This document shows positions 1 to 64,000 of a stretch of DNA of 64,000 bases, in pieces. The notes under the pieces were generated by a model that was given only the letters and a program-made list of their open reading frames with translations, ran no database searches and was not told where the DNA came from. Made by a program: the position numbers and the translations under genes. Source of the DNA: Hyphomicrobiales bacterium (GTDB taxonomy: Bacteria > Pseudomonadota > Alphaproteobacteria > Rhizobiales > NORP267); NCBI GenBank assembly GCA_021775875.1, contig JAJFHA010000011.1, forward strand, positions 262,178 through 326,177, written 5' to 3'. Every line of letters begins with the position of its first letter. The stretch's first letter is position 1.

Positions 1-2
1 TG

Positions 3-923
3 ATCTGGACCTATTTCGAAGCCATGGTGCCCGAAAAAATGCCTAAAACGCTGCTGGTGATCGGGTCAGGTGCAATCGGCATCGAGTTCGCGTCCTTCTA
101 CGCAACGCTGGGAGCAGATGTAACAATCGTAGAAATGTTGCCGCAGATACTTCCTGTAGAAGATGAAGAAATTGCCGCAATAGCTAGGAAAAGATTCGAG
201 AAACAGGGCATCAAGATCATGTCTTCGGCAAAGCTCGAAAACCTAAAAAAGGGCAAAGACAATGTCGTCGCGAGTATTACCGACAAAGACGGAAAGGCGC
301 ATAAAATCACCGTCGACCGGGTCATTTCAGCCGTTGGTGTTGTCGGCAATATCGAAAATCTTGGACTTGAAGAGCTGGGTGTGAAAACCGACCGGGGCAC
401 GATCCAGATCGATGGCCTCGGGCGCACCAACATTCCGGGCATATACGCTATCGGTGATGTGGCTGGGCCTCCCATGTTGGCGCATAAGGCAGAGCATGAA
501 GGCGTTGTATGTGTTGAAGCCATCGCAGGCGGTCATCCGCACCCTGTCGACAAGAGCAAGATTCCGGGCTGCACCTATTGCACACCGCAAATTGCCTCTG
601 TCGGCATGACGGAAAAGGCGGCAAAAGAAGCCGGGATTGCCGTGAAAATCGGCCGTTTCCCGTTTCTCGCCAACGGCAAGGCAATTGCGCTTGGCGAACC
701 GGACGGGTTGGTGAAAACCATATTTGACGCCAAAACCGGGCAATTGCTGGGGGCGCATCTGGTGGGCGCGGAAGTGACCGAACTGATCCAGGGCTTTGTT
801 GTCGCCATGAATTTGGAGACCACGGAAGAAGAATTGATGCATACGGTCTTCCCGCATCCTACATTGAGTGAGATGATGCACGAGAGTGTTTTGAGCGCGT
901 ATGGCCGCGCCATCCATATTTGA
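3..923 (+). CDS. lpdA: Dihydrolipoyl dehydrogenase (E3), C-terminal part, cut by window start
   Basis: This is the last 306 codons of a flavoprotein disulfide reductase that reoxidises dihydrolipoamide in 2-oxoacid dehydrogenase complexes. The reading frame is open to the left edge, so the FAD-binding N-terminus and the redox CxxxxC lie outside the window. Visible are the NAD-binding GSGAIGIEFASF motif, the second FAD motif IYAIGDVAGPPMLAHKA, and the HPHPTLSE motif with the catalytic His-Glu pair near the end. The adjacent lipA supports lipoyl-complex E3 rather than a mercuric or glutathione reductase. The final codons run into the leader of the next gene, which suggests one transcript. Confidence 0.95.
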   Translation: MWTYFEAMVPEKMPKTLLVIGSGAIGIEFASFYATLGADVTIVEMLPQILPVEDEEIAAIARKRFEKQGIKIMSSAKLENLKKGKDNVVASITDKDGKAHKITVDRVISAVGVVGNIENLGLEELGVKTDRGTIQIDGLGRTNIPGIYAIGDVAGPPMLAHKAEHEGVVCVEAIAGGHPHPVDKSKIPGCTYCTPQIASVGMTEKAAKEAGIAVKIGRFPFLANGKAIALGEPDGLVKTIFDAKTGQLLGAHLVGAEVTELIQGFVVAMNLETTEEELMHTVFPHPTLSEMMHESVLSAYGRAIHI

Positions 924-939
924 TAAGCATGAGGAGAGA

Positions 940-1224
940 ATGATGATGCATGATTATATGGGAATAATGGCAATGCCTGGAACTGGATTTTTCAGCATGC
1001 TCATTATCGGCATGCTGGCCGGGTGGATTGCAGAAAAGGACACGAAAAGCGATCACGGCCTTCTCACCAACATGATAGTCGGCATTGCCGGCTCGTTTGT
1101 TGGCGGCGCGGTTGCAGGTACGCTTGGTATTCATTTTGCCGGATGGTTTTGGGGAAATTTGCTGGTATCGGCAATTGGTGCCATCGGTCTTGTTTACGTG
1201 TGGCGTGCGGTAAATAACAGGTAA
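940..1224 (+). CDS. GlsB/YeaQ/YmgE-family small membrane protein
   Basis: A protein of about 94 residues with three hydrophobic, glycine-rich helices (MLIIGMLAGWIAEK, MIVGIAGSFVGGAVAG, LLVSAIGAIGLVYVW), the typical layout of the transglycosylase-associated/GlsB stress-response family of the inner membrane. Its biochemical role is unknown. A longer frame opens at 901 inside lpdA, but a GAGGAGAG Shine-Dalgarno at 931-938 points to one of the three consecutive ATGs at 940, 943 or 946; spacing favours 943 or 946. It sits 16 bases after lpdA and 6 bases before lipA, so it is probably co-transcribed with both. Confidence 0.82.
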   Translation: MMMHDYMGIMAMPGTGFFSMLIIGMLAGWIAEKDTKSDHGLLTNMIVGIAGSFVGGAVAGTLGIHFAGWFWGNLLVSAIGAIGLVYVWRAVNNR

Positions 1225-1230
1225 CGACCC

Positions 1231-2190
1231 ATGGCCACCTTGATAGACACGATTACTGGTGACGACGCACGACCGCGCCACCCGGAAAAGGCTCACCGGC
1301 CGGATCAACCTGTTCGACGAAAACCCGACTGGATCCGGGTGAAAGCGCCTGGGTCGCCAATCTATCACGAGACCAAAAAAATCGTAAAAGAGAATGGCCT
1401 CGTCACCGTTTGCGAGGAAGCAGGCTGCCCGAATATTGGCGAATGCTGGACCAAGCGCCACGCCACTTTCATGGTGATGGGCGATACCTGCACACGGGCA
1501 TGTGCATTTTGTAATGTGCGCACCGGTATCCCCAATGCACTGGATGCCAGTGAACCTGAAAATGTCGCCGAAGCCGTGCAAAAATTATCCCTGCTTCATG
1601 TGGTTGTGACTTCGGTTGACCGGGATGATCTGGCCGATGGCGGGGCGGAGCATATCGCCGCCGTCATCCGGGCCATCCGGGATAAAACGCCGGAGACAAC
1701 GATTGAAGTTCTGACCCCGGATTTTTTGCGTAAAGACGGAGCGCTCGAAATCGTTGTCGAAGCAAGACCCGACGTCTTCAACCACAATCTTGAAACGGTG
1801 CCGTCCAATTATCTGAAGGTGCGGCCCGGCGCGCGCTACTTCCATTCGATCCGACTTTTGCAGCGGGTCAAGGAACTGGACCCCACCATGTTCACGAAAT
1901 CCGGGATCATGGTTGGTCTTGGTGAGAGCCGCAACGAAGTGCTGCAATTGATGGATGATTTGCGTAGTGCCGAAGTGGATTTCCTGACCATCGGTCAATA
2001 TCTCCAGCCGACTCGCAAACATATCGCGATTTCAGAATTTATAACCCCGGAACAGTTTGAAAGTTACGCGATTGCTGCCCGGACCAAAGGCTTCCTGCTG
2101 GTCTCATCAAGCCCGCTGACCCGCTCTTCCCATCATGCGGGGGAAGATTTTGCACGGTTGCAAGAAGCCCGTGCCGCCTTGCAGAAATAG
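1231..2190 (+). CDS. lipA: Lipoyl synthase (radical SAM)
   Basis: This 319-residue radical SAM enzyme inserts two sulfurs into octanoyl groups on E2 and GcvH proteins. Both Fe-S motifs are present. The auxiliary cluster cysteines are C61, C66 and C72 ([12 protein letters not shown]), and the radical SAM cysteines are C87, C91 and C94 (CTRACAFC). The C-terminal RSSHHAGE segment carries the conserved serine that ligates the auxiliary cluster. Length is normal for the family. ATG 1231 is 6 bases after the GlsB-like gene, within an lpdA-lipA transcript. It converges with the DOPA-dioxygenase-like gene, with only 6 bases between the stops. Confidence 0.97.
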
Positions 2191-2196
2191 CTGAAT

Positions 2197-2544
2197 TCAA
2201 AAAATCGACAGATCAAGTACCTGACTATCGCCCAGCCAGATGGTGTGATCACGGTGGTCCGCCAGATCATCACCGGTATTTGTGTGTACAAAAACCACGA
2301 GGCCTGCTCGATTAAGGGCCAGCCAGGGCACGATCTCAGGAAATACGGATGCCGGGAAAGCAACTTGCGTACTCCATGACGGATGTGGGCCAACAGGCCG
2401 GTCGTGCCATCGCCCATAGGTCAGGTCGGGGAAAACCTCTTCCAGCCGACCACGCATGGCCTCTGCAACGTTTTTGGTTTCAGCGTCATAATAAATATGA
2501 GCGTGATAGCTGGTGATATTTGAGACCGGTTGTTCCTCGCTCAT
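2197..2544 (-). CDS. DOPA 4,5-dioxygenase family protein
   Basis: A 115-residue protein with the hallmarks of the DOPA 4,5-dioxygenase family: an N-terminal HAHIYYD motif, a central GPHPSWSTQVAF block, and a C-terminal FVHTNTGDDLADHRDHTIWLG block. Histidines in these blocks are the probable metal ligands. In fungi and plants the family cleaves catechols, whereas bacterial members are mostly uncharacterised, so the substrate here is unknown. It lies 3 bases downstream of phaC on the same strand and may share its transcript, though no functional link is evident. Confidence 0.85.
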   Translation of the reverse strand: MSEEQPVSNITSYHAHIYYDAETKNVAEAMRGRLEEVFPDLTYGRWHDRPVGPHPSWSTQVAFPASVFPEIVPWLALNRAGLVVFVHTNTGDDLADHRDHTIWLGDSQVLDLSIF

Positions 2545-2547
2545 AAT

Positions 2548-4350
2548 CTAGCTCTTCATTTTCACGTATGATCCGGGTGCATCTTCTATTGGTGTTATTC
2601 CGCCGCCGCCAATCTCGCGGGCGTCAACCATTTTATTGTCTTGGGAAACAATCCATTTCTGCCAATTCGGCCACCATGAACCGGGGGTTTCGGTCGCGGT
2701 TTCCATCCAGTCCTCAAGTGTGCCCTCTACGGGCGGTTTGCCGGTCCAATATTGATATTTGGGTTTATTCGGCGAATTAATAACACCTGCAATATGCCCG
2801 GACCCAGCCAGCACATATTTGACATCGCCGCCCAAATAACGACTGCCATGATACGCCGATTTTGCGGGCGCGATATGGTCTTCTTTTGTCGCGAGATTAT
2901 AGATCGGGATCGTTACTTTGCCGAGATCAAGCTTCTTGCCGCCCATCTCCATGCGCCCAGTGGTGAGATTGTTATTGAGATAATATTCGCGCAAATAGAA
3001 CGAATGGTTGGTCGCGGGCATCCGGGTTGAATCAGAATTCCAGTAAAGCAGATCAAACGGGAAGGGAGCTTCGCCCTTGCCATACACATTCACCATATAG
3101 GGCCAGATCAAATCATTGGCCCGCAGCATGTTAAACGCTGTCGCCATGTGTTTGCTGTCCAGATAGCCTTCAACCGCCATCTCTTTTTCAACGGCCTGAA
3201 TTTGTTCTTCATCCACAAACACCATCAAATCACCGGCATGGGTGAAATCGATCTGGGTTGTGAACAACGTTGCGCTCTTGATCGGTTTTTTGCGGCCCTT
3301 CGCCATATAGGCAAGGCTGGTGGTGAGAAGCGTACCGCCAACGCAATAGCCGATCGCGTTCAGCGATTTTTCTCCGGTAATCGTCTCGACCGTATTGCAG
3401 GCTTCGATAACACCTTCGCGCATATAATCTTCAAAAGATTTATCGGCAATTTTCTGGCTCGGGTTGACCCACGAAACAACAAAAACTGTATGCCCTTGCG
3501 TCACGCACCATTTGATGAAGCTTTTCTTCTCGGTGAGATCGAGAATGTAAAATTTGTTGATCCATGGCGGAACGATCAGCAATGGGCGCTTCAGAACCTT
3601 TTCTGTCGTCGCCTCATACTGGATCAACTGGATCAGGTCATTTTGGAATACGACCTTTCCGGGCGTTGTTGCCAGATTGCCGCCAACCTCGAATGCGTCA
3701 TAATCTGATTGCCGGATTTTAAGGCTGCCCTTGCCGCGATGGATATCTTCACCCAGCATCTTCATGCCCCGGACAAGATTTTCGCCACGCGTCGCCATGG
3801 TTTCCCTGACAAGCTCGGGGTTTGTCGGTACAAAATTCGACGGCGACAAGGCGTTGACGATTTGAGTAACGTAAAAGGCAGCTTTTTTCCGGGTGTCTTC
3901 ATCCACATTTTCAGTGTCTTCAACAACATTTTCCGCCCAATTTGACGTCAACAGATAGGCCTGTTTGACGAAATCAAAATACTGGTTGCTGCGCCATTCC
4001 TCATCCCGGAAGCGTTTGTCATCTGGATTTGGTTCGGCAATTTCCTGCGTTTCTTCCCCCATGAACCGGCGCATCGTGTTGCTCCAGAGGTCAGCATAAC
4101 CGGAAATTAATTTGGCCTGGGACTCGATTGCTTTCTGCGGATCGGCCATCCACCGCTCGGCAACCGTGCCGAGGGTCTGTGCAACCAGGTTCATCTCGTC
4201 CGACGCCAGCGACTGTTTGCTGTCTTTATTATCCTGCGCCGCAGCGAGCTCTGAAAATACCTTGCCGCTTTCTTCCATCAAACGAAACAAGTTACGGGCA
4301 TAATCCTCCACCACAGAGGGGGTGTCGTCATTCCGTTCTTGATCCGTCAT
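2548..4350 (-). CDS. phaC: Class I poly(3-hydroxyalkanoate) synthase
   Basis: A 600-residue PHA synthase that polymerises 3-hydroxyacyl-CoA into storage granules. An N-terminal PhaC_N region (about 65-235) precedes an alpha/beta-hydrolase core. The lipase-like box GYCVGG carries the nucleophile C336, and the other triad members are D491 (TKEDHIAP) and H519 (GSGHIAG). The length and the absence of a neighbouring phaE or phaR fit class I. A GGAGAG Shine-Dalgarno lies 4 bases before the ATG. No phaA, phaB, phasin or phaR is in the window. It is transcribed divergently from the lipoprotein gene across about 110 bases. Confidence 0.96.
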   Translation of the reverse strand: MTDQERNDDTPSVVEDYARNLFRLMEESGKVFSELAAAQDNKDSKQSLASDEMNLVAQTLGTVAERWMADPQKAIESQAKLISGYADLWSNTMRRFMGEETQEIAEPNPDDKRFRDEEWRSNQYFDFVKQAYLLTSNWAENVVEDTENVDEDTRKKAAFYVTQIVNALSPSNFVPTNPELVRETMATRGENLVRGMKMLGEDIHRGKGSLKIRQSDYDAFEVGGNLATTPGKVVFQNDLIQLIQYEATTEKVLKRPLLIVPPWINKFYILDLTEKKSFIKWCVTQGHTVFVVSWVNPSQKIADKSFEDYMREGVIEACNTVETITGEKSLNAIGYCVGGTLLTTSLAYMAKGRKKPIKSATLFTTQIDFTHAGDLMVFVDEEQIQAVEKEMAVEGYLDSKHMATAFNMLRANDLIWPYMVNVYGKGEAPFPFDLLYWNSDSTRMPATNHSFYLREYYLNNNLTTGRMEMGGKKLDLGKVTIPIYNLATKEDHIAPAKSAYHGSRYLGGDVKYVLAGSGHIAGVINSPNKPKYQYWTGKPPVEGTLEDWMETATETPGSWWPNWQKWIVSQDNKMVDAREIGGGGITPIEDAPGSYVKMKS

Positions 4351-4459
4351 CAGTCTCTCCTGCGAGATTTATGGTAATTTTAACCAATTATTCCATTATT
4401 CAGACACAAACTCATTACAGATTTTCGCAAGTTAATCTCGATGGTTGCAAAATCATATT

Positions 4460-4753
4460 ATGTCTGAAAAAGCTACCCTATGCTGGAAATATCACGACGG
4501 CTTCAACAATAAAGCCCGTACGATAGTACGGATTGTCTTGTTTCTGTCTTTGGGCTTAAGTGCCGCTTGTTCAACAAATGACGAGCTATTACTAACCCAA
4601 CCGATACCTGCTGCATTTCCGAAATTGAGTGAGGTGCCCCCACGGCCGGCACCAGGAATGACAATATCTCAACAAAACGCTCTGCAACGGAATCTGGAAG
4701 ACTTGTCAGAAACCCACGAACAGACCAGAACAAGACAGATCAACCGAAACTGA
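4460..4753 (+). CDS. Small putative lipoprotein of unknown function
   Basis: A 97-residue frame with a hydrophobic segment (IVRIVLFLSLGLSAAC) ending in an LSAAC lipobox, which predicts signal peptidase II cleavage and lipidation of the cysteine. The mature part of about 60 residues is proline-rich and then polar and helical (SQQNALQRNLEDLSETHEQT). I do not recognise a family. The start is uncertain: ATG 4460 gives an unusually long charged n-region and a TTG lies upstream at 4445. It ends 26 bases before the aminotransferase and may lead that operon. Confidence 0.6.
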   Translation: MSEKATLCWKYHDGFNNKARTIVRIVLFLSLGLSAACSTNDELLLTQPIPAAFPKLSEVPPRPAPGMTISQQNALQRNLEDLSETHEQTRTRQINRN

Positions 4754-4779
4754 ATTAAAGACCAAATTGGACAAATGCT

Positions 4780-6009
4780 ATGCCTGACCATTTTCACCGT
4801 ATCAAACGTCTGCCGCCTTATATTTTTGAAGAGGTCAATAAAGCCAAAGCAACGGCACGCGGCAAGGGCGCGGATATCATCGATTTCGGTATGGGCAATC
4901 CGGACATGTCGACGCCGGAGCATATCATCGAAAAGCTCGTCGAGACGGTCCGCAAACCGCGCACCCATCGCTATTCGGCCTCCAGAGGAATTCAGGGCCT
5001 GCGCAAGGCCCAGGCCGGATATTACGGCAGGCGGTTTGGCGTAAAGCTCGACCCCGAGACCCAGGTTGTCGCAACCCTTGGTTCCAAGGAAGGCTTTGCC
5101 AACATGGCGCAGGCAATTACCGCACCGGGTGATGTGGTGTTGGTCCCGAACCCGACTTATCCGATACACATGTTCGGGTTTTTGTTGTCAGGTGGCGCCA
5201 TCAGGCATCTGCCAGCGCAGCCGGGCGAAGAATATATGCGCCGACTTGATAGCGCCATGCGCCATTCGATCCCGAAACCAATTGCAGTCGTCATCAATTT
5301 TCCTGCCAACCCGACGGCGTTTACAGCTGATCTGGATTTCTACACCGAGGTGATCGATTTTGCCCGTAAGCACGATCTGATCGTATTGTCAGATATTGCC
5401 TATGCCGAAATATACTTTGACGGCAACCCGCCTCATTCAATGCTGGAAGTCCCGGGCGCGATGGATGTGACGGTAGAATTTTCGTCCATGTCTAAAACCT
5501 ACGCCATGCCCGGATGGCGCATGGGCTTTGCGGTAGGCAACGAACGGTTGATTGCCGCTCTGGCTCGCGTCAAATCTTATCTCGATTATGGTGCCTTTAC
5601 CCCGATCCAGGTCGCAGCCACCGCGGCGCTCAACGGACCGGATTCCGTCATCGATGATATTCGTGAAATCTACAAGACCCGGCGCGACGTTTTGGTCGAC
5701 GCTTTTGGGCGTGCCGGATGGGATGTGCCGGCGCCATCGGCCACAATGTTTGCCTGGGTGCCGCTGCCCGAACAGTTCCGCGAACTCGGTTCGCTGGAAT
5801 TTTCCAAGTTGTTGATCGAGAAGGCAGACGTCGCGGTTTCACCTGGAATCGGTTTTGGCGAGTATGGCGAAGGCTATGTAAGGGTCGCACTTGTGGAAAA
5901 CGAGCAGCGTATCCGGCAAGCAGCGCGAAATGTCCGCAGGTTTCTTGCAACCGCCAGTCAAACCATGCACAACATCATCCCAATCGCGGCTGGAAAATCA
6001 AACAACTGA
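4780..6009 (+). CDS. alaC: AlaC-type class I/II aminotransferase
   Basis: A 409-residue fold-type I PLP aminotransferase. The PLP lysine is K239 in SSMSKTYAMPGWRMGF, and the substrate-carboxylate arginine lies near the C-terminus in EGYVRVALVENEQR. The N-terminal signature (RLPPYIFEEVNKAK, FGMGNPDM) matches the AlaC glutamate-pyruvate aminotransferase group, which is often auto-annotated as LL-diaminopimelate aminotransferase. It lies 45 bases before homoserine dehydrogenase, which suggests coupling to amino-acid synthesis. The exact amino donor and acceptor cannot be read from sequence. Confidence 0.88.
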   Translation: MPDHFHRIKRLPPYIFEEVNKAKATARGKGADIIDFGMGNPDMSTPEHIIEKLVETVRKPRTHRYSASRGIQGLRKAQAGYYGRRFGVKLDPETQVVATLGSKEGFANMAQAITAPGDVVLVPNPTYPIHMFGFLLSGGAIRHLPAQPGEEYMRRLDSAMRHSIPKPIAVVINFPANPTAFTADLDFYTEVIDFARKHDLIVLSDIAYAEIYFDGNPPHSMLEVPGAMDVTVEFSSMSKTYAMPGWRMGFAVGNERLIAALARVKSYLDYGAFTPIQVAATAALNGPDSVIDDIREIYKTRRDVLVDAFGRAGWDVPAPSATMFAWVPLPEQFRELGSLEFSKLLIEKADVAVSPGIGFGEYGEGYVRVALVENEQRIRQAARNVRRFLATASQTMHNIIPIAAGKSNN

Positions 6010-6054
6010 TTCATCCGGCTGCGCCGGTTGAAATTTGAATCAGGGCCTCTCCCG

Positions 6055-7353
6055 ATGGGAAAAAATCTCAAAGTTGGAATTGCAGGATTGGGCACTGTCG
6101 GTGCCGCCACCGCGCGTATTTTGATCGAAAAATCCGGTCATCTTTTGGCGCGGTCAGGATGCAATTTTGAGCTAACAAGCGTCTGTGCGCGGGACCGCTC
6201 AAAGGATCGTGGTATCGATTTATCCGAGTTCAACTGGCACGACGATCCGGTGGCGCTTGCCGCAAGCCCTGACATCGATATTTTTGTTGAATTGATCGGC
6301 GGCGAAGACGGTCCGGCATTAGATGCCATCAATGCGGCATTGGATAATGGAAAGCATGTTGTAACGGCCAACAAGGCTTTGGTCGCGACCCACGGCGAAA
6401 TGCTGGCGAAAAAAGCTGAAAGCAAAAACCTGGCGATTGGATACGAATCTGCCGTTGCCGGTGGCATTCCCGTTATCAATGCAATCCGCGACAGCCTTGC
6501 TGGCAATAAGGTCTCGCGGATTTTCGGAATCCTGAACGGGACCTGTAATTATATTCTGACCCGGATGGAGAAAGATCGTCTCAGCTTCGCTGATGCACTC
6601 ACAGAAGCGCAGTCTTTGGGATATGCTGAAGCTGATCCGACTTTCGATGTGGCCGGAAATGATACCGCCCACAAGCTTGCCATTCTCACCAGTCTGGCAT
6701 TCGGCACAAAAATCAATCTGGATGCCGTTTATATCGAAGGTATTGAGAACATTACGCCGGAAGATATAGCGTCCGCGGCCCGGCTTGGTTACGCAATCAA
6801 ATTACTGGGCGTAGCTTTGGAAACGGATAGCGGTATCGAGCAGCGGGTTCACCCGACTTTGGTGCTTCGGTCTGCGCTAATAGCGCAAGTAAGCGGTGTC
6901 ACCAATGCTGTCGCCATTGATGGTGATGAAGTTGGCGAAGTGTTGCTGGTGGGTGCCGGAGCAGGGGGCGATGCAACTGCTTCAGCCGTTATTGGAGACC
7001 TGATCGGTATAGGGTTTGGGCAGGTCCGGCCGGTATTTGGGCGGCCGGGATCAAGTATGAATCCGCACGTGCAAGCCCGTTTGCGCGCGCATGAGGGTGG
7101 TTATTTCATTCGCCTCAACGTGCATGATCATCCGGGCGCATTCGCCGCAATTGCCGCCAGAATGGCCGAGCAGGACATTTCACTTGAGCATATTGTGCAA
7201 CACCACGAAGATCATGATGCTGACAGCGGACGGCAATCTGTGACCATAATCACCCATGAAACCATGGAAGAGCATGTGCGGGTCGCTTTGAGCGCAATTC
7301 GCGAAGACGGCCATATCGATAACGAACCACAAATGATCCGAATAGAGCGATAA
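6055..7353 (+). CDS. hom: Homoserine dehydrogenase
   Basis: A 432-residue NAD(P)-dependent enzyme reducing aspartate-semialdehyde to homoserine for threonine and methionine. The Rossmann motif GLGTVGAATARIL is at the N-terminus, followed by the catalytic domain (ESAVAGGIPVI, GILNGTCNYIL) and a C-terminal ACT domain (YFIRLNVHDHPGAFAAIAARMA), so feedback by an amino acid is likely. A TTG at 6028 would add 9 residues, but ATG 6055 (MGKNLKVGIAGLG) fits the family better. The gene lies between the aminotransferase and glpX in one rightward run. Confidence 0.95.
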   Translation: MGKNLKVGIAGLGTVGAATARILIEKSGHLLARSGCNFELTSVCARDRSKDRGIDLSEFNWHDDPVALAASPDIDIFVELIGGEDGPALDAINAALDNGKHVVTANKALVATHGEMLAKKAESKNLAIGYESAVAGGIPVINAIRDSLAGNKVSRIFGILNGTCNYILTRMEKDRLSFADALTEAQSLGYAEADPTFDVAGNDTAHKLAILTSLAFGTKINLDAVYIEGIENITPEDIASAARLGYAIKLLGVALETDSGIEQRVHPTLVLRSALIAQVSGVTNAVAIDGDEVGEVLLVGAGAGGDATASAVIGDLIGIGFGQVRPVFGRPGSSMNPHVQARLRAHEGGYFIRLNVHDHPGAFAAIAARMAEQDISLEHIVQHHEDHDADSGRQSVTIITHETMEEHVRVALSAIREDGHIDNEPQMIRIER

Positions 7354-7374
7354 ATATAAGAGGGAGATAATCGG

Positions 7375-8373
7375 ATGGGTAATGAAAATTCAGGGGAGCA
7401 GGTGCTTGACCGTGTCCTGACACTGGAAATTGTCCGCGTGACAGAACGCGCCGCGATTGCCGCCGCCAGACTTAGCGGGCGCGGCGACGAGCACGCCGCT
7501 GATCAGGTGGCCGTGGATGCCATGCGCGAGGAACTGAACGCCCTGTCGATCAAAGGAATAGTCGTGATTGGCGAAGGCGAGCGCGACGAAGCGCCGATGC
7601 TGTATATTGGTGAGGAAGTCGGCAAAGGTACCGGTCAGGAAGTCGATATTGCGCTTGATCCGCTTGAGGGCACAACGATATGCGCCAAGGATATGCCAAA
7701 TTCTCTGGCCGTAATCGCCATGGCGGAAAAGGGCAGCCTGCTGAATGCGCCCGATGTTTACATGGATAAAATCGCAATCGGACCGGGATATCCGGCTGGC
7801 ATTGTTGATATCGACGCGGCACCGGCCGACAATATCAAAGCATTGGCCAAAGCCAAAGGCGTGCCGGTCAGTGAAATTACCGCCTGTATTCTGGACCGGC
7901 CCCGCCATGCCGCAATCATCGCAGCCGTTCGCGAAGCTGGCGCGGCAATCCGCTTGATTGGCGATGGCGATGTTGCCGGTGTTATCCACACCACCGACCC
8001 CGTAGAGACCGGAATCGATATCTATATGGGGGTTGGCGGTGCGCCAGAAGGTGTTCTGGCAGCCGCAGCCTTGCGCTGTATTGGTGGTCAGATGCAGGGG
8101 CGCCTGATCCTCGATACAGACGAGAAACGTGCCCGTGCCGCCCGCATGGGCGTTGAAGACCCAAACCGGATATATCATATGGAAGACATGGCCAGCGGCG
8201 ATGTGCTTTTTTCGGCAACCGGGGTGACCGACGGCAATATGCTGATGGGTGTGAAATTTGAAAGAGACTATATCCGCACCGACACTCTTGTCATGAGGTC
8301 TTCAACTGGGACAGTACGCCGGGTCTCGGCGAAACACAGCCATAGTGAGAAATTCTCCAGCAAGACGAGTTAG
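7375..8373 (+). CDS. glpX: Class II fructose-1,6-bisphosphatase
   Basis: A 332-residue GlpX-type phosphatase that dephosphorylates fructose-1,6-bisphosphate in gluconeogenesis. Family motifs seen are GEGERDEAPML, the metal/phosphate site DPLEGTTICA, and GVGGAPEGVLAAAALRCIGG. Length is normal. An AGGGAG Shine-Dalgarno lies about 10 bases before ATG 7375, 21 bases after hom and 14 bases before recJ, so the three appear co-transcribed. In some alphaproteobacteria the class II enzyme also acts on sedoheptulose-1,7-bisphosphate; nothing here decides that. Confidence 0.95.
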   Translation: MGNENSGEQVLDRVLTLEIVRVTERAAIAAARLSGRGDEHAADQVAVDAMREELNALSIKGIVVIGEGERDEAPMLYIGEEVGKGTGQEVDIALDPLEGTTICAKDMPNSLAVIAMAEKGSLLNAPDVYMDKIAIGPGYPAGIVDIDAAPADNIKALAKAKGVPVSEITACILDRPRHAAIIAAVREAGAAIRLIGDGDVAGVIHTTDPVETGIDIYMGVGGAPEGVLAAAALRCIGGQMQGRLILDTDEKRARAARMGVEDPNRIYHMEDMASGDVLFSATGVTDGNMLMGVKFERDYIRTDTLVMRSSTGTVRRVSAKHSHSEKFSSKTS

Positions 8374-8387
8374 GTCGCACAGATTGA

Positions 8388-10220
8388 ATGGCCTTGTCGT
8401 CTGAAAACAACAAGTCCGGGACACCCGATCAGCCGCCATTTCTAGGCGTCGAAAATTCGGTGTCGGGGCGTCTTTGGCGGTCCCGGCTAAAACCCGGTAA
8501 TGAGCGGTTGGCGTTGGCCATTGCCCAGACACTCGACTTGCCGGAATTGTTGGGCCGGGTTCTCGCCGGGCGCGGCGTCACGCAGGACATTGCAACAAAA
8601 TTCCTTGATCCATCCATCCGCGACCAAATGCCCGACCCGTCTTCATTGCAGGATATGGACAAGGCTGCGGAAAGACTGGCTACTGCCATTAAAGCTGGTG
8701 AAAAAATCACAATCTTTGGCGATTATGATGTGGATGGCGCAACGTCATCCGCACTTCTTGCCCGGTTTTTGCAGTCTGTGGGATCAAACCCGGATATCTA
8801 TATTCCCGACCGGATATTTGAGGGTTATGGCCCCAATATTGAGGCGATCAAGGAAATCAGGAAAAACGGCACGAGCCTGTTGGTAACGGTAGATTGCGGC
8901 ACGGCGAGCCATGCGGTTTTTGGCGAAATGGCTGGGTCCGGGCTTGATATTATCGTGCTGGATCATCACCAGACAGATGCGGAACTGCCGCCAGCGCACG
9001 CGCTGGTAAACCCCAACCGTCAGGATGATTTAAGCGGCCTTGGCCATCTGGCAGCGGTCGGGGTGACATTCCTCACAATCGTGGCCCTCAATCGCGCTCT
9101 GCGTGATGCTGAATATTATTCGTCCACCCGTCCTGAACCCGATTTACTGCAATGGCTCGATCTGGTGGCGCTTGGAACCGTTTGCGATTCAGTGCCGCTC
9201 ACAGGGCTCAATCGTGCCTTCGTGGCCAAGGGTTTGATTGCCATGGGCCATGGGCGCAATGTGGGCCTGCGCACGCTGCGTCAGGTATCACGCGCGTCGG
9301 GCCAGCCAAGCACCTATCATCTGGGATTTCTCGTCGGACCGCGGATCAATGCCGGTGGCCGGATCGGACGCGCTGACCTTGGCGCGACGCTGTTGACAAT
9401 CGACGATGAATTCAAGGCAGGAGAGATCGCCGCCACCCTTGATCGATTGAACGGCGAGCGTCAGGAAATCGAACGCCTCACCGTGGAAGAAGCCCTTGTT
9501 GAAGCCGAAAGAGGTATGGGCAAACAGGGCGAACATTCCGTCATTGTGACCAGCGGCAATAATTGGCATCCGGGTGTGGTCGGTCTTGTTGCGACAAGAG
9601 TCAAAGACCGTTTCTCGGCCCCGACAATTGCAATCGCCTTCAACGATGCAGGCATCGGAACCGGCTCGGGTCGCTCCATTTCCGGTGTTGATCTGGGTAA
9701 GGCGATCCGCGAAGCCGTATCCGAAGGCATTTTGGTCAAGGGCGGCGGACACGCCATGGCGGCTGGGCTGACAATTGAGAAATCGCGTCTGGGTGATTTA
9801 CGCACCTTCCTTGGCGAACGCCTGGCACAAAATGTGGAACAATCTCGCGCCAGCGACCATATCTCAATCGATGGCGCCTTGACCGCTTCAGCGGCAACAC
9901 CAGCACTTGTCTCTATGTTGTCGCGAGCTGCGCCATACGGAATGGGCAACGCCGAACCTGTATTCTGTTTCCCTGCCCACAAAATTGCTTATGCCGACAC
10001 AGTCGGTGCAGGGCATGTGAAAGTGAATTTGCAGGCGTCCGATGGTAAACGATTGGACGCAATCGCATTCCGCGCTGCCGATACGCCCCTTGGCGAATTG
10101 CTGTTGTCGCGCCCCACAATGCCGATACATGTCGCGGGCAGGCTTCGCCTCGATCATTGGCAGGGCCGGGAGCGGGTACAATTGCAGATTGCCGACGCCG
10201 CAATCCCCGGCAAAGCGTAA
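8388..10220 (+). CDS. recJ: Single-stranded-DNA exonuclease RecJ
   Basis: A 610-residue 5'-to-3' ssDNA exonuclease of the DHH superfamily, used in recombination and mismatch repair. The phosphoesterase motifs are present in order: DYDVDGATSSALL, VTVDCGTASH, the DHH motif in LDHHQTDAELP, and the DHHA1 motif GGGHAMAAGLT. A C-terminal OB-type region follows. ATG 8388 is 14 bases after glpX. No clear hairpin terminator was seen before tRNA-Glu. Confidence 0.96.
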   Translation: MALSSENNKSGTPDQPPFLGVENSVSGRLWRSRLKPGNERLALAIAQTLDLPELLGRVLAGRGVTQDIATKFLDPSIRDQMPDPSSLQDMDKAAERLATAIKAGEKITIFGDYDVDGATSSALLARFLQSVGSNPDIYIPDRIFEGYGPNIEAIKEIRKNGTSLLVTVDCGTASHAVFGEMAGSGLDIIVLDHHQTDAELPPAHALVNPNRQDDLSGLGHLAAVGVTFLTIVALNRALRDAEYYSSTRPEPDLLQWLDLVALGTVCDSVPLTGLNRAFVAKGLIAMGHGRNVGLRTLRQVSRASGQPSTYHLGFLVGPRINAGGRIGRADLGATLLTIDDEFKAGEIAATLDRLNGERQEIERLTVEEALVEAERGMGKQGEHSVIVTSGNNWHPGVVGLVATRVKDRFSAPTIAIAFNDAGIGTGSGRSISGVDLGKAIREAVSEGILVKGGGHAMAAGLTIEKSRLGDLRTFLGERLAQNVEQSRASDHISIDGALTASAATPALVSMLSRAAPYGMGNAEPVFCFPAHKIAYADTVGAGHVKVNLQASDGKRLDAIAFRAADTPLGELLLSRPTMPIHVAGRLRLDHWQGRERVQLQIADAAIPGKA

Positions 10221-10319
10221 CATTTGTGGATATGTTTTCCAGTTTTCAGTCTCAGTAAAACAATTCGCATATATATATTGCGTTCGGGGTCGATTCAGCT
10301 TTATAAGCTGCCTCGTTGT

Positions 10320-10394
10320 GCGCCCTTCGTCTATCGGTTAGGACGCCAGGTTTTCAACCTGGAAAGAGGGGTTCGATTCCCCTAGGGCGTACCA
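10320..10394 (+). tRNA. tRNA-Glu (TTC anticodon)
   Basis: The sequence folds as a cloverleaf: acceptor arm GCGCCCT pairs with AGGGCGT (G-T at the end), anticodon stem CCAGG/CCTGG encloses TTTTCAA with anticodon TTC at 10353-10355, and the T arm carries GGTTCGATTCC. Discriminator A10391 is followed by an encoded CCA (10392-10394). It sits alone, about 100 bases after recJ. Confidence 0.96.
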
Positions 10395-10842
10395 GCATTT
10401 CCCAATTCATCATCGCTGATAAAAATCATGCGCCTGTCCCTCTGGGCAAGCATGTTTTTTCCTTTGTCCAAATGGCCACATCCGTAACAGGATTTTGTCG
10501 CGCAGGATAAATATGCTTCGCCACCGCGCCTGTATGCAGCAACAATAACTGGACCATGGCGTTGCCCGGATAGAAGTGGATGCCCTGAACAAGGCTTCCA
10601 GTTGGGATTTGTTTTCAGCGTATTAAAGAAAGGCAATATGCGGCCAGGGAAAAATTTAAACAGCCAGGTTGGAATATTGAAGACAGACGCCGACACCAGC
10701 GCCCAAGCCGAAAGTGGCAGACCAAAAATCAAGACTTATGCACCAGTGATATTTGTCCGTGAATGTCCGATACCGAGGGTCTTTCTGCTGCTCTTCGAGA
10801 TTTAGCGGTACATCTCCTGAGTACCGGCAGCGGACATCGCAA
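10395..10842. other. Intergenic stretch without a convincing gene
   Basis: About 450 bases between tRNA-Glu and the leftward hypothetical gene. Two open frames exist, one leftward at 10382-10732 and one rightward at 10602-10805. The first runs antisense into the tRNA and neither has a recognisable motif or ribosome binding site. I saw no direct repeat of the tRNA 3' end, integrase or terminator. Confidence 0.5.
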
Positions 10843-11241
10843 TTACCTATTGACGATTTCTGCAGGATTTCCAGTCTGGTCTACTGCTACATCAATTAAT
10901 CGGCCAGATATCGAGACAGCTCGCACGTAACACACACTTGGCCATGCGCTCCGGTCAAAGAAAAACAAAGCGGTAGCTTCAGACAGATCGCCGGGCACCA
11001 TCTTCTCGGATTGGAGAATGGTCGAGAACAGCTCACGAAGCTCACTCACCCCACCTGCAATCTCGCTGGAAATTTCCACAAATTGAGATTTGGTATTCTC
11101 CCCCAACAAATCGATTTCTGCTCTGTCCAGACCTAAATTTTTGCTCACTTGCCCTAGATGTGGATGGATATAGCAGAGGCCGCTCACGCTGTGGTGGGCA
11201 ATGCTATGGACAACACTGCGGAGTCGCTTCGTGTTCAACAT
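10843..11241 (-). CDS. Hypothetical protein, 132 residues
   Basis: The frame encodes a soluble protein starting MLNTKRLRSVVHSIAHHS and continuing through a GLCYIHPHLGQ segment, with no signal peptide or membrane helix. It is hydrophilic and evenly composed, as expected of a real gene, but I do not recognise a named family. The open frame extends upstream to 11376. ATG 11241 is preferred because the extra N-terminus is low quality, although no strong Shine-Dalgarno precedes any candidate; ATG 11256 is an alternative. The flanking DNA is gene-poor on both sides. Confidence 0.55.
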   Translation of the reverse strand: MLNTKRLRSVVHSIAHHSVSGLCYIHPHLGQVSKNLGLDRAEIDLLGENTKSQFVEISSEIAGGVSELRELFSTILQSEKMVPGDLSEATALFFFDRSAWPSVCYVRAVSISGRLIDVAVDQTGNPAEIVNR

Positions 11242-11413
11242 CAGGCAAAATAACATTGATACGGGTGATTTTACAAAACAAATTGAGTTTGCATCGGGTC
11301 GGAAGCGGAAATGTAAACTGATGCCTCGCGGGGTCCGTTGAAGGTGCTCCGTTCGCCATAAACGAATTGTGCACAAATCAATATATACAAGCCCGCATGG
11401 CTAAGCTTTGCGT

Positions 11414-11854
11414 CTACCATTCCCCTATATTTTCCATGCTGGCCCATGGTTCCGCTATTCCCAAAGCATCGCCTTTTTGCAGGAATTCAATCGAGATATT
11501 ATCCGGTGACCGCACAAACGCCATGCGCCCATCGCGCGGTGGCCGGTTTATAATCACGCCAGCATCCGTCAGGCTTTGGCAAAGGCTGTAAATATCATCG
11601 ACCTCAAAGGCCAGATGACCGAAATTGCGCCCCTCGTCGTAATCCTGATCGTCCCAGTTATAAGTGAGTTCCAGAAGCGGAGCCTGGTTGGCAGCCCCGG
11701 ACACTTTATCCTCGGATGCAGCGAGGAAAATCAGTGAAAAACGGGCGTCTTCAAATTCTTTTCGTCTCACTTCGACCATGCCGAGTTTGCCGCAGTAAAA
11801 ATCCAGCGAAGTATTCAGATTTTTGACCCGGATCATCGTATGCAAATATCTCAT
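11414..11854 (-). CDS. Glyoxalase I-like VOC-family protein
   Basis: A 146-residue vicinal-oxygen-chelate protein resembling lactoylglutathione lyase, which converts the methylglyoxal-glutathione adduct to S-lactoylglutathione. Two beta-alpha-beta-beta-beta modules are visible (YLHTMIRVKNLNTSLDFY and FGHLAFEVDDIY). The likely metal ligands are H5, the Glu in LLELTYNW, the His in FGHLAF and the Glu in ISIEFLQK. ATG 11854 is fixed by an AAGGAA Shine-Dalgarno 5 bases upstream; the open frame continues to 11971 without support. It is a stand-alone gene. Confidence 0.85.
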   Translation of the reverse strand: MRYLHTMIRVKNLNTSLDFYCGKLGMVEVRRKEFEDARFSLIFLAASEDKVSGAANQAPLLELTYNWDDQDYDEGRNFGHLAFEVDDIYSLCQSLTDAGVIINRPPRDGRMAFVRSPDNISIEFLQKGDALGIAEPWASMENIGEW

Positions 11855-12323
11855 TTGAGTTCCTTGGTTTGAATTCATAGACCTACTGAAAGCTTTTCTA
11901 TCCTGGATCCATGTAAGTGAATTGATGATCAATAACGCGAAAATAGCACGAAAGAAAATGAGCAAGATCAAATTTTTCTATGCGAATCAAGTTTGATAAT
12001 TTTCGCAGCAATTGAATATTTTTAATGAATTTTGGGCTGGCAACAAGCTTCATTAGTCTTGCAAACCTGTTGTCCTTACGTCAGAGAACAATACCCGTAA
12101 AATTCTTCAATTCACTATCCAAAAAAAGAAAATCAAACGTTTTCAAGAGATTGTAGGAAATATTTACTGTAGATTTTGCCAAATATGGATGTGTCATTCA
12201 CAGGGTAGCCAAAATCGGGACTTTCCCCACGATAGTCCGGTGCTATGTTGAAGAACAGAGAAAATGACAGGTTTGATCTGTTTGGGAAGGTGGTTCCCTG
12301 TTGGTTGAGTGAGGTGATGCGGT
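11855..12323. other. AT-rich intergenic region between divergent glyoxalase and cold-shock genes
   Basis: About 470 bases with no gene. It must contain the leader of the cold-shock gene; long 5' leaders are common for this class. An imperfect palindrome at 11982-12006 (GCGAA...TTCGC around ATCAAGTTTGAT) is the only clear structure. Its half-site spacing does not fit an FNR site. Confidence 0.5.
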
Positions 12324-12905
12324 ATGGGGGAAATTGAGCCGGACGAACTGGCGATTGATTTTGAAAATATCGACGAAGCGAGCGTCGATGTTATTGAAAT
12401 TTCGGGAACCATCAAATGGTTTGATGCGTCTCGTGGCTATGGATTTATCGTCCCTGATAGCGGCATTCCGGACGTTTTGTTGCATGTTACATGCCTGCGC
12501 CGGGACGGATTTCACACCGCATATGAAGGTGCCAGAGTGGTTTGCGAGGCGCTGAAGCGTCCGCGCGGTATCCAAGCCTTCAAGATTTTATCGATGGATG
12601 AATCGACGGCTTTCCACCCTTCAGAGTTGCAGCCACCCCGTACTCATGTCAGCGTAACGCCAACAAGTGAGTTGGAGCGTGCAGAAGTCAAATGGTTCAA
12701 TCGCGTACGTGGATACGGCTTCCTGACACAGGGACCGGAAACCTCGGATATTTTCGTCCATATGGAAACCCTGCGCCAATACGGCATAGCAGAATTGATC
12801 CCGGGCCAGTTTGTAAAGGTCAGATGGGGCAATGGCAGCAAGGGGCGGATGGCGGCGGAAATTTATCCAGATGGCGATATCCCGTCGGCAATCAACACCA
12901 ACTGA
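12324..12905 (+). CDS. Tandem cold-shock-domain protein
   Basis: A 193-residue protein with two cold-shock domains. The first (about 27-90) has [17 protein letters not shown] and a divergent second RNA-binding motif (VLLHV); the second (about 118-183) has [16 protein letters not shown] and DIFVHMETL. An acidic N-terminus and a proline-containing linker (QPPRTHVS) join them. The double-domain form of about 190 residues occurs in alphaproteobacteria, whereas canonical CspA has one domain. It probably binds single-stranded RNA or DNA. The DUF192 gene follows directly. Confidence 0.92.
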
Positions 12906-12913
12906 TACTTTCG

Positions 12914-13369
12914 TTGTTGTCACGACTGGCAATTTTCAACGTCATTTTTTTGGCCTTGATACTGGTTGGCGCACATTGCGGTGCACTTGCTGCTGAGGAT
13001 ACGCTCGCGATAGAAACCCGGTCTGGAACTGAAACCTTCCAGATCGAATTTGCCAATACCCCAGAACAACGATCACAGGGTTTAATGTTTCGCCAGTCAT
13101 TGGCGGCAGATAGTGGAATGCTGTTTGATTTCGGCGATCCACACGAGGTCGCCATGTGGATGAAAAACACATATATTTCGCTTGATATGATATTCATCCG
13201 GGCCGATGGGGTTATCCATCGCATTCAGCGAGATACCGAACCCCATTCTCTCACCACCATTTCTTCAAAAGGGAATGTCGCCGCCGTATTGGAAGTGTCA
13301 GCGGGGGTTACCCAAAGGTTGAATATTCAGCCTGGTGATGTGGTCAGGCATGAAATGTTTAGCCAATAG
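12914..13369 (+). CDS. DUF192 family exported protein
   Basis: About 151 residues, with an N-terminal hydrophobic signal-type segment (LAIFNVIFLALILVGAHCGALA) and a DUF192 domain with the usual TPEQRSQGLMFR, GMLFDF and MWMKNTYISLDMIFI motifs. Function is unknown; the domain is a small beta-barrel common in envelope proteins. The open frame reaches back to 12692 inside the cold-shock gene. I placed the start at TTG 12914 because it yields a clean signal peptide, but no Shine-Dalgarno is obvious; ATG 12824 is the alternative. It ends 12 bases before the amidohydrolase. Confidence 0.8.
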   Translation: MLSRLAIFNVIFLALILVGAHCGALAAEDTLAIETRSGTETFQIEFANTPEQRSQGLMFRQSLAADSGMLFDFGDPHEVAMWMKNTYISLDMIFIRADGVIHRIQRDTEPHSLTTISSKGNVAAVLEVSAGVTQRLNIQPGDVVRHEMFSQ

Positions 13370-13381
13370 GGCACAGGAGCA

Positions 13382-14548
13382 ATGAAAATGGTACATGACG
13401 GCATCGCATCCTTTCACGAAGATATGAAAACCTGGCGACAGGATATCCACGCGCATCCGGAAACAGCATTTGAAGAATTCAGAACGTCTGATCTGGTCGC
13501 GGCCAAACTGGAAGAATTTGGCATCGAAGTTCACCGTGGCCTCGCAGGAACCGGCGTTGTCGGCGTTCTGAAAGGAACTGGCGGCGGAGATAAATCGATC
13601 GGCTTGCGTGCAGATATGGATGCACTCGATATTATCGAGCAGACCAACCTTAAATATAGCTCCAGAAACGAAGGCAAGATGCATGCTTGCGGCCATGATG
13701 GTCACACCACCATGTTGCTGGGCGCCGCTCGTTACCTTTCGGAAAACCGGGATTTCTCTGGGATCGTGCATTTCATTTTTCAGCCGGCGGAAGAAAATGA
13801 AGGCGGCGGCGAAAAGATGGTCCAGGACGGCCTGTTCGAGCAATTTCCCATGGATCAGGTTTATGGCTTGCACAATTGGCCCGGAATGCCGGTCGGCCAG
13901 ATGGGGGTGCGTGTAGGCCCCGTCATGGCTTCAACCGATACCTTCGAGCTTGTTGTCACCGGTAAAGGCTCTCATGCCGCAATGCCGCATCAGGGGATCG
14001 ATACCATCGTAATCGCGGCAGAGATTGTGGGGGCTTTGCAAACAATCGCCAGTCGCATGTTCGATCCTGTAGATTCGGTGGTGGTTTCCGTCACTCAGTT
14101 TCACGGTGGCGATACCTGGAACGTCATTCCGGAAGAAGTAATATTGCGCGGCACCGTCCGGGCCTTCAAAGAGGAAGTGCAGGACAAGCTGGAACCGGCG
14201 ATCAAAAAAATCGCGGAAGGCATTGTGGCCAGCCACGGTGCCACCGTTTCAGTTAAGTTCAAACGCGGATACCCGCCGACGGTGAATAGTGTTGCTGAAA
14301 CCGCTGTTGCGACAGCAGCTGCCTCGCGTTTGCTGGGGGCTGAGAATGTGGTCGATGATCGTAACCCGAGTATGGGCGCTGAGGATTTTGCATTTTTGTT
14401 GCGAGAAAGGCCAGGCTCTTATGCCTGGATCGGGGCAGGGGAAGACCATGTGAACCTTCACAACCCGGCCTATGATTTCAACGACGATTTGCTGCCAATT
14501 GGTGCCAGCTACTGGGTTAACCTTGTGGAAGATATTTTGGGTGCATAA
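13382..14548 (+). CDS. M20 family amidohydrolase (hippurate hydrolase-like)
   Basis: A 388-residue metallopeptidase of the M20D/HipO-type amidohydrolase group, which hydrolyses N-acyl amino acids. Metal-site motifs are HACGHDGHTTMLLGAA and PAEENEGGGEKM, and a dimerisation-domain His lies in GSHAAMPHQGID; a final metal His sits in DHVNLHNPAYDF. The AGGAGC Shine-Dalgarno is 3 bases before ATG 13382. Substrate cannot be specified: indole-acetyl amino acids, hippurate and N-acetyl amino acids are all possible. Confidence 0.92.
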   Translation: MKMVHDGIASFHEDMKTWRQDIHAHPETAFEEFRTSDLVAAKLEEFGIEVHRGLAGTGVVGVLKGTGGGDKSIGLRADMDALDIIEQTNLKYSSRNEGKMHACGHDGHTTMLLGAARYLSENRDFSGIVHFIFQPAEENEGGGEKMVQDGLFEQFPMDQVYGLHNWPGMPVGQMGVRVGPVMASTDTFELVVTGKGSHAAMPHQGIDTIVIAAEIVGALQTIASRMFDPVDSVVVSVTQFHGGDTWNVIPEEVILRGTVRAFKEEVQDKLEPAIKKIAEGIVASHGATVSVKFKRGYPPTVNSVAETAVATAAASRLLGAENVVDDRNPSMGAEDFAFLLRERPGSYAWIGAGEDHVNLHNPAYDFNDDLLPIGASYWVNLVEDILGA

Positions 14549-14632
14549 TTCTTGTCCAAGAAGTAGAAATTTCTCTGATATCGCTTGAGCCGGAGCCAGC
14601 TTTCTGGCATAGGCGGAGTTGGATCTGGTAAA

Positions 14633-14709
14633 CGGGGCATGGCGCAGTCTGGTAGCGCACCTGGTTTGGGACCAGGGGGTCGTAAGTTCGAATCTTACTG
14701 CCCCGACCA
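14633..14709 (+). tRNA. tRNA-Pro (TGG anticodon)
   Basis: Acceptor arm CGGGGCA pairs with TGCCCCG, anticodon stem CCTGG/CCAGG encloses TTTGGGA with anticodon TGG at 14667-14669, and the T arm carries AGTTCGAAT. Discriminator A14706 is followed by an encoded CCA. It lies 57 bases upstream of the complex I subunit gene and about 375 bases before tRNA-Arg. Confidence 0.96.
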
Positions 14710-14766
14710 GAACCGGCAAAATTGGTTTTTAGAAACCATTTTTGAAACATCAAGGTGGATGATTAA

Positions 14767-15072
14767 ATGTCAGCACGAATTTATCAACCTGCCAAAAACG
14801 CCATGCAGTCCGGACGCGCCGGTGAATCCCTCTGGGTGCTGGAATTTGAGCGTGAGCGACCAAACAATGTCGAACCATTGATGGGCTGGACATCATCATC
14901 AGACATGCAGGTTCAGGTGAAACTGAAATTCGCTACCCAACAGGAAGCGGTCGCTTACGCGAAACGTAACGGCCTTGGCTTTGTGGTCCGTGAAGCAAAT
15001 TCCAGACAGCAAAAACCCTCTTCCTACGCGGATAATTTCCGCTTTGGTCGCCAGGAAAACTGGACCCACTAG
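14767..15072 (+). CDS. NADH dehydrogenase accessory subunit, NDUFS4-type
   Basis: A 101-residue protein of the ETC complex I conserved-region family (mitochondrial NDUFS4, 18 kDa). Typical features are the N-terminal RIYQPAKNAMQSGR, the LEFERE and MGWTSSSDMQVQVKLKF blocks, the AVAYAKRNGLGFVV segment, and the C-terminal YADNFRFGRQENWTH. Alphaproteobacterial complex I carries this accessory subunit on the peripheral arm, usually encoded away from the nuo operon, as here between two tRNA genes. It is the best taxonomic pointer in the window. Confidence 0.95.
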   Translation: MSARIYQPAKNAMQSGRAGESLWVLEFERERPNNVEPLMGWTSSSDMQVQVKLKFATQQEAVAYAKRNGLGFVVREANSRQQKPSSYADNFRFGRQENWTH

Positions 15073-15086
15073 CCAAAATCAATATT

Positions 15087-15163
15087 GGCCCCGTAGCTCA
15101 GCTGGATAGAGCAGCGGACTTCTAATCCGCAGGTCGCACGTTCGAATCGTGCCGGGGTCGCCA
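15087..15163 (+). tRNA. tRNA-Arg (TCT anticodon)
   Basis: Acceptor arm GGCCCCG pairs with CGGGGTC (one G-T), anticodon stem GCGGA/TCCGC encloses CTTCTAA with anticodon TCT at 15121-15123, and the T arm carries CGTTCGAATCG. Discriminator G15160 is followed by an encoded CCA (15161-15163). It starts 14 bases after the complex I subunit stop. Confidence 0.96.
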
Positions 15164-15187
15164 ATATTCACGTGACCCGCAATCTCA

Positions 15188-16720
15188 CTAAAGAACAGCA
15201 GACAAGGCCCAGAAGACGGCGGCGGCCATAACGGCTGTGGCAGGCACCGAGATGAACCAGGCGGCTATGATTGTGGTGAAATGGGCGCGGCGTACCAGCT
15301 TGCGAATGCGGGCATCTTTGCGCGCAACCGGGGCCGGGCTTGCCGGGCTGTCTGCGTCCTTGTTTGGTTTTCTACTGAGAACATAATCCCGCCTGCGTGT
15401 GCTGTGGGTGGTGTAATATTCCCGGAAAAACCCAACACCGAATACGGCCCCGACAGCTATATGAGTTGAGCTGACGGGCAAGCCCAGGGCGGACGCAAAA
15501 ATAACCGTGATGGCCGCAGAGAGTGCAACACAGAAAGCCCGCATGGGGTTCATGCGGGTGATTTCAGCTCCCACCAGGCGGATCATCCGGGGGCCGAACA
15601 GAAATAATCCAAGACTGATGCCAACCGCACCAATCACCATCACCCATATTGGAATAACGACGCGTGCCGCAATTTCTCCCGATTGGGCTGAATGTAGAAT
15701 GGCCGCTAGTGGGCCAACCGCGTTGGCTACGTCGTTGGCACCATGCGCAAAAGAAAGCAGGGCAGCAGAACAAATCAGCGGCAGGCGAAACAGGATGCGA
15801 AGAGATTCGTTGCGGTTCTCCAGTCCATCAGACAACTTCCGGATCCAGGGTCTGAGCAACACAACAGCGCCAACGAAAACCGCGCCACCGATCATAAGAA
15901 CTGTCACGGAATCCGGCTTCCAGACCCGTTTAAACCCCTTCACCAGCAGATAACTCGTAAAGACCGAAGCCATGATCGCAATCAATATTGGCACCCAGCG
16001 CCTGGCGGCAGCAATTTTGTCTTCCCGATAAATGATGTTGATCTTGATGAAGGCCAAAAACAGAGCGGCAATCAAACCGCCAAGGAAGGGCGAAATCACC
16101 CAACTCGCGGCGATCTTGCCCATAGTTACCCAATTAACCGCATTGAAGCCAACGGCGGCGATACCTGCGCCCATAACGCCGCCCACAACCGAATGGGTGG
16201 TTGATACCGGCGCACCCACATAGGTCGCGAGGTTTACCCAGACAGCGGCGGCAAGCAGAGCCGCCATCATAGCCCAGACAAAAATCTGGCTATCGGGGAC
16301 GAGCGACGGATCGATAATGCCTTTAGAGATAGTTGAGACAACATCGCCACCGGCAATCAGCGCACCGGCACTTTCAAATACAGCCGCAATCACCAAAGCG
16401 CCCATTAGCGTGAGGGCGCGCGAGCCAACAGCGGGCCCTACATTATTGGCCACATCGTTGGCGCCAATATTGAGGGCCATATAGCCGCCCAGCATCGCGG
16501 CGACGATAATGAACACAAAATTTGGTTGGGGTCCGACAGAAATACTGGCAACAATACCGGCGAGAGCCAGGAATAAAATACCAATACCAACGGCAAAAAC
16601 AGGACGCGCGGAAGAGAGAAGCGCCGCATTGACCTCGGCCATTCTGGTAAGGTCTTTGTCGAGTGTTTCTTTTCTCAACTCTACGCCTGGATCATCCGAC
16701 TGATTGTCACTTCCTGACAT
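15188..16720 (-). CDS. pit: PiT-family inorganic phosphate transporter
   Basis: A 510-residue integral membrane protein with about eleven or twelve hydrophobic segments. Both copies of the PiT signature are present: NIGANDVANNVGPAVGSRAL in the N-terminal half and HGANDVANAVGPLAAIL in the C-terminal half. The family imports metal-phosphate with protons, and some members take sulfate. The N-terminal 40 residues are hydrophilic. A GGGAGGAAG Shine-Dalgarno directly precedes ATG 16720, so the open frame up to 16753 is not used. It is divergent from the type I secretion genes, with a perfect FNR/FixK-type palindrome in between. Confidence 0.93.
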   Translation of the reverse strand: MSGSDNQSDDPGVELRKETLDKDLTRMAEVNAALLSSARPVFAVGIGILFLALAGIVASISVGPQPNFVFIIVAAMLGGYMALNIGANDVANNVGPAVGSRALTLMGALVIAAVFESAGALIAGGDVVSTISKGIIDPSLVPDSQIFVWAMMAALLAAAVWVNLATYVGAPVSTTHSVVGGVMGAGIAAVGFNAVNWVTMGKIAASWVISPFLGGLIAALFLAFIKINIIYREDKIAAARRWVPILIAIMASVFTSYLLVKGFKRVWKPDSVTVLMIGGAVFVGAVVLLRPWIRKLSDGLENRNESLRILFRLPLICSAALLSFAHGANDVANAVGPLAAILHSAQSGEIAARVVIPIWVMVIGAVGISLGLFLFGPRMIRLVGAEITRMNPMRAFCVALSAAITVIFASALGLPVSSTHIAVGAVFGVGFFREYYTTHSTRRRDYVLSRKPNKDADSPASPAPVARKDARIRKLVRRAHFTTIIAAWFISVPATAVMAAAVFWALSAVL

Positions 16721-17200
16721 ATCTTCCTCCCGGATCCGCCTGTTTCTCATCAAATATTAGCTGAATTATTTTGTCGTGACATACCTCAACCGAATATTCC
16801 CCTACATAGTCTATTCGATGATTCCTGAACACAAAAATTTAGAGAGTATCCAGACAATTTCCCCATATGAATTTTATGTCCTTGATTGATATCAAGTTGA
16901 TAAAAATGAGGTGGAGGGTTTTGTGGTCTGGCGAAATTTACGCCAGAAAAAGAACCTGGAATACTGGCTCACGAGTAAAATTTAAGGCTAAAAATCTCAA
17001 CGTGCAATGTCGCTAAAAGCTTTCGTACAAATTAGTAATTTTAAAAGCCTTTGCCCCTATTTTATAGAGGTGTACTTTTAATAACAACATTGGCCAAAAC
17101 GAGTATTATGTGATTAGAACGGATTTTCGGTAACAGCGGAAATTAGGCGTGTATAGATCGCAATGGTATATTTCTGTGAGATTTTCCGAGATTGATATCG
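16721..17200. other. Divergent AT-rich intergenic region between pit and the type I secretion genes
   Basis: This stretch of 480 bases has no supported gene and is richer in A and T than the flanking genes. It contains the FNR/FixK-type palindrome annotated separately. It presumably holds the promoters of pit and of the ABC/adaptor pair; no confident -35/-10 pair was assigned. Confidence 0.6.
16882..16895. promoter_or_regulatory. Perfect FNR/FixK-type palindrome
   Basis: TTGAT-TGAT-ATCAA is a perfect match to the TTGAT-N4-ATCAA consensus bound by FNR, Anr, FixK and NnrR/Dnr regulators, extended by a pairing C and G on the outside. Its centre is about 168 bases upstream of the pit ATG and about 312 bases upstream of the type I secretion ATG. 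On the leftward strand the flanks (CAA before, GGA after) match those of the site at 38616-38629, which favours pit as target, but the secretion genes are not excluded. Confidence 0.65.
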
Positions 17201-18973
17201 ATGCCTCATAATAATTCTCAGTCCGGAGCAGACTCCTCCAATCACGGTAAAACCGAACTTGGTGCTGTAATGCATGCAAGTAAGGGTGCCTTCATTGTCA
17301 CTGGCTTGTTCAGCATGATCATCAATATTTTGATGCTCACAGGCCCATTATTTATGCTCCAGATTTATGACCGGGTTTTGTCCAGTGGTTCGATCCCGAC
17401 CCTCGTGGCGTTGTTCATTCTTGTTGCTATATTATTTGCGTTTCTCGGACTTTTGGAGATGGTGCGCTCACGGGTGATGATTAGGGTCGGAGCTCGCATG
17501 GCTGAACGGCTATCCAGTCGTGTGTTCAGCGCAATAATCAAAACCAGCATTATCGGCAGGACCAAGGTCAATACCGGTGGGGCATTGGCAGAACTAGAGG
17601 CTTTACGCCAATTTTTGAGTGGCAACGGGCCATTTGTTTTTTTTGATGCACCCTGGGTGTTCCTCTATATCGGTGTCATATTTTTCTTCCATTGGACCTT
17701 AGGATTGCTCGCGCTGGTAGGTGCGATTGTGCTGTTTATTTTGGCACTTCTGAATGATTTTAGAACACGCAAGCTATTGATCTCAGCAGCACAGGCATCA
17801 GGTACCGGCAACAAATTTGTTGAAACCGGACGTCGCAACGCTGAAGTGTTGACCGTTATGGGGATGCAGAAATCATTTCTCGGAATCTGGAAAAATGAAC
17901 ATGATAAAGCGCTGTCCCAACATGTGGAAGCAAGTGACCGAGGCGGCACAATTTCTTCTATTACCAAAGGGTTGCGGCTATTTCTTCAGTCAGCGATGTT
18001 AGCCGCTGGTGCTGCTTTGGCGGTCCAGCAATTAATCTCGCCCGGGACCATGATTGCGGCATCAATCATTATGGGGCGAGCATTACAACCTGTCGAACAG
18101 GGCATCGGTCAATGGCGCGGGTTCGTGCGTGCGCGCCAAGCATACCGGATGCTTAACAATTTGCTGGCCGCGACTCAGGATGTTCCCCAGCAAATGGACC
18201 TTCCGGTGCCAAAGGGTGCCGTTAAGGTGGAGCATTTGCGGATTGCTGTCCCGGGCACCCAGAAACTGATCCTGAACAATGTTAATTTTGCCATCAAACC
18301 CGGTAGTGGTTTGGGTGTTGTCGGGCCAAGCGCTTCGGGGAAATCCAGTCTCTTGAGAGCGTTGACCGGCATTTGGATGCCCGTGGGCGGGTCAGTTCGT
18401 CTGGACAATGCAACATTGGATCAGTGGGACCCTGAGATACTTGGAAAACATATCGGCTATCTGCCGCAGGACGTGGAGCTGTTTGCTGGCACCGTAAAAG
18501 ATAATATTTCACGATTTGATCCAGACGCGTCTGGTGAAGACGTTATATCTGCAGCTCAGAATTCCGGTATCCATGAGATGGTTCTCCAGTTGACTGGCGG
18601 GTATGATTTTGAAGTCGGGGACTTTGGTGAAAATTTATCAGCAGGTCAGCGCCAGCGGGTAGGATTGGCGCGGGCGCTTTATCATGATCCACCGCTGATA
18701 TTGCTGGATGAACCAAATTCTAATCTCGATGTGGCAGGTGACATAGCCCTAACCCAGACAATTCTGGGATTGCGGGCGCGGGGGCGAACAGTGATCATTG
18801 TTGCGCACAGGAAAAGCGCGATCGAGGCGGTAGATCAGTTGTTGTATCTGGAAGCAGGAAGCCAGCAATTATTTGGCCCCAAAGATGAGGTTCTAAGAAG
18901 TATTGCGGAAAGCAGCCAAAAGGCTGCTTCGCAAAAACAGGCCCGCTTGGCGGCCAGCGCCGTAAAGCAATAA
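17201..18973 (+). CDS. Type I secretion ABC transporter/permease (PrtD-type)
   Basis: A 590-residue fused permease-ATPase of the type I secretion family, which exports unfolded C-terminal-signal proteins through a tripartite channel. Six transmembrane segments occupy roughly residues 30-300. The ATPase half has Walker A GPSASGKSSLL (about 375), the signature LSAGQRQR (about 480), Walker B LILLDEPNSNLDV, and the H-loop in IIVAHR. There is no C39-like or degenerate peptidase domain, which fits the PrtD/AprD subgroup. ATG 17201 is preferred over an in-frame TTG at 17192. The adaptor gene follows after 36 bases. Confidence 0.92.
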   Translation: MPHNNSQSGADSSNHGKTELGAVMHASKGAFIVTGLFSMIINILMLTGPLFMLQIYDRVLSSGSIPTLVALFILVAILFAFLGLLEMVRSRVMIRVGARMAERLSSRVFSAIIKTSIIGRTKVNTGGALAELEALRQFLSGNGPFVFFDAPWVFLYIGVIFFFHWTLGLLALVGAIVLFILALLNDFRTRKLLISAAQASGTGNKFVETGRRNAEVLTVMGMQKSFLGIWKNEHDKALSQHVEASDRGGTISSITKGLRLFLQSAMLAAGAALAVQQLISPGTMIAASIIMGRALQPVEQGIGQWRGFVRARQAYRMLNNLLAATQDVPQQMDLPVPKGAVKVEHLRIAVPGTQKLILNNVNFAIKPGSGLGVVGPSASGKSSLLRALTGIWMPVGGSVRLDNATLDQWDPEILGKHIGYLPQDVELFAGTVKDNISRFDPDASGEDVISAAQNSGIHEMVLQLTGGYDFEVGDFGENLSAGQRQRVGLARALYHDPPLILLDEPNSNLDVAGDIALTQTILGLRARGRTVIIVAHRKSAIEAVDQLLYLEAGSQQLFGPKDEVLRSIAESSQKAASQKQARLAASAVKQ

Positions 18974-19009
18974 TGTGTTCAAGAATATTAATAGGGACAA
19001 ACCAGTCTG

Positions 19010-20314
19010 ATGACGAGTGATCAGGAAATATCGACCAGCCTGCGCCGTTGGGTGATATTCGGATTCATATCAATGGTCGGCATCATCGGCGTTGTTGGCG
19101 GCTGGATGGCTTATGCTTCCATCAGCGGTGCAATCATCGCGCCGGGTACGGTTTCTGTCGAGACAAATATCAAGACTGTGCAGCATCTTGAAGGTGGCAT
19201 TGTTGGTGAAATCCTTGTTGCCAATGGCGACACGGTATCTGAAGGCGAGATTTTATTGCGATTGGACGATACGGTCGCGAAAATCAACCTGGCGATCGTC
19301 AACGACCAACTTTACGAATTGTACGCCGACAATGCGCGCCTGGAGACCGAACTGGATGGCAGTAACGAGGTGGTGTTTCCGGAATCCCTCCTCAGCCTGT
19401 CTGATCTACCTGATGTAGAAGAGGTTATGCAGGCCCAGCGTGATTTGCTGATTGTCCGGCGCGAAAGTCGGCTCGGCCAGGTCGAATTGCTCAACCAGAC
19501 TATTTTTCAACTTAATGAGGAAATTGGTGGGGTTGAAGCGCAGCGAGCGGCCCAAATCAAGCAATCTGAGCTGATCAACCAGGAAATAGAATCTCTGAGA
19601 CCTTTGCAGGAGCGGGGTCTGGTCAGCCAGCAGCGGGTATTGTCGCTGGAACGTGAGGCAGCGCGTCTTGAAGGCATATTCGGGGATCTGACAGCTAATA
19701 TTTCCCGTGCCCATGGCCAGATAAAAGAAACTGAACTCCAGATAACGCAGCTCGACAAGGAGTTCCACGAGGAAGGTCTGACAAGTATCCGCAACAACAA
19801 TGTCAGGATTTCAGAATTGGAAGAGCGCCTGCTTGCATTCAATGAACAGTTGCGCCATATCGATATCCGCGCACCACAGGCAGGTCGGGTGCACAATCTT
19901 GAATTTCACACAATCGGTGGCGTCATTTCCCCTGCTACGCCGATCCTCCAGATCATTCCCATCAATGATGTTCTTATCATCGATGCACGCGTTAATCCGA
20001 ACAATATTGATGAAATAACAATAGGCCAGGATGCTGTCATCAGGCTGTCTGCTTTCAACAGCCGCACAACGCCGGAATTAAAAGGCAGTATTATCGGTGT
20101 GTCCCCGGAACGTATTGTCGATGCCGCCACAGGCGAAGCATATTTCAATGCCGAGATAGAAATATCAGAAGGTGAACTTTCTCGCCTTGAAAACAAGGTT
20201 CTTGTTCCTGGAATGCCTGCGGAAGTATTTATACGTACCAGCGCGCGCACTGTCTGGAGCTATCTGATCAAACCTTTCACCGACCAATTATCGCGCGCCT
20301 TTCGCGAAGAGTGA
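19010..20314 (+). CDS. HlyD/PrtE-family periplasmic adaptor of type I secretion
   Basis: A 434-residue membrane-fusion protein that bridges the ABC exporter and a TolC-type channel. There is one N-terminal transmembrane helix (WVIFGFISMVGIIGVVGGWMA), a lipoyl-like half (VQHLEGGIVGEILVANGDTV), a long alpha-hairpin/coiled coil at about 100-280, the second lipoyl half (IDIRAPQAGRVHNL), and a C-terminal beta-barrel domain ending EVFIRTSARTVWSYLIKPF. Partner of the preceding ABC protein. No TolC homologue and no RTX-repeat substrate is encoded in the window. Confidence 0.92.
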   Translation: MTSDQEISTSLRRWVIFGFISMVGIIGVVGGWMAYASISGAIIAPGTVSVETNIKTVQHLEGGIVGEILVANGDTVSEGEILLRLDDTVAKINLAIVNDQLYELYADNARLETELDGSNEVVFPESLLSLSDLPDVEEVMQAQRDLLIVRRESRLGQVELLNQTIFQLNEEIGGVEAQRAAQIKQSELINQEIESLRPLQERGLVSQQRVLSLEREAARLEGIFGDLTANISRAHGQIKETELQITQLDKEFHEEGLTSIRNNNVRISELEERLLAFNEQLRHIDIRAPQAGRVHNLEFHTIGGVISPATPILQIIPINDVLIIDARVNPNNIDEITIGQDAVIRLSAFNSRTTPELKGSIIGVSPERIVDAATGEAYFNAEIEISEGELSRLENKVLVPGMPAEVFIRTSARTVWSYLIKPFTDQLSRAFREE

Positions 20315-20543
20315 CCCACATTCACGGCTTGCTCTCCTCGGGGGCGGCAAAATCAATTTCTGCCGATTTGCTAAAATTCTTTATCTCAAAATTCTGCCTA
20401 CTGACCGCTTGAATCATTCGCCCGACACGATCCGATTGTGATGAATGTGCGCGAAGAACTGATCCATGTTGTGAACGATTTTAACAGCGCGACATTCATT
20501 AAATCTATGTCATAGCGCAGATAATTCCGGCGTTGCCGTCTGC

Positions 20544-22505
20544 TCAATTGGATGGTTCCAAGCGACCTTTGATAATTTTGCGGGTCGCCGTCATCGGCAT
20601 ATCATCGACAATTTCCAGCTGTTCGGGATGCTTCAACTTTACGATGTTGTTGTCACCAAGATAAGTGCAGATTTCGTCAAGTGTGATCGTTTGGTCGCCA
20701 GCTAGCGTGACGAATACACAGGCCCGTTCGCCCAACACCGGGTCGGGTGTCGGTACGATAGCAGCCAAGGAAATCTTGGGGTGCTTCATGAGCAACTCTT
20801 CAACATCAAGCGGATTATATTTGATCCCGCCCCGGTTGATGACATCCTTGATACGCCCGGTGATCGTGACATAGCCATTATCGTTCATGGTGGCGAGATC
20901 GCCGGAACGAAACCATTTATCCTCGGTAAAAGCGTTTTTATTGGCTGCCGGATTGTCGAAATATCCTGGAAACAACAAATTTCCTCGGACTTGCAATTCG
21001 CCTTCTTCGCCAACGGCGGCCGGGGTCTCATCTTCCCGCATCAGGCGCACTTCGGTGCCCGGACTTGGCGGACCAGCAGTAGATTGAACAAGATCGGGCG
21101 GTGAGGAGGGGCGGGTATAAAGCCCGGCCTGGGTCTCGGTCATGCCCCATAATTGCGTCACTTTGCCGTCCGGCATTTCTTTACCGAAACGGGCAGCGAG
21201 GTCTGGCGGAACCGCGCTTCCTGAAAGAACAGCAAGGCGCAATGATGAAATATCGTGGGCATCAAACACACTGGTTTGCAGGCACGCTGCGATATGCGCT
21301 GGTGCAGTGAACAAGGCTGTAGCTTTGAATTTTTCGATCAATCTGCCCATTTCCGGCGGCGAGAAAATTGGCAACATGATGTTGGTAGCACCAACTGAGA
21401 GCGCCAGATGCACATTATAAACCCCGAACAAATGCCCGTAAGGCGCAGCCGATATGATCCGGTCGGCCGCTGTTATTTCATGCTCGGGCGCCCCGAGCCG
21501 GGCGTTGGACAGAATATTGTGATAGCTGAGCGGTGCTCCCTTGGGGCTGTCCGTTGTGCCGGAAGTATATAGCAACAATACCGGGTCGGCGGCGGCGGGG
21601 TTATTATCCGGCATCGTCCGGGCGTCTGCCGTCATGACTTCTTCAAGCGGTACACACCCCTCTACCTCGCCGCCAAAGACAATGACGGTCTCAAGCGAGG
21701 GCAGGGTGTTTTTCAAGGCTAACGCGGCTTCTGCAGAATGAAAGTCATTGATGACAGCCGGACATATGATCGCAACAGCTTTGTTGTGTGCCAATAGCCC
21801 TCCCGTTTCCTTGGCGCGGTAGGGCATGTAGACGGTAGACATCACCGCGCCCAAAGTGGCTATTGCAAAATAACAAATCAGGTATTCCGGATTATTCGGC
21901 AGTTGGACGGCGACGACATCGCCTTTTCCAACGCCAACTTTATGTAGTCCCGCCGCAGTCTGCCGTACTTTTTCCAGAAGGGTGGCATGGGTGTATGATC
22001 CGCTCTCGGATTCAATTGCACTGCCGTCTGGATTTTCGCGGGCGTTGCGTTCCAGCCAGATGGTAAATGTATCGTCCCGCCAATATCCCTGTTCGATATA
22101 ATAGCGCGCCCGGTCCGGGTCGTAGGTCATCGCCGCCTTGAGTTTCAGAGCATTTGGTTTCATCGGGGCAATTTCCTCCGGCGCGACAAAACGCTCTTTT
22201 CTAAATCGCTTATTTCCACCGAGATTGTTGAGACGGTGATATTTATCAGTTTGAATATGGCGACGTTCAACGAGGTTGCGGATCAGGGTTACCTGTTTGC
22301 CGGTCAAACCGGTTTTTTTGGATATTTCCTGGTCTGAAAGACCAAGCCCCGCCCGTTGCGCCTCGACGGCGTCGAAATCCTTCTCGCGGACAGGGTCGCC
22401 GCGACGCACCTGTAGATTGTGGCTGAGATCAAAAACCAGTTCACCAAAGGTTTCAATCATCGCGTCAGTGACGCCGATTTGCGCCCGCGTCAGACCGGCA
22501 GTCAT
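20544..22505 (-). CDS. Acyl-CoA ligase with N-terminal helix-turn-helix extension
   Basis: A 653-residue protein. About 105 residues at the N-terminus form a separate module with a helix-turn-helix-like stretch (LSDQEISKKTGLTGKQVTLIRN, given here as its two halves LSDQEISKKTG and LTGKQVTLIRN) followed by a basic segment. The rest is an ANL-superfamily adenylate-forming ligase: P-loop LLYTSGTTDSPKG (Asp where Gly is usual), GMTETQ, RSGDLA, GRIKDVINRGG, and the C-terminal catalytic Lys in ATRKIIKG. A CoA ligase for a carboxylic or aromatic acid is likely; the substrate is unknown. ATG 22505 overlaps the stop of the upstream Fe-S gene (ATGA), so they are translationally coupled. Confidence 0.85.
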   Translation of the reverse strand: MTAGLTRAQIGVTDAMIETFGELVFDLSHNLQVRRGDPVREKDFDAVEAQRAGLGLSDQEISKKTGLTGKQVTLIRNLVERRHIQTDKYHRLNNLGGNKRFRKERFVAPEEIAPMKPNALKLKAAMTYDPDRARYYIEQGYWRDDTFTIWLERNARENPDGSAIESESGSYTHATLLEKVRQTAAGLHKVGVGKGDVVAVQLPNNPEYLICYFAIATLGAVMSTVYMPYRAKETGGLLAHNKAVAIICPAVINDFHSAEAALALKNTLPSLETVIVFGGEVEGCVPLEEVMTADARTMPDNNPAAADPVLLLYTSGTTDSPKGAPLSYHNILSNARLGAPEHEITAADRIISAAPYGHLFGVYNVHLALSVGATNIMLPIFSPPEMGRLIEKFKATALFTAPAHIAACLQTSVFDAHDISSLRLAVLSGSAVPPDLAARFGKEMPDGKVTQLWGMTETQAGLYTRPSSPPDLVQSTAGPPSPGTEVRLMREDETPAAVGEEGELQVRGNLLFPGYFDNPAANKNAFTEDKWFRSGDLATMNDNGYVTITGRIKDVINRGGIKYNPLDVEELLMKHPKISLAAIVPTPDPVLGERACVFVTLAGDQTITLDEICTYLGDNNIVKLKHPEQLEIVDDMPMTATRKIIKGRLEPSN

Positions 22506-23437
22506 GCTTGTTCCTTGGCGGCCTGGCGCGCATCCCGGCGGCGGATCGGGTCTGCCATCGGCGCGCGCGTAGCGATCGGGCAAACCCGCATACATTCAAA
22601 ACATTGCGCCAACAACCCGCCTGATCCCACCGACATTTTGTACCACAACATGGTGGCATCCAGGTCGTACAACACGTCGTCGCGAGCCTGCGACGTTTCA
22701 GCGTCAATCGATTTAGAGATCATTTTCGGTACAGCTTCATACTGTTCCGCAAGCTCGGCGCATTTGGACATTTCGTAGCGCATTTCAGCCTGATTACCGG
22801 CTTCGTCAATTTTCCCGCTCAAACATTGCGCCGGGCAAAATTTCATGCAGGGCGTCTCACCAATTTTGCGATACATATCGACGCAAGAGGGGTGCGGACA
22901 CGGATTTTCGGGCATGGTTGGATCCGGCTCCAGCTCCAGCTCGGTGAAGATGGACGCAAAATACATATAGCCAAATTCTGGATGCAGCAGGATATCGCCA
23001 GCCAGCGACCGGGCCCCAAGCCCTGCCAATTCAGCGTGCAGCTTCACGCTCTGCAACGGCACCCGCGGACCTTTTTCATTATCCAGATCAGGCGGGCAAT
23101 AGACAGAACGCTCGCCGTATCTGTTTTCAATAAAAAAGGCACACCCATAAGCGATGCCGTAGGCTCTGGTTTCGGTGCTGCCGAAATAGGCAAGCGCTTT
23201 GGCAGGTACGGTCCATGCGCCCTGGGTTTGGCCACCTACACCAACGGAAATAACCGATTTCACCTTGGGCATGATATCGGCAGGGCGATGCCCGGCAGGT
23301 GCGATCCGGTTAATGGCGTCTAGATCAGCAACACCTGCAACCAACGCTCCCTTGCTGAGGCAATATTTCAGGATGGCATCTTTGGCGTCCAGACTATCGC
23401 TGTGACGGTCCTCAGGTTGCTGAGTTTTCTTTTCCAT
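22502..23437 (-). CDS. Two-cluster Fe-S protein related to the QueG/reductive-dehalogenase group
   Basis: A 311-residue protein without signal peptide or membrane helix. Its cysteine pattern indicates two [4Fe-4S] clusters: C180, C185, C197 and C201 followed by P, then C205, and later C279-x2-C282-x3-C286-P. The N-terminal half resembles the cobalamin/substrate domain region of the epoxyqueuosine-reductase/reductive-dehalogenase-like group, but the first cluster spacing is not canonical. Function is unknown. ATG 23437 was chosen; GTG 23446, 4 bases after GGGGAG, is a good alternative. It is the first gene of a pair with the HTH-ligase. Confidence 0.7.
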   Translation of the reverse strand: MEKKTQQPEDRHSDSLDAKDAILKYCLSKGALVAGVADLDAINRIAPAGHRPADIMPKVKSVISVGVGGQTQGAWTVPAKALAYFGSTETRAYGIAYGCAFFIENRYGERSVYCPPDLDNEKGPRVPLQSVKLHAELAGLGARSLAGDILLHPEFGYMYFASIFTELELEPDPTMPENPCPHPSCVDMYRKIGETPCMKFCPAQCLSGKIDEAGNQAEMRYEMSKCAELAEQYEAVPKMISKSIDAETSQARDDVLYDLDATMLWYKMSVGSGGLLAQCFECMRVCPIATRAPMADPIRRRDARQAAKEQA

Positions 23438-23640
23438 GACGCCCACTAAACTCCCCGAATAAAGGCTCATTCCAAATGTACCCCCAGAAAGATTGTGACC
23501 AATCAGAGCTGACAAGTAAACGCCACAAACGTGGTTTTCAAGCTGGCCGCTTCGACATTGAACTTGCACCCCGATCGGAATCATATGTTGATGAGGTTCG
23601 GACGGGATCAACGGATTCGGCGGATACAGGAGAAATTTTT
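23438..23640. promoter_or_regulatory. Divergent control region with two short inverted repeats
   Basis: The 203 bases between the Fe-S/ligase pair and the CMD/ferredoxin pair must contain both promoters. Two short palindromes stand out: GATTG-TGAC-CAATC at 23491-23504 and CCAC-AAAC-GTGG at 23523-23534. Either could be an operator, but each is short enough to arise by chance. Confidence 0.35.
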
Positions 23641-24018
23641 ATGGACGATATGTTTGAAAAAGGCCTCGCCAAGCGCAAGGCAACGTTGGGCGCAGAATAT
23701 GTGGAGAAAAATTTGGCGGCAGCGGATGATTTCACCCTGCCATTCCAGGAGGCCATGACCACATGGTGTTGGGGTTTTGGGTGGGGTGACGAGATTATCG
23801 ATGTAAAAACCAGGTCGATGATGAACCTCGCGATGATTGGCGCGCTTGGCAAAATGCACGAATGGGAACTTCATTGTCGCGGCGCTATCACCAACGGCGT
23901 CACCAAGGAAGAAATCCGCGCCATCATCCACGTAGTTGCGATATATTGCGGCGTGCCGCAAAGCCTTGAATGTTTTCGTGCGGCCAGAAAAGTCCTTGAG
24001 GAAGAGGGACTTTTGTAA
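23641..24018 (+). CDS. Carboxymuconolactone decarboxylase-family protein
   Basis: A 125-residue all-helical protein of the CMD/AhpD-like superfamily. The family block is seen in RSMMNLAMIGALGKMHEWELHCRGAITNGVTKEEIRAIIHVVAIYCGVP (positions about 59-107). The His and Glu around MHEWELH and the His in IIHVV are the usual active-site neighbours, while an AhpD-type CxxC is absent. This argues against peroxidase activity and for a decarboxylase-like or unknown role. A GGAGAA Shine-Dalgarno precedes ATG 23641; the frame extends upstream without support. A ferredoxin-like gene follows 17 bases later. Confidence 0.85.
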   Translation: MDDMFEKGLAKRKATLGAEYVEKNLAAADDFTLPFQEAMTTWCWGFGWGDEIIDVKTRSMMNLAMIGALGKMHEWELHCRGAITNGVTKEEIRAIIHVVAIYCGVPQSLECFRAARKVLEEEGLL

Positions 24019-24035
24019 ATATTTGGTATTTTGTC

Positions 24036-24713
24036 ATGGTTGAGTTTAATCCGGCAGAAATAGAAATAGCTGTGTCTGACGCTGGGCTTGTTCCGTTCGG
24101 CTGGATTGTCTTGGACCGCAATGATTTGGCCGGATTGCCGATAGAGTTTCCAGAACAAATATTATTGTTGCTGCTCGGCAATGCCGGAGCTGCCATGTGG
24201 AAGCGTTTCAGCGAGGTTGCGGACCAGCATGGCCAGTCTTTGGATGCTTGGTGCGAGGCGACGATAGGCGCAATCGCGGATAAATTTCAGGCCCGGGCAT
24301 TTTATCCATTTGAGAAACCTCACCTGCCATTTCAGCAATGGGCGGTTCAGACGGGTTCGTTTTTCAAATCGCCGCTTGGCCTGACGATCCATCCCGAATA
24401 TGGCCTCTGGCACAGTTTTCGCGGGGCGTTGTTTTTTGCTAATGCTCATGACATTCCGATAACTGAACCACAGGTTTCGCCGTGCAGGTCATGCGCCGAC
24501 CGACCCTGCCTGACCTCATGCCCGGTAAATGCTTTTAACGGCATGGAATATGACGTGCCGGCCTGTGTCGATCATCTCAAAACAAGCGACACAACAAACT
24601 GCCTGCAATCGGCCTGTGCCGCACGTCGCGGCTGCCCAATCGGCAAGGAATATATGTACACCAAACCTCAGGCGACGTTCCACATGGAATCTTTCATGAG
24701 GTCGTTCGGCTAG
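24036..24713 (+). CDS. Ferredoxin-like 4Fe-4S protein of unknown function
   Basis: A 225-residue cytoplasmic protein. The C-terminal third has a CRSCADRPCLTSCP motif (CxxCxxxxCxxxCP) and further cysteines in VPACVDHL, TNCLQSACAARRGCPIG, enough for one or two clusters. The N-terminal 140 residues are not recognised beyond a general likeness to the QueG-related oxidoreductase region (SPLGLTIHPEYGLWHSFRGALFF region at about 110-132). It shares the CMD transcript. Together with the divergent two-cluster protein it suggests an electron-transfer role. Confidence 0.7.
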   Translation: MVEFNPAEIEIAVSDAGLVPFGWIVLDRNDLAGLPIEFPEQILLLLLGNAGAAMWKRFSEVADQHGQSLDAWCEATIGAIADKFQARAFYPFEKPHLPFQQWAVQTGSFFKSPLGLTIHPEYGLWHSFRGALFFANAHDIPITEPQVSPCRSCADRPCLTSCPVNAFNGMEYDVPACVDHLKTSDTTNCLQSACAARRGCPIGKEYMYTKPQATFHMESFMRSFG

Positions 24714-24729
24714 GTTGGATTTCGTTAGC

Positions 24730-25620
24730 TCAGCGGGCTTTCCGGTTGACCAATGTGATTCCGACACAAACCATGGCGAGAGCGCCGATGATCGAGATTG
24801 AGATGTCTTCCTTCAAAATCAACCAGCCGAAAAACACGCCAAATACCGGTGACAGAAACCCAAACGAAGCCATATCTGACGCCGGGTAGATTGTTAATAT
24901 CCAGAACCAGACCAAAAATCCGACACAGATAATGACAAGCACTTGGAACGTAAATATTGCTATGATCAGGGGCGTAACGTCACGGATCAGGTCGCCAAAC
25001 AATGGCGCCAATGCCAGCAGAATGACGGACGACATGACAAGCTGATACAAAAGCAACATTTCAGGAGATGATCGCGACAATTTTGTTGCCCGTGCCAACA
25101 ACGCAATGGCAGCCCAAAAAACTGCAGCCGCCAAGCTCATCATATCTCCGAGCAACTGGTTGTCAGAGGCGATTGTGGATTTGTCATAAAAAGCAACCGT
25201 GACACCAACAATGGCGATTGTCAGGCCAAGTATTTTAATCGCCGTCAGGCGTTCCCCGGGGATTAAAAAATGCGCGCCGACCGCAACCCATAGCGGCATC
25301 GTGTAGAACAGAATCGAAGCCCGCGCGACGCTGGTATATTCAAGCGATTCAAACAGCAACAGGAATTCCATTGCAAAAACGGTCCCGCATATCATTCCAG
25401 GCACAAGGCTGCCGTCAGAAATTGAGAGCTTCTTTTTTTTCCAGATTGAATAAAGCAGAACCGGTAGCAGCGCGCACAATGACCTGAAACCCGCCTGGAA
25501 TACAGGTTGAAAGCCCATATTGACCATTTTGACCAGAACCTGATTCAAGCCCAATAATGCTGAAAAAACCAGCAAAATGGTTCCCGCAAAAGCATCGATC
25601 CGGTCTTTACGCTCTGTCAT
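24730..25620 (-). CDS. EamA/DMT-family transporter
   Basis: A 296-residue inner-membrane protein with ten predicted hydrophobic helices in two EamA repeats (starting around FAGTILLVFSALLGLNQ and LGDMMSLAAAVFWAAIALL). The family exports amino acids and other small metabolites; the substrate is not predictable. It lies 35 bases downstream of rfbA on the same strand, so it may be carried on the end of the rfb transcript without a shared function. Confidence 0.88.
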   Translation of the reverse strand: MTERKDRIDAFAGTILLVFSALLGLNQVLVKMVNMGFQPVFQAGFRSLCALLPVLLYSIWKKKKLSISDGSLVPGMICGTVFAMEFLLLFESLEYTSVARASILFYTMPLWVAVGAHFLIPGERLTAIKILGLTIAIVGVTVAFYDKSTIASDNQLLGDMMSLAAAVFWAAIALLARATKLSRSSPEMLLLYQLVMSSVILLALAPLFGDLIRDVTPLIIAIFTFQVLVIICVGFLVWFWILTIYPASDMASFGFLSPVFGVFFGWLILKEDISISIIGALAMVCVGITLVNRKAR

Positions 25621-25655
25621 TTCTTTTACTTATTCCTGCAAATCAAGATCTCTTA

Positions 25656-26528
25656 TTAATCTGGACTTTCCGCAATATTCAAAAGATAAATACCATAATC
25701 GGAATGTTCCAGTTCGTGTCCGAGGCGTATCAGGTCATTTTGACTGATAAAGCCCATGCGGAAGGCGATTTCTTCGGGGCAAGCGATGCGAAAACCTTGC
25801 CGTTTTTCAAGCGTGCGAATAAAGTTTGAGGCGTCATTGAGAGAGTCTGGCGTTCCCGTATCCAGCCACGCATAGCCCCGTCCGAGTTTTTCAACATATA
25901 GCTCGCCGCGTTGCAGATAAGCGGCATTTACATCCGTAATTTCAAGTTCGCCCCGCGCTGATTTTGTTAGTGACGCGGCAATATCGACAACCTGCTGGTC
26001 GTAAAAATAAAGCCCTGTGACGGCCCATTTTGATTTTGGTTGGCTGGGTTTTTCTTCAAGCGAGATTGCCCGGCCGTCACCATCAAATTCTACAACTCCG
26101 TACCGCTCCGGGTCGGTCACCTGATAAGCAAAAACCCTGGCACCAGTCTGGTGGGCGCTCGCATCGGCAAGGATGTCGCTAAATCCGTGGCCGTAAAAAA
26201 TATTATCACCGAGAATGAGCGCAGACGGATGTCCGGTGACAAAATCAGCGCCGATTATGTAAGCTTGCGCCAATCCGCCCGGCTCTGGCTGTTCTGCATA
26301 TGAAAAAGACACACCCCATTTCTCGCCGTCGCCAAGCAGATGTTTGTAATGGGGAAGGTCGTCGGGCGTGGAGATGATCAGGATGTCGCGGATGCCTGCC
26401 AGCATCAATGTGGTCAGGGGATAATAAATCATCGGCTTGTCGTAGACCGGAAGCAGTTGTTTCGACATTGCCATGGTCATGGGGTGCAGCCGCGTGCCCC
26501 TGCCGCCTGCCAGGATAATACCTTTCAT
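25656..26528 (-). CDS. rfbA: Glucose-1-phosphate thymidylyltransferase
   Basis: A 290-residue nucleotidyltransferase that makes dTDP-glucose from glucose-1-phosphate and dTTP, the first step to dTDP-L-rhamnose. The N-terminal [13 protein letters not shown] nucleotide-binding loop, the catalytic region [12 protein letters not shown], the EKP motif ([11 protein letters not shown]), and [10 protein letters not shown] are present. Length is normal. It is the last rfb gene in the leftward order rfbC-rfbB-rfbD-rfbA, 14 bases after rfbD. Confidence 0.96.
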
Positions 26529-26542
26529 ATTTGCTCCCTGGC

Positions 26543-27451
26543 TTAAATATCACTGCTCGTGCGTAGCTTATCATTATGTAATCGCCGTACGCATTCGGCG
26601 ATATTGACCTGCCATGAAGGCAAGCGCAAACCGAAATTTTTGTCGAGTTTGCTGCAATCAAGTCGGGAATTGGCGGGCCGCTTTGCCGGGCTTGGGAATT
26701 CGCTTGCCCGGATGGGATGAATTTCAGTCACCGGGCCACCGATTTGTTTTGATTGGATGAATGTTTCGCACGCCACATCGTACCAACTGGCATCGCCCGT
26801 GCCAGCAGCATGATAAATGCCCCAGGGGATATCTTCGTACCGGTCCTGAAAAATTTGCCCAGCCATGGCAACAATGCAGTCTGCCAGGTCTGGGGCGTAA
26901 GTCGGATTTCCGAATTGATCATCGACCACTTTGATTTCGTCGCGAGTTACGGCAAGCCTCAACATGGTTTCGACAAAATTTCGTCCAAACGAGCTGTAGA
27001 GCCATGCGGTGCGTAAAATAATGTAGCGGGCACATGTGTCTGCCACGCGCTGTTCACCCGCAAGTTTGGAGCGCCCGTAAGCGCTTGTCGGCGCGACGAA
27101 ATCGTCTTCCCTATAGGGATGAATTTTGGTGCCATCAAAAACATAATCGGTGGAAATGTGTATGAGCGGAATGCCATGGCGTTCACAAATTTGCGCGATA
27201 TGACCTGCGCCATCTGCATTGATTTTGCGAGCCAGCTCTTCTTCAGCCTCCGCCTGGTCAACATTGGTATAGGCGGCGGTGTTGATCACAAGGTGAGGTT
27301 CAAACCGGTCAAAGGATTTTGAAATTGTATCGGGCAATAACAAGTCCAGTTGTGGGCGGCCAAGCGCATTGAGTTGCCAGTTCTCAGGTAGACGAGCCTC
27401 ACCAAGCGAGCGGGCCAGTTGGCCATTTGCACCTGTCACCAAAACCTTCAT
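26543..27451 (-). CDS. rfbD: dTDP-4-dehydrorhamnose reductase
   Basis: A 302-residue extended short-chain dehydrogenase that completes dTDP-L-rhamnose. The Rossmann motif [12 protein letters not shown], the Ser/Thr region [10 protein letters not shown] and the catalytic YGRSKLAGE (YxxxK) are present. The start at 27451 is 3 bases after the rfbB stop, and the gene precedes rfbA by 14 bases, so the four rfb genes form one operon. Confidence 0.95.
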
Positions 27452-27454
27452 GGT

Positions 27455-28531
27455 TCAATGCCTGTCCTTTGCCACAACGGCATCGCCGGTCAGGCCGAGG
27501 CGTTTTCCCAAGTCATTTTTCTGGAGCAGGGGAGCCCACCATGCGGGATTTTCAAGATACCAGTATACGGTTTTCTCAATACCGCTGGAGAAATCCTCTT
27601 TGGCCTTCCAGCCCAATTCGGTTTCGAGTTTGGACGCATCAATCGCATAACGGGCGTCATGCCCCGGTCGATCAGATACGAAAGAAATTTTCTCCTTGTG
27701 AGGGGAGGTGTCCGGACAAGCTTCGTCCATCAGGTCGCAGACATGTTTAACCACCTGAAGATTGGTCAGCTCATTTTTGCCGCCAATATTATATTTTTCA
27801 CCAACTCGCCCTTTGGTCAAAATAACAAATAGTGCGCGAACATGGTCATCAACATACAACCAGTCACGGACGTTTGAGCCGTCGCCATAAACTGGTAAAT
27901 CTCTGCCTTCACGCGCACTCAGGATCATCAGAGGGATCAGCTTTTCAGGAAACTGGCAGGGACCGTAATTGTTGGAACAATTGGAAATCAGGGCTGGGAA
28001 GCCATAAGTCCGGTGCCAGGCAATTGCCAGATGATCCGACGCCGCCTTGCTGGCAGAATAGGGAGAGCCTGGATCATACGCGGAAGCTTCGTGAAACAAT
28101 CCATCCGCTCCGAGTGACCCGAAAACTTCGTCCGTTGAAACATGCAGAAATCGGAAATCGCTTCGCGCCGCGTCGTCAAGTGAATCCCAATAGGCGCGGG
28201 CGGCTTCTATCAGGGTATAGGTGCCCATAATGTTGGTTTGCATGAATGCATCCGACCCGGTGATCGAGCGATCAACATGACTTTCAGCCGCCAGATGGAT
28301 CACGGCGTCAGGTGCAAATTCAGCAAACGCCAAATCCAGAGCTGCCCGATCACAAATGTCGGCCTTGCAAAAATCGTAATTATCGCTGTCTGAAATGGAG
28401 GCCAGCGATTGCAGGTTGGCGGCGTAGGTCAACTTGTCGATATTGAGAATTCTTGCGCCAACCTCTTTTACGAGATAGCGGCAAAGGGCGGATCCGATAA
28501 AGCCGGCGCCACCGGTTACGATGATGCGCAT
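27455..28531 (-). CDS. rfbB: dTDP-glucose 4,6-dehydratase
   Basis: A 358-residue NAD-dependent extended SDR. The dinucleotide motif [17 protein letters not shown] opens the protein; the dehydratase signature [10 protein letters not shown], with the DE catalytic pair, and [11 protein letters not shown] (YxxxK) follow. It converts dTDP-glucose to the 4-keto-6-deoxy intermediate. It lies 42 bases after rfbC and 3 bases before rfbD. Confidence 0.96.
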
Positions 28532-28573
28532 GAATATGTCCCACTCATTCGTCTGGCCATGCAGATCATGTTG

Positions 28574-29131
28574 TCATTTCCCAAACTCAAACGGCGTCAT
28601 GAATGTATCCATGGTCGGCAGGTTTTGATCTTTTTCAGACAAGCTTTTTTCAACGTCAACTGGCCATTCGATCCCCAGATCCGGATCATTCCAGCGTATT
28701 CCGCCTTCATGATCCGGGGCATAATAGTTGGTCGCCTTGTATGCTACCTGGGTATTAGGCTCCAGCGTGCAAAATCCATGGGCAAATCCGATTGGTATCA
28801 ACAATTGCGCCCAATTATCTGCCGATAATTCAACGGCAATGTGCTTGCCAAAAGTAGGTGAGCCACCCCTGATATCCACGGCTACATCAAGAATACTTCC
28901 TGAAATGACCCGCACCAATTTGTCCTGGGCAAATGGTGGGTTTTGGAAATGCAGCCCCCGGATAACGCCTTTTTCTGCTGATAGAGAATGATTGTCTTGT
29001 ACAAATTCTTGATCAAAACCGGCATCTGCCAACATTTTTTTGTTGTAGGTTTCGGAAAAGAAACCGCGTTCGTCGCTGTGTTTCTGCGGTTCAATCAGCA
29101 AAATCCCCGGGATATCAAAGGTCTCTATCAT
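28574..29131 (-). CDS. rfbC: dTDP-4-dehydrorhamnose 3,5-epimerase
   Basis: A 185-residue cupin-fold epimerase. Visible are the RGLHFQ catalytic-histidine motif, [14 protein letters not shown], the catalytic region [13 protein letters not shown], and the aromatic VAYKATNYY segment. It is the promoter-proximal gene of the leftward rfb operon and is divergent from the methyltransferase across about 75 bases. Confidence 0.96.
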
Positions 29132-29206
29132 GCTTCTCTCTGTAATCTCTCAAACGCCCGCCGCACCAATTGTTATCCACTCTCATGATTGCTATTAGTC
29201 TGTACC

Positions 29207-29851
29207 ATGGCATTAGATCAAACTCCCAGCGTCCTGAATGTCGGCGGCAACAGCAAAGCGATTGCCATTCCGCGCTATTATGACGGGTTTGCTCACCTGT
29301 TGGCGGACATTGACGCCGCTGCTAAACCCGATCTGCTGATCGACGCCCGTGAGCTTCAATCAAGCCCGGCAGCACAGTTCGACGCGATCTATTGCTCCCA
29401 CAATCTTGAACATTTTTACGCCCATGATGTACGTAAAGTGCTGCGCGGTTTTCACCACGTATTGAAAGAAGATGGCTTTGCGGAAATTAGTGTGCCGGAT
29501 ATAGCCGGGCTGATCCGGCATGTAGCGGCGAACGATCTTGAACTCGATGATGAGCTTTACAGAACCAAGGCCGGTTATCCGATATCAGCGCTCGACATGA
29601 TCTATGGCTGGGGGGTGGAAATTGAGCGCAGTGGGCAGGAATTTTTTGCCCACAAGACCGGCTTTACACAAAATACGCTGCAAAAAGCTCTGAATAAAGC
29701 TGGTTTTGCCGTTACAATTTTTCGTCCCGGTCGCAATCTTGAAATTTCTGGCTTGGCTTCAAAGCCATGCCAACCGAGTCCCAGAAAGCTCTGTTGCAAC
29801 TACAAATCGCGACCTAAAATCTTGATCAGTTCAGGGCGCTTTCCATCGTGA
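29207..29851 (+). CDS. SAM-dependent methyltransferase with probable C-terminal frameshift
   Basis: A class I methyltransferase-like protein: LNVGGNSKAIAIPRYY at the N-terminus, then DAIYCSHNLEHFYAHDVRKVL and VLKEDGFAEISVPDIAGL. It may modify sugars or glycan precursors given its rfb and glycosyltransferase neighbours. As written it has 214 residues and ends in an odd tail (SKPCQPSPRKLCC). Reading one base back at 29758 gives FKAMPTESQKALLQLQIAT and a stop at 29815-29817, with more ordinary codons. A one-base deletion in the GGCTTC context, or a sequencing error, is likely. ATG 29207 was chosen over an upstream in-frame start. Confidence 0.75.
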   Translation: MALDQTPSVLNVGGNSKAIAIPRYYDGFAHLLADIDAAAKPDLLIDARELQSSPAAQFDAIYCSHNLEHFYAHDVRKVLRGFHHVLKEDGFAEISVPDIAGLIRHVAANDLELDDELYRTKAGYPISALDMIYGWGVEIERSGQEFFAHKTGFTQNTLQKALNKAGFAVTIFRPGRNLEISGLASKPCQPSPRKLCCNYKSRPKILISSGRFPS

Positions 29852-29944
29852 TCATCTGCCTGATCATTCATTGGCTGGACGTTTTCTCTTGTTTGCGGTT
29901 AAGTCGCGGCAAATAATATTTTGGACACAGTCTTCCCGGCAAAA

Positions 29945-31204
29945 ATGAATATTCTTTTCATCCATCAGAATTATCCGGCGCAATACAAGCACATCCTGAA
30001 TTGGCTGGCGACCGATCCGGGGCAACTTGCTGAAAACCACCGGATCGTATTCCTGACCCAGAAGCGTGACCTGCCCAAATCACCGGGCTACCATATCGTG
30101 CGTTACAAGCCCGATCATATTCCTGCAACCGACGCCTATCGCTATTCGGCGGATTTCGAGAAATGCTGCGCCAACGGTGCCAAGGTTGCTGATATGTGCC
30201 GCAATCTGGAAGGCCAGGGCTTCAAACCGCACATCATCATCGGCCATTCTGGCTGGGGCGAAATGTTGTTCCTCAAGGAGGTTTGGCCGGATGTGCCGGT
30301 GCTCAGCTATTTTGAATATTTCTACGGCGTGAAAGGCGGCGCGGTAGGTTTTGATCCAGAATTTCCAATCTCCGACGTAATGCCGTTCATTATGAGCGCC
30401 CGCAACGGCACCAACTATCTGAGCCACGCGGCTTGCGATCTTGGCCAGACCGCGACCCGGTGGCAAAAAAACCGCTACCCCAAAAGTTTCCAGCAAAAAA
30501 TCAAGGTCATTCACGAAGGCATCCGCACAGATCTTTGTGTACCCAATCCAGAGGTCAGCGTTAATCTTGGCCGGGTGGCGGAGCCGGTTACGCGCAACGA
30601 TGAAGTATTCACCTATATGGCGCGCAATCTGGAACCGGTGCGCGGCTACCATTCTTTCATGCGGGCGCTACCGGCAATCCTGGATGCGCGTCCCAATGCG
30701 CGCGTATTGATCCTTGGCGGCAAGGACGTATCTTATGGCCGCGCACCGCCGGACGGTCAATCCTATCGCGGCATGCTGGAAAAGGAAGTCGGTGACAAGA
30801 TCGACTGGGACCGCGTACATTTCCTCGGGCTGGTGCCGTACGAGATTTACCTGAATGTTATCCAGTTGTCCCGCTGCCACATCTTCCTGACCGTCCCGTT
30901 CGTGCCGTCATGGTCGTTAATGGAATCCATGAGCATGCAAGCCACAATCGTTGCTTCTGACGTTGCCCCGGTGCGGGAAATCATCACTGACGAAAAAACG
31001 GGCTTTCTGGTAGATTTCCTTTCCCCGGACGGAATCGCTGCCAAAGTGGTCGATGTACTGGCCCACCGCGACAATTACGCCGAAATCGGCAAAGCGGCGC
31101 GCGCCCATATCGTTGCCAAATACGATTTCCACAAAGTCGCACTGAAAGGCAATTTGCGGCTTATCAATAAATTGATCCCCAAAAGATTGCATTTAGCGCC
31201 GTGA
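29945..31204 (+). CDS. GT4-family glycosyltransferase
   Basis: A 419-residue GT-B glycosyltransferase. The N-terminal domain opens MNILFIHQNYPAQYKHIL. The donor-binding C-terminal domain shows RNLEPVRGYHSFMRALPAIL, ARVLILGGKD, and the SWSLMESMSMQATIVASDVAPVREI region with the family's glutamates (about 322-345). It probably adds a sugar to a surface polysaccharide or lipid carrier; donor and acceptor are unknown. ATG 29945 is preferred over an upstream TTG. It follows the methyltransferase by about 90 bases and is near, but divergent from, rfbCBDA. Confidence 0.9.
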   Translation: MNILFIHQNYPAQYKHILNWLATDPGQLAENHRIVFLTQKRDLPKSPGYHIVRYKPDHIPATDAYRYSADFEKCCANGAKVADMCRNLEGQGFKPHIIIGHSGWGEMLFLKEVWPDVPVLSYFEYFYGVKGGAVGFDPEFPISDVMPFIMSARNGTNYLSHAACDLGQTATRWQKNRYPKSFQQKIKVIHEGIRTDLCVPNPEVSVNLGRVAEPVTRNDEVFTYMARNLEPVRGYHSFMRALPAILDARPNARVLILGGKDVSYGRAPPDGQSYRGMLEKEVGDKIDWDRVHFLGLVPYEIYLNVIQLSRCHIFLTVPFVPSWSLMESMSMQATIVASDVAPVREIITDEKTGFLVDFLSPDGIAAKVVDVLAHRDNYAEIGKAARAHIVAKYDFHKVALKGNLRLINKLIPKRLHLAP

Positions 31205-31357
31205 ATGCTCTGGGAATACGTGCAATGTAATTGATCAAGACAAGGCGGCAGGCGAGCACCCCGCCAGCAGGCTGAATTTTAGCTTTGATTATTAGTATGC
31301 AAGCCGCCGCTCCGTGATAAGAACAATCCGGTTTGAATATTTTTCCTAACGGTGCAA

Positions 31358-32626
31358 ATGCGCGCTTCCCTTTTTGAATTCATAAAAAAGCGAATTTTTT
31401 ACGGCTGGGTCGTCCTGGCCGTCGCCACCGCCGCGATGTTTGCAAGCGGCCCCGGGCAGTCCCATACCTTCTCGATCTTTGTCGATCTCATCGCCAAGGA
31501 TCTGGGTATTTCAAGCACCTCGCTGGCATCCTCCTATGCGTTTGCCACGCTTGTGGCGGCTTTGGGATTGTCACGCATGGGCAGCTTTGTCGACAAGTTC
31601 GGAGCCCGCAGGGTGATGATAGTTGTTATTGTCCTGCTCGGATTTGCCTGTATGGCGTTCGGTGCAGCGGCTGGCGTATTGACGCTCTCGCTGGGTTTCA
31701 TGTCTTTGCGGTTTTTGGCGCAAGGTTCGATCATGCTGTGTTCAACAAATCTGGTCGCGCAATGGTTCAGCGCCAGGCGTGGGGTTGCCATGAGTATCCT
31801 GATGCTTGGTTTTGCAGCGTCCATGGCATTGCACCCGCTGCTGGGACAATGGCTGATCGATCTGGTGGGATGGCGCAAAGCCTGGGTCGGATTGGGGTTG
31901 ATGTCCTGGATCATGATGCTGCCGCTATTGTGGCTGTTTGCTCATGACAAACCGGAACCGCTGGGTCTGTTGCCGGATGGTGCTGCGGCAGGCACTGGTG
32001 AAGATCAGTTAAAGGCTGAATTGACTGGCCCGAGCTTGAAGGGAGCAATAAAAATCCCGGCATTCTGGATCATCATGCTTGGCTTGTTCACCCCGTCTAT
32101 GATGATCACAAGCCTGTTCTTTTTTCAGGTATCGATCTTTGAACAACATGGGTTAACGCGCGCGCTGGCGGCGTCAATATTTGGCGTTTCCGCTCTGTCC
32201 ATGGCTGTGATGATGCCAGTAATCGGCTGGATACTGGACCGCAGCAATCCGAAATATGTCTTTGCCGGCTCACTTGTGCTGCTGGGCATGTCTCTGGTGA
32301 ATATTACCTTTGTGAATGACGTGATGACGGCAACCCTTTACGCAATTATTTTTGGCGTCAATACAGCTGCCAACATGACCTTTTTTGGCTATATGTGGCC
32401 GCAATATTTCGGTCGCAAACATTTAGGTTCGATCCAGGGGGCTGGACAAACTATCGGCGTCATCGGTGCGTCGCTTGGTCCGCTGCCGCTTGCGATTTCT
32501 TTCGATTATTTTGGAACTTACGACGGGGCGCTGCTTTTTCTGGCAATAGTCCCGGTAGGCTGTGCGGTTCTGGCGCTTTTCCTGCCCTTACCGAACCCAT
32601 CTGCATTTGAAGTCAAGGAGACCTAA
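31358..32626 (+). CDS. MFS transporter
   Basis: A 422-residue major-facilitator protein with twelve hydrophobic helices. It begins FYGWVVLAVATAAMFASGPGQSHTFSIF (positions about 14-41), with the cytoplasmic-loop motif SFVDKFGARRVM between helices 2 and 3, the pattern of the oxalate/formate and monocarboxylate-like subgroup. A carboxylate substrate is plausible given the adjacent hydrolase and acyl-CoA ligase, but this is inference. ATG 31358 follows a possible GTG at 31352. The hydrolase starts 3 bases after the stop. Confidence 0.88.
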   Translation: MRASLFEFIKKRIFYGWVVLAVATAAMFASGPGQSHTFSIFVDLIAKDLGISSTSLASSYAFATLVAALGLSRMGSFVDKFGARRVMIVVIVLLGFACMAFGAAAGVLTLSLGFMSLRFLAQGSIMLCSTNLVAQWFSARRGVAMSILMLGFAASMALHPLLGQWLIDLVGWRKAWVGLGLMSWIMMLPLLWLFAHDKPEPLGLLPDGAAAGTGEDQLKAELTGPSLKGAIKIPAFWIIMLGLFTPSMMITSLFFFQVSIFEQHGLTRALAASIFGVSALSMAVMMPVIGWILDRSNPKYVFAGSLVLLGMSLVNITFVNDVMTATLYAIIFGVNTAANMTFFGYMWPQYFGRKHLGSIQGAGQTIGVIGASLGPLPLAISFDYFGTYDGALLFLAIVPVGCAVLALFLPLPNPSAFEVKET

Positions 32627-32629
32627 ATT

Positions 32630-33448
32630 ATGTCCGTTTTGGAAATTTCCAAGGGCGAGGCACTTTATTACGAATATGTTGCTCCAGCCACCGGCAAGAA
32701 TACATTCGTCTTCGTCAATGCTCTGACCGGCAATACGGGTATGTGGTCGGGCGCGATTTGCGCACGCTTGCAGGCAGCAGGATTTGGCACATTATGCTAT
32801 AATTTTCGTGGCCAGATCGACACAACATTTGCCGATGATACCGAATTGACCCCCGACCTCATTGTCGAAGATTTGGGATTGTTGATGACCGAGATCGACC
32901 CATCTTCACCCATCCTGGTAGGCTTGTCGATTGGCGGATTATTTGCTGCCCAAGCTTATCTGGCGGGCGCGCCCGTTTGCGGCCTTGTCATGATCAACAC
33001 ATTGCGTAAATCGAACCTGCGCCTAAACTGGATCAATCAGGCCATGGCCCAGCTCTCCGCCATTGGTGGAAGCCGACTGGTGATGGCGGCCAACATGCCG
33101 GGGTTAGCATCGCCCAAATTGCTTGAAAAAATGTGGGATGTTTCGTTCAGCGATGAGCCATTCGAAGCGCCCGCAAAAACCGATGGATTGCTGCGCTTGA
33201 TGAACGGGTCGCTGCTAACCAATTGGGATTTGAATTACGGAAAACTCGACCTGCCGGTATTGCTGTTAACCGGGTCGCACGATCGGGTATTTCGCATCGA
33301 CGACGATATTAAAGAATTGAAGGCGCGGATTCCCGACCAGCAGGAAAAGATATACCCGGAAGCGGGGCATCTGATACCGCTGGAAGACCCGGATCAGTTT
33401 ACCGACGATCTTTTGGCATTTGCCACCCGCTGCAATCGTCAGTCTTAA
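32630..33448 (+). CDS. Alpha/beta-fold hydrolase
   Basis: A 272-residue alpha/beta hydrolase. The nucleophile elbow is GLSIGG, the acid is in [10 protein letters not shown], and the His is in [12 protein letters not shown]. An oxyanion region ([12 protein letters not shown]) replaces the usual HG motif. An esterase or lactonase acting on a small ester is plausible; no specific substrate is evident. An AGGAGA Shine-Dalgarno lies in the end of the MFS gene, with which it is co-transcribed. Its stop overlaps the convergent ligase stop by 4 bases. Confidence 0.85.
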
Positions 33449-35178
33449 GCCGTCACAGAAATAGTCAGGCCCAATTCTTCTATCATTTGGTCGCGCATGA
33501 TGAATTTCTGCGGCTTTCCAGTGACGGTCATCGGCAATTCACTCACAAAGCGGACAAAGCTCGGCACTTTGTAATGGGCTATCTGGCCTTGGCAGAAGGC
33601 TTTGATATCGTCTTCGGTTGCGGTTTCGCCAGATTGCAAAACAATCCAGGCGCAAACTTCTTCGCCCATCCGCTCGCTCGGAACGCCGAACACCTGAACC
33701 TCGGAGATTTGAGGGTTCCGATAAAGAAATTCCTCAACCTCAGCCGGGTACACATTTTCCCCGCCGCGAATGATCATGTCTTTGACGCGACCGACAATGT
33801 TGCAATAGCCTTCGTCATCAATGATGCCGAGATCTCCGGTGCGCATCCATCCGCCATCAACAATGGTCTCGGCTGTGCGTTCTTTGTCGCCCCAATAGCC
33901 GCTCATCACCGAATAACCGCGAGTCCACAATTCGCCTTTTTGACCAACGGGGACAATCGCTCCGTCTTCGTCAACAAGTTTGACCTCCACATGGGGGTGG
34001 ATGCGGCCGACCGTCGAGACTCGTTTTTCCACCGGATCATCAGTGGCGCTCTGGAATGAAACCGGGCTGGTTTCGGTCATCCCGTAAGCGATCGTGACCT
34101 CGCTCATATTCATATCGGCTTGCACCCGGTTCATGATTTCGATCGGGCAGGGAGCGCCGGCCATAATCCCGGTCCGCAGGCTGGACAGATCGAATTTGGA
34201 AAAATCCGGCAGCGCCAACATAGCGATAAACATTGCAGGTACGCCGTAAAGCGCGGTGCAGTGCTCGTCCTGCACGGTTTTCAGCGTTGAATCCGGCGCA
34301 AAAGCTTCGGCTGGAAAAATCATGCACGCGCCTTTGGTCACGCAGCCAAGGGTGCCCATGACCATGCCGAAGCAATGGTATAACGGCACCGGAATACAGA
34401 GCCGGTCATTTTCGGAAAATTTGATCGCCTTGGTGGTGAAATGAGCGTTATTCAAAATATTGGCGTGGGTCAGGGTCGCGCCTTTAGGAGCACCTGTTGT
34501 GCCAGACGTAAACTGGATATTGATCGGGTCGTCTTTATCAAGCGATTGGGTAATCCTGTCGAGGCTGGCCAGTTGCTCTGGTCCGCCAAGCGCCATGATG
34601 TCCTGAAAATTGTACATGCCCGGTGTCTTGTCGTCGCCCATCCTGATGACTGTTTTAAGAGACGGAAACTTGGCCGCATTAAGTCGGCCGGAATCTGAAG
34701 TGGCCAGTTCTGGAGCCAGTTCGTTCAGCATTGCGAGATAGTCAGATGTTTTAAATGTCGCAGCGGTGATCAGCGCCGCGCAGCCCACTTTGTTGAGGAC
34801 ATATTCAAGCTCGGATAAGCGGTAGGCCGGATTGATATTCACCATCACAATGCCGATGCGGGCGGTTGCGAACTGGGTCAATAGCCACTCAACGCGGTTC
34901 GGTGACCAGATACCGACCCGGTCGCCTTTTTCAAGCCCTAAAGCAAGCAGACCAGCGGCAAGAATGTCTACTTCACGGCTCAGCTCGTTCCAGTTGAAGC
35001 GTCTGTCCTGTTCAACAAAAATGGCCGCGTCGCGCGTTCCAAATTTTGAAACAGTATCGGCAAATACTTCAGGGATCGTCGTCTCGTAAATCGGTTCATT
35101 TTTATCGCCAATAACATGCGACAGGCCGCCTTGTGGCAAAGGAGACGAAGCAGCTTTTGTTTCGTTGAGGACCGTCAC
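33445..35178 (-). CDS. Acyl-CoA ligase (AMP-forming)
   Basis: A 577-residue ANL-superfamily ligase resembling medium-chain or long-chain fatty acyl-CoA synthetases. Motifs: [62 protein letters not shown], and the terminal catalytic Lys in [10 protein letters not shown]. The start is GTG 35178, supported by GGGAG 7 bases upstream. It converges on the MFS-hydrolase pair and is likely to activate a free carboxylate. Confidence 0.92.
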
Positions 35179-35390
35179 GCAAATTCTCCCAGAATTACTT
35201 GCAAATTAGGTTCGAAAAATCCGACCGCCTACATCTCATGCCAGGAAGGTCCGGATCAAATATCCGGCATATTAGGCGGCGGACCGTTGCTGTTGCAAGC
35301 AAGGTCTCCGTCTTTCTCACGGATGCTGGTTGGTGCTCTGTGCAAACAAAAGCAATTGCCAAGCCATTGGTCAATCTTGCAACATTTCCA

Positions 35391-38300
35391 CTAATGAAAG
35401 CGGATGCTGGAATCATCAATATAGCAGGTATTGTGATCGCTGATGCGGATGGTATCGGTACCGGCAAAAATCACGATATCGAGGATGCTGGGATTAACAG
35501 TATTGCCATTTATTGAGGAATTGACCGTAAAATCGCCGTAGATGCCCAAACTGTTGCCTTGGCCGCTTTCGAGCCTTAGCTCACTTTTGCAATCGAGTCC
35601 GCTTCCCGTATCCCACATAATATCGACAATACGATCAACGTTTGACGGCGCAAAAAAATAGGTGTGCGCACTAAGGTGAGGGCCACACCCTCTCTCCACA
35701 TTATCGTTGTTGCGGCAGGTTAGATAATTTCCGGTTGCGCCCGATGGGCCCGTTTGACCTGTCTGGCCGGGTGGTGAAGTGGGCGGCGTAGTGGAAACAG
35801 GTGGCGATGTGGTTGGCGTTTGTACCCCACCACCGGTCACGAGGATTTTGGGTTGCCACAGCGGATCCGTCTGTTCCGAAGAATGGAATACAAATTTGTA
35901 GCGCCCCGACCCTTCGGTGGCCCCGACAATCACAAGCCCGTAATTTGGCATTTGCCCACTTTGCCAGGCGCGGACCAAATCTGAAATATTAAACAGGTAT
36001 GTTGCCGAAGAGGAATTGATCATCCGGACAGCCCATGGGCGGCTGGCGCTGAAAGTAGGTTGATTGGACCAGCTTATGGTCCCGGCCGCTGCGTTTTGTT
36101 CCATCTGTCCTGAATGATAGGTGCCGTTACCTTCCTGCCATGGTGATGTAACCGCATAGACCCTGGCTTCAACATCTCCTTCGCCGCTACCTCCGGCGGT
36201 GGTGAGGGCCAGTTCGACACGGGCGTTCGGGCTTAAGGGTCCGCCGAGGTTAGTATGGTCGAAACGGATATATATCCGACGCCGGGTATCCGCGACACCG
36301 GAAGAATTCGAGGCAATGGTCATATTCTTGACCGCACCCCAATTGGCATTGTTCCAGTTCAGATAGGTATATTCATACACATCGACGTCTTCGAGGTTGG
36401 TCTGCGCGGCGGAGAAAACGATGAATTGTGAGCTTGTAGGCGTGGTAACTGACGCGCCGCCTGGCACCTGTTGCTGGGTGCCGCCTGCGGCATTGCTGTT
36501 CGGCAATGACGTCTGGCCGCTGCTGCCAGATGTGCCTCCAGTACCCGCGCCGGTCGAAAAAACTTCGTTGGCGTATGGACCACCACAATTTTGTGCAGGG
36601 TTGCCAGAGCACTGCATGGTGCATGCATTCGATGGCCCTGCAGCGTCAAATCTGCCGGACCCGCAAAAACACCATCTGCCATATTGAACGCCCGCATACA
36701 GAGCGCCATTGCCGGCGCAGAAGGCAACGCATTTTTCCTGTGTCATCCTGGGATCATCCGGAATCATGTAGTCATTCAGAACGCGTCCTCTCAAACCTCT
36801 TGGCGCGATATCTCTATTTTCTGCAAAACAACCCAGTGACGTGCCGCCCGGCATTGAAGTCTGGCCGCTGCTGCCAGCTGCGCCTCCAGATGTTGGCGGG
36901 TTCTCAAACCTGAAATCATCGGCATTGATATGCCCCCAGCCACCTGAAGATTGGTCGACAAGACGTATTTGTCCGCGTCGGCCTGCCCACGGGGTGAGGT
37001 CCCATGTGACACGCCGCATGGTCTCAGTATTTTGTCCCGTTACCGAAATCACACTTTGTCCGCCAACAAGAAGCTCAACCCTTTCCTGGGCAGAGTTGCC
37101 GCCACCAACCAAGAAATTCACGGAGCCGGTGGGAATCGTGAAAACGTTGGTTGTCATCGTTCCCTTGGGCCCATCTCCCTGAACGTTACCCGGGGTTTCG
37201 GTCGTCCGGCCCTGATACATTTCGTAGGTGCCAATCCAGTAATTTCCGGCGTGGCGGGAAGGCTGGCCCCGACGTCGTGCGGTTGGGTTATCGCCAAATG
37301 TTGGCTGATTGTTGAACGCCGTGCCTGTGGTCACCCAGCCATTGATATTGCCAGTTTCAAAATTCCAGGTGATGTTTCCACCTGTAGAGCCACCAGTACC
37401 AGCGCCGGTACCCGTTCCTGGTCCGGAGCCACCAGTGCCCGTGCCACCAGTTCCGGCACCACCAGTGCCCGTGCCGCAGCGAGCCATAATTCCGGTATAT
37501 TCCGGGCTATTGAGAAAATGCTGGATCATGGCGTCCCGCGTCAGGTTACGGTTAAGCCTTCTGATCCAATGAGAATGACCCCGTGGTTCGGGTTCCCGGC
37601 CGAGAATGCTTTGATACGCGTCGCGGACAAAATCGATATTGTTCTTTCCAAAACCGGTATATTCACGTGACATGAAAAACTTGGATATTACCCATCCCCG
37701 GGACTTGCCAGAGCTTAGTTGTCCAATCCAATTATTCAGCCCGGCAGGTTCTGGTTGCCGGTCCAGGATCGATTGATACAGCGATGCGACAAAGGCCGGG
37801 TCAGGCGCGCACGGTCTACCATGGGCGTCGCTCAAATTCCCAGTGGCTATTGCACCTCCTGGAACATTGCCCGGGGCAGTGCCAGGTACGCCAACGCCGC
37901 CACCCGTTGCACTACCTGCTGCTCCGCCCAAGACCACTGAAACGTCGTCCAGAGCGATCCCACATCCACGGTTTGGCCCGGTACTTTCAAATATCAGATT
38001 GGTCTGTGTCCTGTTGGCGATGAAACTCCAACCCGCTTGCCGCCACCCCATTTGTCCACGGCTTCGCCCTTGAGTGTTGAAATTAAAGGTCGCGCTCTGA
38101 TTTCCGGCTCTTACGCGCATTTCTTTGGCGGGGTTGTCGCAAGATGGGTTGCCAGCCATGAAGAAACTCAACTGGTATCGGCTACCGGCAATAGTATTGA
38201 ATGATTGCTGGATGGCGCCGCTGCCATAGGTCCCGGCCATATCGACGCTGCGATTACCTTCAATTTGCTGCCAATAACCTTGCACAACATCAATATTTTC

Positions 38301-38552
38301 GCGGACAATTGTCCAGTTGGTGAGACCGATCGTAATGTTGTTGCCGACAGCGCCTTGTTCAAAGCCGCCATTAAGGATCAGGTTGCTGCCCGAACCACCG
38401 CTCTGAATATAGTTCCACGTTCCATTGTCACGCAGAATGACTGGTTTGCCATTATTGTCAGTGCCGCGAATATCGGCCAACAGAGGCGTTGCAAAAACGA
38501 AAAAGATAGCGGCGGGAATGCTTGCCAATTTACCCAGGAAAGAAATATTCAT
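35391..38552 (-). CDS. Large secreted mosaic protein with DUF642, DUF4214 pair, WSC and DNRLRE domains
   Basis: A 1053-residue exported protein, with a signal peptide at 1-26 (cleavage near LLADI). Domains in order: a small WNY-type module (27-50), a DUF642-like carbohydrate-binding domain (57-208), two DUF4214 repeats (about 250-300 and 305-355), a GTG-rich linker (360-392), a beta-sandwich domain similar to the C-terminal module of GH32-like enzymes (393-550), a Cys-rich WSC domain (572-667), a DNRLRE beta-sandwich (706-907), a PT-rich linker (908-935) and an unrecognised C-terminal domain with five cysteines (941-1053). No catalytic domain is recognised; adhesion or glycan binding at the surface is inferred. 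An FNR-type site lies about 70 bases upstream. Confidence 0.82.
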   Translation of the reverse strand: MNISFLGKLASIPAAIFFVFATPLLADIRGTDNNGKPVILRDNGTWNYIQSGGSGSNLILNGGFEQGAVGNNITIGLTNWTIVRENIDVVQGYWQQIEGNRSVDMAGTYGSGAIQQSFNTIAGSRYQLSFFMAGNPSCDNPAKEMRVRAGNQSATFNFNTQGRSRGQMGWRQAGWSFIANRTQTNLIFESTGPNRGCGIALDDVSVVLGGAAGSATGGGVGVPGTAPGNVPGGAIATGNLSDAHGRPCAPDPAFVASLYQSILDRQPEPAGLNNWIGQLSSGKSRGWVISKFFMSREYTGFGKNNIDFVRDAYQSILGREPEPRGHSHWIRRLNRNLTRDAMIQHFLNSPEYTGIMARCGTGTGGAGTGGTGTGGSGPGTGTGAGTGGSTGGNITWNFETGNINGWVTTGTAFNNQPTFGDNPTARRRGQPSRHAGNYWIGTYEMYQGRTTETPGNVQGDGPKGTMTTNVFTIPTGSVNFLVGGGNSAQERVELLVGGQSVISVTGQNTETMRRVTWDLTPWAGRRGQIRLVDQSSGGWGHINADDFRFENPPTSGGAAGSSGQTSMPGGTSLGCFAENRDIAPRGLRGRVLNDYMIPDDPRMTQEKCVAFCAGNGALYAGVQYGRWCFCGSGRFDAAGPSNACTMQCSGNPAQNCGGPYANEVFSTGAGTGGTSGSSGQTSLPNSNAAGGTQQQVPGGASVTTPTSSQFIVFSAAQTNLEDVDVYEYTYLNWNNANWGAVKNMTIASNSSGVADTRRRIYIRFDHTNLGGPLSPNARVELALTTAGGSGEGDVEARVYAVTSPWQEGNGTYHSGQMEQNAAAGTISWSNQPTFSASRPWAVRMINSSSATYLFNISDLVRAWQSGQMPNYGLVIVGATEGSGRYKFVFHSSEQTDPLWQPKILVTGGGVQTPTTSPPVSTTPPTSPPGQTGQTGPSGATGNYLTCRNNDNVERGCGPHLSAHTYFFAPSNVDRIVDIMWDTGSGLDCKSELRLESGQGNSLGIYGDFTVNSSINGNTVNPSILDIVIFAGTDTIRISDHNTCYIDDSSIRFH
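37377..37475 (-). repeat. Gly-Thr-Gly linker repeat inside the mosaic protein gene
   Basis: Codons 360-392 of the mosaic protein form an irregular short repeat of GTGG and GTG units in a 99-base stretch. Such tracts act as flexible linkers and can change length by slippage. Here it separates the DUF4214 pair from the following beta-sandwich. Confidence 0.7.
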
Positions 38553-38615
38553 GATATCTCCACAGAATCCGGTCTGCCCGCATGGAGTACATTAGGACGT
38601 TTGGTTATGCCTTCC

Positions 38616-38629
38616 TTGATGGAAATCAA
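38616..38629. promoter_or_regulatory. Perfect FNR/FixK-type palindrome upstream of the mosaic protein gene
   Basis: TTGAT-GGAA-ATCAA matches the FNR/Anr/FixK/NnrR consensus exactly and has an extra pairing C and G outside. Its centre is 70 bases upstream of the mosaic-protein ATG at 38552. If the activator is at the classical -41.5 position, transcription would start near 38581, giving a 5' leader of about 29 bases. It overlaps the last codons of the upstream ligase gene. Confidence 0.75.
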
Positions 38630-39999
38630 GTTGTAGGATAAATCTCGGTGAGATTGGTTTTATGCGCACTGCGCGGCAATTTGTTTGGCGGAATCCAGTC
38701 AATCGCAGCGCCAATACGTAATTGTTGACGTAAATGATCAATAATCCGGTTGGCCAGATCATCCAGTTCGCCGGTGCCGATTTTGTCGCCATGTTCGATC
38801 ATCAAGTTCACAGGTGAAGAAATTTTCGGACCGGGCGCTTCCAATATAATCCGGAACGCCCCGGTAATGTCCGGCAGGAATTTGAATAATTCGTTCTGAA
38901 TCGCGGCCGGGTACACATTGACCCCTTTCACGATCAACATGTCGTCAGCGCGGCCAATAATCGAAAACCGCAATCCCGGTGTGCCACTCGGGCAGGGGGA
39001 GGTTATCACCCGAGCCACATCACCCATGGCATAACGCATGAATGGGCCACCCTGCCAATTCAGAAATGTCCAGACCATTTCGCCTTGTGATCCGTCTTCC
39101 AGCGAGATCGGGTCTTTCGTAACAGGGTCCACCAATTCAAGAATGCAATGGTCTGGCGAAATGAAATACATACCGCTGAATTGTTCAGCAGGCTCGTCGC
39201 GCGATATGCCGTGAAAAGCGTGGCCGCCGCCGGTATGATCAAAAATCCGTGCGCCGCCAAATCCGTCCGCCAAAGCAACCCGTACCGACGGGTCGCCGCC
39301 GCCCGGTTCGCCGGCGCAGAAGAAGGTTTTGATGCCAAGTGCCGCTGCCGGCTCGCCGGTATGTTTGTGGCATTGTTCTATCAGATGCAGCCCGAAGGAA
39401 GGCGTCGCTATCAACGCGCTGGCTTTGGTCAACGCGATGAAATCCAGTACCCGTTTGGTGCCGCCTTCAACGCCGACCGGGACGCAGGCCGCCCCCATAT
39501 GCATGATGCCCTGACTAAGCGGCAGGCCACCGGTGAACATGCTCAGGGACAAAGCCTGAATGATAGTGTCGCCGGGGCGCATACCAGCGCGCCAGTATTT
39601 GCGGGCATGCATCTCGTTGACGATATCCACGTCATTTTGTGTGGCCGCATAAAGTGTCGGTATACCTGTGGTGCCGGAGGTGGCGTTGATGCGAACAACC
39701 TGGTCGCGCGGGGCGCAATTGAGGAGCGCCAGCGGGTCGCCATGTTCTGCCAACCCGCGCTCTTGAGCCAGACGGTGTTCGTCTTTGTTCATCAAAGGAA
39801 TACGTTGAAAATCCTGCCAGCTTTTGATGTCATCCGGGGACGCATCAATGGCTGCGAATTTCTCTCTGTAGAATTGAGAATTTTTGAAATTGTATTTCAG
39901 TTGTGGTTCAAGCCGTCGCCATTGCAAGGCACGTATCTCATCAAACCCAAGTGTCTCAACTGGCGGGTTCCAGAAATTTTGAGAGAGAGGCGGGGTCAT
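38626..39999 (-). CDS. PaaK-like phenylacetate-CoA ligase family protein
   Basis: A 457-residue adenylate-forming ligase of the PaaK-type group. Motifs are NATSGTTGIPTLYAAT (P-loop), a substrate-region FCAGEPGGG, a DHTGGGHAFHG block, MVWTFLNWQGGPFMRYAMGDV, GRADDMLIVKGVNVYP, and a C-terminal RSAHKTNL near the position of the usual catalytic lysine. It is expected to convert an aryl or alkyl carboxylate into its CoA thioester. It begins one base after the VOC gene stop and is the last gene of the five-gene operon. Confidence 0.9.
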   Translation of the reverse strand: MTPPLSQNFWNPPVETLGFDEIRALQWRRLEPQLKYNFKNSQFYREKFAAIDASPDDIKSWQDFQRIPLMNKDEHRLAQERGLAEHGDPLALLNCAPRDQVVRINATSGTTGIPTLYAATQNDVDIVNEMHARKYWRAGMRPGDTIIQALSLSMFTGGLPLSQGIMHMGAACVPVGVEGGTKRVLDFIALTKASALIATPSFGLHLIEQCHKHTGEPAAALGIKTFFCAGEPGGGDPSVRVALADGFGGARIFDHTGGGHAFHGISRDEPAEQFSGMYFISPDHCILELVDPVTKDPISLEDGSQGEMVWTFLNWQGGPFMRYAMGDVARVITSPCPSGTPGLRFSIIGRADDMLIVKGVNVYPAAIQNELFKFLPDITGAFRIILEAPGPKISSPVNLMIEHGDKIGTGELDDLANRIIDHLRQQLRIGAAIDWIPPNKLPRSAHKTNLTEIYPTT

Positions 40000-40416
40000 T
40001 TATTCAGTTGAATGGCTGTCAGGTTGGCAAACTTCAATCAACACATTGCCGGTGGTTTCAGGTTTGAAAAACGCGACCTGGCCATGAGCGCCACCGCGCG
40101 GAAATCCGGCCATGGTTTCTATTCCAGCCGCTTCTATTTTTGAAATGGCTTCGGACACCTCTTCAACCCGCAGCGAGATATGATTGACGCCGCTTTTCTC
40201 GCCCATAATTTCTTTCGCAAACCCGTCGTTAGAGCCGGTATATTGCAACAATTCGATTGTGATGTTCGCGGTTTCAAATTCGGCGATTTTCAAACCCATA
40301 TCCGGCATTTCCTTGGTCGTGCTGGGGCCATCTCCCAACAAACCGGAAAACATTTTGATAGAGGCTTCAAGGTCGTCAACGATAATACCGATATGGTCGA
40401 TATGGGTTTTGGTCAT
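40000..40416 (-). CDS. VOC-family protein (methylmalonyl-CoA epimerase-like)
   Basis: A 138-residue vicinal-oxygen-chelate protein. THIDHIGIIVDDLEASI opens it, and GVNHISLRVEEVSEAI begins the second half. Candidate metal ligands are H6 (HIDHIG), the Glu in ITIELLQY, the His in NHISL and the Glu in VLIEVCQP, a pattern like methylmalonyl-CoA epimerase or glyoxalase. An epimerase acting on a CoA thioester would fit the adjoining ligase. The ATG overlaps the hyuB stop (ATGA) and its own stop abuts the ligase start. Confidence 0.85.
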   Translation of the reverse strand: MTKTHIDHIGIIVDDLEASIKMFSGLLGDGPSTTKEMPDMGLKIAEFETANITIELLQYTGSNDGFAKEIMGEKSGVNHISLRVEEVSEAISKIEAAGIETMAGFPRGGAHGQVAFFKPETTGNVLIEVCQPDSHSTE

Positions 40417-42167
40417 GGGCTGAGGTCTCTCAATTTTGTTGTGGCATCTATATCCACGGCGAAGGTAACAGGATCGATGGCAACACCATAATTGATCCGC
40501 GCTTGCTTCGGCGAAATCAATTCTGCGCGCACGTCTTTCGCCACCAGCTCTGGTGCGCGTTCAAACGGGTTGCCAAAGCCACCGCCACCACCAGCGCGTT
40601 GGCGGTAAATAGAACCTGTTGGAATATCCCGGACCACTTCTTTGGTTTGGGGTTGGCAAATCGTGCCATCTGGATATTCGATTGCCAGCTCATTGCCGCT
40701 GCCATTCTTGCCGCCAAACAGGCCGAATGCGTGCGCGCCATCTTCCAGCCCGTCGCCGAAAGCGATCCCGGTAATGTCTTCTCCCTGGATAATAAATTCG
40801 CATTCGGTGCCATAGCCACCGCGCCATTTTCCGATGCCTGCGGAACCGCCAAGAAATTCATGCTTCAGCAAAAGATGCGGGTCCTGGATTTCAAACATTT
40901 CATAATCCTGATCCTGAAGCCCGCCAGCGCAATTTATCAGACCGATATGGTCAAATCCGTCGGCATTCTGTGTGGCACCAGAACCGCCCTTCAGGGCCAG
41001 AAACAGGATGTCTACGTAGTGCCGCATTTCGTGGCGCGGATCTTTCCCTACAATCACGAAATTCAGCGACCGGTTCCACCCGGCGCTGACCATGCCGGGC
41101 AGGGCATCGGCAAAGGCTCTAAAAATAGCATCAGATGTTGGCCCGGTAATTGAGTTGCCGAACGTTGTTGCAGCGGGATAGGCGGCGTTCAGAAATGACC
41201 CCACCGGGTTGATGATTTTCAACGGCCGGTGCAGGCCGTCATTATGGGGTATATCCGGATTGATAAGCATCAGGAATGTGAGCATCACGGCGGACGCGGT
41301 GGCTGCGAAGGGGGCGTTCACAAAACCGGGTGTTTGCGGCGATGATCCGGTGAAATCGAAGGTAACTTCGTCACCTCGTATCGTCACTGCGAGGTTGATC
41401 AGCATTTCAGAACCATCCCGCACGCCGTCATAATAGGCGGTGCTTTGGCCCTTATAGATGCCATCGGGAATGGCTTCGATTTCCTTGCGGATTATGCGCT
41501 CAGTGGACGTGAATAAATGGCCCACATGGCGCAACAAAATATCGGTTCCATAACGCTCAAACAGGGCTTTGACACCCCGTTCACCAACCACACAGCCGCC
41601 GATTTGTGCTTTGATATCTTCCTGCACAACATCGTAGCGCACATTGGCAAATATCAAGTCCCAAACGTCGCGTCGGCGTTTGCCTTTTTCATAAATCTTG
41701 ACGGCCGGTATCCGCAATGCTTCCTGCCAAACTTCGCGAGCTTCCGGGTTGTAGCCGCCAGCAACAGCGCCACCGATATCTGCCTGATGGCCCTTGCAGG
41801 CAGACCATGCAATCAGTTCGTCTTCCCAGAAAATCGGCTTGAAAATTGCCACATCGGCATTCTGGTTGCCGTGGGAAAAAACATCATTATGGATGATCAC
41901 ATCGCCGTCGGCGATATCGTCACCGAAATAATCGATAATGTGCTCGCAGACCGGCTGCAGGGCGAAAGCGAGCACCGGGATATATTCAGTCTGCTCCAGC
42001 ATCCGCCCTTTGGCGTCGTAGAGCCCTGTTACAAAATCACGGGCTTCATTCAGGATCGGCGAACGGGTGGTGCGCAGCAGCGTCAGCCCCATCTCTTCGG
42101 TGATCGACTTGAAGCGGCGCTGTAATACAGAGACCAGGACCGGATCAATTTTCTGCTCGGTCGTCAT
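40413..42167 (-). CDS. Hydantoinase B/oxoprolinase-family subunit
   Basis: A 584-residue HyuB-type subunit. The N-terminus (DPVLVSVLQRRFKSITEEMG) and the metal-site region (HNDVFSHGNQNADVA, ACKGHQADIGG) are characteristic, as is the C-terminal RQRAGGGGGFGNPFERAPE. With a HyuA partner this family performs ATP-dependent hydrolysis of hydantoins or 5-oxoproline, or carboxylation of ketones as in acetone and acetophenone carboxylases. ATG 42167 overlaps the hyuA stop. Which activity applies cannot be told from the motifs alone. Confidence 0.92.
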   Translation of the reverse strand: MTTEQKIDPVLVSVLQRRFKSITEEMGLTLLRTTRSPILNEARDFVTGLYDAKGRMLEQTEYIPVLAFALQPVCEHIIDYFGDDIADGDVIIHNDVFSHGNQNADVAIFKPIFWEDELIAWSACKGHQADIGGAVAGGYNPEAREVWQEALRIPAVKIYEKGKRRRDVWDLIFANVRYDVVQEDIKAQIGGCVVGERGVKALFERYGTDILLRHVGHLFTSTERIIRKEIEAIPDGIYKGQSTAYYDGVRDGSEMLINLAVTIRGDEVTFDFTGSSPQTPGFVNAPFAATASAVMLTFLMLINPDIPHNDGLHRPLKIINPVGSFLNAAYPAATTFGNSITGPTSDAIFRAFADALPGMVSAGWNRSLNFVIVGKDPRHEMRHYVDILFLALKGGSGATQNADGFDHIGLINCAGGLQDQDYEMFEIQDPHLLLKHEFLGGSAGIGKWRGGYGTECEFIIQGEDITGIAFGDGLEDGAHAFGLFGGKNGSGNELAIEYPDGTICQPQTKEVVRDIPTGSIYRQRAGGGGGFGNPFERAPELVAKDVRAELISPKQARINYGVAIDPVTFAVDIDATTKLRDLSP

Positions 42168-44245
42168 GCCTGCACTGCCGTCATTTCAAAGCTGCCGTAG
42201 CCATCGCAAAACAGGGAATAGTCAGTAGGCACAATGATCGTCGTATTGACCTGTTCGATCACCGCCGGACCTGAAATTATATTGCCGTGGCGCAACTGAT
42301 CACCGTCATAGACATTGACGTCGGCAAAGCAATTTTCCGAGATTAAGAAGATTGAACGCTTGCCTTTCAGGGCTGCGCCGGCATCCGGTCCGGCCATTTT
42401 TTCCATGATCGTTGGCGGCTTGTTGGTGGTCCCGGTCGCCGTCAATCGCAGATTGACCAGTTCGACAATCGTGCCATCACTTTCAAGATCATATCCGTAA
42501 AGCCGGTTATGGGCTTTGTGTAGCGCTGTCGAGATGGCAGCAAAATCAGGACCGGTAAGCAGGTTTTCACCAATTTCGACGGCAACCTCGTGATATTGGC
42601 CGAAATATCGAAGATCGAGGGTATATTTGAAATTGCGCTGTGCGGCGGGAATGCCTTCCGATTGTAATGTCGTGTTGGCCTGCGCGCACATGTCTTCTAT
42701 AGCGGCATGGAACCGAACTGGATCAAGCGTTTGGGGCGTCAATTGAGTATGATAGCTACGCACATAATCGTGTTTGAAATCTGACCACAACATCCCGGCG
42801 GCGCAGAAAATCGAAGATTCGCGCGGCACCAGAATACGGGTCATATCCAGTTCTTCAGCAATCATGGCAGCGTGAACCGGACCGGCACCGCCCGCACAAA
42901 CCAGCGGAATATCGCGCGGGTCAAAGCCCTGCTGGACTGTGATTTCGCGGATACTGGACGCCATGTTGACATTCATGATCCGGTACATGCCAACGGCTGC
43001 TTCGGTAACAGAAAGGCCAAGCGGTTTGGCAATATGGTCTTCAATAGCTCTCGCAGCGGATTTCTTGTCAAGTTTGATCTCGCCGCCAGCGAAAAACCCT
43101 TCATTCAGATAGCCAAGCACGAGGTTGGCATCCGAGCAGGTTGGTTTTTCGCCTCCAAGGCCATAGCAGACCGGGCCGGGCCGTGCACCGGCGCTCATTG
43201 GTCCCATCCGCAACAATCCACCTTCGTCGATCCAGCCAATCGATCCGCCACCAGCTCCGATCGTGTTGATTTCAAGTGTAGGCAGAGCGAGCGCGTGTTT
43301 GTCGATCCGCGCTTCCGTCGTCATGTTGGGCGCGCCATCGCGCACCAATGCCGCGTCCAGACTGGTGCCGCCCATATCCACCGTGATGAAACTTTTGTCC
43401 CCGCGAAGGGCGGTATAGGCCAGGCCTGCAACCGGTGCGGCAGCGGGTCCGGAAAGCAGTGTGGTGGCCGCAAGACGCATCGCCGTTTCTGGTGCCGTGA
43501 CACCGCCGTTAGATTGCATGACCAAAAGCATATTTTGATATTGTGCATTCGCCAGTCGTTTGATCAGGCTGGTGAGGTATCTGCCGAGAATGGGGCCAAC
43601 CGCTGCATTCAACACTGTTGTGCTGATCCGGTCGTAAAACCGCACCTGGCTAAGAATATCGTGAGACGGTGAAAGGTAAGCGCTCGGCATGGCCTTGGCC
43701 ACATAAGCAGCCGCTTGTTCTTCATTGATCTGATTGGCGTAGGAATGCATGAAGCAGATCGCGATTGCCTCCACCCCTTCAGCGCGGAACTGGGCGAGGG
43801 CATCGTCTATATCGTTTGCATCAAGTGCGACGAGGATATTTCCGTCTGCCGTAACACGCTCCTTCACCGGTCGCCGCAACCATCGTGGCACTAATGGCTC
43901 AGCAGCAATCGCCTTATTGTCATACGTCTCTTCGCGAATGCCACGACGCATCTCAAGGGCGTCGCGAAACCCTGCGGTGGTCAGCAACCCAGTACGCGCG
44001 ATATTGCCAGTCAGAACCGCGTTTGTGGTGACGGTTGTGCCGTGGACAATGATCTCGACGTTGGCAAGAAACGATTCTAGATCGAGCGCCCTGTCAGACG
44101 CCATTCTGCCAAGGCCTTCAAGCACGGCGATGGAAGGATCTTGCGGTGTGGAAAGCACTTTGTAGACAGCGGTTTCACCGCCGCCATCCAACAACAAAAA
44201 GTCGGTAAATGTACCACCGACATCAATTCCGATTTTGTATTTCAT
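42164..44245 (-). CDS. Hydantoinase A/oxoprolinase-family subunit
   Basis: A 693-residue ASKHA-fold ATPase subunit. It opens with the phosphate loop GIDVGGTFTDFLLLDGG, followed by VHGTTVTTNAVL, the second phosphate region ITVDMGGTSLDAAL, an SNGGVTAPETAMRLAATTLLSGPAA block (about 240-265), and CAGGAGPVHAA. The HyuA family phosphorylates an enol or amide substrate before hydrolysis or carboxylation. It lies 26 bases after the 85-residue small protein and overlaps hyuB by 4 bases, so the order is small protein, hyuA, hyuB, VOC, PaaK-like. Confidence 0.92.
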   Translation of the reverse strand: MKYKIGIDVGGTFTDFLLLDGGGETAVYKVLSTPQDPSIAVLEGLGRMASDRALDLESFLANVEIIVHGTTVTTNAVLTGNIARTGLLTTAGFRDALEMRRGIREETYDNKAIAAEPLVPRWLRRPVKERVTADGNILVALDANDIDDALAQFRAEGVEAIAICFMHSYANQINEEQAAAYVAKAMPSAYLSPSHDILSQVRFYDRISTTVLNAAVGPILGRYLTSLIKRLANAQYQNMLLVMQSNGGVTAPETAMRLAATTLLSGPAAAPVAGLAYTALRGDKSFITVDMGGTSLDAALVRDGAPNMTTEARIDKHALALPTLEINTIGAGGGSIGWIDEGGLLRMGPMSAGARPGPVCYGLGGEKPTCSDANLVLGYLNEGFFAGGEIKLDKKSAARAIEDHIAKPLGLSVTEAAVGMYRIMNVNMASSIREITVQQGFDPRDIPLVCAGGAGPVHAAMIAEELDMTRILVPRESSIFCAAGMLWSDFKHDYVRSYHTQLTPQTLDPVRFHAAIEDMCAQANTTLQSEGIPAAQRNFKYTLDLRYFGQYHEVAVEIGENLLTGPDFAAISTALHKAHNRLYGYDLESDGTIVELVNLRLTATGTTNKPPTIMEKMAGPDAGAALKGKRSIFLISENCFADVNVYDGDQLRHGNIISGPAVIEQVNTTIIVPTDYSLFCDGYGSFEMTAVQA

Positions 44246-44271
44246 ACTGAACGAGAGTTCTTCGCTCGGTG

Positions 44272-44529
44272 TCAGCGCATACTGGACAGGTTTGCGATCA
44301 GCACATCATTCTTGTTGCGAATTGAATCAGCAATTTTCTGGGCTACGTTTTTGTCGCGGTATTGCAAGCAGGCATCAACAGCGCGATGTTGACCTTCAAG
44401 CAACGCGCGTACAACAGTTGTTTCAACAATGACGCGTACTTTCTCAGCTTGCGCTGCCGTGAGAGGCTTCACGAATACTTCGTTGATTTCTTTTGTTGCC
44501 TTATCAGTAATAGTTTGCAGTTTTTCCAT
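44272..44529 (-). CDS. Small hypothetical protein leading the Hyu/PaaK operon
   Basis: An 85-residue soluble, helical, charged protein (MEKLQTITDKATKEINEV, then TAAQAEKVRVIVETTVVRALLEGQ and NVAQKIADSIRNKNDVLI). It has no signal peptide, one cysteine and no recognised motif. ATG 44529 is supported by GAGGACGGGAA just upstream; the open frame extends to 44628 but lacks such support. Position and spacing (26 bases before hyuA) suggest a small subunit or accessory factor of the Hyu enzyme. This is inference. Confidence 0.65.
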   Translation of the reverse strand: MEKLQTITDKATKEINEVFVKPLTAAQAEKVRVIVETTVVRALLEGQHRAVDACLQYRDKNVAQKIADSIRNKNDVLIANLSSMR

Positions 44530-44752
44530 TTTCCCGTCCTCAGATTTAAAACCAATTGGCACGAAGAGCGCGTTTAGCGCGCCAAAGTCCGCTTGATCAT
44601 CAGGATACACAATATCCTGACCGCACATAGCAGATTTCTGATTTTGTCAACTGATGCGAAATCCCGAAACTACAATCTTGGAAATCAAATCAGCCCGTGC
44701 CATTGTCGCCTTTAGAAATCAAACAGCGGAATTTTTAGCGGAAATGAGTTTT

Positions 44753-45490
44753 ATGAATGTATCCAGCCAGATAAACACAGAATTTAATCCCCCCGACGGC
44801 GTACCGACCAGCAGTGACGATCCGCGAGATTATCTCGCACCGACACCTTATCTGGATAGTGACAATCCAGACGTAATTGCATTTGCTATGGAAGCCACCA
44901 GGGACGCTGTGACCGATGTAGAGAAAGCCGTAAAGCTGTTCTACGCAGTGCGCGATGGCATCCGCTACGACCCGTATGTGACCAGCCGGCAAAAATTCAA
45001 ATATCAGGCTAGCTGGACCTTGTCTCAGGGGCTGGGCTGGTGTGTGCAAAAAGCGATTGTTATGGCAGCCGCAGCGCGGGTAGTCGGTGTTTCGGCGCGG
45101 ATTGGTTACGCGGATGTCCGCAACCATTTAGCCAGCGACCGGTTGTTGGAATTGCTGGGCACAGACGTGTTCGCTTTCCACGGCTGGGTAGAACTTTGGC
45201 TGGAAGACCGCTGGATCAAGGTGACCCCGGTCTTCAACAAGGAATTATGTGAAAAATTCCACGTCAAACCGCAGGAATTTGACGGCTCCGCCGAAGCCTT
45301 GTTCCAGGAACATGATACGCGCGGCAACAAGCATATGGAATATCTGGGTGACCGCGGTTCGTATACAGATTTGCCATTGCAGGAAATGCTTGACGACTTT
45401 GACGAGCGCTATATCGCGTTCGTCAATGACGAAGAAGAAAAAGGCGGCGATTTTCATGCGGAAGCAGAAGCACAGGGTCGCTCATCTTAA
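44753..45490 (+). CDS. Transglutaminase-like superfamily protein
   Basis: A protein of about 245 residues with a transglutaminase core: AVKLFYAVRDGIRYDPY, the catalytic-Cys block GLGWCVQKAIVMAAAARVVGV, the His block FAFHGWVELWLEDRWIKV, and VTPVFN where the third residue is expected. Many bacterial members hydrolyse rather than cross-link amides. No signal peptide is present, so it is cytoplasmic. The frame extends to 44654; starts at 44744 and 44753 are both possible. It is divergent from the Hyu operon and 45 bases before an acyl-CoA synthetase. Confidence 0.8.
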   Translation: MNVSSQINTEFNPPDGVPTSSDDPRDYLAPTPYLDSDNPDVIAFAMEATRDAVTDVEKAVKLFYAVRDGIRYDPYVTSRQKFKYQASWTLSQGLGWCVQKAIVMAAAARVVGVSARIGYADVRNHLASDRLLELLGTDVFAFHGWVELWLEDRWIKVTPVFNKELCEKFHVKPQEFDGSAEALFQEHDTRGNKHMEYLGDRGSYTDLPLQEMLDDFDERYIAFVNDEEEKGGDFHAEAEAQGRSS

Positions 45491-45535
45491 GCGCCGGATC
45501 GAAGCATTAAATAAATAGTATCAGGGGCAGGGACT

Positions 45536-47095
45536 ATGCAACTTACATCGGTCATCAGACGGGCAGCGCAGACAAACCCCAAGGGATTGGCCACGGTGTT
45601 TCAGAGCCGCGATCAAACCTGGCGGCAATTTGTGACGCGCGTTGCAAAACTGGCGGGAGCGTTGCAAAAACTCGGCATGGAGGACGGTGACCGCGTGGCC
45701 ATCCTGTCGCTGAATTCAGATCGTTATATCGAATTTCTCTTCGCTGTAATGTGGGGCGGCGGCGTGATCATGCCGATGAATTTGCGTTGGTCGCCAGCTG
45801 AAAATGCCTATGCGGCTACTGATTCCGGATCAACAATTCTGTTTGTTGATGACACTTTCAAGGACGTGGTTCCGGCTATTACCGGAAAAGCGGAGATTAT
45901 AAAAACGCTGGTCTTTTGCGGTGATGGCGACACGCCCGAAGGCATGTTGAATTACGAGGAAATTCTGGCGGCCGCTGATCCAGCCGAAGATGCGGGGCGG
46001 AGTGGCGAAGACCTTGCCGGTATTTTTTACACCGGCGGCACCACCGGTTTTCCAAAAGGCGTGATGCTCCCCCATCGCGGCATTTACATTAACAGCCTGT
46101 CTAACGCGCAAACTTTCAGCCTCAGCGAGGGTGCGGTTTCCTTGCACGTTGCGCCGATGTTTCATATTGCTGACTTTGCACTGCTGGTAGCGACCTGCTT
46201 TGTTGCCGGCACTCATATCGTGGTCCCGAGCTTCACACCGCAGGCTACGCTGGAAGCGATTGAAACCCACAAACCCACCAATACCCTGCTTGTCCCGGCC
46301 ATGATCCAGATGACGGTTCGTGATCCGGATTTCCATAAATGGGACGTGTCGTCCCTGAAATACATTGTTTATGGAGCCGCACCAATCACAGGCTCTTTGC
46401 TGGCCGAGGCTATGGAAAAATTCTCAAGCGCTGAATTTACACAAGCTTTCGGGCAAACCGAATTGTGCCCTGTCGCTACAATTTTGCCAGCAGAATATCA
46501 CGTCACCGAAGGCCCGAATGCCGGCAAATTGCGATCAGCAGGAAGAGCCATAAGTGTTTGTGAAATCAAGATCGTTGATACCGACGGTAATGAATTGCCT
46601 CAGGGTGAAATTGGTGAAATCGCCGTCAAAGGCCCGATCACCATGCTTGGCTATTGGAACAAGCCGGAAATTACGGCTGAAGCCCTCAAGGACGGCTGGA
46701 TGCATACCGGCGATGGCGGCTATCTGGACGAAGACGGGTTCCTGTTCATCATGGACCGGCTCAAGGACATGATCGTATCTGGTGGCGAAAATGTTTACAC
46801 GGCCGAAGTTGAAAACGCCGTAACCCAGCACCCGGCTGTCATGGCCTGCGCCACCATCGGTATCCCAAGCGAAGAATGGGGCGAGAGCGTCCATTCAATT
46901 GTAATCCTGCATGAAGGCGCCACGGCGAGCGAAGACGATATCAAGAAATTCTGTCACGATTTGATCGCAGGCTATAAATGCCCAAGGACAATCGAATTCC
47001 GCACTGAACCCTTTCCCCTGTCAGCCGCCAACAAAGTGCTGAAAACCGAATTGCGCAAACCATTCTGGGAAGGCCGTGAGCGCAGCGTCAACTAG
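45536..47095 (+). CDS. Acyl-CoA synthetase (AMP-forming)
   Basis: A 519-residue ANL ligase. The P-loop is IFYTGGTTGFPKGVML, with GG in place of the common SG. GQTELCP, MHTGDGGYLDEDGF, MDRLKDMIVSGGENVYTAEVEN, and a C-terminal catalytic Lys in LSAANKVLKTEL follow. A fatty-acid or related carboxylate substrate is likely. A purine-rich GGGGCAGGG precedes ATG 45536. It is co-oriented with the transglutaminase-like gene and divergent from the Hyu operon, which carries its own PaaK-type ligase. Confidence 0.92.
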   Translation: MQLTSVIRRAAQTNPKGLATVFQSRDQTWRQFVTRVAKLAGALQKLGMEDGDRVAILSLNSDRYIEFLFAVMWGGGVIMPMNLRWSPAENAYAATDSGSTILFVDDTFKDVVPAITGKAEIIKTLVFCGDGDTPEGMLNYEEILAAADPAEDAGRSGEDLAGIFYTGGTTGFPKGVMLPHRGIYINSLSNAQTFSLSEGAVSLHVAPMFHIADFALLVATCFVAGTHIVVPSFTPQATLEAIETHKPTNTLLVPAMIQMTVRDPDFHKWDVSSLKYIVYGAAPITGSLLAEAMEKFSSAEFTQAFGQTELCPVATILPAEYHVTEGPNAGKLRSAGRAISVCEIKIVDTDGNELPQGEIGEIAVKGPITMLGYWNKPEITAEALKDGWMHTGDGGYLDEDGFLFIMDRLKDMIVSGGENVYTAEVENAVTQHPAVMACATIGIPSEEWGESVHSIVILHEGATASEDDIKKFCHDLIAGYKCPRTIEFRTEPFPLSAANKVLKTELRKPFWEGRERSVN

Positions 47096-47429
47096 ACTGG
47101 AAATGGGAGTTTCTTCGGCCAAATTGTACTTCTAATTAGGCAACGGCGAAATCCAACCGATTTGAGAACTCAAGATTTATGTGCCAGAGATATTTGCCCA
47201 AAAACGTCTGAAATCGAGTGTCTTTCCATCGATCTCCGAGACTCAGCCATACTTCCGCCAAGCTCCAGAACCGGGAGTTTGCACGGTTCGGAAAGGCATC
47301 GAAACCTGACACATTGCGACGCCAGCGGAGGTGTCTTTTACAGCAACAAGTTTCAACGATGAAAAGATATGTACTGGGCAGTTGTGTAGCGAACGCGATT
47401 GAAATACCAGAGCGTTCCCGCGCCGTTGA
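47096..47429. other. Intergenic stretch, no gene seen
   Basis: About 330 bases between the convergent acyl-CoA synthetase and GFA-type genes. Open frames here are short and lack ribosome binding sites or family motifs. No strong hairpin with a T-tract was found by eye. Confidence 0.5.
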
Positions 47430-47834
47430 TTACTGTTTCTCGATGCCAGGTATAGTTCCAAGTTGATTGAGCCAAGGTAATTCTGATTGTGTCCAAATCT
47501 TCCCTTTGGGTACAAGTTGATCGCGCTGTCGCGCCGTCCCGATCCGGATGTTGATATCTTTTGGTCCTGCACCAATGGCGGTCGAATAGATCGGCGATCC
47601 GCACTTTGGGCAAAATGTCTGCTCTCGCTTTCCACCACTGTCGCCCGTTTTCACGTAAACAGTTGGTTCTCCAGAGAGGAACACAAAACTCTCGTCTGGT
47701 ACTGGCAAGAACGTTCGAAAGGCAGAGCCTGACAGATTTTGACAATCAGTACAGTTACAGATCGCTACCCGCTCTGGATCAGCCTCGGCTTCGTAAGTGA
47801 CAAAGCCGCAATGACACCCGCCTTCAATTTTCAT
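47430..47834 (-). CDS. GFA-family (glutathione-dependent formaldehyde-activating-like) zinc protein
   Basis: A 134-residue Mss4-fold zinc protein. The zinc cysteines are in GGCHCG, CNCTDCQ and FCPKCGSP. The superfamily includes glutathione-dependent formaldehyde-activating enzyme and centromere protein V, but most bacterial members are uncharacterised, so formaldehyde activity is not assured. ATG 47834 is preceded by AGGTGA; the longer frame to 47909 is less supported. It appears to be a single-gene unit. Confidence 0.85.
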   Translation of the reverse strand: MKIEGGCHCGFVTYEAEADPERVAICNCTDCQNLSGSAFRTFLPVPDESFVFLSGEPTVYVKTGDSGGKREQTFCPKCGSPIYSTAIGAGPKDINIRIGTARQRDQLVPKGKIWTQSELPWLNQLGTIPGIEKQ

Positions 47835-48188
47835 TGTCACCTGTCCCAATTGCTTCCACAGGATTTGTAGCACAGATTCATCAGAGCACTTACACCCTGA
47901 ATCAGTCACAAACGGACCTTAATCGGCACGTGGAAGAACTTCCATTATGTGCCATCAACAATCATTCCGTAGTTATGCTTCTCCAGCAAGCCATGCGCAA
48001 GTTTCAATAGATAGCTTGCTGTGCTAAATTGGAATTTCGACCTAACAAACGATTTATTTGGCTCGTGCTAGGCGTGCGTCTTTGTGTGCCGGAGGGGTCC
48101 TTTGTGCGCAGTGCGTCTGGAATATTCGTTTTGCGGTCTGCGCAAACCCCGCAATGGTGCGCATAATATCGGTATCAGGGAAAGATTT
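47835..48188. other. Intergenic stretch between divergent GFA-type and methyltransferase genes
   Basis: About 350 bases with no supported gene. A frame in phase with the methyltransferase opens at 48084 but lacks a ribosome binding site. The region must contain both promoters; none was assigned. Confidence 0.45.
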
Positions 48189-48863
48189 ATGTTGAGCGAC
48201 GCCACCATAAAAGAGAGCAATATCACCGACATCAAGCGTGGCTTCAATTCTTTGAAAAACGGCTCCACAAATTCAAAGGCTATAGCAACCTATTACGATG
48301 AGTGGGCCGAGACTTATGACGCGACCTTGAAAAACTGGGACTATCAGGCCCCTTACGAAGCCGCGGCAACCCTTTGTGAGTATTTAAAGTCTGGTGACAA
48401 TATTTTGGATGTCGGCTGTGGTACGGGGATGTTCGCTATGGCCATGTCCCGGCACTTGGATTGCCGAATTGAAGGCATCGATGTTTCAGCGGCCTCTCTG
48501 GAAATTGCGGATAAAAAGGGGAAGTACGATTGCTTGCAGCGCTACGATCTACAAGCCACCCCATTGCCAATAACCGAGAATGCGTTTGCTGCCGTCGCAT
48601 GTGTGGGTGTCATGACCTACATTGAAGACGCTGCAGATCTGTTGGCCGATCTTTGCCGTGTTACTCGGCCTGGTGGCTACATCTTGTTTACACAGCGTGA
48701 TGACCGCTGGGTCGAGAAGAATTTTGATTCTCTTATAAGCAGTTTTGAGGAACGTAAGCTTTGGGTCCCACTTAAAGTAAGTAGTGCTAAGCCCTATTTA
48801 CCCAAAAACGACGATTTCAGTGATCGCATTCAGGTCATCCAAGTGCTCTGCCAAGTTATCTGA
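48189..48863 (+). CDS. Class I SAM-dependent methyltransferase
   Basis: A 224-residue methyltransferase. The N-terminal YYDEWAETYDATLKNWDYQA is typical of the UbiE-like/methyltransferase-11 group, motif I is ILDVGCGTGMFAM, and IEGIDVSAASLEIA carries the acidic SAM ribose contact; CVGVMTYIEDA and VTRPGGYILFTQR follow. The acceptor is unknown. GGGAAAG lies just before ATG 48189. It is an isolated gene near a GFA-type gene, and the two together look like accessory rather than core content. Confidence 0.88.
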   Translation: MLSDATIKESNITDIKRGFNSLKNGSTNSKAIATYYDEWAETYDATLKNWDYQAPYEAAATLCEYLKSGDNILDVGCGTGMFAMAMSRHLDCRIEGIDVSAASLEIADKKGKYDCLQRYDLQATPLPITENAFAAVACVGVMTYIEDAADLLADLCRVTRPGGYILFTQRDDRWVEKNFDSLISSFEERKLWVPLKVSSAKPYLPKNDDFSDRIQVIQVLCQVI

Positions 48864-48977
48864 CTCTGTTCTCGACCGCCGCGCCATTGACGACTAGAGG
48901 AATGTCCGAAACAGGTAAGATGGTCTTCCCCGTATTTAGTCGACGGTTCAATAGGATTCAGTTGCCAAAACACTTGT

Positions 48978-49901
48978 TCAAAATTTAAGAAATCTCATTG
49001 TCGTGTCAGCAAGAGCATATTGCGGAAGCAGATTTTCTTTAGAAAATGTCCTCAAAGCATTGATTGAACCAAGATCCCACCATTCTGAGGAAAACGGGAT
49101 CGTCGCTGCCATTTTGGTTTCTTCCATGAGAGCGTGATCCAAAGAAATGCTCGGAAAAGAATTGCTTTTAGCTGCGTCCAGAACCATTTCACATCCGAGC
49201 TCTTTGGATGCTTCGAATACTTTTGTCGCTGTTTTCAATATCGCCGGTGCCAACAATTTGAATTCATCCAGCATGGTTGCTGGTTTGAATACAAAAATAC
49301 CGCTGTTCCAGAAATATCGACTATCCTCTAAATAGGATTGGGCCGTAGCAGCATTTGGTTTTTCCAGGAATGTCTGGATTTCGGACGCACCTGCTACCAG
49401 ATTCGATAAGTCCTTTCCGGGCGCAATATAGCCAAAATTGGTATCCGGCCTCATGGGTTTTATCCCGAACGTGACCAAATATCCATGTTCGGCAAGCGTA
49501 CGGGCAGCATGGATATTTTTACGGAAGGCGCCCACATCCGTCACCACGTGATCGCTGGGCATTATAGCGAGAATCGCATCACGCGCATATTTCGCTGCCC
49601 ACAGGCAGGCTATTGCGATGGAGGGTCCGGTATTTCGGCTGACGGTTTCGAGTAATATTGTGGCTTCAGAAATGCTGCCAGCGGCACGCCTGATCAAATC
49701 GCGATGCTGAACATTGCCAATAATCAGGGGTGCCAGAATATTGTCGCCGGGCGGTAACCGTTCCATTGTGCGTTGAAACAGGCTGTTTGGTGCGGCCCGA
49801 AACATGTCCATGAATTGCTTCGGACAATCCGGCGTCGAGAGTGGTGCCAGTCGCTTGCCTTGGCCGCCACATAAAATGACCGGCAAAATGGATGTGGGCA
49901 T
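48978..49901 (-). CDS. Mannose-1-phosphate guanylyltransferase-like nucleotidyltransferase
   Basis: A 307-residue sugar-nucleotide pyrophosphorylase. Motifs resemble the ManC/XanB N-terminal domain: CGGQGKRLAPLSTPDCPKQF, MPSDHVV, NFGYIAPG, FLEKPNAATA, FWNSGIFVF, and ISLDHALMEET. The C-terminal cupin isomerase domain of bifunctional ManC (about 470 residues) is absent, so it is a monofunctional or shortened form; the product would be GDP-mannose. It lies 11 bases downstream of upp on the same strand, an unusual pairing. Confidence 0.85.
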   Translation of the reverse strand: MPTSILPVILCGGQGKRLAPLSTPDCPKQFMDMFRAAPNSLFQRTMERLPPGDNILAPLIIGNVQHRDLIRRAAGSISEATILLETVSRNTGPSIAIACLWAAKYARDAILAIMPSDHVVTDVGAFRKNIHAARTLAEHGYLVTFGIKPMRPDTNFGYIAPGKDLSNLVAGASEIQTFLEKPNAATAQSYLEDSRYFWNSGIFVFKPATMLDEFKLLAPAILKTATKVFEASKELGCEMVLDAAKSNSFPSISLDHALMEETKMAATIPFSSEWWDLGSINALRTFSKENLLPQYALADTTMRFLKF

Positions 49902-49912
49902 TGGTTTGGCAG

Positions 49913-50545
49913 CTATTTGGTGCCGAACATACGGTCGCCGGCATCACCAAGCCCCGGAACGATATAACCGTGCTCGTTGAGGCGTTCATCCAGTGCACCA
50001 GTATAAACTTTTACGTCCGGATGGGCTTTGTAGAGAGCTTCCACACCTTCCGGAGCCGCCAACAGGCAGACCATGCGGATGTTGCGTGCACCCGCTTGTT
50101 TAAGGCGGGTCAGCGCTGCGCTGGCGGAATTTGAAGTGGCCAGCATCGGGTCAACAACGACGCAGGTCCGTTCCTCCATATTCACCGGAAGTTTGAGATA
50201 ATATTCAACCGCCTGGAGCGTTTTCGGATCGCGGTAAAGTCCCACATGTCCAACCCGTGCGGAGGGGACCAGATCCAGCAAACCATCCAGCAACCCGTTG
50301 CCAGCACGAAGAATAGAGACAAAAACCAGTTTTTTGCCCTTCAGCACAGGGGCTTCCATTTTCTGCAACGGAGTTTCTATGGTCTTTGTTGTGAGCGGCA
50401 AATCGTGCAGGACTTCGTAGCCGAGCAGATGGCTGATTTCCCGCAGCAACTGGCGAAAGGTTGCAGATGGTGTGCTTTTTTCACGCATCAGTGAGAGTTT
50501 GTGTTGCACTAGCGGATGATCGATAATTACCAGATTGTCACTCAT
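49913..50545 (-). CDS. upp: Uracil phosphoribosyltransferase
   Basis: A 210-residue type I phosphoribosyltransferase converting uracil and PRPP to UMP. The PRPP loop reads [17 protein letters not shown], with SN where GG or GN is more usual, and the uracil-binding [18 protein letters not shown] is at the C-terminus. Length is normal. It lies 42 bases after the DUF1688/URC4-like gene in a leftward operon with URC1-like. In the URC route, UMP formation by this enzyme feeds the ring-degrading steps. Confidence 0.95.
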
Positions 50546-50587
50546 TGCAGTTTGCCTTTCAGTGTCTGTCGTCCAAAATTTTCTATT

Positions 50588-51829
50588 CTAAAATACCGTA
50601 CCATCTGCTGCTATCGCAATGGGAGAGCCGCCATCGCTGCGTTTTGTCTGTGCAATTTCGCGCCCCGCCGCCCAGCTTCCGGCTTCAAGAACGCTTGCAA
50701 GCGGCAGCTGTTCTTCGTTCAACTCAAGTTTGCCACGAACTTTTGCCGCCAGATTATCCAGAAGCGCCACGGTTAGCGCGCGCCATTCGATAATGACATC
50801 ACTGTCCGGGGCGTGAATATCTGTCAAAATTGACGGCGCTTTCGGGGCAATAATTCCGTAATCAACAAACAAGCCACCGTTTCGATATTCGGCCAGCCCG
50901 GTCAGGTCATTTACGCCCACGATTTTCATCCCGGCATCCTGAAGCGGTTCGATCAGGGAATAAGCCAGCCATTGGGAGAGTTTGTGAAACGGAATATAGC
51001 CATCCGGAATGTCATCACCCTTGGCCTGATCATGACGCCACGTGTCGCCGAGGCTTAAGCCTCCAAGCGAAAGCCGGTCGGGCCAGATCGGTCCGAGCGC
51101 CAAGAGCAATGCAACGAGGATTTCCCGCGCTGGCAAAATATTATTGTTGGCCTTCACCAACAAATAATCAAACAAGTTTCCGGGGCGCGGCAACTTGCCC
51201 GGAAAATAATCCGGCGCCTCAATAACCCGTTTACCCAGGGCTGAAAGAAGCGCTGCACGACCTCCCAAACCGGTGAGGGGGTTGTCTGAAGTCACTTGAA
51301 ATGCGCGTGCTAGATCGGCTTCGTTCAAACTGAAAAGAATTTCGGCATTCGCATTCGCGTCGTTTTTAGATTCTGAAAATTGTCCATTTGCAAACATTTC
51401 AAGACTGGCCATCGCCAGACCTTCAGAGCGGGAAGACGTGTGTCCGGTTCCATCGCGATATTGCCATTTCGTACCAGCGCCCGCATCGAGCAAAACGCTC
51501 GTTATTGCCAGATCAAATTTGGCACGGGCCTTTTCAAATCCGTTCTCTATATCGGAAAAGATCGGCGTAGCCCGGTCCAGACCATCAACTACAAAATGCC
51601 GCCACCGGGCATGGAACGGTACTTTGTGATCGGGAAACCGGGTTTGTAATAGTCCGACAACATGGTCACTGGCATTTGTTAGTAATTCTTCCCGCAGCCC
51701 GAAATTCCGTAATTTATCGTTACGCGCTAAATCCAGAAAATAATGCGCTCGCAGACGAACGGCTTCCGGTGTCAGGATTCTCAACGCAGCAATATTGTCG
51801 GACAATGTTGTTGGGTCAGTAATCGTCAA
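50588..51829 (-). CDS. URC4/DUF1688-family uracil catabolism protein
   Basis: A 413-residue protein of the DUF1688 (URC4/Urg3) family, genetically required for the URC uracil-degradation pathway in the yeast Lachancea kluyveri, with unknown reaction. Recognisable blocks include RLRAHYFLDLARND, SRWRHFVVD-like RWRHFVVDGLDR, GAGTKWQYRDG, RSEGLAMASLEMF, and DIHAPDSDVIIEWRALTVALLD. I start it at TTG 51829, which has AAGGGG 7 bases upstream and overlaps the URC1-like stop by 14 bases; the open frame to 51922 would overlap by over 100. Confidence 0.88.
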   Translation of the reverse strand: MTITDPTTLSDNIAALRILTPEAVRLRAHYFLDLARNDKLRNFGLREELLTNASDHVVGLLQTRFPDHKVPFHARWRHFVVDGLDRATPIFSDIENGFEKARAKFDLAITSVLLDAGAGTKWQYRDGTGHTSSRSEGLAMASLEMFANGQFSESKNDANANAEILFSLNEADLARAFQVTSDNPLTGLGGRAALLSALGKRVIEAPDYFPGKLPRPGNLFDYLLVKANNNILPAREILVALLLALGPIWPDRLSLGGLSLGDTWRHDQAKGDDIPDGYIPFHKLSQWLAYSLIEPLQDAGMKIVGVNDLTGLAEYRNGGLFVDYGIIAPKAPSILTDIHAPDSDVIIEWRALTVALLDNLAAKVRGKLELNEEQLPLASVLEAGSWAAGREIAQTKRSDGGSPIAIAADGTVF

Positions 51830-53081
51830 GATTACGCCCCTTGGTATCGGACAGGTCTTTTTGCTGCGGGGCTTCTTCGCCAGTGAAATACCCGGCGGCT
51901 TTCTTGGCGTCCATTTCAACATTTGCGTCAGACGGGATTAATTCGTCCGGGATTGGAACCCGCTCGCCAATTTCTATGCCCTGACGCACCAGCGCATCGT
52001 GCTTCATGTCGCTCATGGACATGAACCGGTCGATACGCTTGATCCCGAGCCAATGAAATACGTCCGGCATCAATTCCTGAAACCGCATATCCTGGACACC
52101 GGCAACGCATTCGGTGCGCTCGAAATATGTGTCGGCGGTATCGCCGCCTTTTTGGCGTTTGCGGGCGTTATAGACAAGAAATTTGGTAACTTCACCAAGC
52201 GCACGACCTTCCTTGCGGTTATAAACCACTAGCCCGGCGCCGCCCGATTGCGCCATCTTCACGCATTCTTCGACACCGTGGGTCAGATAGGGGCGGCAAG
52301 TGCAGATATCGGATCCGAAAACATCAGAGCCGTTGCACTCATCATGCACCCTGCAGGCGACTTTAACCGAGGGGTCGGTCAAACCGGCAAGGTCGCCAAA
52401 GACATAAACCGTCATGCCGCCAATGGGTGGTAGGAATATTTCACGGTCCGGACGGGTTACAAGTTCCGGGAACATGCCACCGGTATGTTCAAACAGGTTG
52501 CGGCGTAATTCACTCTCGGCAATCCCGAACCGCGCGGCGATACCAGGCAAATGCCAGACCGGCTCAAGCGCGATTTTCGTGACACTCACATCACCATTCT
52601 CCAACAAAGTTTCGCCATCAGGTTTTAAGCGCCCGGATTGCACGGCTTCAGCAAATTCCGGCATATTGATGCGCGCTCTTGTAATCGCGATCGAAGGGCG
52701 GATATCAATACCCTGGGCAATCAGGTCGCCAAAAATATCCGCAACCATATGTCCCCATGGATCAATCGATACAATCCGGTTGGGTTCGCTCCATTGTGAA
52801 TAGGGTCCTATTTTATTGGTCGGACTGGTATTGGTCAGATCAGCCTTATGTTCCGGGTCCAGGGTTCCGGCAGCGACCGCAAGGGCGCGGTAGATCGAAT
52901 AGCTGCCGGAATGGGAGCCGATAACATTTCTATCGTCAGCGTTTGTAAGCGAGCCGATAACTGGTCCGCGTTTGATTGGGTCCGGGTTTCCCCAATCCAG
53001 AGGATAAGCTTGTTTCTGGTCCCGCGGCGGATGCGATGTTAAAACAATATGCTTTGCAGTCTCTACTTTATTGGCCGTCAT
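51816..53081 (-). CDS. URC1-like GTP cyclohydrolase II homologue
   Basis: A 421-residue homologue of GTP cyclohydrolase II with an N-terminal extension of about 200 residues relative to RibA. The zinc/GTP motifs are altered: CNGSDVFGSDICTCRPYL and YNRKEGRALGEV in place of the RibA sequences. In the URC pathway the URC1 protein is thought to open the pyrimidine ring of a uracil nucleotide. There is no neighbouring rib gene, and the DUF1688 and upp genes follow, which supports this role over riboflavin synthesis. A GGAGGGG Shine-Dalgarno precedes ATG 53081. Confidence 0.9.
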   Translation of the reverse strand: MTANKVETAKHIVLTSHPPRDQKQAYPLDWGNPDPIKRGPVIGSLTNADDRNVIGSHSGSYSIYRALAVAAGTLDPEHKADLTNTSPTNKIGPYSQWSEPNRIVSIDPWGHMVADIFGDLIAQGIDIRPSIAITRARINMPEFAEAVQSGRLKPDGETLLENGDVSVTKIALEPVWHLPGIAARFGIAESELRRNLFEHTGGMFPELVTRPDREIFLPPIGGMTVYVFGDLAGLTDPSVKVACRVHDECNGSDVFGSDICTCRPYLTHGVEECVKMAQSGGAGLVVYNRKEGRALGEVTKFLVYNARKRQKGGDTADTYFERTECVAGVQDMRFQELMPDVFHWLGIKRIDRFMSMSDMKHDALVRQGIEIGERVPIPDELIPSDANVEMDAKKAAGYFTGEEAPQQKDLSDTKGRNLDDY

Positions 53082-53163
53082 AATACCCCTCCGGAATTGG
53101 ACGGAAACGACCAGTAGAGTGTCAAATTGTCGTCAGGTCAATGAATCTCACGCAGAGGATATA

Positions 53164-53406
53164 TCAACGCGCCCGAAAAATGCGTTGCCAGATCGTGCCG
53201 CCAACATACCTTGCGCCAACAAAATAGCCGATGATGAGCGCAAAAACCAAAAGAGCAGGCATACCGTTTAACTGGAAACCATTTTCGGTTAGCCCGCCAG
53301 AGAACCGGGCCACCAAATAGCCAAAACCGCCAAAGGTAGTCACCATATCAAAAATGAATGCGAGCACTTTGCGCCACATCGAAATCTTTACAGGTTCGTC
53401 AGTCAT
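53164..53406 (-). CDS. Small inner-membrane protein, 80 residues
   Basis: A short protein with two hydrophobic helices (VLAFIFDMVTTFGGFGYLVA and ALLVFALIIGYFVGARYVG) and a basic C-terminus (IWQRIFRAR). The layout resembles a truncated RDD-type membrane domain, but no function can be assigned. It lies 39 bases before the outer-membrane protein gene in sequence terms and on the same strand, so it may be co-transcribed with it. Confidence 0.6.
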   Translation of the reverse strand: MTDEPVKISMWRKVLAFIFDMVTTFGGFGYLVARFSGGLTENGFQLNGMPALLVFALIIGYFVGARYVGGTIWQRIFRAR

Positions 53407-53445
53407 GATAATTCCATTCTATCGCTGGGCTTTGGGTTTAAAAAA

Positions 53446-54189
53446 TTAGTTAAACAAATATCTGAATCCGATTGTTCCAATATGCAGCAGATCAGACCCG
53501 GACGATACTGTCAGGGTGTTGGGTCCAATGATTGATGTGAATGTCGTCGAAGATATCCCAACCGCGGTATATTGCGCCGTCAGTTCAAAATTGTGAGCGA
53601 CCGGATAATTGATCCCGGCCATAAGACAAGCCACATATGCCGTGTCGCTATCTTCAATATGGAACGGGCTTGCGGTCGGACCCAGATTGTTCATCGTTAT
53701 GCGGACCATACCGGCACCGGCACCCGCAAATAAACGCGTACCATTATCGAATTTGGCGAAGTCGTATCTTAAATTCGTGAAAACCCCGAACGCATCAAGA
53801 GAACCCGTCGTGGGCACGGTTAGTCCTGCATTCGGGTTTTCGACAAACCCTGCGATATTTGTGATCGTGGGTGAAAATCCATGGGAATAACTAAACTTGA
53901 TTTCGCTGTGAAGCCGGTCATTGAAATAATATCCCCTGATCAGATCGATGATGAAACCCGCATCAAACTCCATACTTTGACGCCCAGAAAATGCCGTACC
54001 GGCCGTGTTTGAAACGCTGGACGTTGTTGCTTGTGGAAATGGCGCACCGAATTGCAGGGAATAGTATGAAAACCCGGTCCGGTCTTTCGGCATAAGCATC
54101 TCATCTGCGCGCGTAAATGAGGGTAGAGCTGTGAACAGCGAGACTATTGATAACATGCAAAGGACATTCACAGTCCAACACACATTCAT
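53446..54189 (-). CDS. Outer-membrane beta-barrel protein
   Basis: A 247-residue protein with a signal peptide (about 1-29, ending FTRADE) and alternating beta-strand segments such as FSYYSLQFGAPF, EIKFSYSHGFSP, VFTNLRYDFAKF, RLFAGAGAGMVRITM and ELTAQYTAVGISS. The C-terminal strand HIGTIGFRYLFN has the aromatic pattern of a barrel closing strand, although the last residue is Asn rather than Phe. It resembles Omp25/OmpA-like porin family proteins. ATG 54189 is preferred over one at 54207. Confidence 0.8.
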   Translation of the reverse strand: MNVCWTVNVLCMLSIVSLFTALPSFTRADEMLMPKDRTGFSYYSLQFGAPFPQATTSSVSNTAGTAFSGRQSMEFDAGFIIDLIRGYYFNDRLHSEIKFSYSHGFSPTITNIAGFVENPNAGLTVPTTGSLDAFGVFTNLRYDFAKFDNGTRLFAGAGAGMVRITMNNLGPTASPFHIEDSDTAYVACLMAGINYPVAHNFELTAQYTAVGISSTTFTSIIGPNTLTVSSGSDLLHIGTIGFRYLFN

Positions 54190-54311
54190 ACCAAGGCTCC
54201 AATACAATCCGGTCTGATGGCATTAACAAATCGATTATGCCAAAAAACCACGATTTACATATCGATACAATCCGAGCTGTGTACGGAACAAAATTCAGGA
54301 CCATTGATGGT

Positions 54312-55163
54312 TTATGTATTTTTGTCCGAAACCACGAGCACAGCGACACCGATCAGCGTTAGTGACCCGCCTCCGATTGTTGTCCATGTCAAATGATCAC
54401 CGAGAAAAATCACACTTTCAATTGTGACCACGATTGGTAGCAGCAATAAAAACGGTGCCACTTTATTGACGGGAAGTCTGCCCAATAAATTGTACCAGAT
54501 TGCGTAACCTATCGCCGTCATGAAGAACGCCATATAGACAACGGCGATCCAAACTTCTGACCCGGCATTTCTGATGGCTTCGATTTGGTTATCTTCAAAC
54601 AACCACGAGGCCAAAAACATTTGAGGTGTCGCGAAAACGGCGATCCAGGTGATCAGAACAAAACCGCCTACGCTGCCCAATTTTCTCGCCAAAACCTGCC
54701 CCAATGACCAGGCAATGGCGCCGCCAAGCACCAGCATAATGGCAAACTCATTACCATTCAGCCGGGGTTCACCTGCGATAATAGCGACGCCCACAAATGC
54801 CAGCAACATACCGAACGCCATTCTGAGGTTGATCCGCTCCTTCAGTAGAAGCGCGGCCAGCAAAGCGCAAAGCGGACCTTCGGTTTGGATAATGATCCCG
54901 GCGGTCGGGGCATCGAGATATTTCAACCCGGTGAAGGTCAATCCATATTGAATGGTGGCTGAAATGATCGAGATCAGAAATATTTGTTTCAGCAAAAGAA
55001 CGGGTGGTTTGAAAAACCACACCAGCACGAATGATGTCAGCGCGAACCGCAACGCCATGAGCAGGATTGGTGGAAAATCATCAAGCGCAACTTTGGCCAA
55101 TACAAAGCCGGTCGCCCACAATAAAGGGACGCTCAACGCCATGAGAATGTCGATTGGACGCAT
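54312..55163 (-). CDS. EamA/DMT-family transporter
   Basis: A 283-residue inner-membrane protein with ten hydrophobic helices in two EamA repeats (DILMALSVPLLWATGFVLAK and EFAIMLVLGGAIAWSLGQVLA). It probably exports a small metabolite; RhaT/YdcZ-like relatives exist. The gene begins 23 bases after the metC stop on the same strand, so it may be co-transcribed with metC and could export a sulfur amino acid or related compound. The substrate is inferred only. Confidence 0.88.
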   Translation of the reverse strand: MRPIDILMALSVPLLWATGFVLAKVALDDFPPILLMALRFALTSFVLVWFFKPPVLLLKQIFLISIISATIQYGLTFTGLKYLDAPTAGIIIQTEGPLCALLAALLLKERINLRMAFGMLLAFVGVAIIAGEPRLNGNEFAIMLVLGGAIAWSLGQVLARKLGSVGGFVLITWIAVFATPQMFLASWLFEDNQIEAIRNAGSEVWIAVVYMAFFMTAIGYAIWYNLLGRLPVNKVAPFLLLLPIVVTIESVIFLGDHLTWTTIGGGSLTLIGVAVLVVSDKNT

Positions 55164-55186
55164 TTTCCAGACCTACGCGCTTGGCA

Positions 55187-56380
55187 TCACGCCGTGCCGT
55201 CCCGGCATTCAGCAAGCTTCCTGAAGCCTGCCTCCAGATCAGCGATAAGATCAGCTGAATTTTCAAGCCCGATATGGAAGCGCAGGGCAGGGCCTTTGTC
55301 TTTCCACTCCGAGATGGAGCGATAGGTGCTCGGATCAAACGGGATAGCAAGACTTTCAAATCCGCCCCAGGAATATCCAAGCCCAAAAAGCGTCAATTCA
55401 TCAAGGAACGCAGCAACACAGTCTTCGCTAACCGGGTTGAGAATGACAGAAAATAATCCCGATGAGCCTTTGAAATCCCTCTTCCAGATTTCATAACCGG
55501 GGTTGCTCGGCAAACCCACATGCATCACCTCGGCAATTTCTGGCCTCTGCTCCAGCCATACTGCTAATTCAAGACCCGACGCCATATGTTGCTTCAAACG
55601 CAATTCCATGGTGCGCAACCCGCGCAGCCCAAGATAGGCCTCTTCCGTGCCTGCACACATGCCAAGAGCTGAGTTATGTTTATTCAAAAGTGGCCAGGCA
55701 CGCTCGTTGGCGGTTGCCGCGCCAAGCATAATGTCCGAATGCCCACCCATATATTTGGTGCCAGCCTGGAGCGTAATATCTACGCCAAAATCCAGCGCCT
55801 TGAAGAAAATTGAAGTCGCCCATGTATTGTCTATGATTGTATAAATGTCTCTTGCACCATCATGAGCCTTCGCGGCTTTCACCAGAGCCGGAATATCCTG
55901 CATTTCCATAGTCTGTGAGCCAGGAGCTTCAAGGTAGAGAATACGGGTGTTTTCGCGCAATAGATTTGAAATACCTGCGCCGATGAGCGGGTCATAATAT
56001 TCAATTTCAACGCCAAGCTTGGTAAGCATCTCATCAGCAAAGTGGCGAGTAGGGCGATAAACACTGTCCGTAATTAACACGTGGTCGCCAGCTTCCAGAA
56101 AAGCCAATAAAGAAATAGTAATGGCCCCCAGACCAGATGGCGCCAAAATTGTGCCGGTGCCACCTTCCAATTCAGTGACAAGATCAGACAGGGAGTTTGT
56201 GGTTGGGGTGCCCTTGCGTCCGTAAATATATTTTGCATTCCGCGATTTCAACTGTTTGGTGTCTTCAAACAATACTGTGGACCCTCTGTAAACTGGGGTA
56301 TTTACGAAGCCATAATGCGCATGTGTTGTTCGTCCGCTATGCGCCAGGCGCGTTGCAGTATCAAATTGTTTAGTTGTCAT
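55187..56380 (-). CDS. metC: Cystathionine beta-lyase
   Basis: A 397-residue PLP-dependent Cys/Met metabolism enzyme. The N-terminus (FDTATRLAHSGRTTHAHYGF) and the PLP lysine in TLQAGTKYMGGHSD are family-typical; GTILAPSGLGAIT and the C-terminal LRFHIGLENSADLIADLE also match. It cleaves cystathionine to homocysteine, pyruvate and ammonia in methionine synthesis. The family also includes gamma-synthase/lyase; length and motifs favour beta-lyase. It is divergent from aapJ across a 321-base region. Confidence 0.92.
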   Translation of the reverse strand: MTTKQFDTATRLAHSGRTTHAHYGFVNTPVYRGSTVLFEDTKQLKSRNAKYIYGRKGTPTTNSLSDLVTELEGGTGTILAPSGLGAITISLLAFLEAGDHVLITDSVYRPTRHFADEMLTKLGVEIEYYDPLIGAGISNLLRENTRILYLEAPGSQTMEMQDIPALVKAAKAHDGARDIYTIIDNTWATSIFFKALDFGVDITLQAGTKYMGGHSDIMLGAATANERAWPLLNKHNSALGMCAGTEEAYLGLRGLRTMELRLKQHMASGLELAVWLEQRPEIAEVMHVGLPSNPGYEIWKRDFKGSSGLFSVILNPVSEDCVAAFLDELTLFGLGYSWGGFESLAIPFDPSTYRSISEWKDKGPALRFHIGLENSADLIADLEAGFRKLAECRDGTA

Positions 56381-56701
56381 GTTTTTTTCTCAGATATTCA
56401 TGTGTTGGTGAGAACCTTAAGCACGAAACTGTCTGAAATGCGAAAAAAAATGTATACGAATTTACAATGTTTCAGAAACACTTCGTCTTGCACTTGACGG
56501 GGCGCTCTATTTGGCCTTTTCTGGATTTAAGAACCTTAAAATTCAATTTGGATTTGAGGTAATCCCAATGAACGGTTTTGTGCCGCTCAACTTCATTGCG
56601 TCAGGCGCCCAAATAGGGAGGGAGCCGGGAGCGATTGGTGCCTTGGTTGTTTTCGGGGGCATTAAGTGTTTTGTCTGTTCTGTAACGAAAGAAGGTAAGA
56701 T
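56381..56701. promoter_or_regulatory. Divergent metC-aapJ control region
   Basis: This 321-base region has no supported gene. It contains a perfect palindrome TGTTTC-A-GAAACA at 56468-56480. The motif CTATTTGG near 56508 can pair with CCAAATAG near 56608, which would fold the aapJ leader into a long hairpin, though chance pairing is possible. An open frame at 56511-56705 lacks a ribosome binding site of note and overlaps the aapJ start. Confidence 0.45.
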
Positions 56702-57721
56702 ATGAAGAAAATTATTCTTCCAGTATTGTTTGGTATGGCAGCGATGGGCGTTTCCGCTCCGTCTGCTTCCGCCGCGACCCTTGACGATGTCAAGGCGAAG
56801 GGCTTCGTTCAATGTGGTGTTAGTCAGGGTCTCCCTGGTTTCTCAAACACCAATGACGCCGGCGACTGGACAGGCATCGATGTTGATGTTTGCCGCGCTG
56901 TAGCTGCTGCTGTTTTCGGTGATGCCAGCCTGGTGAAATACACCCCGCTGTCAGCCAAAGAACGTTTCACAGCTCTCCAGTCTGGTGAAGTTGATGTGCT
57001 TTCGCGCAATACCACCTGGACAATGAGCCGTGATACTTCGCTTGGTTTGAACTTCACTGGCGTTAATTATTATGACGGCCAGGGCTTCATGGTCCGTAAC
57101 TCTCTTGGCGTAACCAGCGCCCTTCAGCTTGATGGCGCTTCGATTTGCACCAACACCGGCACCACAACCGAGCTCAATGTTGCCGACTATTTCCGTGCCA
57201 ACAACATGGATTACGAAGTGGTTGCATTCGAGAAAGCTGACGAAGTTGTTCAGGCATATGATTCAGGTCGTTGCGATGTTTACACAACAGACGCTTCCGG
57301 CCTTTATGCCCAGCGCCTGAAACTGACCAATCCTGGTGAACACTCTGTTCTTCCGGAAATCATTTCAAAAGAGCCACTCGGCCCTGTTGTACGTCACGGT
57401 GATGACCAGTGGCTGGACATCGTGAAATGGTCGCTTAATGCAATGATCAACGCTGAAGAAATGGGCGTCACAAGCGCCAATGTTGATGATATGCGCAATG
57501 GTGATAACCCGGGCATCAAGCGTCTGCTTGGTACCGAAGGTGCATTTGGTGAAGCTATCGGCGTCAGCAATGACTGGGCCTATAACATCATCAAGCAGGT
57601 TGGCAATTATGGCGAAATTTTTGAAGCCAATGTTGGTCCTGACACAGAGCTGGGCATCTCGCGCGGCGTCAATGCTCTTTGGACGAATGGTGGTCTGCAA
57701 TACGCTCCGCCAATCCGCTAA
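56702..57721 (+). CDS. aapJ: General L-amino acid ABC transporter, substrate-binding protein
   Basis: A 339-residue periplasmic solute-binding protein with a signal peptide at about 1-24 (VSAPSASAATLDD). The SBP3-type block DDVKAKGFVQCGVSQGLPGF, GIDVDVCRAVAAAVFG, and LQSGEVDVLSRNTTWTMSRD are typical of AapJ. It binds a broad set of L-amino acids, including glutamate and aspartate, and delivers them to AapQM. Codons look biased (many GCT and CGT), consistent with high expression. An AAGAAGGTAAG stretch precedes the ATG, and a terminator follows the gene. Confidence 0.95.
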   Translation: MKKIILPVLFGMAAMGVSAPSASAATLDDVKAKGFVQCGVSQGLPGFSNTNDAGDWTGIDVDVCRAVAAAVFGDASLVKYTPLSAKERFTALQSGEVDVLSRNTTWTMSRDTSLGLNFTGVNYYDGQGFMVRNSLGVTSALQLDGASICTNTGTTTELNVADYFRANNMDYEVVAFEKADEVVQAYDSGRCDVYTTDASGLYAQRLKLTNPGEHSVLPEIISKEPLGPVVRHGDDQWLDIVKWSLNAMINAEEMGVTSANVDDMRNGDNPGIKRLLGTEGAFGEAIGVSNDWAYNIIKQVGNYGEIFEANVGPDTELGISRGVNALWTNGGLQYAPPIR

Positions 57722-57735
57722 AGACTGAATATTTA

Positions 57736-57766
57736 CCGCCTCGGGATTTTCCCGGGGCGGATTTTT
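57736..57766 (+). terminator. Hairpin terminator between aapJ and aapQ
   Basis: A ten-pair stem (CCGCCTCGGG/CCCGGGGCGG, one G-T) with a 5-base loop at 57736-57760 is followed by a T-tract at 57762-57766. It lies 15 bases after the aapJ stop and 90 bases before aapQ. An intra-operon terminator here would make the binding protein more abundant than the permease components, a common design. Confidence 0.8.
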
Positions 57767-57856
57767 ATGTAAGCTAGAATACAAGTATTGTGATCATCAG
57801 GTGCAAGATGCCGGAAAACGGCGCGAAATCTGATTAAATATCTCGAGGGGCGAGAA

Positions 57857-59065
57857 ATGGCTGCACAAGAGCCTGTAGGGGATGGCGCTGAAACTGCGCG
57901 CGTTTCACTTCTTTACGATCCAAAGGTCCGCGCACTGGTTGCACAGGTAGCGCTGATATTGCTGGTAATCTGGTTGGGTTATTCGATGGTGAACAACACC
58001 CTCGTTAATCTTGAAAAACAGTCAATTGCTTCCGGGTTCGGTTTTTTAGGGACCACTGCCGGCTTCAGCATCGCGCCTACGCTTGGTACTTTTATTGTCG
58101 ATTATGCTGAAGAATCCAGTTACGGCTCGGCATTCTATGTGGGGTTGTTCAATACTCTGCTGGTGGCGTTTATCGGAATTATTCTGGCGACCATTTGGGG
58201 GTTTATCCTGGGTGTCGCCCGGCTATCCAACAACTGGGTTATCGCCAAGCTTTCCACGGTATATATCGAGACATTGCGCAACATTCCGTTGTTGCTGCAA
58301 ATTTTCTTCTGGTATTTTGCCGTTCTTCGCAGCCTTCCCAATCCGCGCGAAAGCGTTGAGTTTGGCGCGAATATTGTGCTCAATACCCGTGGATTATTTA
58401 TGCCACGTCCGCTGCCTGAAGCAGGCTTCGGCTGGGTCAGCATTGCGATTTTGATCGGACTGGTCGGAACATTCTTCATGCGCCGCTGGGCCCATCAGCG
58501 CCAGGAATCAACCGGCGAACAATTCCCTGTTTTCTGGACCAGTGTTGGTCTGATTGTTGGTTTCCCGATTTTGGTGTTTCTTGTTCTTGGTATGCCTCTT
58601 GATTGGCAAATCCCAGAATTACGAGGGTTCAATTTCCGGGGCGGCATGGTAATCATTCCGGAATTCATGTCCCTGTTGTTGGCATTGGTACTCTATACAG
58701 CGACCTTTATCGCGGAAATTGTCCGCGCCGGCATTTTGGCCGTGAGCCATGGGCAATCCGAGGCAGCCCATGCTCTGGGTGTTCGTAGTGGTCCAACGCT
58801 TCGTCTGGTTGTTATTCCGCAAGCTTTACGGGTCATTATCCCGCCATTGACCAGCCAGTATCTGAACCTGACTAAGAATTCATCTCTGGCCGTTGCGATT
58901 GCATATCCAGATCTGGTTTCAGTATTTGCCGGAACGGTTCTCAATCAGACCGGGCAGGCGGTAGAAATATTGCTGATCACTCTGGCGGTTTATCTCACAA
59001 TCTCGATTGTGACTTCGGTTTTGATGAATTGGTACAATGCCAAAATGTCGTTAGTGGAAAGATAG
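57857..59065 (+). CDS. aapQ: Amino acid ABC transporter permease AapQ
   Basis: A 402-residue HisM-type permease with about eight hydrophobic segments. The EAA loop SHGQSEAAHALGVRSGPTLRLVVIPQALRV (positions about 300-329) contacts the ATPase. The periplasmic insertion between the first helices, typical of AapQ/BztB rather than short HisM proteins, is present. A GAGGGGCGAG Shine-Dalgarno precedes the ATG. It pairs with AapM, which follows 10 bases later. Confidence 0.94.
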   Translation: MAAQEPVGDGAETARVSLLYDPKVRALVAQVALILLVIWLGYSMVNNTLVNLEKQSIASGFGFLGTTAGFSIAPTLGTFIVDYAEESSYGSAFYVGLFNTLLVAFIGIILATIWGFILGVARLSNNWVIAKLSTVYIETLRNIPLLLQIFFWYFAVLRSLPNPRESVEFGANIVLNTRGLFMPRPLPEAGFGWVSIAILIGLVGTFFMRRWAHQRQESTGEQFPVFWTSVGLIVGFPILVFLVLGMPLDWQIPELRGFNFRGGMVIIPEFMSLLLALVLYTATFIAEIVRAGILAVSHGQSEAAHALGVRSGPTLRLVVIPQALRVIIPPLTSQYLNLTKNSSLAVAIAYPDLVSVFAGTVLNQTGQAVEILLITLAVYLTISIVTSVLMNWYNAKMSLVER

Positions 59066-59075
59066 GGAGAGAAAA

Positions 59076-60206
59076 ATGAGCAATTCAACACTTTCCTTCG
59101 TTCGCACGACTATGGAAGTGGCCAAGGCGCCGCCTGCATCAACAGTTGGTGTCGTAGGGTGGATGCGGAAGAATCTGTTTTCGAGCTGGATTAACACTGC
59201 TCTGACACTATTCGCCATTTATCTCGTCTGGATCATCGTGCCGCCGATTTTGGATTTTACAATCTTTAATGCAACCTGGACAGCTGATGACCGTGAAGGT
59301 TGTCTTGCTGGCGGCCATGGTGCCTGCTGGGCTTATGTAGAAGCCAAATTCGGTCAATTCATTTACGGCAGATATCCGGTAGAGGAACGTTGGCGTGTCA
59401 ATATCGTTTTCGCGATAATGGCGATTGGCACGGTCACGCTGGCGATCCCATCAGTTCCATACAAGAAATGGAATGCCATCTTTATGTTGGTAATATTCCC
59501 GATCCTGGCTTTCTTCCTACTGGTTGGTGGATATTTCGGTCTCCATCACGTGGAAACCCCGCTTTGGGGCGGTTTGCTTGTGACTCTCGTGGTTGCAATT
59601 ACCGGTATCGTGGTTTCGCTTCCACTGGGTGTTCTATTCGCTCTTGGACGCCGCTCCGAGATGCCCGTGGTTCGTATGGTGTCGATCATATTCATTGAAT
59701 TCTGGCGCGGCGTACCGCTGATCACTGTATTGTTCATGGCTAGTGTTATGCTGCCACTGTTCCTGCCCGAAGGGGTGACCTTCGACAAATTGATGCGCGT
59801 TTTGATCGGGGTGGCATTGTTCTCAGCTGCCTATATGGCAGAGGTGGTGCGCGGTGGATTGCAGGCTATCGGCAAGGGCCAGTATGAAGGCGCGCAGGCT
59901 TTGGGACTTCCCTATTGGAAGACCATGAACCTCATCATTCTGCCCCAGGCCCTCAAATTGGTTATTCCAGGCATCGTCAACACCTTTATCGGATTGTTTA
60001 AAGATACGACTCTGGTTCTGATCGTTGGTCTTTTCGATCTGTTGGGTGCCATTCAGTTGAGCTTTACCGATCCAAAATGGTCAACACCTATGACCAGCCA
60101 CACGGGCTATGTATTTGCTGCGTTCGGATTTTTTATTTTTTGCTTCAGTATGTCACGCTATTCCATTTTCATGGAGAATCGCCTGCATACCGGACACAAG
60201 CGTTAG
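59076..60206 (+). CDS. aapM: Amino acid ABC transporter permease AapM
   Basis: A 376-residue permease partner of AapQ. It has an N-terminal helix then an extra domain (FNATWTADDREGCLAGGHGACWAYV) characteristic of the AapM/BztC group, followed by the permease core with the EAA-like loop AIGKGQYEGAQALGLPYWKTMNLIILPQAL (positions about 264-293). It forms the membrane channel with AapQ. An AGGGAGAG Shine-Dalgarno precedes it, 10 bases after aapQ. Confidence 0.94.
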   Translation: MSNSTLSFVRTTMEVAKAPPASTVGVVGWMRKNLFSSWINTALTLFAIYLVWIIVPPILDFTIFNATWTADDREGCLAGGHGACWAYVEAKFGQFIYGRYPVEERWRVNIVFAIMAIGTVTLAIPSVPYKKWNAIFMLVIFPILAFFLLVGGYFGLHHVETPLWGGLLVTLVVAITGIVVSLPLGVLFALGRRSEMPVVRMVSIIFIEFWRGVPLITVLFMASVMLPLFLPEGVTFDKLMRVLIGVALFSAAYMAEVVRGGLQAIGKGQYEGAQALGLPYWKTMNLIILPQALKLVIPGIVNTFIGLFKDTTLVLIVGLFDLLGAIQLSFTDPKWSTPMTSHTGYVFAAFGFFIFCFSMSRYSIFMENRLHTGHKR

Positions 60207-60218
60207 GGGATTAGAGAG

Positions 60219-61073
60219 ATGGCCAGACAAGCAACCAAAAAGACTGCCAAAGCGCCAGCGAAACGCGCGACTGCAGCCAAAACTACCCGCGCCAAAAAAG
60301 CACCAGCCAAAGCGGCCAAGAGCAATTTGGTGGTGTCCGATGAAGTCGCCATCGATATCACCAATATGGATAAATGGTATGGCGATTTTCATGTCTTGAA
60401 GGGTATCGATCTGAAAGTCATGAAGGGTGAGCGGATCGTGGTCTGTGGCCCGTCCGGGTCCGGTAAATCCACCATGATCCGGTGCATCAACCGGCTGGAA
60501 GAACATCAAAGCGGTCGCATTGAGGTTGATGGCATTGAATTGACCAATGACCTCAAGAAGATCGATGAAATTCGCCGCGAAGTTGGCATGGTATTTCAGC
60601 ACTTCAACCTGTTCCCTCATCTAACAATTCTGGAAAATTGCACTCTCGCACCGATCTGGGTGCGCAAAATGCCGAAGGCGGAAGCCGAAGAAGTCGCCAT
60701 GGAATATCTGACCAAGGTTCGTATTCCGGAACAAGCTAACAAATACCCAGGGCAGCTTTCAGGTGGCCAACAGCAGCGCGTGGCAATCGCTCGGTCGTTG
60801 TGTATGAGCCCACGCATCATGTTGTTTGATGAGCCGACCTCAGCGCTTGATCCAGAAATGATCAAGGAAGTGCTGGACGTAATGGTTGATCTGGCGGAAA
60901 CCGGCATGACCATGATTGTTGTGACCCATGAAATGGGGTTTGCGCGCCAGGTAGCCAACCGCGTGATCTTTATGGATGAGGGTCAGATTATCGAGCAGAA
61001 TGAGCCTGAAACATTCTTCACTAAACCGAAGCACGAGCGGACCAAGCTTTTCCTGAGCCAGATCTTGCATTAG
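60219..61073 (+). CDS. aapP: Amino acid ABC transporter ATPase AapP with Lys/Ala-rich N-terminal extension
   Basis: A 284-residue ABC ATPase: Walker [13 protein letters not shown]-loop [13 protein letters not shown], signature [15 protein letters not shown], Walker [15 protein letters not shown], and the H-loop in [10 protein letters not shown]. It energises AapJQM uptake. Residues 1-36 form a Lys/Ala/Pro-rich tail (for example [14 protein letters not shown]), about 30 residues beyond the usual family start and resembling histone H1-like tails. The ATG has GGGGATTAGAGAG just before it, so the tail seems to be translated. A terminator follows. Confidence 0.95.
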
Positions 61074-61109
61074 CAAAACGTTCAGAGAGAAACTGCGAAA
61101 ATAGAATTC

Positions 61110-61137
61110 AGGGTCGGCTATTTAGCTGGCCCTTTTT
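61110..61137 (+). terminator. Terminator after aapP
   Basis: A ten-pair stem (AGGGTCGGCT/AGCTGGCCCT, two G-T pairs) with a 4-base loop at 61110-61133 runs into a T-tract ending at 61137. It lies 37 bases after the aapP stop and overlaps the stop codon of the convergent sseA gene. Confidence 0.75.
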
Positions 61138-61978
61138 CTATTGCTAGGTCTTCACGTGATCCCCATTCGGTCCAGGAGCCGTCATAGAGGCCCGCATTGC
61201 GATGGCCCAGCTCTTCAAGTGCCAGAGACAGAATGGCCGCGGTAATTCCAGATCCGCAAGAGGTGACGATGGAGCCGGACAAATCAACGCCGGCATTGGT
61301 GAAAACGTCCTTCAACTCACTGACGCTTCGCAAAGTCCGGTCCTCATTGAGCAGGGTGCCAAAGGGTACGTTGCGGGCGCCGGGAATATGACCGGCGCGC
61401 AGTCCTTGTCTTGGTTCGGGCGCGTCGCCGCAAAAACGCGCTGCCGCGCGTGCATCCACAATTTGCGTTTTGCCATTTTCGGTAATCTCAACGATATCGT
61501 CCACATCGCGGACCATGAGCATATTACGTCGCGCGGTGAAGTGGCGCTCCTGGCGCTGAACCGGCCCGGTATCAAGAGGTAATTCTGCCTCCATCCATTT
61601 CGGTAATCCACCATCAAGCAGCGTAACATCGTCAGCCCCCATGACCCTGAACATCCACCAGACGCGGGCTGCTGAAAACATGCCAACACTGTCGTAAATG
61701 ACAATGCGTTGCCCGTCACCGATGCCAAGTTTGCGTACTTTGGACGAAAATTTTGCGTTGTCCGGCAGCATATGGGGGAGGTTGCTGGCGCTATCGGAGA
61801 TATCGTCGATATCGAAAAATACAGCTCCGGGAATATGCTGTTCCAGGTATTCTGCTCGCGGGTCGCGTTTTTCAGTAGGTAAATGCCATGACGCATCGAC
61901 GACCACCACATCAGGTGCGTCCAGGTGTTCTTTCAACCAGGCAACATTCACCAGATTTTCGGTTTTTTTCACGATCAA
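61118..61978 (-). CDS. sseA: 3-mercaptopyruvate/thiosulfate sulfurtransferase
   Basis: A 286-residue protein with two rhodanese domains. The first (about 1-135) is structural; the second has the active-site loop CGSGITA, which is characteristic of mercaptopyruvate rather than thiosulfate sulfurtransferases. It transfers sulfur from 3-mercaptopyruvate to cyanide or thiol acceptors. It lies 6 bases after the AlaX-type gene, in a leftward cysK-alaX-sseA unit. Confidence 0.93.
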   Translation of the reverse strand: MIVKKTENLVNVAWLKEHLDAPDVVVVDASWHLPTEKRDPRAEYLEQHIPGAVFFDIDDISDSASNLPHMLPDNAKFSSKVRKLGIGDGQRIVIYDSVGMFSAARVWWMFRVMGADDVTLLDGGLPKWMEAELPLDTGPVQRQERHFTARRNMLMVRDVDDIVEITENGKTQIVDARAAARFCGDAPEPRQGLRAGHIPGARNVPFGTLLNEDRTLRSVSELKDVFTNAGVDLSGSIVTSCGSGITAAILSLALEELGHRNAGLYDGSWTEWGSREDLAIEKGPAK

Positions 61979-61984
61979 TTCCCC

Positions 61985-62704
61985 CTAAATCAATGCAATG
62001 CGAACGCGCCTGTTTTGGCGTCCTTTTTTCTCAATTTTCTTTATGAGCACAGGACCGATTTCGCCCGTGGACCGAACATGAGTACCGCCACAGGGCTGTA
62101 GATCAACATCGTCGCCAATTCGAAGCAACCGAACTTTGTCGGCACCTCTGGGCGGTTGCACCGACATGGTTTTTACCAATTCAGGATTGGCGTCTAGTTC
62201 CGCATCCGTAATCCATTCTGTGGAGAGTGGATAACCGGCTGAAACCATTTCCATCAACTTTGTGGTCAATTCTTCCTTGTCGGCAAGACTGGCATCCTGA
62301 ATATCAAAATCCAAGCGTCCGGTTCCGTCGCTGACAGATCCTCCGGTTACTGGGTAGGGCAGAATTGCGGAAAGCAAATGCAGGGCTGTATGAATTCGCA
62401 TGCGTGGGTGGCGAATGTCCCAATTGATTTCACATTTTACCTGGTCGCCGACGGCCAATTTGCCATCGATAGATGAGGCGGGGACATGGACAATCGTTTG
62501 CCGGTCCTCGTCATAAACCGTTGTGGCAATTTCGATACGTTCGCCCGAAGGTGCTACCAGCCACCCACTATCTCCGGGTTGTCCGCCGCCGGTAGCATAA
62601 AAAATAGTTTGATCCAGAATGATGCCGCCACGGTCGTTGATAGCAACGACATCCGCTTCGCAGGTCTTCATATAGGCGTCATCGACGAATAGTTTGATTG
62701 TCAT
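61985..62704 (-). CDS. AlaX-type trans-editing alanyl-tRNA deacylase
   Basis: A 239-residue free-standing homologue of the AlaRS editing domain, which hydrolyses mischarged Ser- or Gly-tRNA-Ala. The zinc-binding motifs are HTALHLLSAI (HxxxH) and CGGTHVRSTGEIG (CxxxH). It lacks the AlaRS C-terminal domain, as expected of the medium-length AlaX. The ATG overlaps the cysK stop by 4 bases, and sseA follows 6 bases later. Confidence 0.9.
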   Translation of the reverse strand: MTIKLFVDDAYMKTCEADVVAINDRGGIILDQTIFYATGGGQPGDSGWLVAPSGERIEIATTVYDEDRQTIVHVPASSIDGKLAVGDQVKCEINWDIRHPRMRIHTALHLLSAILPYPVTGGSVSDGTGRLDFDIQDASLADKEELTTKLMEMVSAGYPLSTEWITDAELDANPELVKTMSVQPPRGADKVRLLRIGDDVDLQPCGGTHVRSTGEIGPVLIKKIEKKGRQNRRVRIALI

Positions 62705-63738
62705 TGCAGAACATCCGCTACATTCACTTCGGATTGGGCTTCAAGCCATGCCGGGACCGGCAATTCCTTGCTGCGTAAAAATTCAGGGTTGTAGAGTTTT
62801 TCCTGATACCGGGTTCCATAATCGCACAACAATGTCACGATCGTATGTCCCGGGCCAAGCTTGCGCGCCAACCGGACCGCGCCTGCGATATTGATCGCGG
62901 ACGAACTGCCAACACAAAGCCCTTCAAATTGCAAAAGGTCAAATATGTAAGGGAGGGCTTCCGCATCTTCGACTTTGTAAGCTTCATCAATCGGCGCACC
63001 CTTGAGGTTCGCGGTCTCGCGATTGTTGCCAATGCCTTCGGTGATGGATGTGCCTGCGGGGTTAAATTTGCCGCTTGTCAGGAACGAATAAATCCCGGAC
63101 CCTCCCGGATCAGCGAGCGCGGTGACAATATCAGGATTGCGTTCTTTGAGCGCCATTGAAACACCGGCAATGGTGCCGCCGGTTCCCATCGCAGACACAA
63201 ACCCGTCGATCTTGCCATCAGTATCTGCCCAGATCTCCGGGCCGGTTGTTTGGATATGGGCTTCGCGATTGGCGAGATTATCAAACTGGTTCGCCCACAT
63301 GGCGCCGCCCGGTCGGGATTTGTTCAACATTTCAGCAACCCGGCTGGAGACATGAATATAATTATTCGGGTTTGTATAAGGCGCGGCAGGAACTTGCAAA
63401 AGCTCTGCACCCGACAGCCGCAGCATATCTTTTTTATCTTGAGACTGGGTTTCAGGAATTACAATCACGGATTTATACCCAAGCGCATTGCCGACTAAAG
63501 CTAATCCGATTCCGGTATTACCGGCTGTACCCTCAACAATGGTGCCGCCCGGTTTCAATTCACCGCATTTTTCCGCCGCGCGGATGATGAACAGCGCAGC
63601 CCGGTCCTTGACCGATTGGCCTGGATTGAGAAACTCGGCTTTGCCGAGAATGGTGCAACCGGTTTCGTCGGAAACTTTTCTGAGTTTGAAAAGGGGTGTA
63701 TTGCCGATGGCTTCGATAATTCGGGGATTGAATTTCAT
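62701..63738 (-). CDS. cysK: Cysteine synthase (O-acetylserine sulfhydrylase)
   Basis: A 345-residue PLP enzyme of fold type II. The PLP lysine is in NPGQSVKDRAALF, the substrate loop is EGTAGNTGIGLALV, and the phosphate-binding GTGGTIAG block follows. It forms cysteine from O-acetylserine and sulfide. It is longer than the 310-residue E. coli CysK but resembles the longer alphaproteobacterial form. An inverted repeat lies 17-32 bases upstream of ATG 63738. It heads the cysK-alaX-sseA unit. Confidence 0.93.
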   Translation of the reverse strand: MKFNPRIIEAIGNTPLFKLRKVSDETGCTILGKAEFLNPGQSVKDRAALFIIRAAEKCGELKPGGTIVEGTAGNTGIGLALVGNALGYKSVIVIPETQSQDKKDMLRLSGAELLQVPAAPYTNPNNYIHVSSRVAEMLNKSRPGGAMWANQFDNLANREAHIQTTGPEIWADTDGKIDGFVSAMGTGGTIAGVSMALKERNPDIVTALADPGGSGIYSFLTSGKFNPAGTSITEGIGNNRETANLKGAPIDEAYKVEDAEALPYIFDLLQFEGLCVGSSSAINIAGAVRLARKLGPGHTIVTLLCDYGTRYQEKLYNPEFLRSKELPVPAWLEAQSEVNVADVLQ

Positions 63739-63754
63739 GAAAACTCCGCAAAAA

Positions 63755-63770
63755 GTAAATTTGCATTTAC
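63755..63770. promoter_or_regulatory. Inverted repeat upstream of cysK
   Basis: GTAAAT-TTGC-ATTTAC is a perfect six-base palindrome with a 4-base spacer, 17-32 bases upstream of the cysK ATG. Its place between the likely promoter and the start suggests an operator. The regulator is unknown, and AT-rich palindromes can arise by chance. Confidence 0.4.
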
Positions 63771-63849
63771 GAAAAAATAGTCGTCACGCGACATCGATAC
63801 AAGCCCCTGTAATATGCAACTGATATTCCTTGGCAGAAAGGGATTGCCG

Positions 63850-64000
63850 CTATTCCGCAGCAAGTATGGATCTCGCATCATCAGGAATGGGCTTGGCGGA
63901 AATTCCGGCGGGATGATCGGGATCTTCCACAGCCCATATCCGCAATTCTTTTCCGGTCAGCAAAAGCGTTTCGCCGCGATGAATTTCATGACCCAGCTCA
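63850..64000 (-). CDS. Thioesterase-like protein, C-terminal end, cut by window edge
   Basis: The last 49 codons of a leftward gene entering from beyond 64000 and ending at a TAG at 63850-63852. The visible C-terminus reads HEIHRGETLLLTGKELRIWAVEDP and ends SILAAE (as residues before the stop). The RGETLLLTG and ELRIWAV strands resemble the closing strands of hotdog-fold acyl-CoA thioesterases of the YbgC/4-hydroxybenzoyl-CoA type. With only the tail visible, the family call is tentative. Confidence 0.55.
   Translation of the reverse strand, partial: ELGHEIHRGETLLLTGKELRIWAVEDPDHPAGISAKPIPDDARSILAAE

Follow-up and report, generated by a model that had tools for sequence, protein, structure and literature searches.

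A conserved hyuA-hyuB-voc-paaK cassette with a probable role in opening a nitrogen-containing ring for the bacterial auxin-degradation pathway

In the 64,000-nucleotide stretch of a Hyphomicrobiales genome analysed here (hereafter 'the window'; contig JAJFHA010000011.1), four genes, hyuA-hyuB-voc-paaK, are conserved together; the encoded proteins probably open a ring that contains nitrogen and deliver the resulting compound to the bacterial auxin-degradation pathway. On balance, we favour the reading that the cassette encodes a second ATP-dependent lactamase, accompanied by a CoA ligase of its own and a VOC protein of epimerase type, which feeds the arylsuccinyl-CoA mutase / benzylmalonyl-CoA dehydrogenase route. 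The observations that connect the cassette to this route are gene order, protein families, clade membership, a metal-site change, co-occurrence in proteobacteria and the sharing of mutase and dehydrogenase genes. We found no published biochemistry for any cassette protein and, in line with the first-pass annotation, the literature searched contained no described pathway combining exactly hyuA-hyuB-voc-paaK.

The first-pass annotation described five leftward genes joined by junctions of 26 bases, ATGA, ATGA and zero bases, and this layout was confirmed in full: a gene for an 85-aa protein is followed by hyuA, hyuB, voc and a gene for a PaaK-like ligase, all on the minus strand. HyuA (42164..44245; 693 aa; Pfam Hydantoinase_A, 4e-91) carries the motifs DVGGTFTD, DMGGTS and GARPGP and, as judged by its sequence and its place in the tree, is predicted to be the ATP-binding alpha subunit of an ATP-dependent lactamase of the Iaa type; HyuB (40413..42167; 584 aa; Hydantoinase_B, 4e-143) aligns as the beta (metal) subunit. 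The VOC protein (40000..40416; 138 aa) is related to methylmalonyl-CoA epimerase and is proposed to act as an arylmalonyl- or arylsuccinyl-CoA epimerase, and the 457-aa PaaK-family acyl-CoA ligase (38626..39999) is proposed to activate the ring-opened acid. Matches above the Pfam cutoffs were obtained for Hydantoinase_A together with Hydant_A_N and Hydant_A_C, Hydantoinase_B, Glyoxalase_4 and AMP-binding_C_2; against AMP-binding, the ligase scores 28.7, just under the cutoff of 29.9. The ligase matches PaaK (2y4o, 185 bits) and 2-hydroxyisobutyryl-CoA synthetase (6hdw, 159 bits), reaches 207.4 bits against the phenylacetate-CoA ligase PaaK profile TIGR02155 (cutoff 646.3) and is, on sequence, assigned to the PaaK-like family and no more narrowly.

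A scan with the PaaK query returned 62 loci in Desulfobacterota, Betaproteobacteria and Alphaproteobacteria, and 40 of these keep hyuA-hyuB-voc-paaK in unbroken order, which is not expected by chance; the combination to which the first-pass annotation had drawn attention, HyuAB plus a CoA ligase and a VOC protein resembling an epimerase, is thus conserved. The conserved unit comprises these four genes and not five. The same annotation had made its reading depend on both the small gene and voc being kept next to hyuAB; voc is kept, but a homologue of the 85-aa protein (44272..44529, minus strand, stop included) is present at a single one of the 62 cassette loci, in the window's own genus. This helical protein adjoins the cassette and has matches in 10 of the 101 genomes of the order, its own included; among the mapped loci, its gene lies beside hyuA in the window's genus alone and apart from hyuA elsewhere, and a distant copy in genome G101 is on a different contig than the cassette. 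An upstream ATG would extend the protein to 118 aa, and Met occupies the 85-aa start position in six of ten aligned rows, own included. The structural model consists of three helices (mean pLDDT 80.7) and, when used as a Foldseek query, gave no match at E ≤ 0.001. We rejected the protein as a Hyu subunit on the grounds that it is not conserved at the cassette and, among the mapped loci, lies away from hyuA outside the genus, and the earlier idea of a carboxylase-type small subunit finds no support either: the ten sequences contain zero to two cysteines, and no four-cysteine gamma subunit is seen. Genes for a short-chain dehydrogenase, a hydratase and a thiolase adjoin the cassette in other genomes. 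A HyuA match at 1e-100 is found in 106 of the 289 genomes of the window's class, and 192 plasmid records carry a HyuB relative, the best among the rows listed being 39.7% identical and every record's best place falling below 60%.

HyuA belongs to a 42-row clade (SH-aLRT 100) that also holds the HyuAs of iaa-like operons, in a tree from which IaaC itself is absent. Within this clade, the cassette HyuAs form a subclade of 21 rows (SH-aLRT 98), sister to the separate iaa-like subclade, with 49–58% identity between iaa-type and cassette HyuA. The clade is distinct from caprolactamase, methylhydantoinase and the acetone and acetophenone carboxylases; ApcC and AcxB, both long branches, fall outside it. 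For the tree, matches of less than 1500–1800 bases or 600 aa were dropped, the 24 sampled rows were L024–L044 plus L003–L005, and the eight closest rows (L016–L023) were left out; the HyuAs of G101, G377, G385 and G292 are represented via longer loci, and those of G256, G353, G107 and G164 are absent. The sister operons read GntR-thiolase-ligase-HyuA2-HyuB2-acyl-CoA dehydrogenase-B12 domain-mutase-Mo hydroxylase(3)-CoA transferase, and the sizes of HyuA2 and HyuB2 and their identities to CapA and CapB fit IaaC and IaaE. These operons appear to match the anaerobic indoleacetate (iaa) operon, the IaaC/IaaE assignment being an indirect one from size, identity and operon order; since three HyuA3 rows are also 36–37% identical to CapA, identity alone would not separate HyuA3 from the IaaC type. 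Lactamases of the IaaCE type are encoded by alpha and beta genes only, in the order hydAB and with Hyd-like lengths (PMC5214803), and the cassette has the same layout, with 693- and 584-aa products from adjacent genes that overlap by ATGA. Like IaaCE, the predicted 2-oxoindoleacetyl-CoA gamma-lactamase of Aromatoleum aromaticum, cassette HyuAB is of the two-subunit ATP-dependent Hyd type, and it shares its clade and its D-Q-D-H metal site with the iaa-matching operons, a comparison that does not include the IaaCE sequence itself. Unlike the iaa lactamase genes, it has its own operon with a PaaK-type ligase and a VOC protein instead of the iaa gene set, and the operon context of IaaF, IaaGH and IaaL is absent for it in the window.

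The closest solved structure by sequence is caprolactamase CapAB (6YRA), to which HyuA is 38% and HyuB 35% identical. The ATP motifs, the D/D/H metal residues and the active-site Tyr are kept, whereas the vicinal Cys410-Cys411 pair is absent (N-C in the cassette) and His99, an essential residue in CapB, is replaced by Gln; scores against NCBIfam NF050156 and NF050157 (680.9 and 426.2 bits) lie below the cutoffs of 1000. In the alignment (rows of less than 500 aa dropped), the metal tetrad of HyuB is D44-Q102-D105-H127, as compared to D41-H99-D102-H124 in CapB, the Q102 codon being at 41862..41864 on the minus strand. Gln occupies the His99 position in all 56 HyuB rows of at least 50% identity, three of which come from iaa-like operons, and in 14 of 14 HyuB2 rows, some of them shared with the 56. 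By contrast, His is found in all four HyuB rows below 50% identity, in 11 of 11 HyuB3 rows, and in CapB, ApcD, AcxA and N-methylhydantoinase. As judged by these alignments, D-Q-D-H in place of D-H-D-H is common to cassette HyuB and the HyuBs of the iaa-like clade. This is at odds with a report that the metal tetrad is conserved across the enzymes aligned there, IaaE among them (PMC8453981).

The VOC protein scores 82.1 bits against the methylmalonyl-CoA epimerase profile TIGR03081 (cutoff 114.95). Among cassette VOC rows (matches below 300 bases or 60 bits dropped), the ligand-type residues H8, E55 and H79 are present in 57 of 57 and E128 in 54 of 57, the other three ending in gaps. The cassette proteins thus keep all four of what we take to be the VOC-fold metal-ligand positions of methylmalonyl-CoA epimerase. 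They differ from that enzyme in the sub-cutoff score, in a variable catalytic-Glu position (D or E in 47 of the 57 rows) and in a GFP motif of their own at positions 104–106, invariant in 58 of 58 rows with the window included. A VOC homologue (30%) directly precedes the dehydrogenase gene in the iaa-like operon L222; counting against the favoured reading, however, just one of the 41 mapped loci that contain HyuB2 or an iaa-type mutase has a VOC match other than the cassette's own.

Of 21 betaproteobacterial genomes with the cassette, 18 also have iaa genes; the background frequency in a draw of Burkholderiales genomes, with the three best candidates scored per genome, was 5 of 398. The survey of cassette genomes for iaa genes was capped at 50 loci, and through this cap or because of short records it ran without the genomes of L066, L076, L082, L096 and L100 and of L113, L114, L115 and L124; L063 and L119 were entered as G002 and G101, while L089 belongs to the same MAG as L092, and L118 to the same MAG as L117, each as a second contig. 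The control draws covered Burkholderiales and one Desulfobacteraceae genome's class, and we use co-occurrence as evidence for betaproteobacteria only: in the latter class, a mutase at no less than 52% identity is present in 51 of 85 genomes, and it is present in every one of the five genomes drawn there that have the cassette (p = 0.07), so that the link is uninformative in Desulfobacterota because the mutase is common there. Among the six Burkholderiales genomes drawn that are of the iaa type, cassette HyuB was not seen in five, and the cassette is therefore not needed for iaa. In G891, the single iaa-type mutase gene and the dehydrogenase gene sit in the cassette operon, and the iaa-like operon has neither; G591 combines hyuA-hyuB-voc with a GGG dehydrogenase, with no paaK in the mapped stretch and no mutase match, which tells against the favoured reading. 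IaaF has GGG in place of YEG (PMC8360864), and GGG is found in 39 of 40 neighbouring dehydrogenase rows, which were picked by homology to one such dehydrogenase; the exception, at L227, is 29% identical and has YEG. The iaaF forward-primer sequence (PMC8360864) was absent from the 14 loci searched. The window's genome has an iaa-like operon of its own (L054), with its own HyuAB, on another contig, C17. Upstream of it on C17 lie a gene for an amidase of the hydantoinase/carbamoylase family (TIGR01879, 390.1 bits against a cutoff of 204) and one resembling cytosine deaminase, so that other cyclic amides may be within the genome's reach as well.

From this we infer every reaction of the proposed route, the order of its steps and its substrate. 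HyuA would use ATP to phosphorylate an oxindole-like lactam acid on its lactim oxygen, and HyuB, with its D-Q-D-H site, would bring about hydrolysis to an (aminoaryl)dicarboxylic acid, of which the PaaK-family ligase would form the CoA thioester. The VOC enzyme would then invert the acidic alpha carbon, letting a B12 mutase of the IaaGH type and a decarboxylating dehydrogenase of the IaaF type use the thioester, and the neighbouring short-chain dehydrogenase, hydratase and thiolase would finish beta-oxidation. IaaF is stereospecific, and its reaction was restarted by an epimerase (PMC8360864). Our first guess at the substrate is free 2-oxindole-3-acetate.

The same pathway family could run in another order, with the PaaK ligase acting first on an indole-type acid (like IaaB), a Mo hydroxylase making the lactam thioester, HyuAB opening the CoA-bound lactam and the VOC protein acting later. 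At L083, L098, L106, L108, L109 and L116, Mo hydroxylase genes are found in the vicinity of the cassette, and their position before hyuA in some Desulfobacterales (L098, L108, L116) would suit a substrate that must first be converted to a lactam and speaks against our preferred reading. Also in favour of the ligase-first order, the iaa-like operon of the window's genome lacks a ligase gene, and the genome's best match to a ligase of that kind, the one at L059, is 42%. However, in L070 and L105 the cassette is linked to GGG dehydrogenase genes and no Mo hydroxylase gene is present in the analysed stretch, and we regard the ligase-first order as unlikely, if a serious competitor. Alternatively, the enzyme could be a lactamase for an unrelated lactam, imide or hydantoin, the iaa link reflecting no more than broad aromatic catabolism. 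HyuAB families act on diverse substrates, the window operon is on its own, with no mutase gene beside the cassette, and both the frequency of the mutase in the Desulfobacteraceae class and the C17 amidase and deaminase-like genes would suit such an enzyme; the shared operon and shared single mutase of G891, the betaproteobacterial counts and the lack of any aminotransferase or carbamoylase among the 20 cassette-neighbour clusters typed by Pfam make it improbable.

The first-pass annotation had named as a candidate an ATP-dependent carboxylase, possibly acting on a ketone, with a CoA ligase taking over the product. HyuAB is distantly homologous to ApcC/ApcD, and acetophenone carboxylase with its benzoylacetate-CoA ligase likewise combines HyuAB-type subunits and an analogous ligase gene in one operon (PMC5214803). 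The cassette, however, shows no gamma, alpha-prime or epsilon subunits; its HyuB lacks the extra length of ApcD (684 aa) and AcxA (776 aa), scores against the NCBIfam carboxylase profiles (345.5 and 122.6 bits) are far under the cutoff of 1500, and HyuA groups with iaa-like operons and not with Apc/Acx. We consequently rejected a carboxylase, which seems very improbable, on the tree, the subunit lengths and the missing gamma subunit.

HyuAB genes are abundant in the genomes searched, yet what they are called reveals little of what the enzymes act on. With its characteristic metal site and constant set of partner genes, the clade would link one HyuAB group to the catabolism of auxin-type aromatic lactams, and the metal-site Gln offers a one-residue marker for annotating it; in addition, the indoleacetate pathway, in which the dehydrogenase IaaF is stereospecific, would gain an epimerase dedicated to it. 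In its broadest form, which we put forward tentatively and hold to be rather less probable than not, the cassette would define a widespread undescribed catabolic route that starts from free lactam acids of the oxindole type, for example 2-oxindole-3-acetate, which arises when plant auxin is broken down, with D-Q-D-H ring opening driven by ATP, PaaK-type CoA activation and dedicated VOC epimerisation, which would join the indoleacetate pathway at the B12 mutase and be common to Desulfobacterota, beta- and alphaproteobacteria. The cassette may thereby serve as a sink for plant auxin breakdown products.

The window (C3:262178–326177 of its genome, G000) carries, at 38626–44529, the five leftward genes with the junctions described in the first-pass annotation. 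Pfam searches identified Hydantoinase_A plus N- and C-terminal domains in HyuA, Hydantoinase_B in HyuB, a glyoxalase-fold VOC protein as the product of the third cassette gene, and the PaaK-type C-terminal domain in the ligase gene. As read from its sequence, HyuA keeps the ATP motifs DVGGTFTD, DMGGTS and GARPGP; the roles of motifs of this type are taken from PMC8453981. Divergent from the operon lie transglutaminase-like and acyl-CoA ligase genes (44654–47095, plus strand), both kept in a sister species (locus L063; 89% and 91%, respectively), and transglutaminase homologues also adjoin cassettes in L084 (46%) and L108 (42%). Downstream, on the operon's strand, 35391–38552 (minus) encodes a 1053-aa protein with DUF642, two DUF4214, WSC and CBM96 domains (Pfam) and, by eye, a likely signal peptide.

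We aligned four PaaK proteins and used the alignment to scan 84,980 species genomes, with a filter of two exact peptide patterns that misses more distant members. The scan yielded 62 loci, by record titles in Desulfobacteraceae, Desulfobacula, Desulfomonile, Burkholderiales and other beta-, alpha- and deltaproteobacterial MAGs. Same-strand partners of paaK were HyuB (54 loci), VOC (56) and HyuA (48), with all three at 47; where the contig extends 5 kb or more upstream of paaK (48 loci), all three are present at 41. The conserved unit is the four genes hyuA-hyuB-voc-paaK: of the five-family co-occurrence initially put forward for checking, this part holds, with the order intact within 7 kb at 40/62 loci, and the 85-aa protein drops out. 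Several deltaproteobacterial loci have the genes split or reordered, and in L098, L108, L116 and L122 transporter genes separate hyuA from voc. At 20/62 loci paaK is followed by an SDR gene, and seven of the 62 have a TRAP permease gene ahead of hyuA. Among 385 genomes of the window's class, five have a PaaK match at 1e-100, three of them close (the window, G101 and G377). No pathway with this gene set was found in titles and abstract beginnings of the open-access literature; an earlier description is possible, as subscription papers lay largely outside the search.

The 85-aa protein (44272–44529, minus strand), once proposed as a possible small subunit, has a homologue at only one of the 62 loci, L063, within the window's genus. 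We treat it as a neighbour rather than a Hyu subunit: outside the genus, its copies in the mapped loci are not beside hyuA. Within the order, 10 of the 101 genomes have a match, the window's own among them, as do 7 of 57 genomes in a second set (53 with a paaK locus plus four others), three of the seven having a paaK locus; in G101 the copy and the cassette are on different contigs. The family has neither a solved relative by sequence nor a Pfam match above cutoff (best, DUF7801, 15.8 bits versus 33.2), and the predicted three-helix model (mean pLDDT 80.7, two-sequence alignment) gave no significant structural match. Its members (window, L008–L013) share a strong C-terminal motif, LLEGQHRAVDA ... 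KIA..IR..ND.LI.NL.S.R.

The nearest named profile family of the window's HyuAB is caprolactamase, at 680.9 and 426.2 bits, far under the cutoff of 1000, and solved structures rank for HyuA as CapAB (6yra), then N-methylhydantoinase (7hk5), then carboxylases. In a HyuA tree of 83 sequences, made by a quick method and with several long branches flagged, the window's protein falls in a 21-member cassette subclade (SH-aLRT 98), nested in a 42-member clade (SH-aLRT 100) that also holds a 14-member HyuA2 subclade (SH-aLRT 100; HyuA2/HyuB2 being the pair of a second operon type) and a seven-member group of mostly split deltaproteobacterial cassettes. The acetophenone and acetone carboxylase subunits ApcC and AcxB fall outside this clade, which argues against the carboxylase kinship first suggested; methylhydantoinase, CapA, HyuA3 (from a third, further pair) and 24 sampled HyuAs lie outside too.

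The metal site of HyuB is changed. CapB binds metal through D41, H99, D102 and H124, and alanine mutants of each gave <0.015% conversion (PMC8453981), whereas the window's HyuB aligns D44-Q102-D105-H127. Glutamine replaces H99 in all 56 HyuBs at least 50% identical to the window's (one lacking the first column) and in 14/14 HyuB2s, a few sequences being common to both sets; histidine is found in all four HyuBs below 50%, in 11/11 HyuB3s and in two other aligned paralogues from the window's genome (L003, L004). In Desulfobacterota, the third pair sits in a mutase cluster (L227, L232, L233, L234, L236; HyuA 35–36% to the window, site D-H-D-H), accompanied in 4/5 by a PaaK-like ligase (27–30%) and Mo hydroxylase genes.

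The full HyuA2/HyuB2 operon reads GntR-thiolase-CoA ligase-HyuA2-HyuB2-acyl-CoA dehydrogenase-B12 domain-mutase-three Mo hydroxylase subunits-family III CoA transferase, with the ligase or other parts missing from some copies. This order agrees with the lettering of the iaa genes in Aromatoleum aromaticum, where IaaB is a ligase, IaaCE the lactamase, IaaF the dehydrogenase, IaaGH the mutase and IaaL the transferase (PMC8360864); the letters presumably follow gene order there. HyuA2 (701–714 aa, 36–40% to CapA) and HyuB2 (557–564 aa, one 585; 34–37% to CapB) resemble IaaC (707 aa, 37%) and IaaE (564 aa, 36%; PMC8453981, table 1). The GGG signature of IaaF, where most acyl-CoA dehydrogenases have YEG (PMC8360864), is present in 39/40 dehydrogenases checked at mapped loci, the exception being a distant one in L227. 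Judged by sequence, the operon is iaa-like. The window's genome has its own copy (L054, contig C17), lacking the ligase gene and flanked by IorA/IorB-like indolepyruvate oxidoreductase genes (TIGR03336 below, PRK08312 above cutoff), a salicylyl-CoA-hydroxylase-like monooxygenase gene (below cutoff) and a gene of the benzoate-CoA ligase family. Beside IorA/IorB-like genes, the ligase-less C17 operon (L054, L239) may receive indolepyruvate directly as indoleacetyl-CoA. Further upstream lie genes for a carbamoylase-family amidase and a cytosine-deaminase-like protein.

HyuB2 at ≥70% identity is present in 23 of the 53 paaK-locus genomes (three as partial matches), and 43 have a mutase at least 53% identical to that of C17. 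HyuB2 at ≥70% or mutase at ≥65% occurs in 18 of 21 betaproteobacterial cassette genomes (assigned by record titles), versus 5/398 in a Burkholderiales background draw (6/399 with the seed genome; Fisher p about 3e-24). The alphaproteobacterial cassette genomes have the mutase at ≥65% in 9/9, a figure with no background draw for comparison, and the Desulfobacteraceae-genome class control (mutase at ≥52% in 51/85) leaves the link unsupported there. The dependence is one-way, since five of six Burkholderiales with iaa genes show no cassette HyuB and G591, with hyuA-hyuB-voc and an SDR gene (no paaK in the stretch mapped), has no mutase match. In G891, the cassette operon runs hyuA1-hyuB1-voc-paaK-SDR-dehydrogenase-B12-mutase and, past one reverse gene, GntR-thiolase-ligase-hyuA2-hyuB2-Mo hydroxylase-CoA transferase follows without its own dehydrogenase or mutase; the genome has a single mutase match at 1e-120. 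In L070, dehydrogenase and mutase genes lie upstream of the cassette; no HyuB2 match at ≥70% occurs in that genome. In L105, the cassette continues into thiolase, GGG dehydrogenase, SDR and FadJ-like genes, with no mutase above 41% in the genome. Genes for an octopine-dehydrogenase-family protein and a 3-hydroxyacyl-CoA dehydrogenase form a pair that occurs near cassettes as well as iaa-like operons (L079, L083, L084, L085, L087, L150, L155).

The VOC positions H8, E55 and H79 are kept in 57/57 cassette sequences and E128 in 54, the other three being end gaps; we take these as metal ligands, and place the catalytic Glu (D/E in 47/57; Q, G, A, N or S in ten), by analogy with known epimerases. 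A VOC homologue (30%) immediately precedes the dehydrogenase gene of an iaa-like operon in G894 (L222), the only non-cassette VOC match among 41 mapped loci with iaa-type mutase or HyuB2. Since IaaF is reported to act on a single enantiomer of benzylmalonyl-CoA, its reaction being restarted by a methylmalonyl-CoA epimerase (PMC8360864), it is plausible that VOC is a dedicated epimerase at the point of the IaaF substrate.

Our guess is that the cassette acts on free rather than CoA-bound oxindole-type lactam acids, because the canonical four genes include neither Mo hydroxylase nor CoA transferase; such genes near the cassette at L083, L098, L106, L108, L109 and L116 weaken it. On the most economical reading, the cassette encodes an indoleacetate-type ATP-dependent lactamase together with a ligase and an epimerase of its own, and the product would join the known mutase and dehydrogenase steps.
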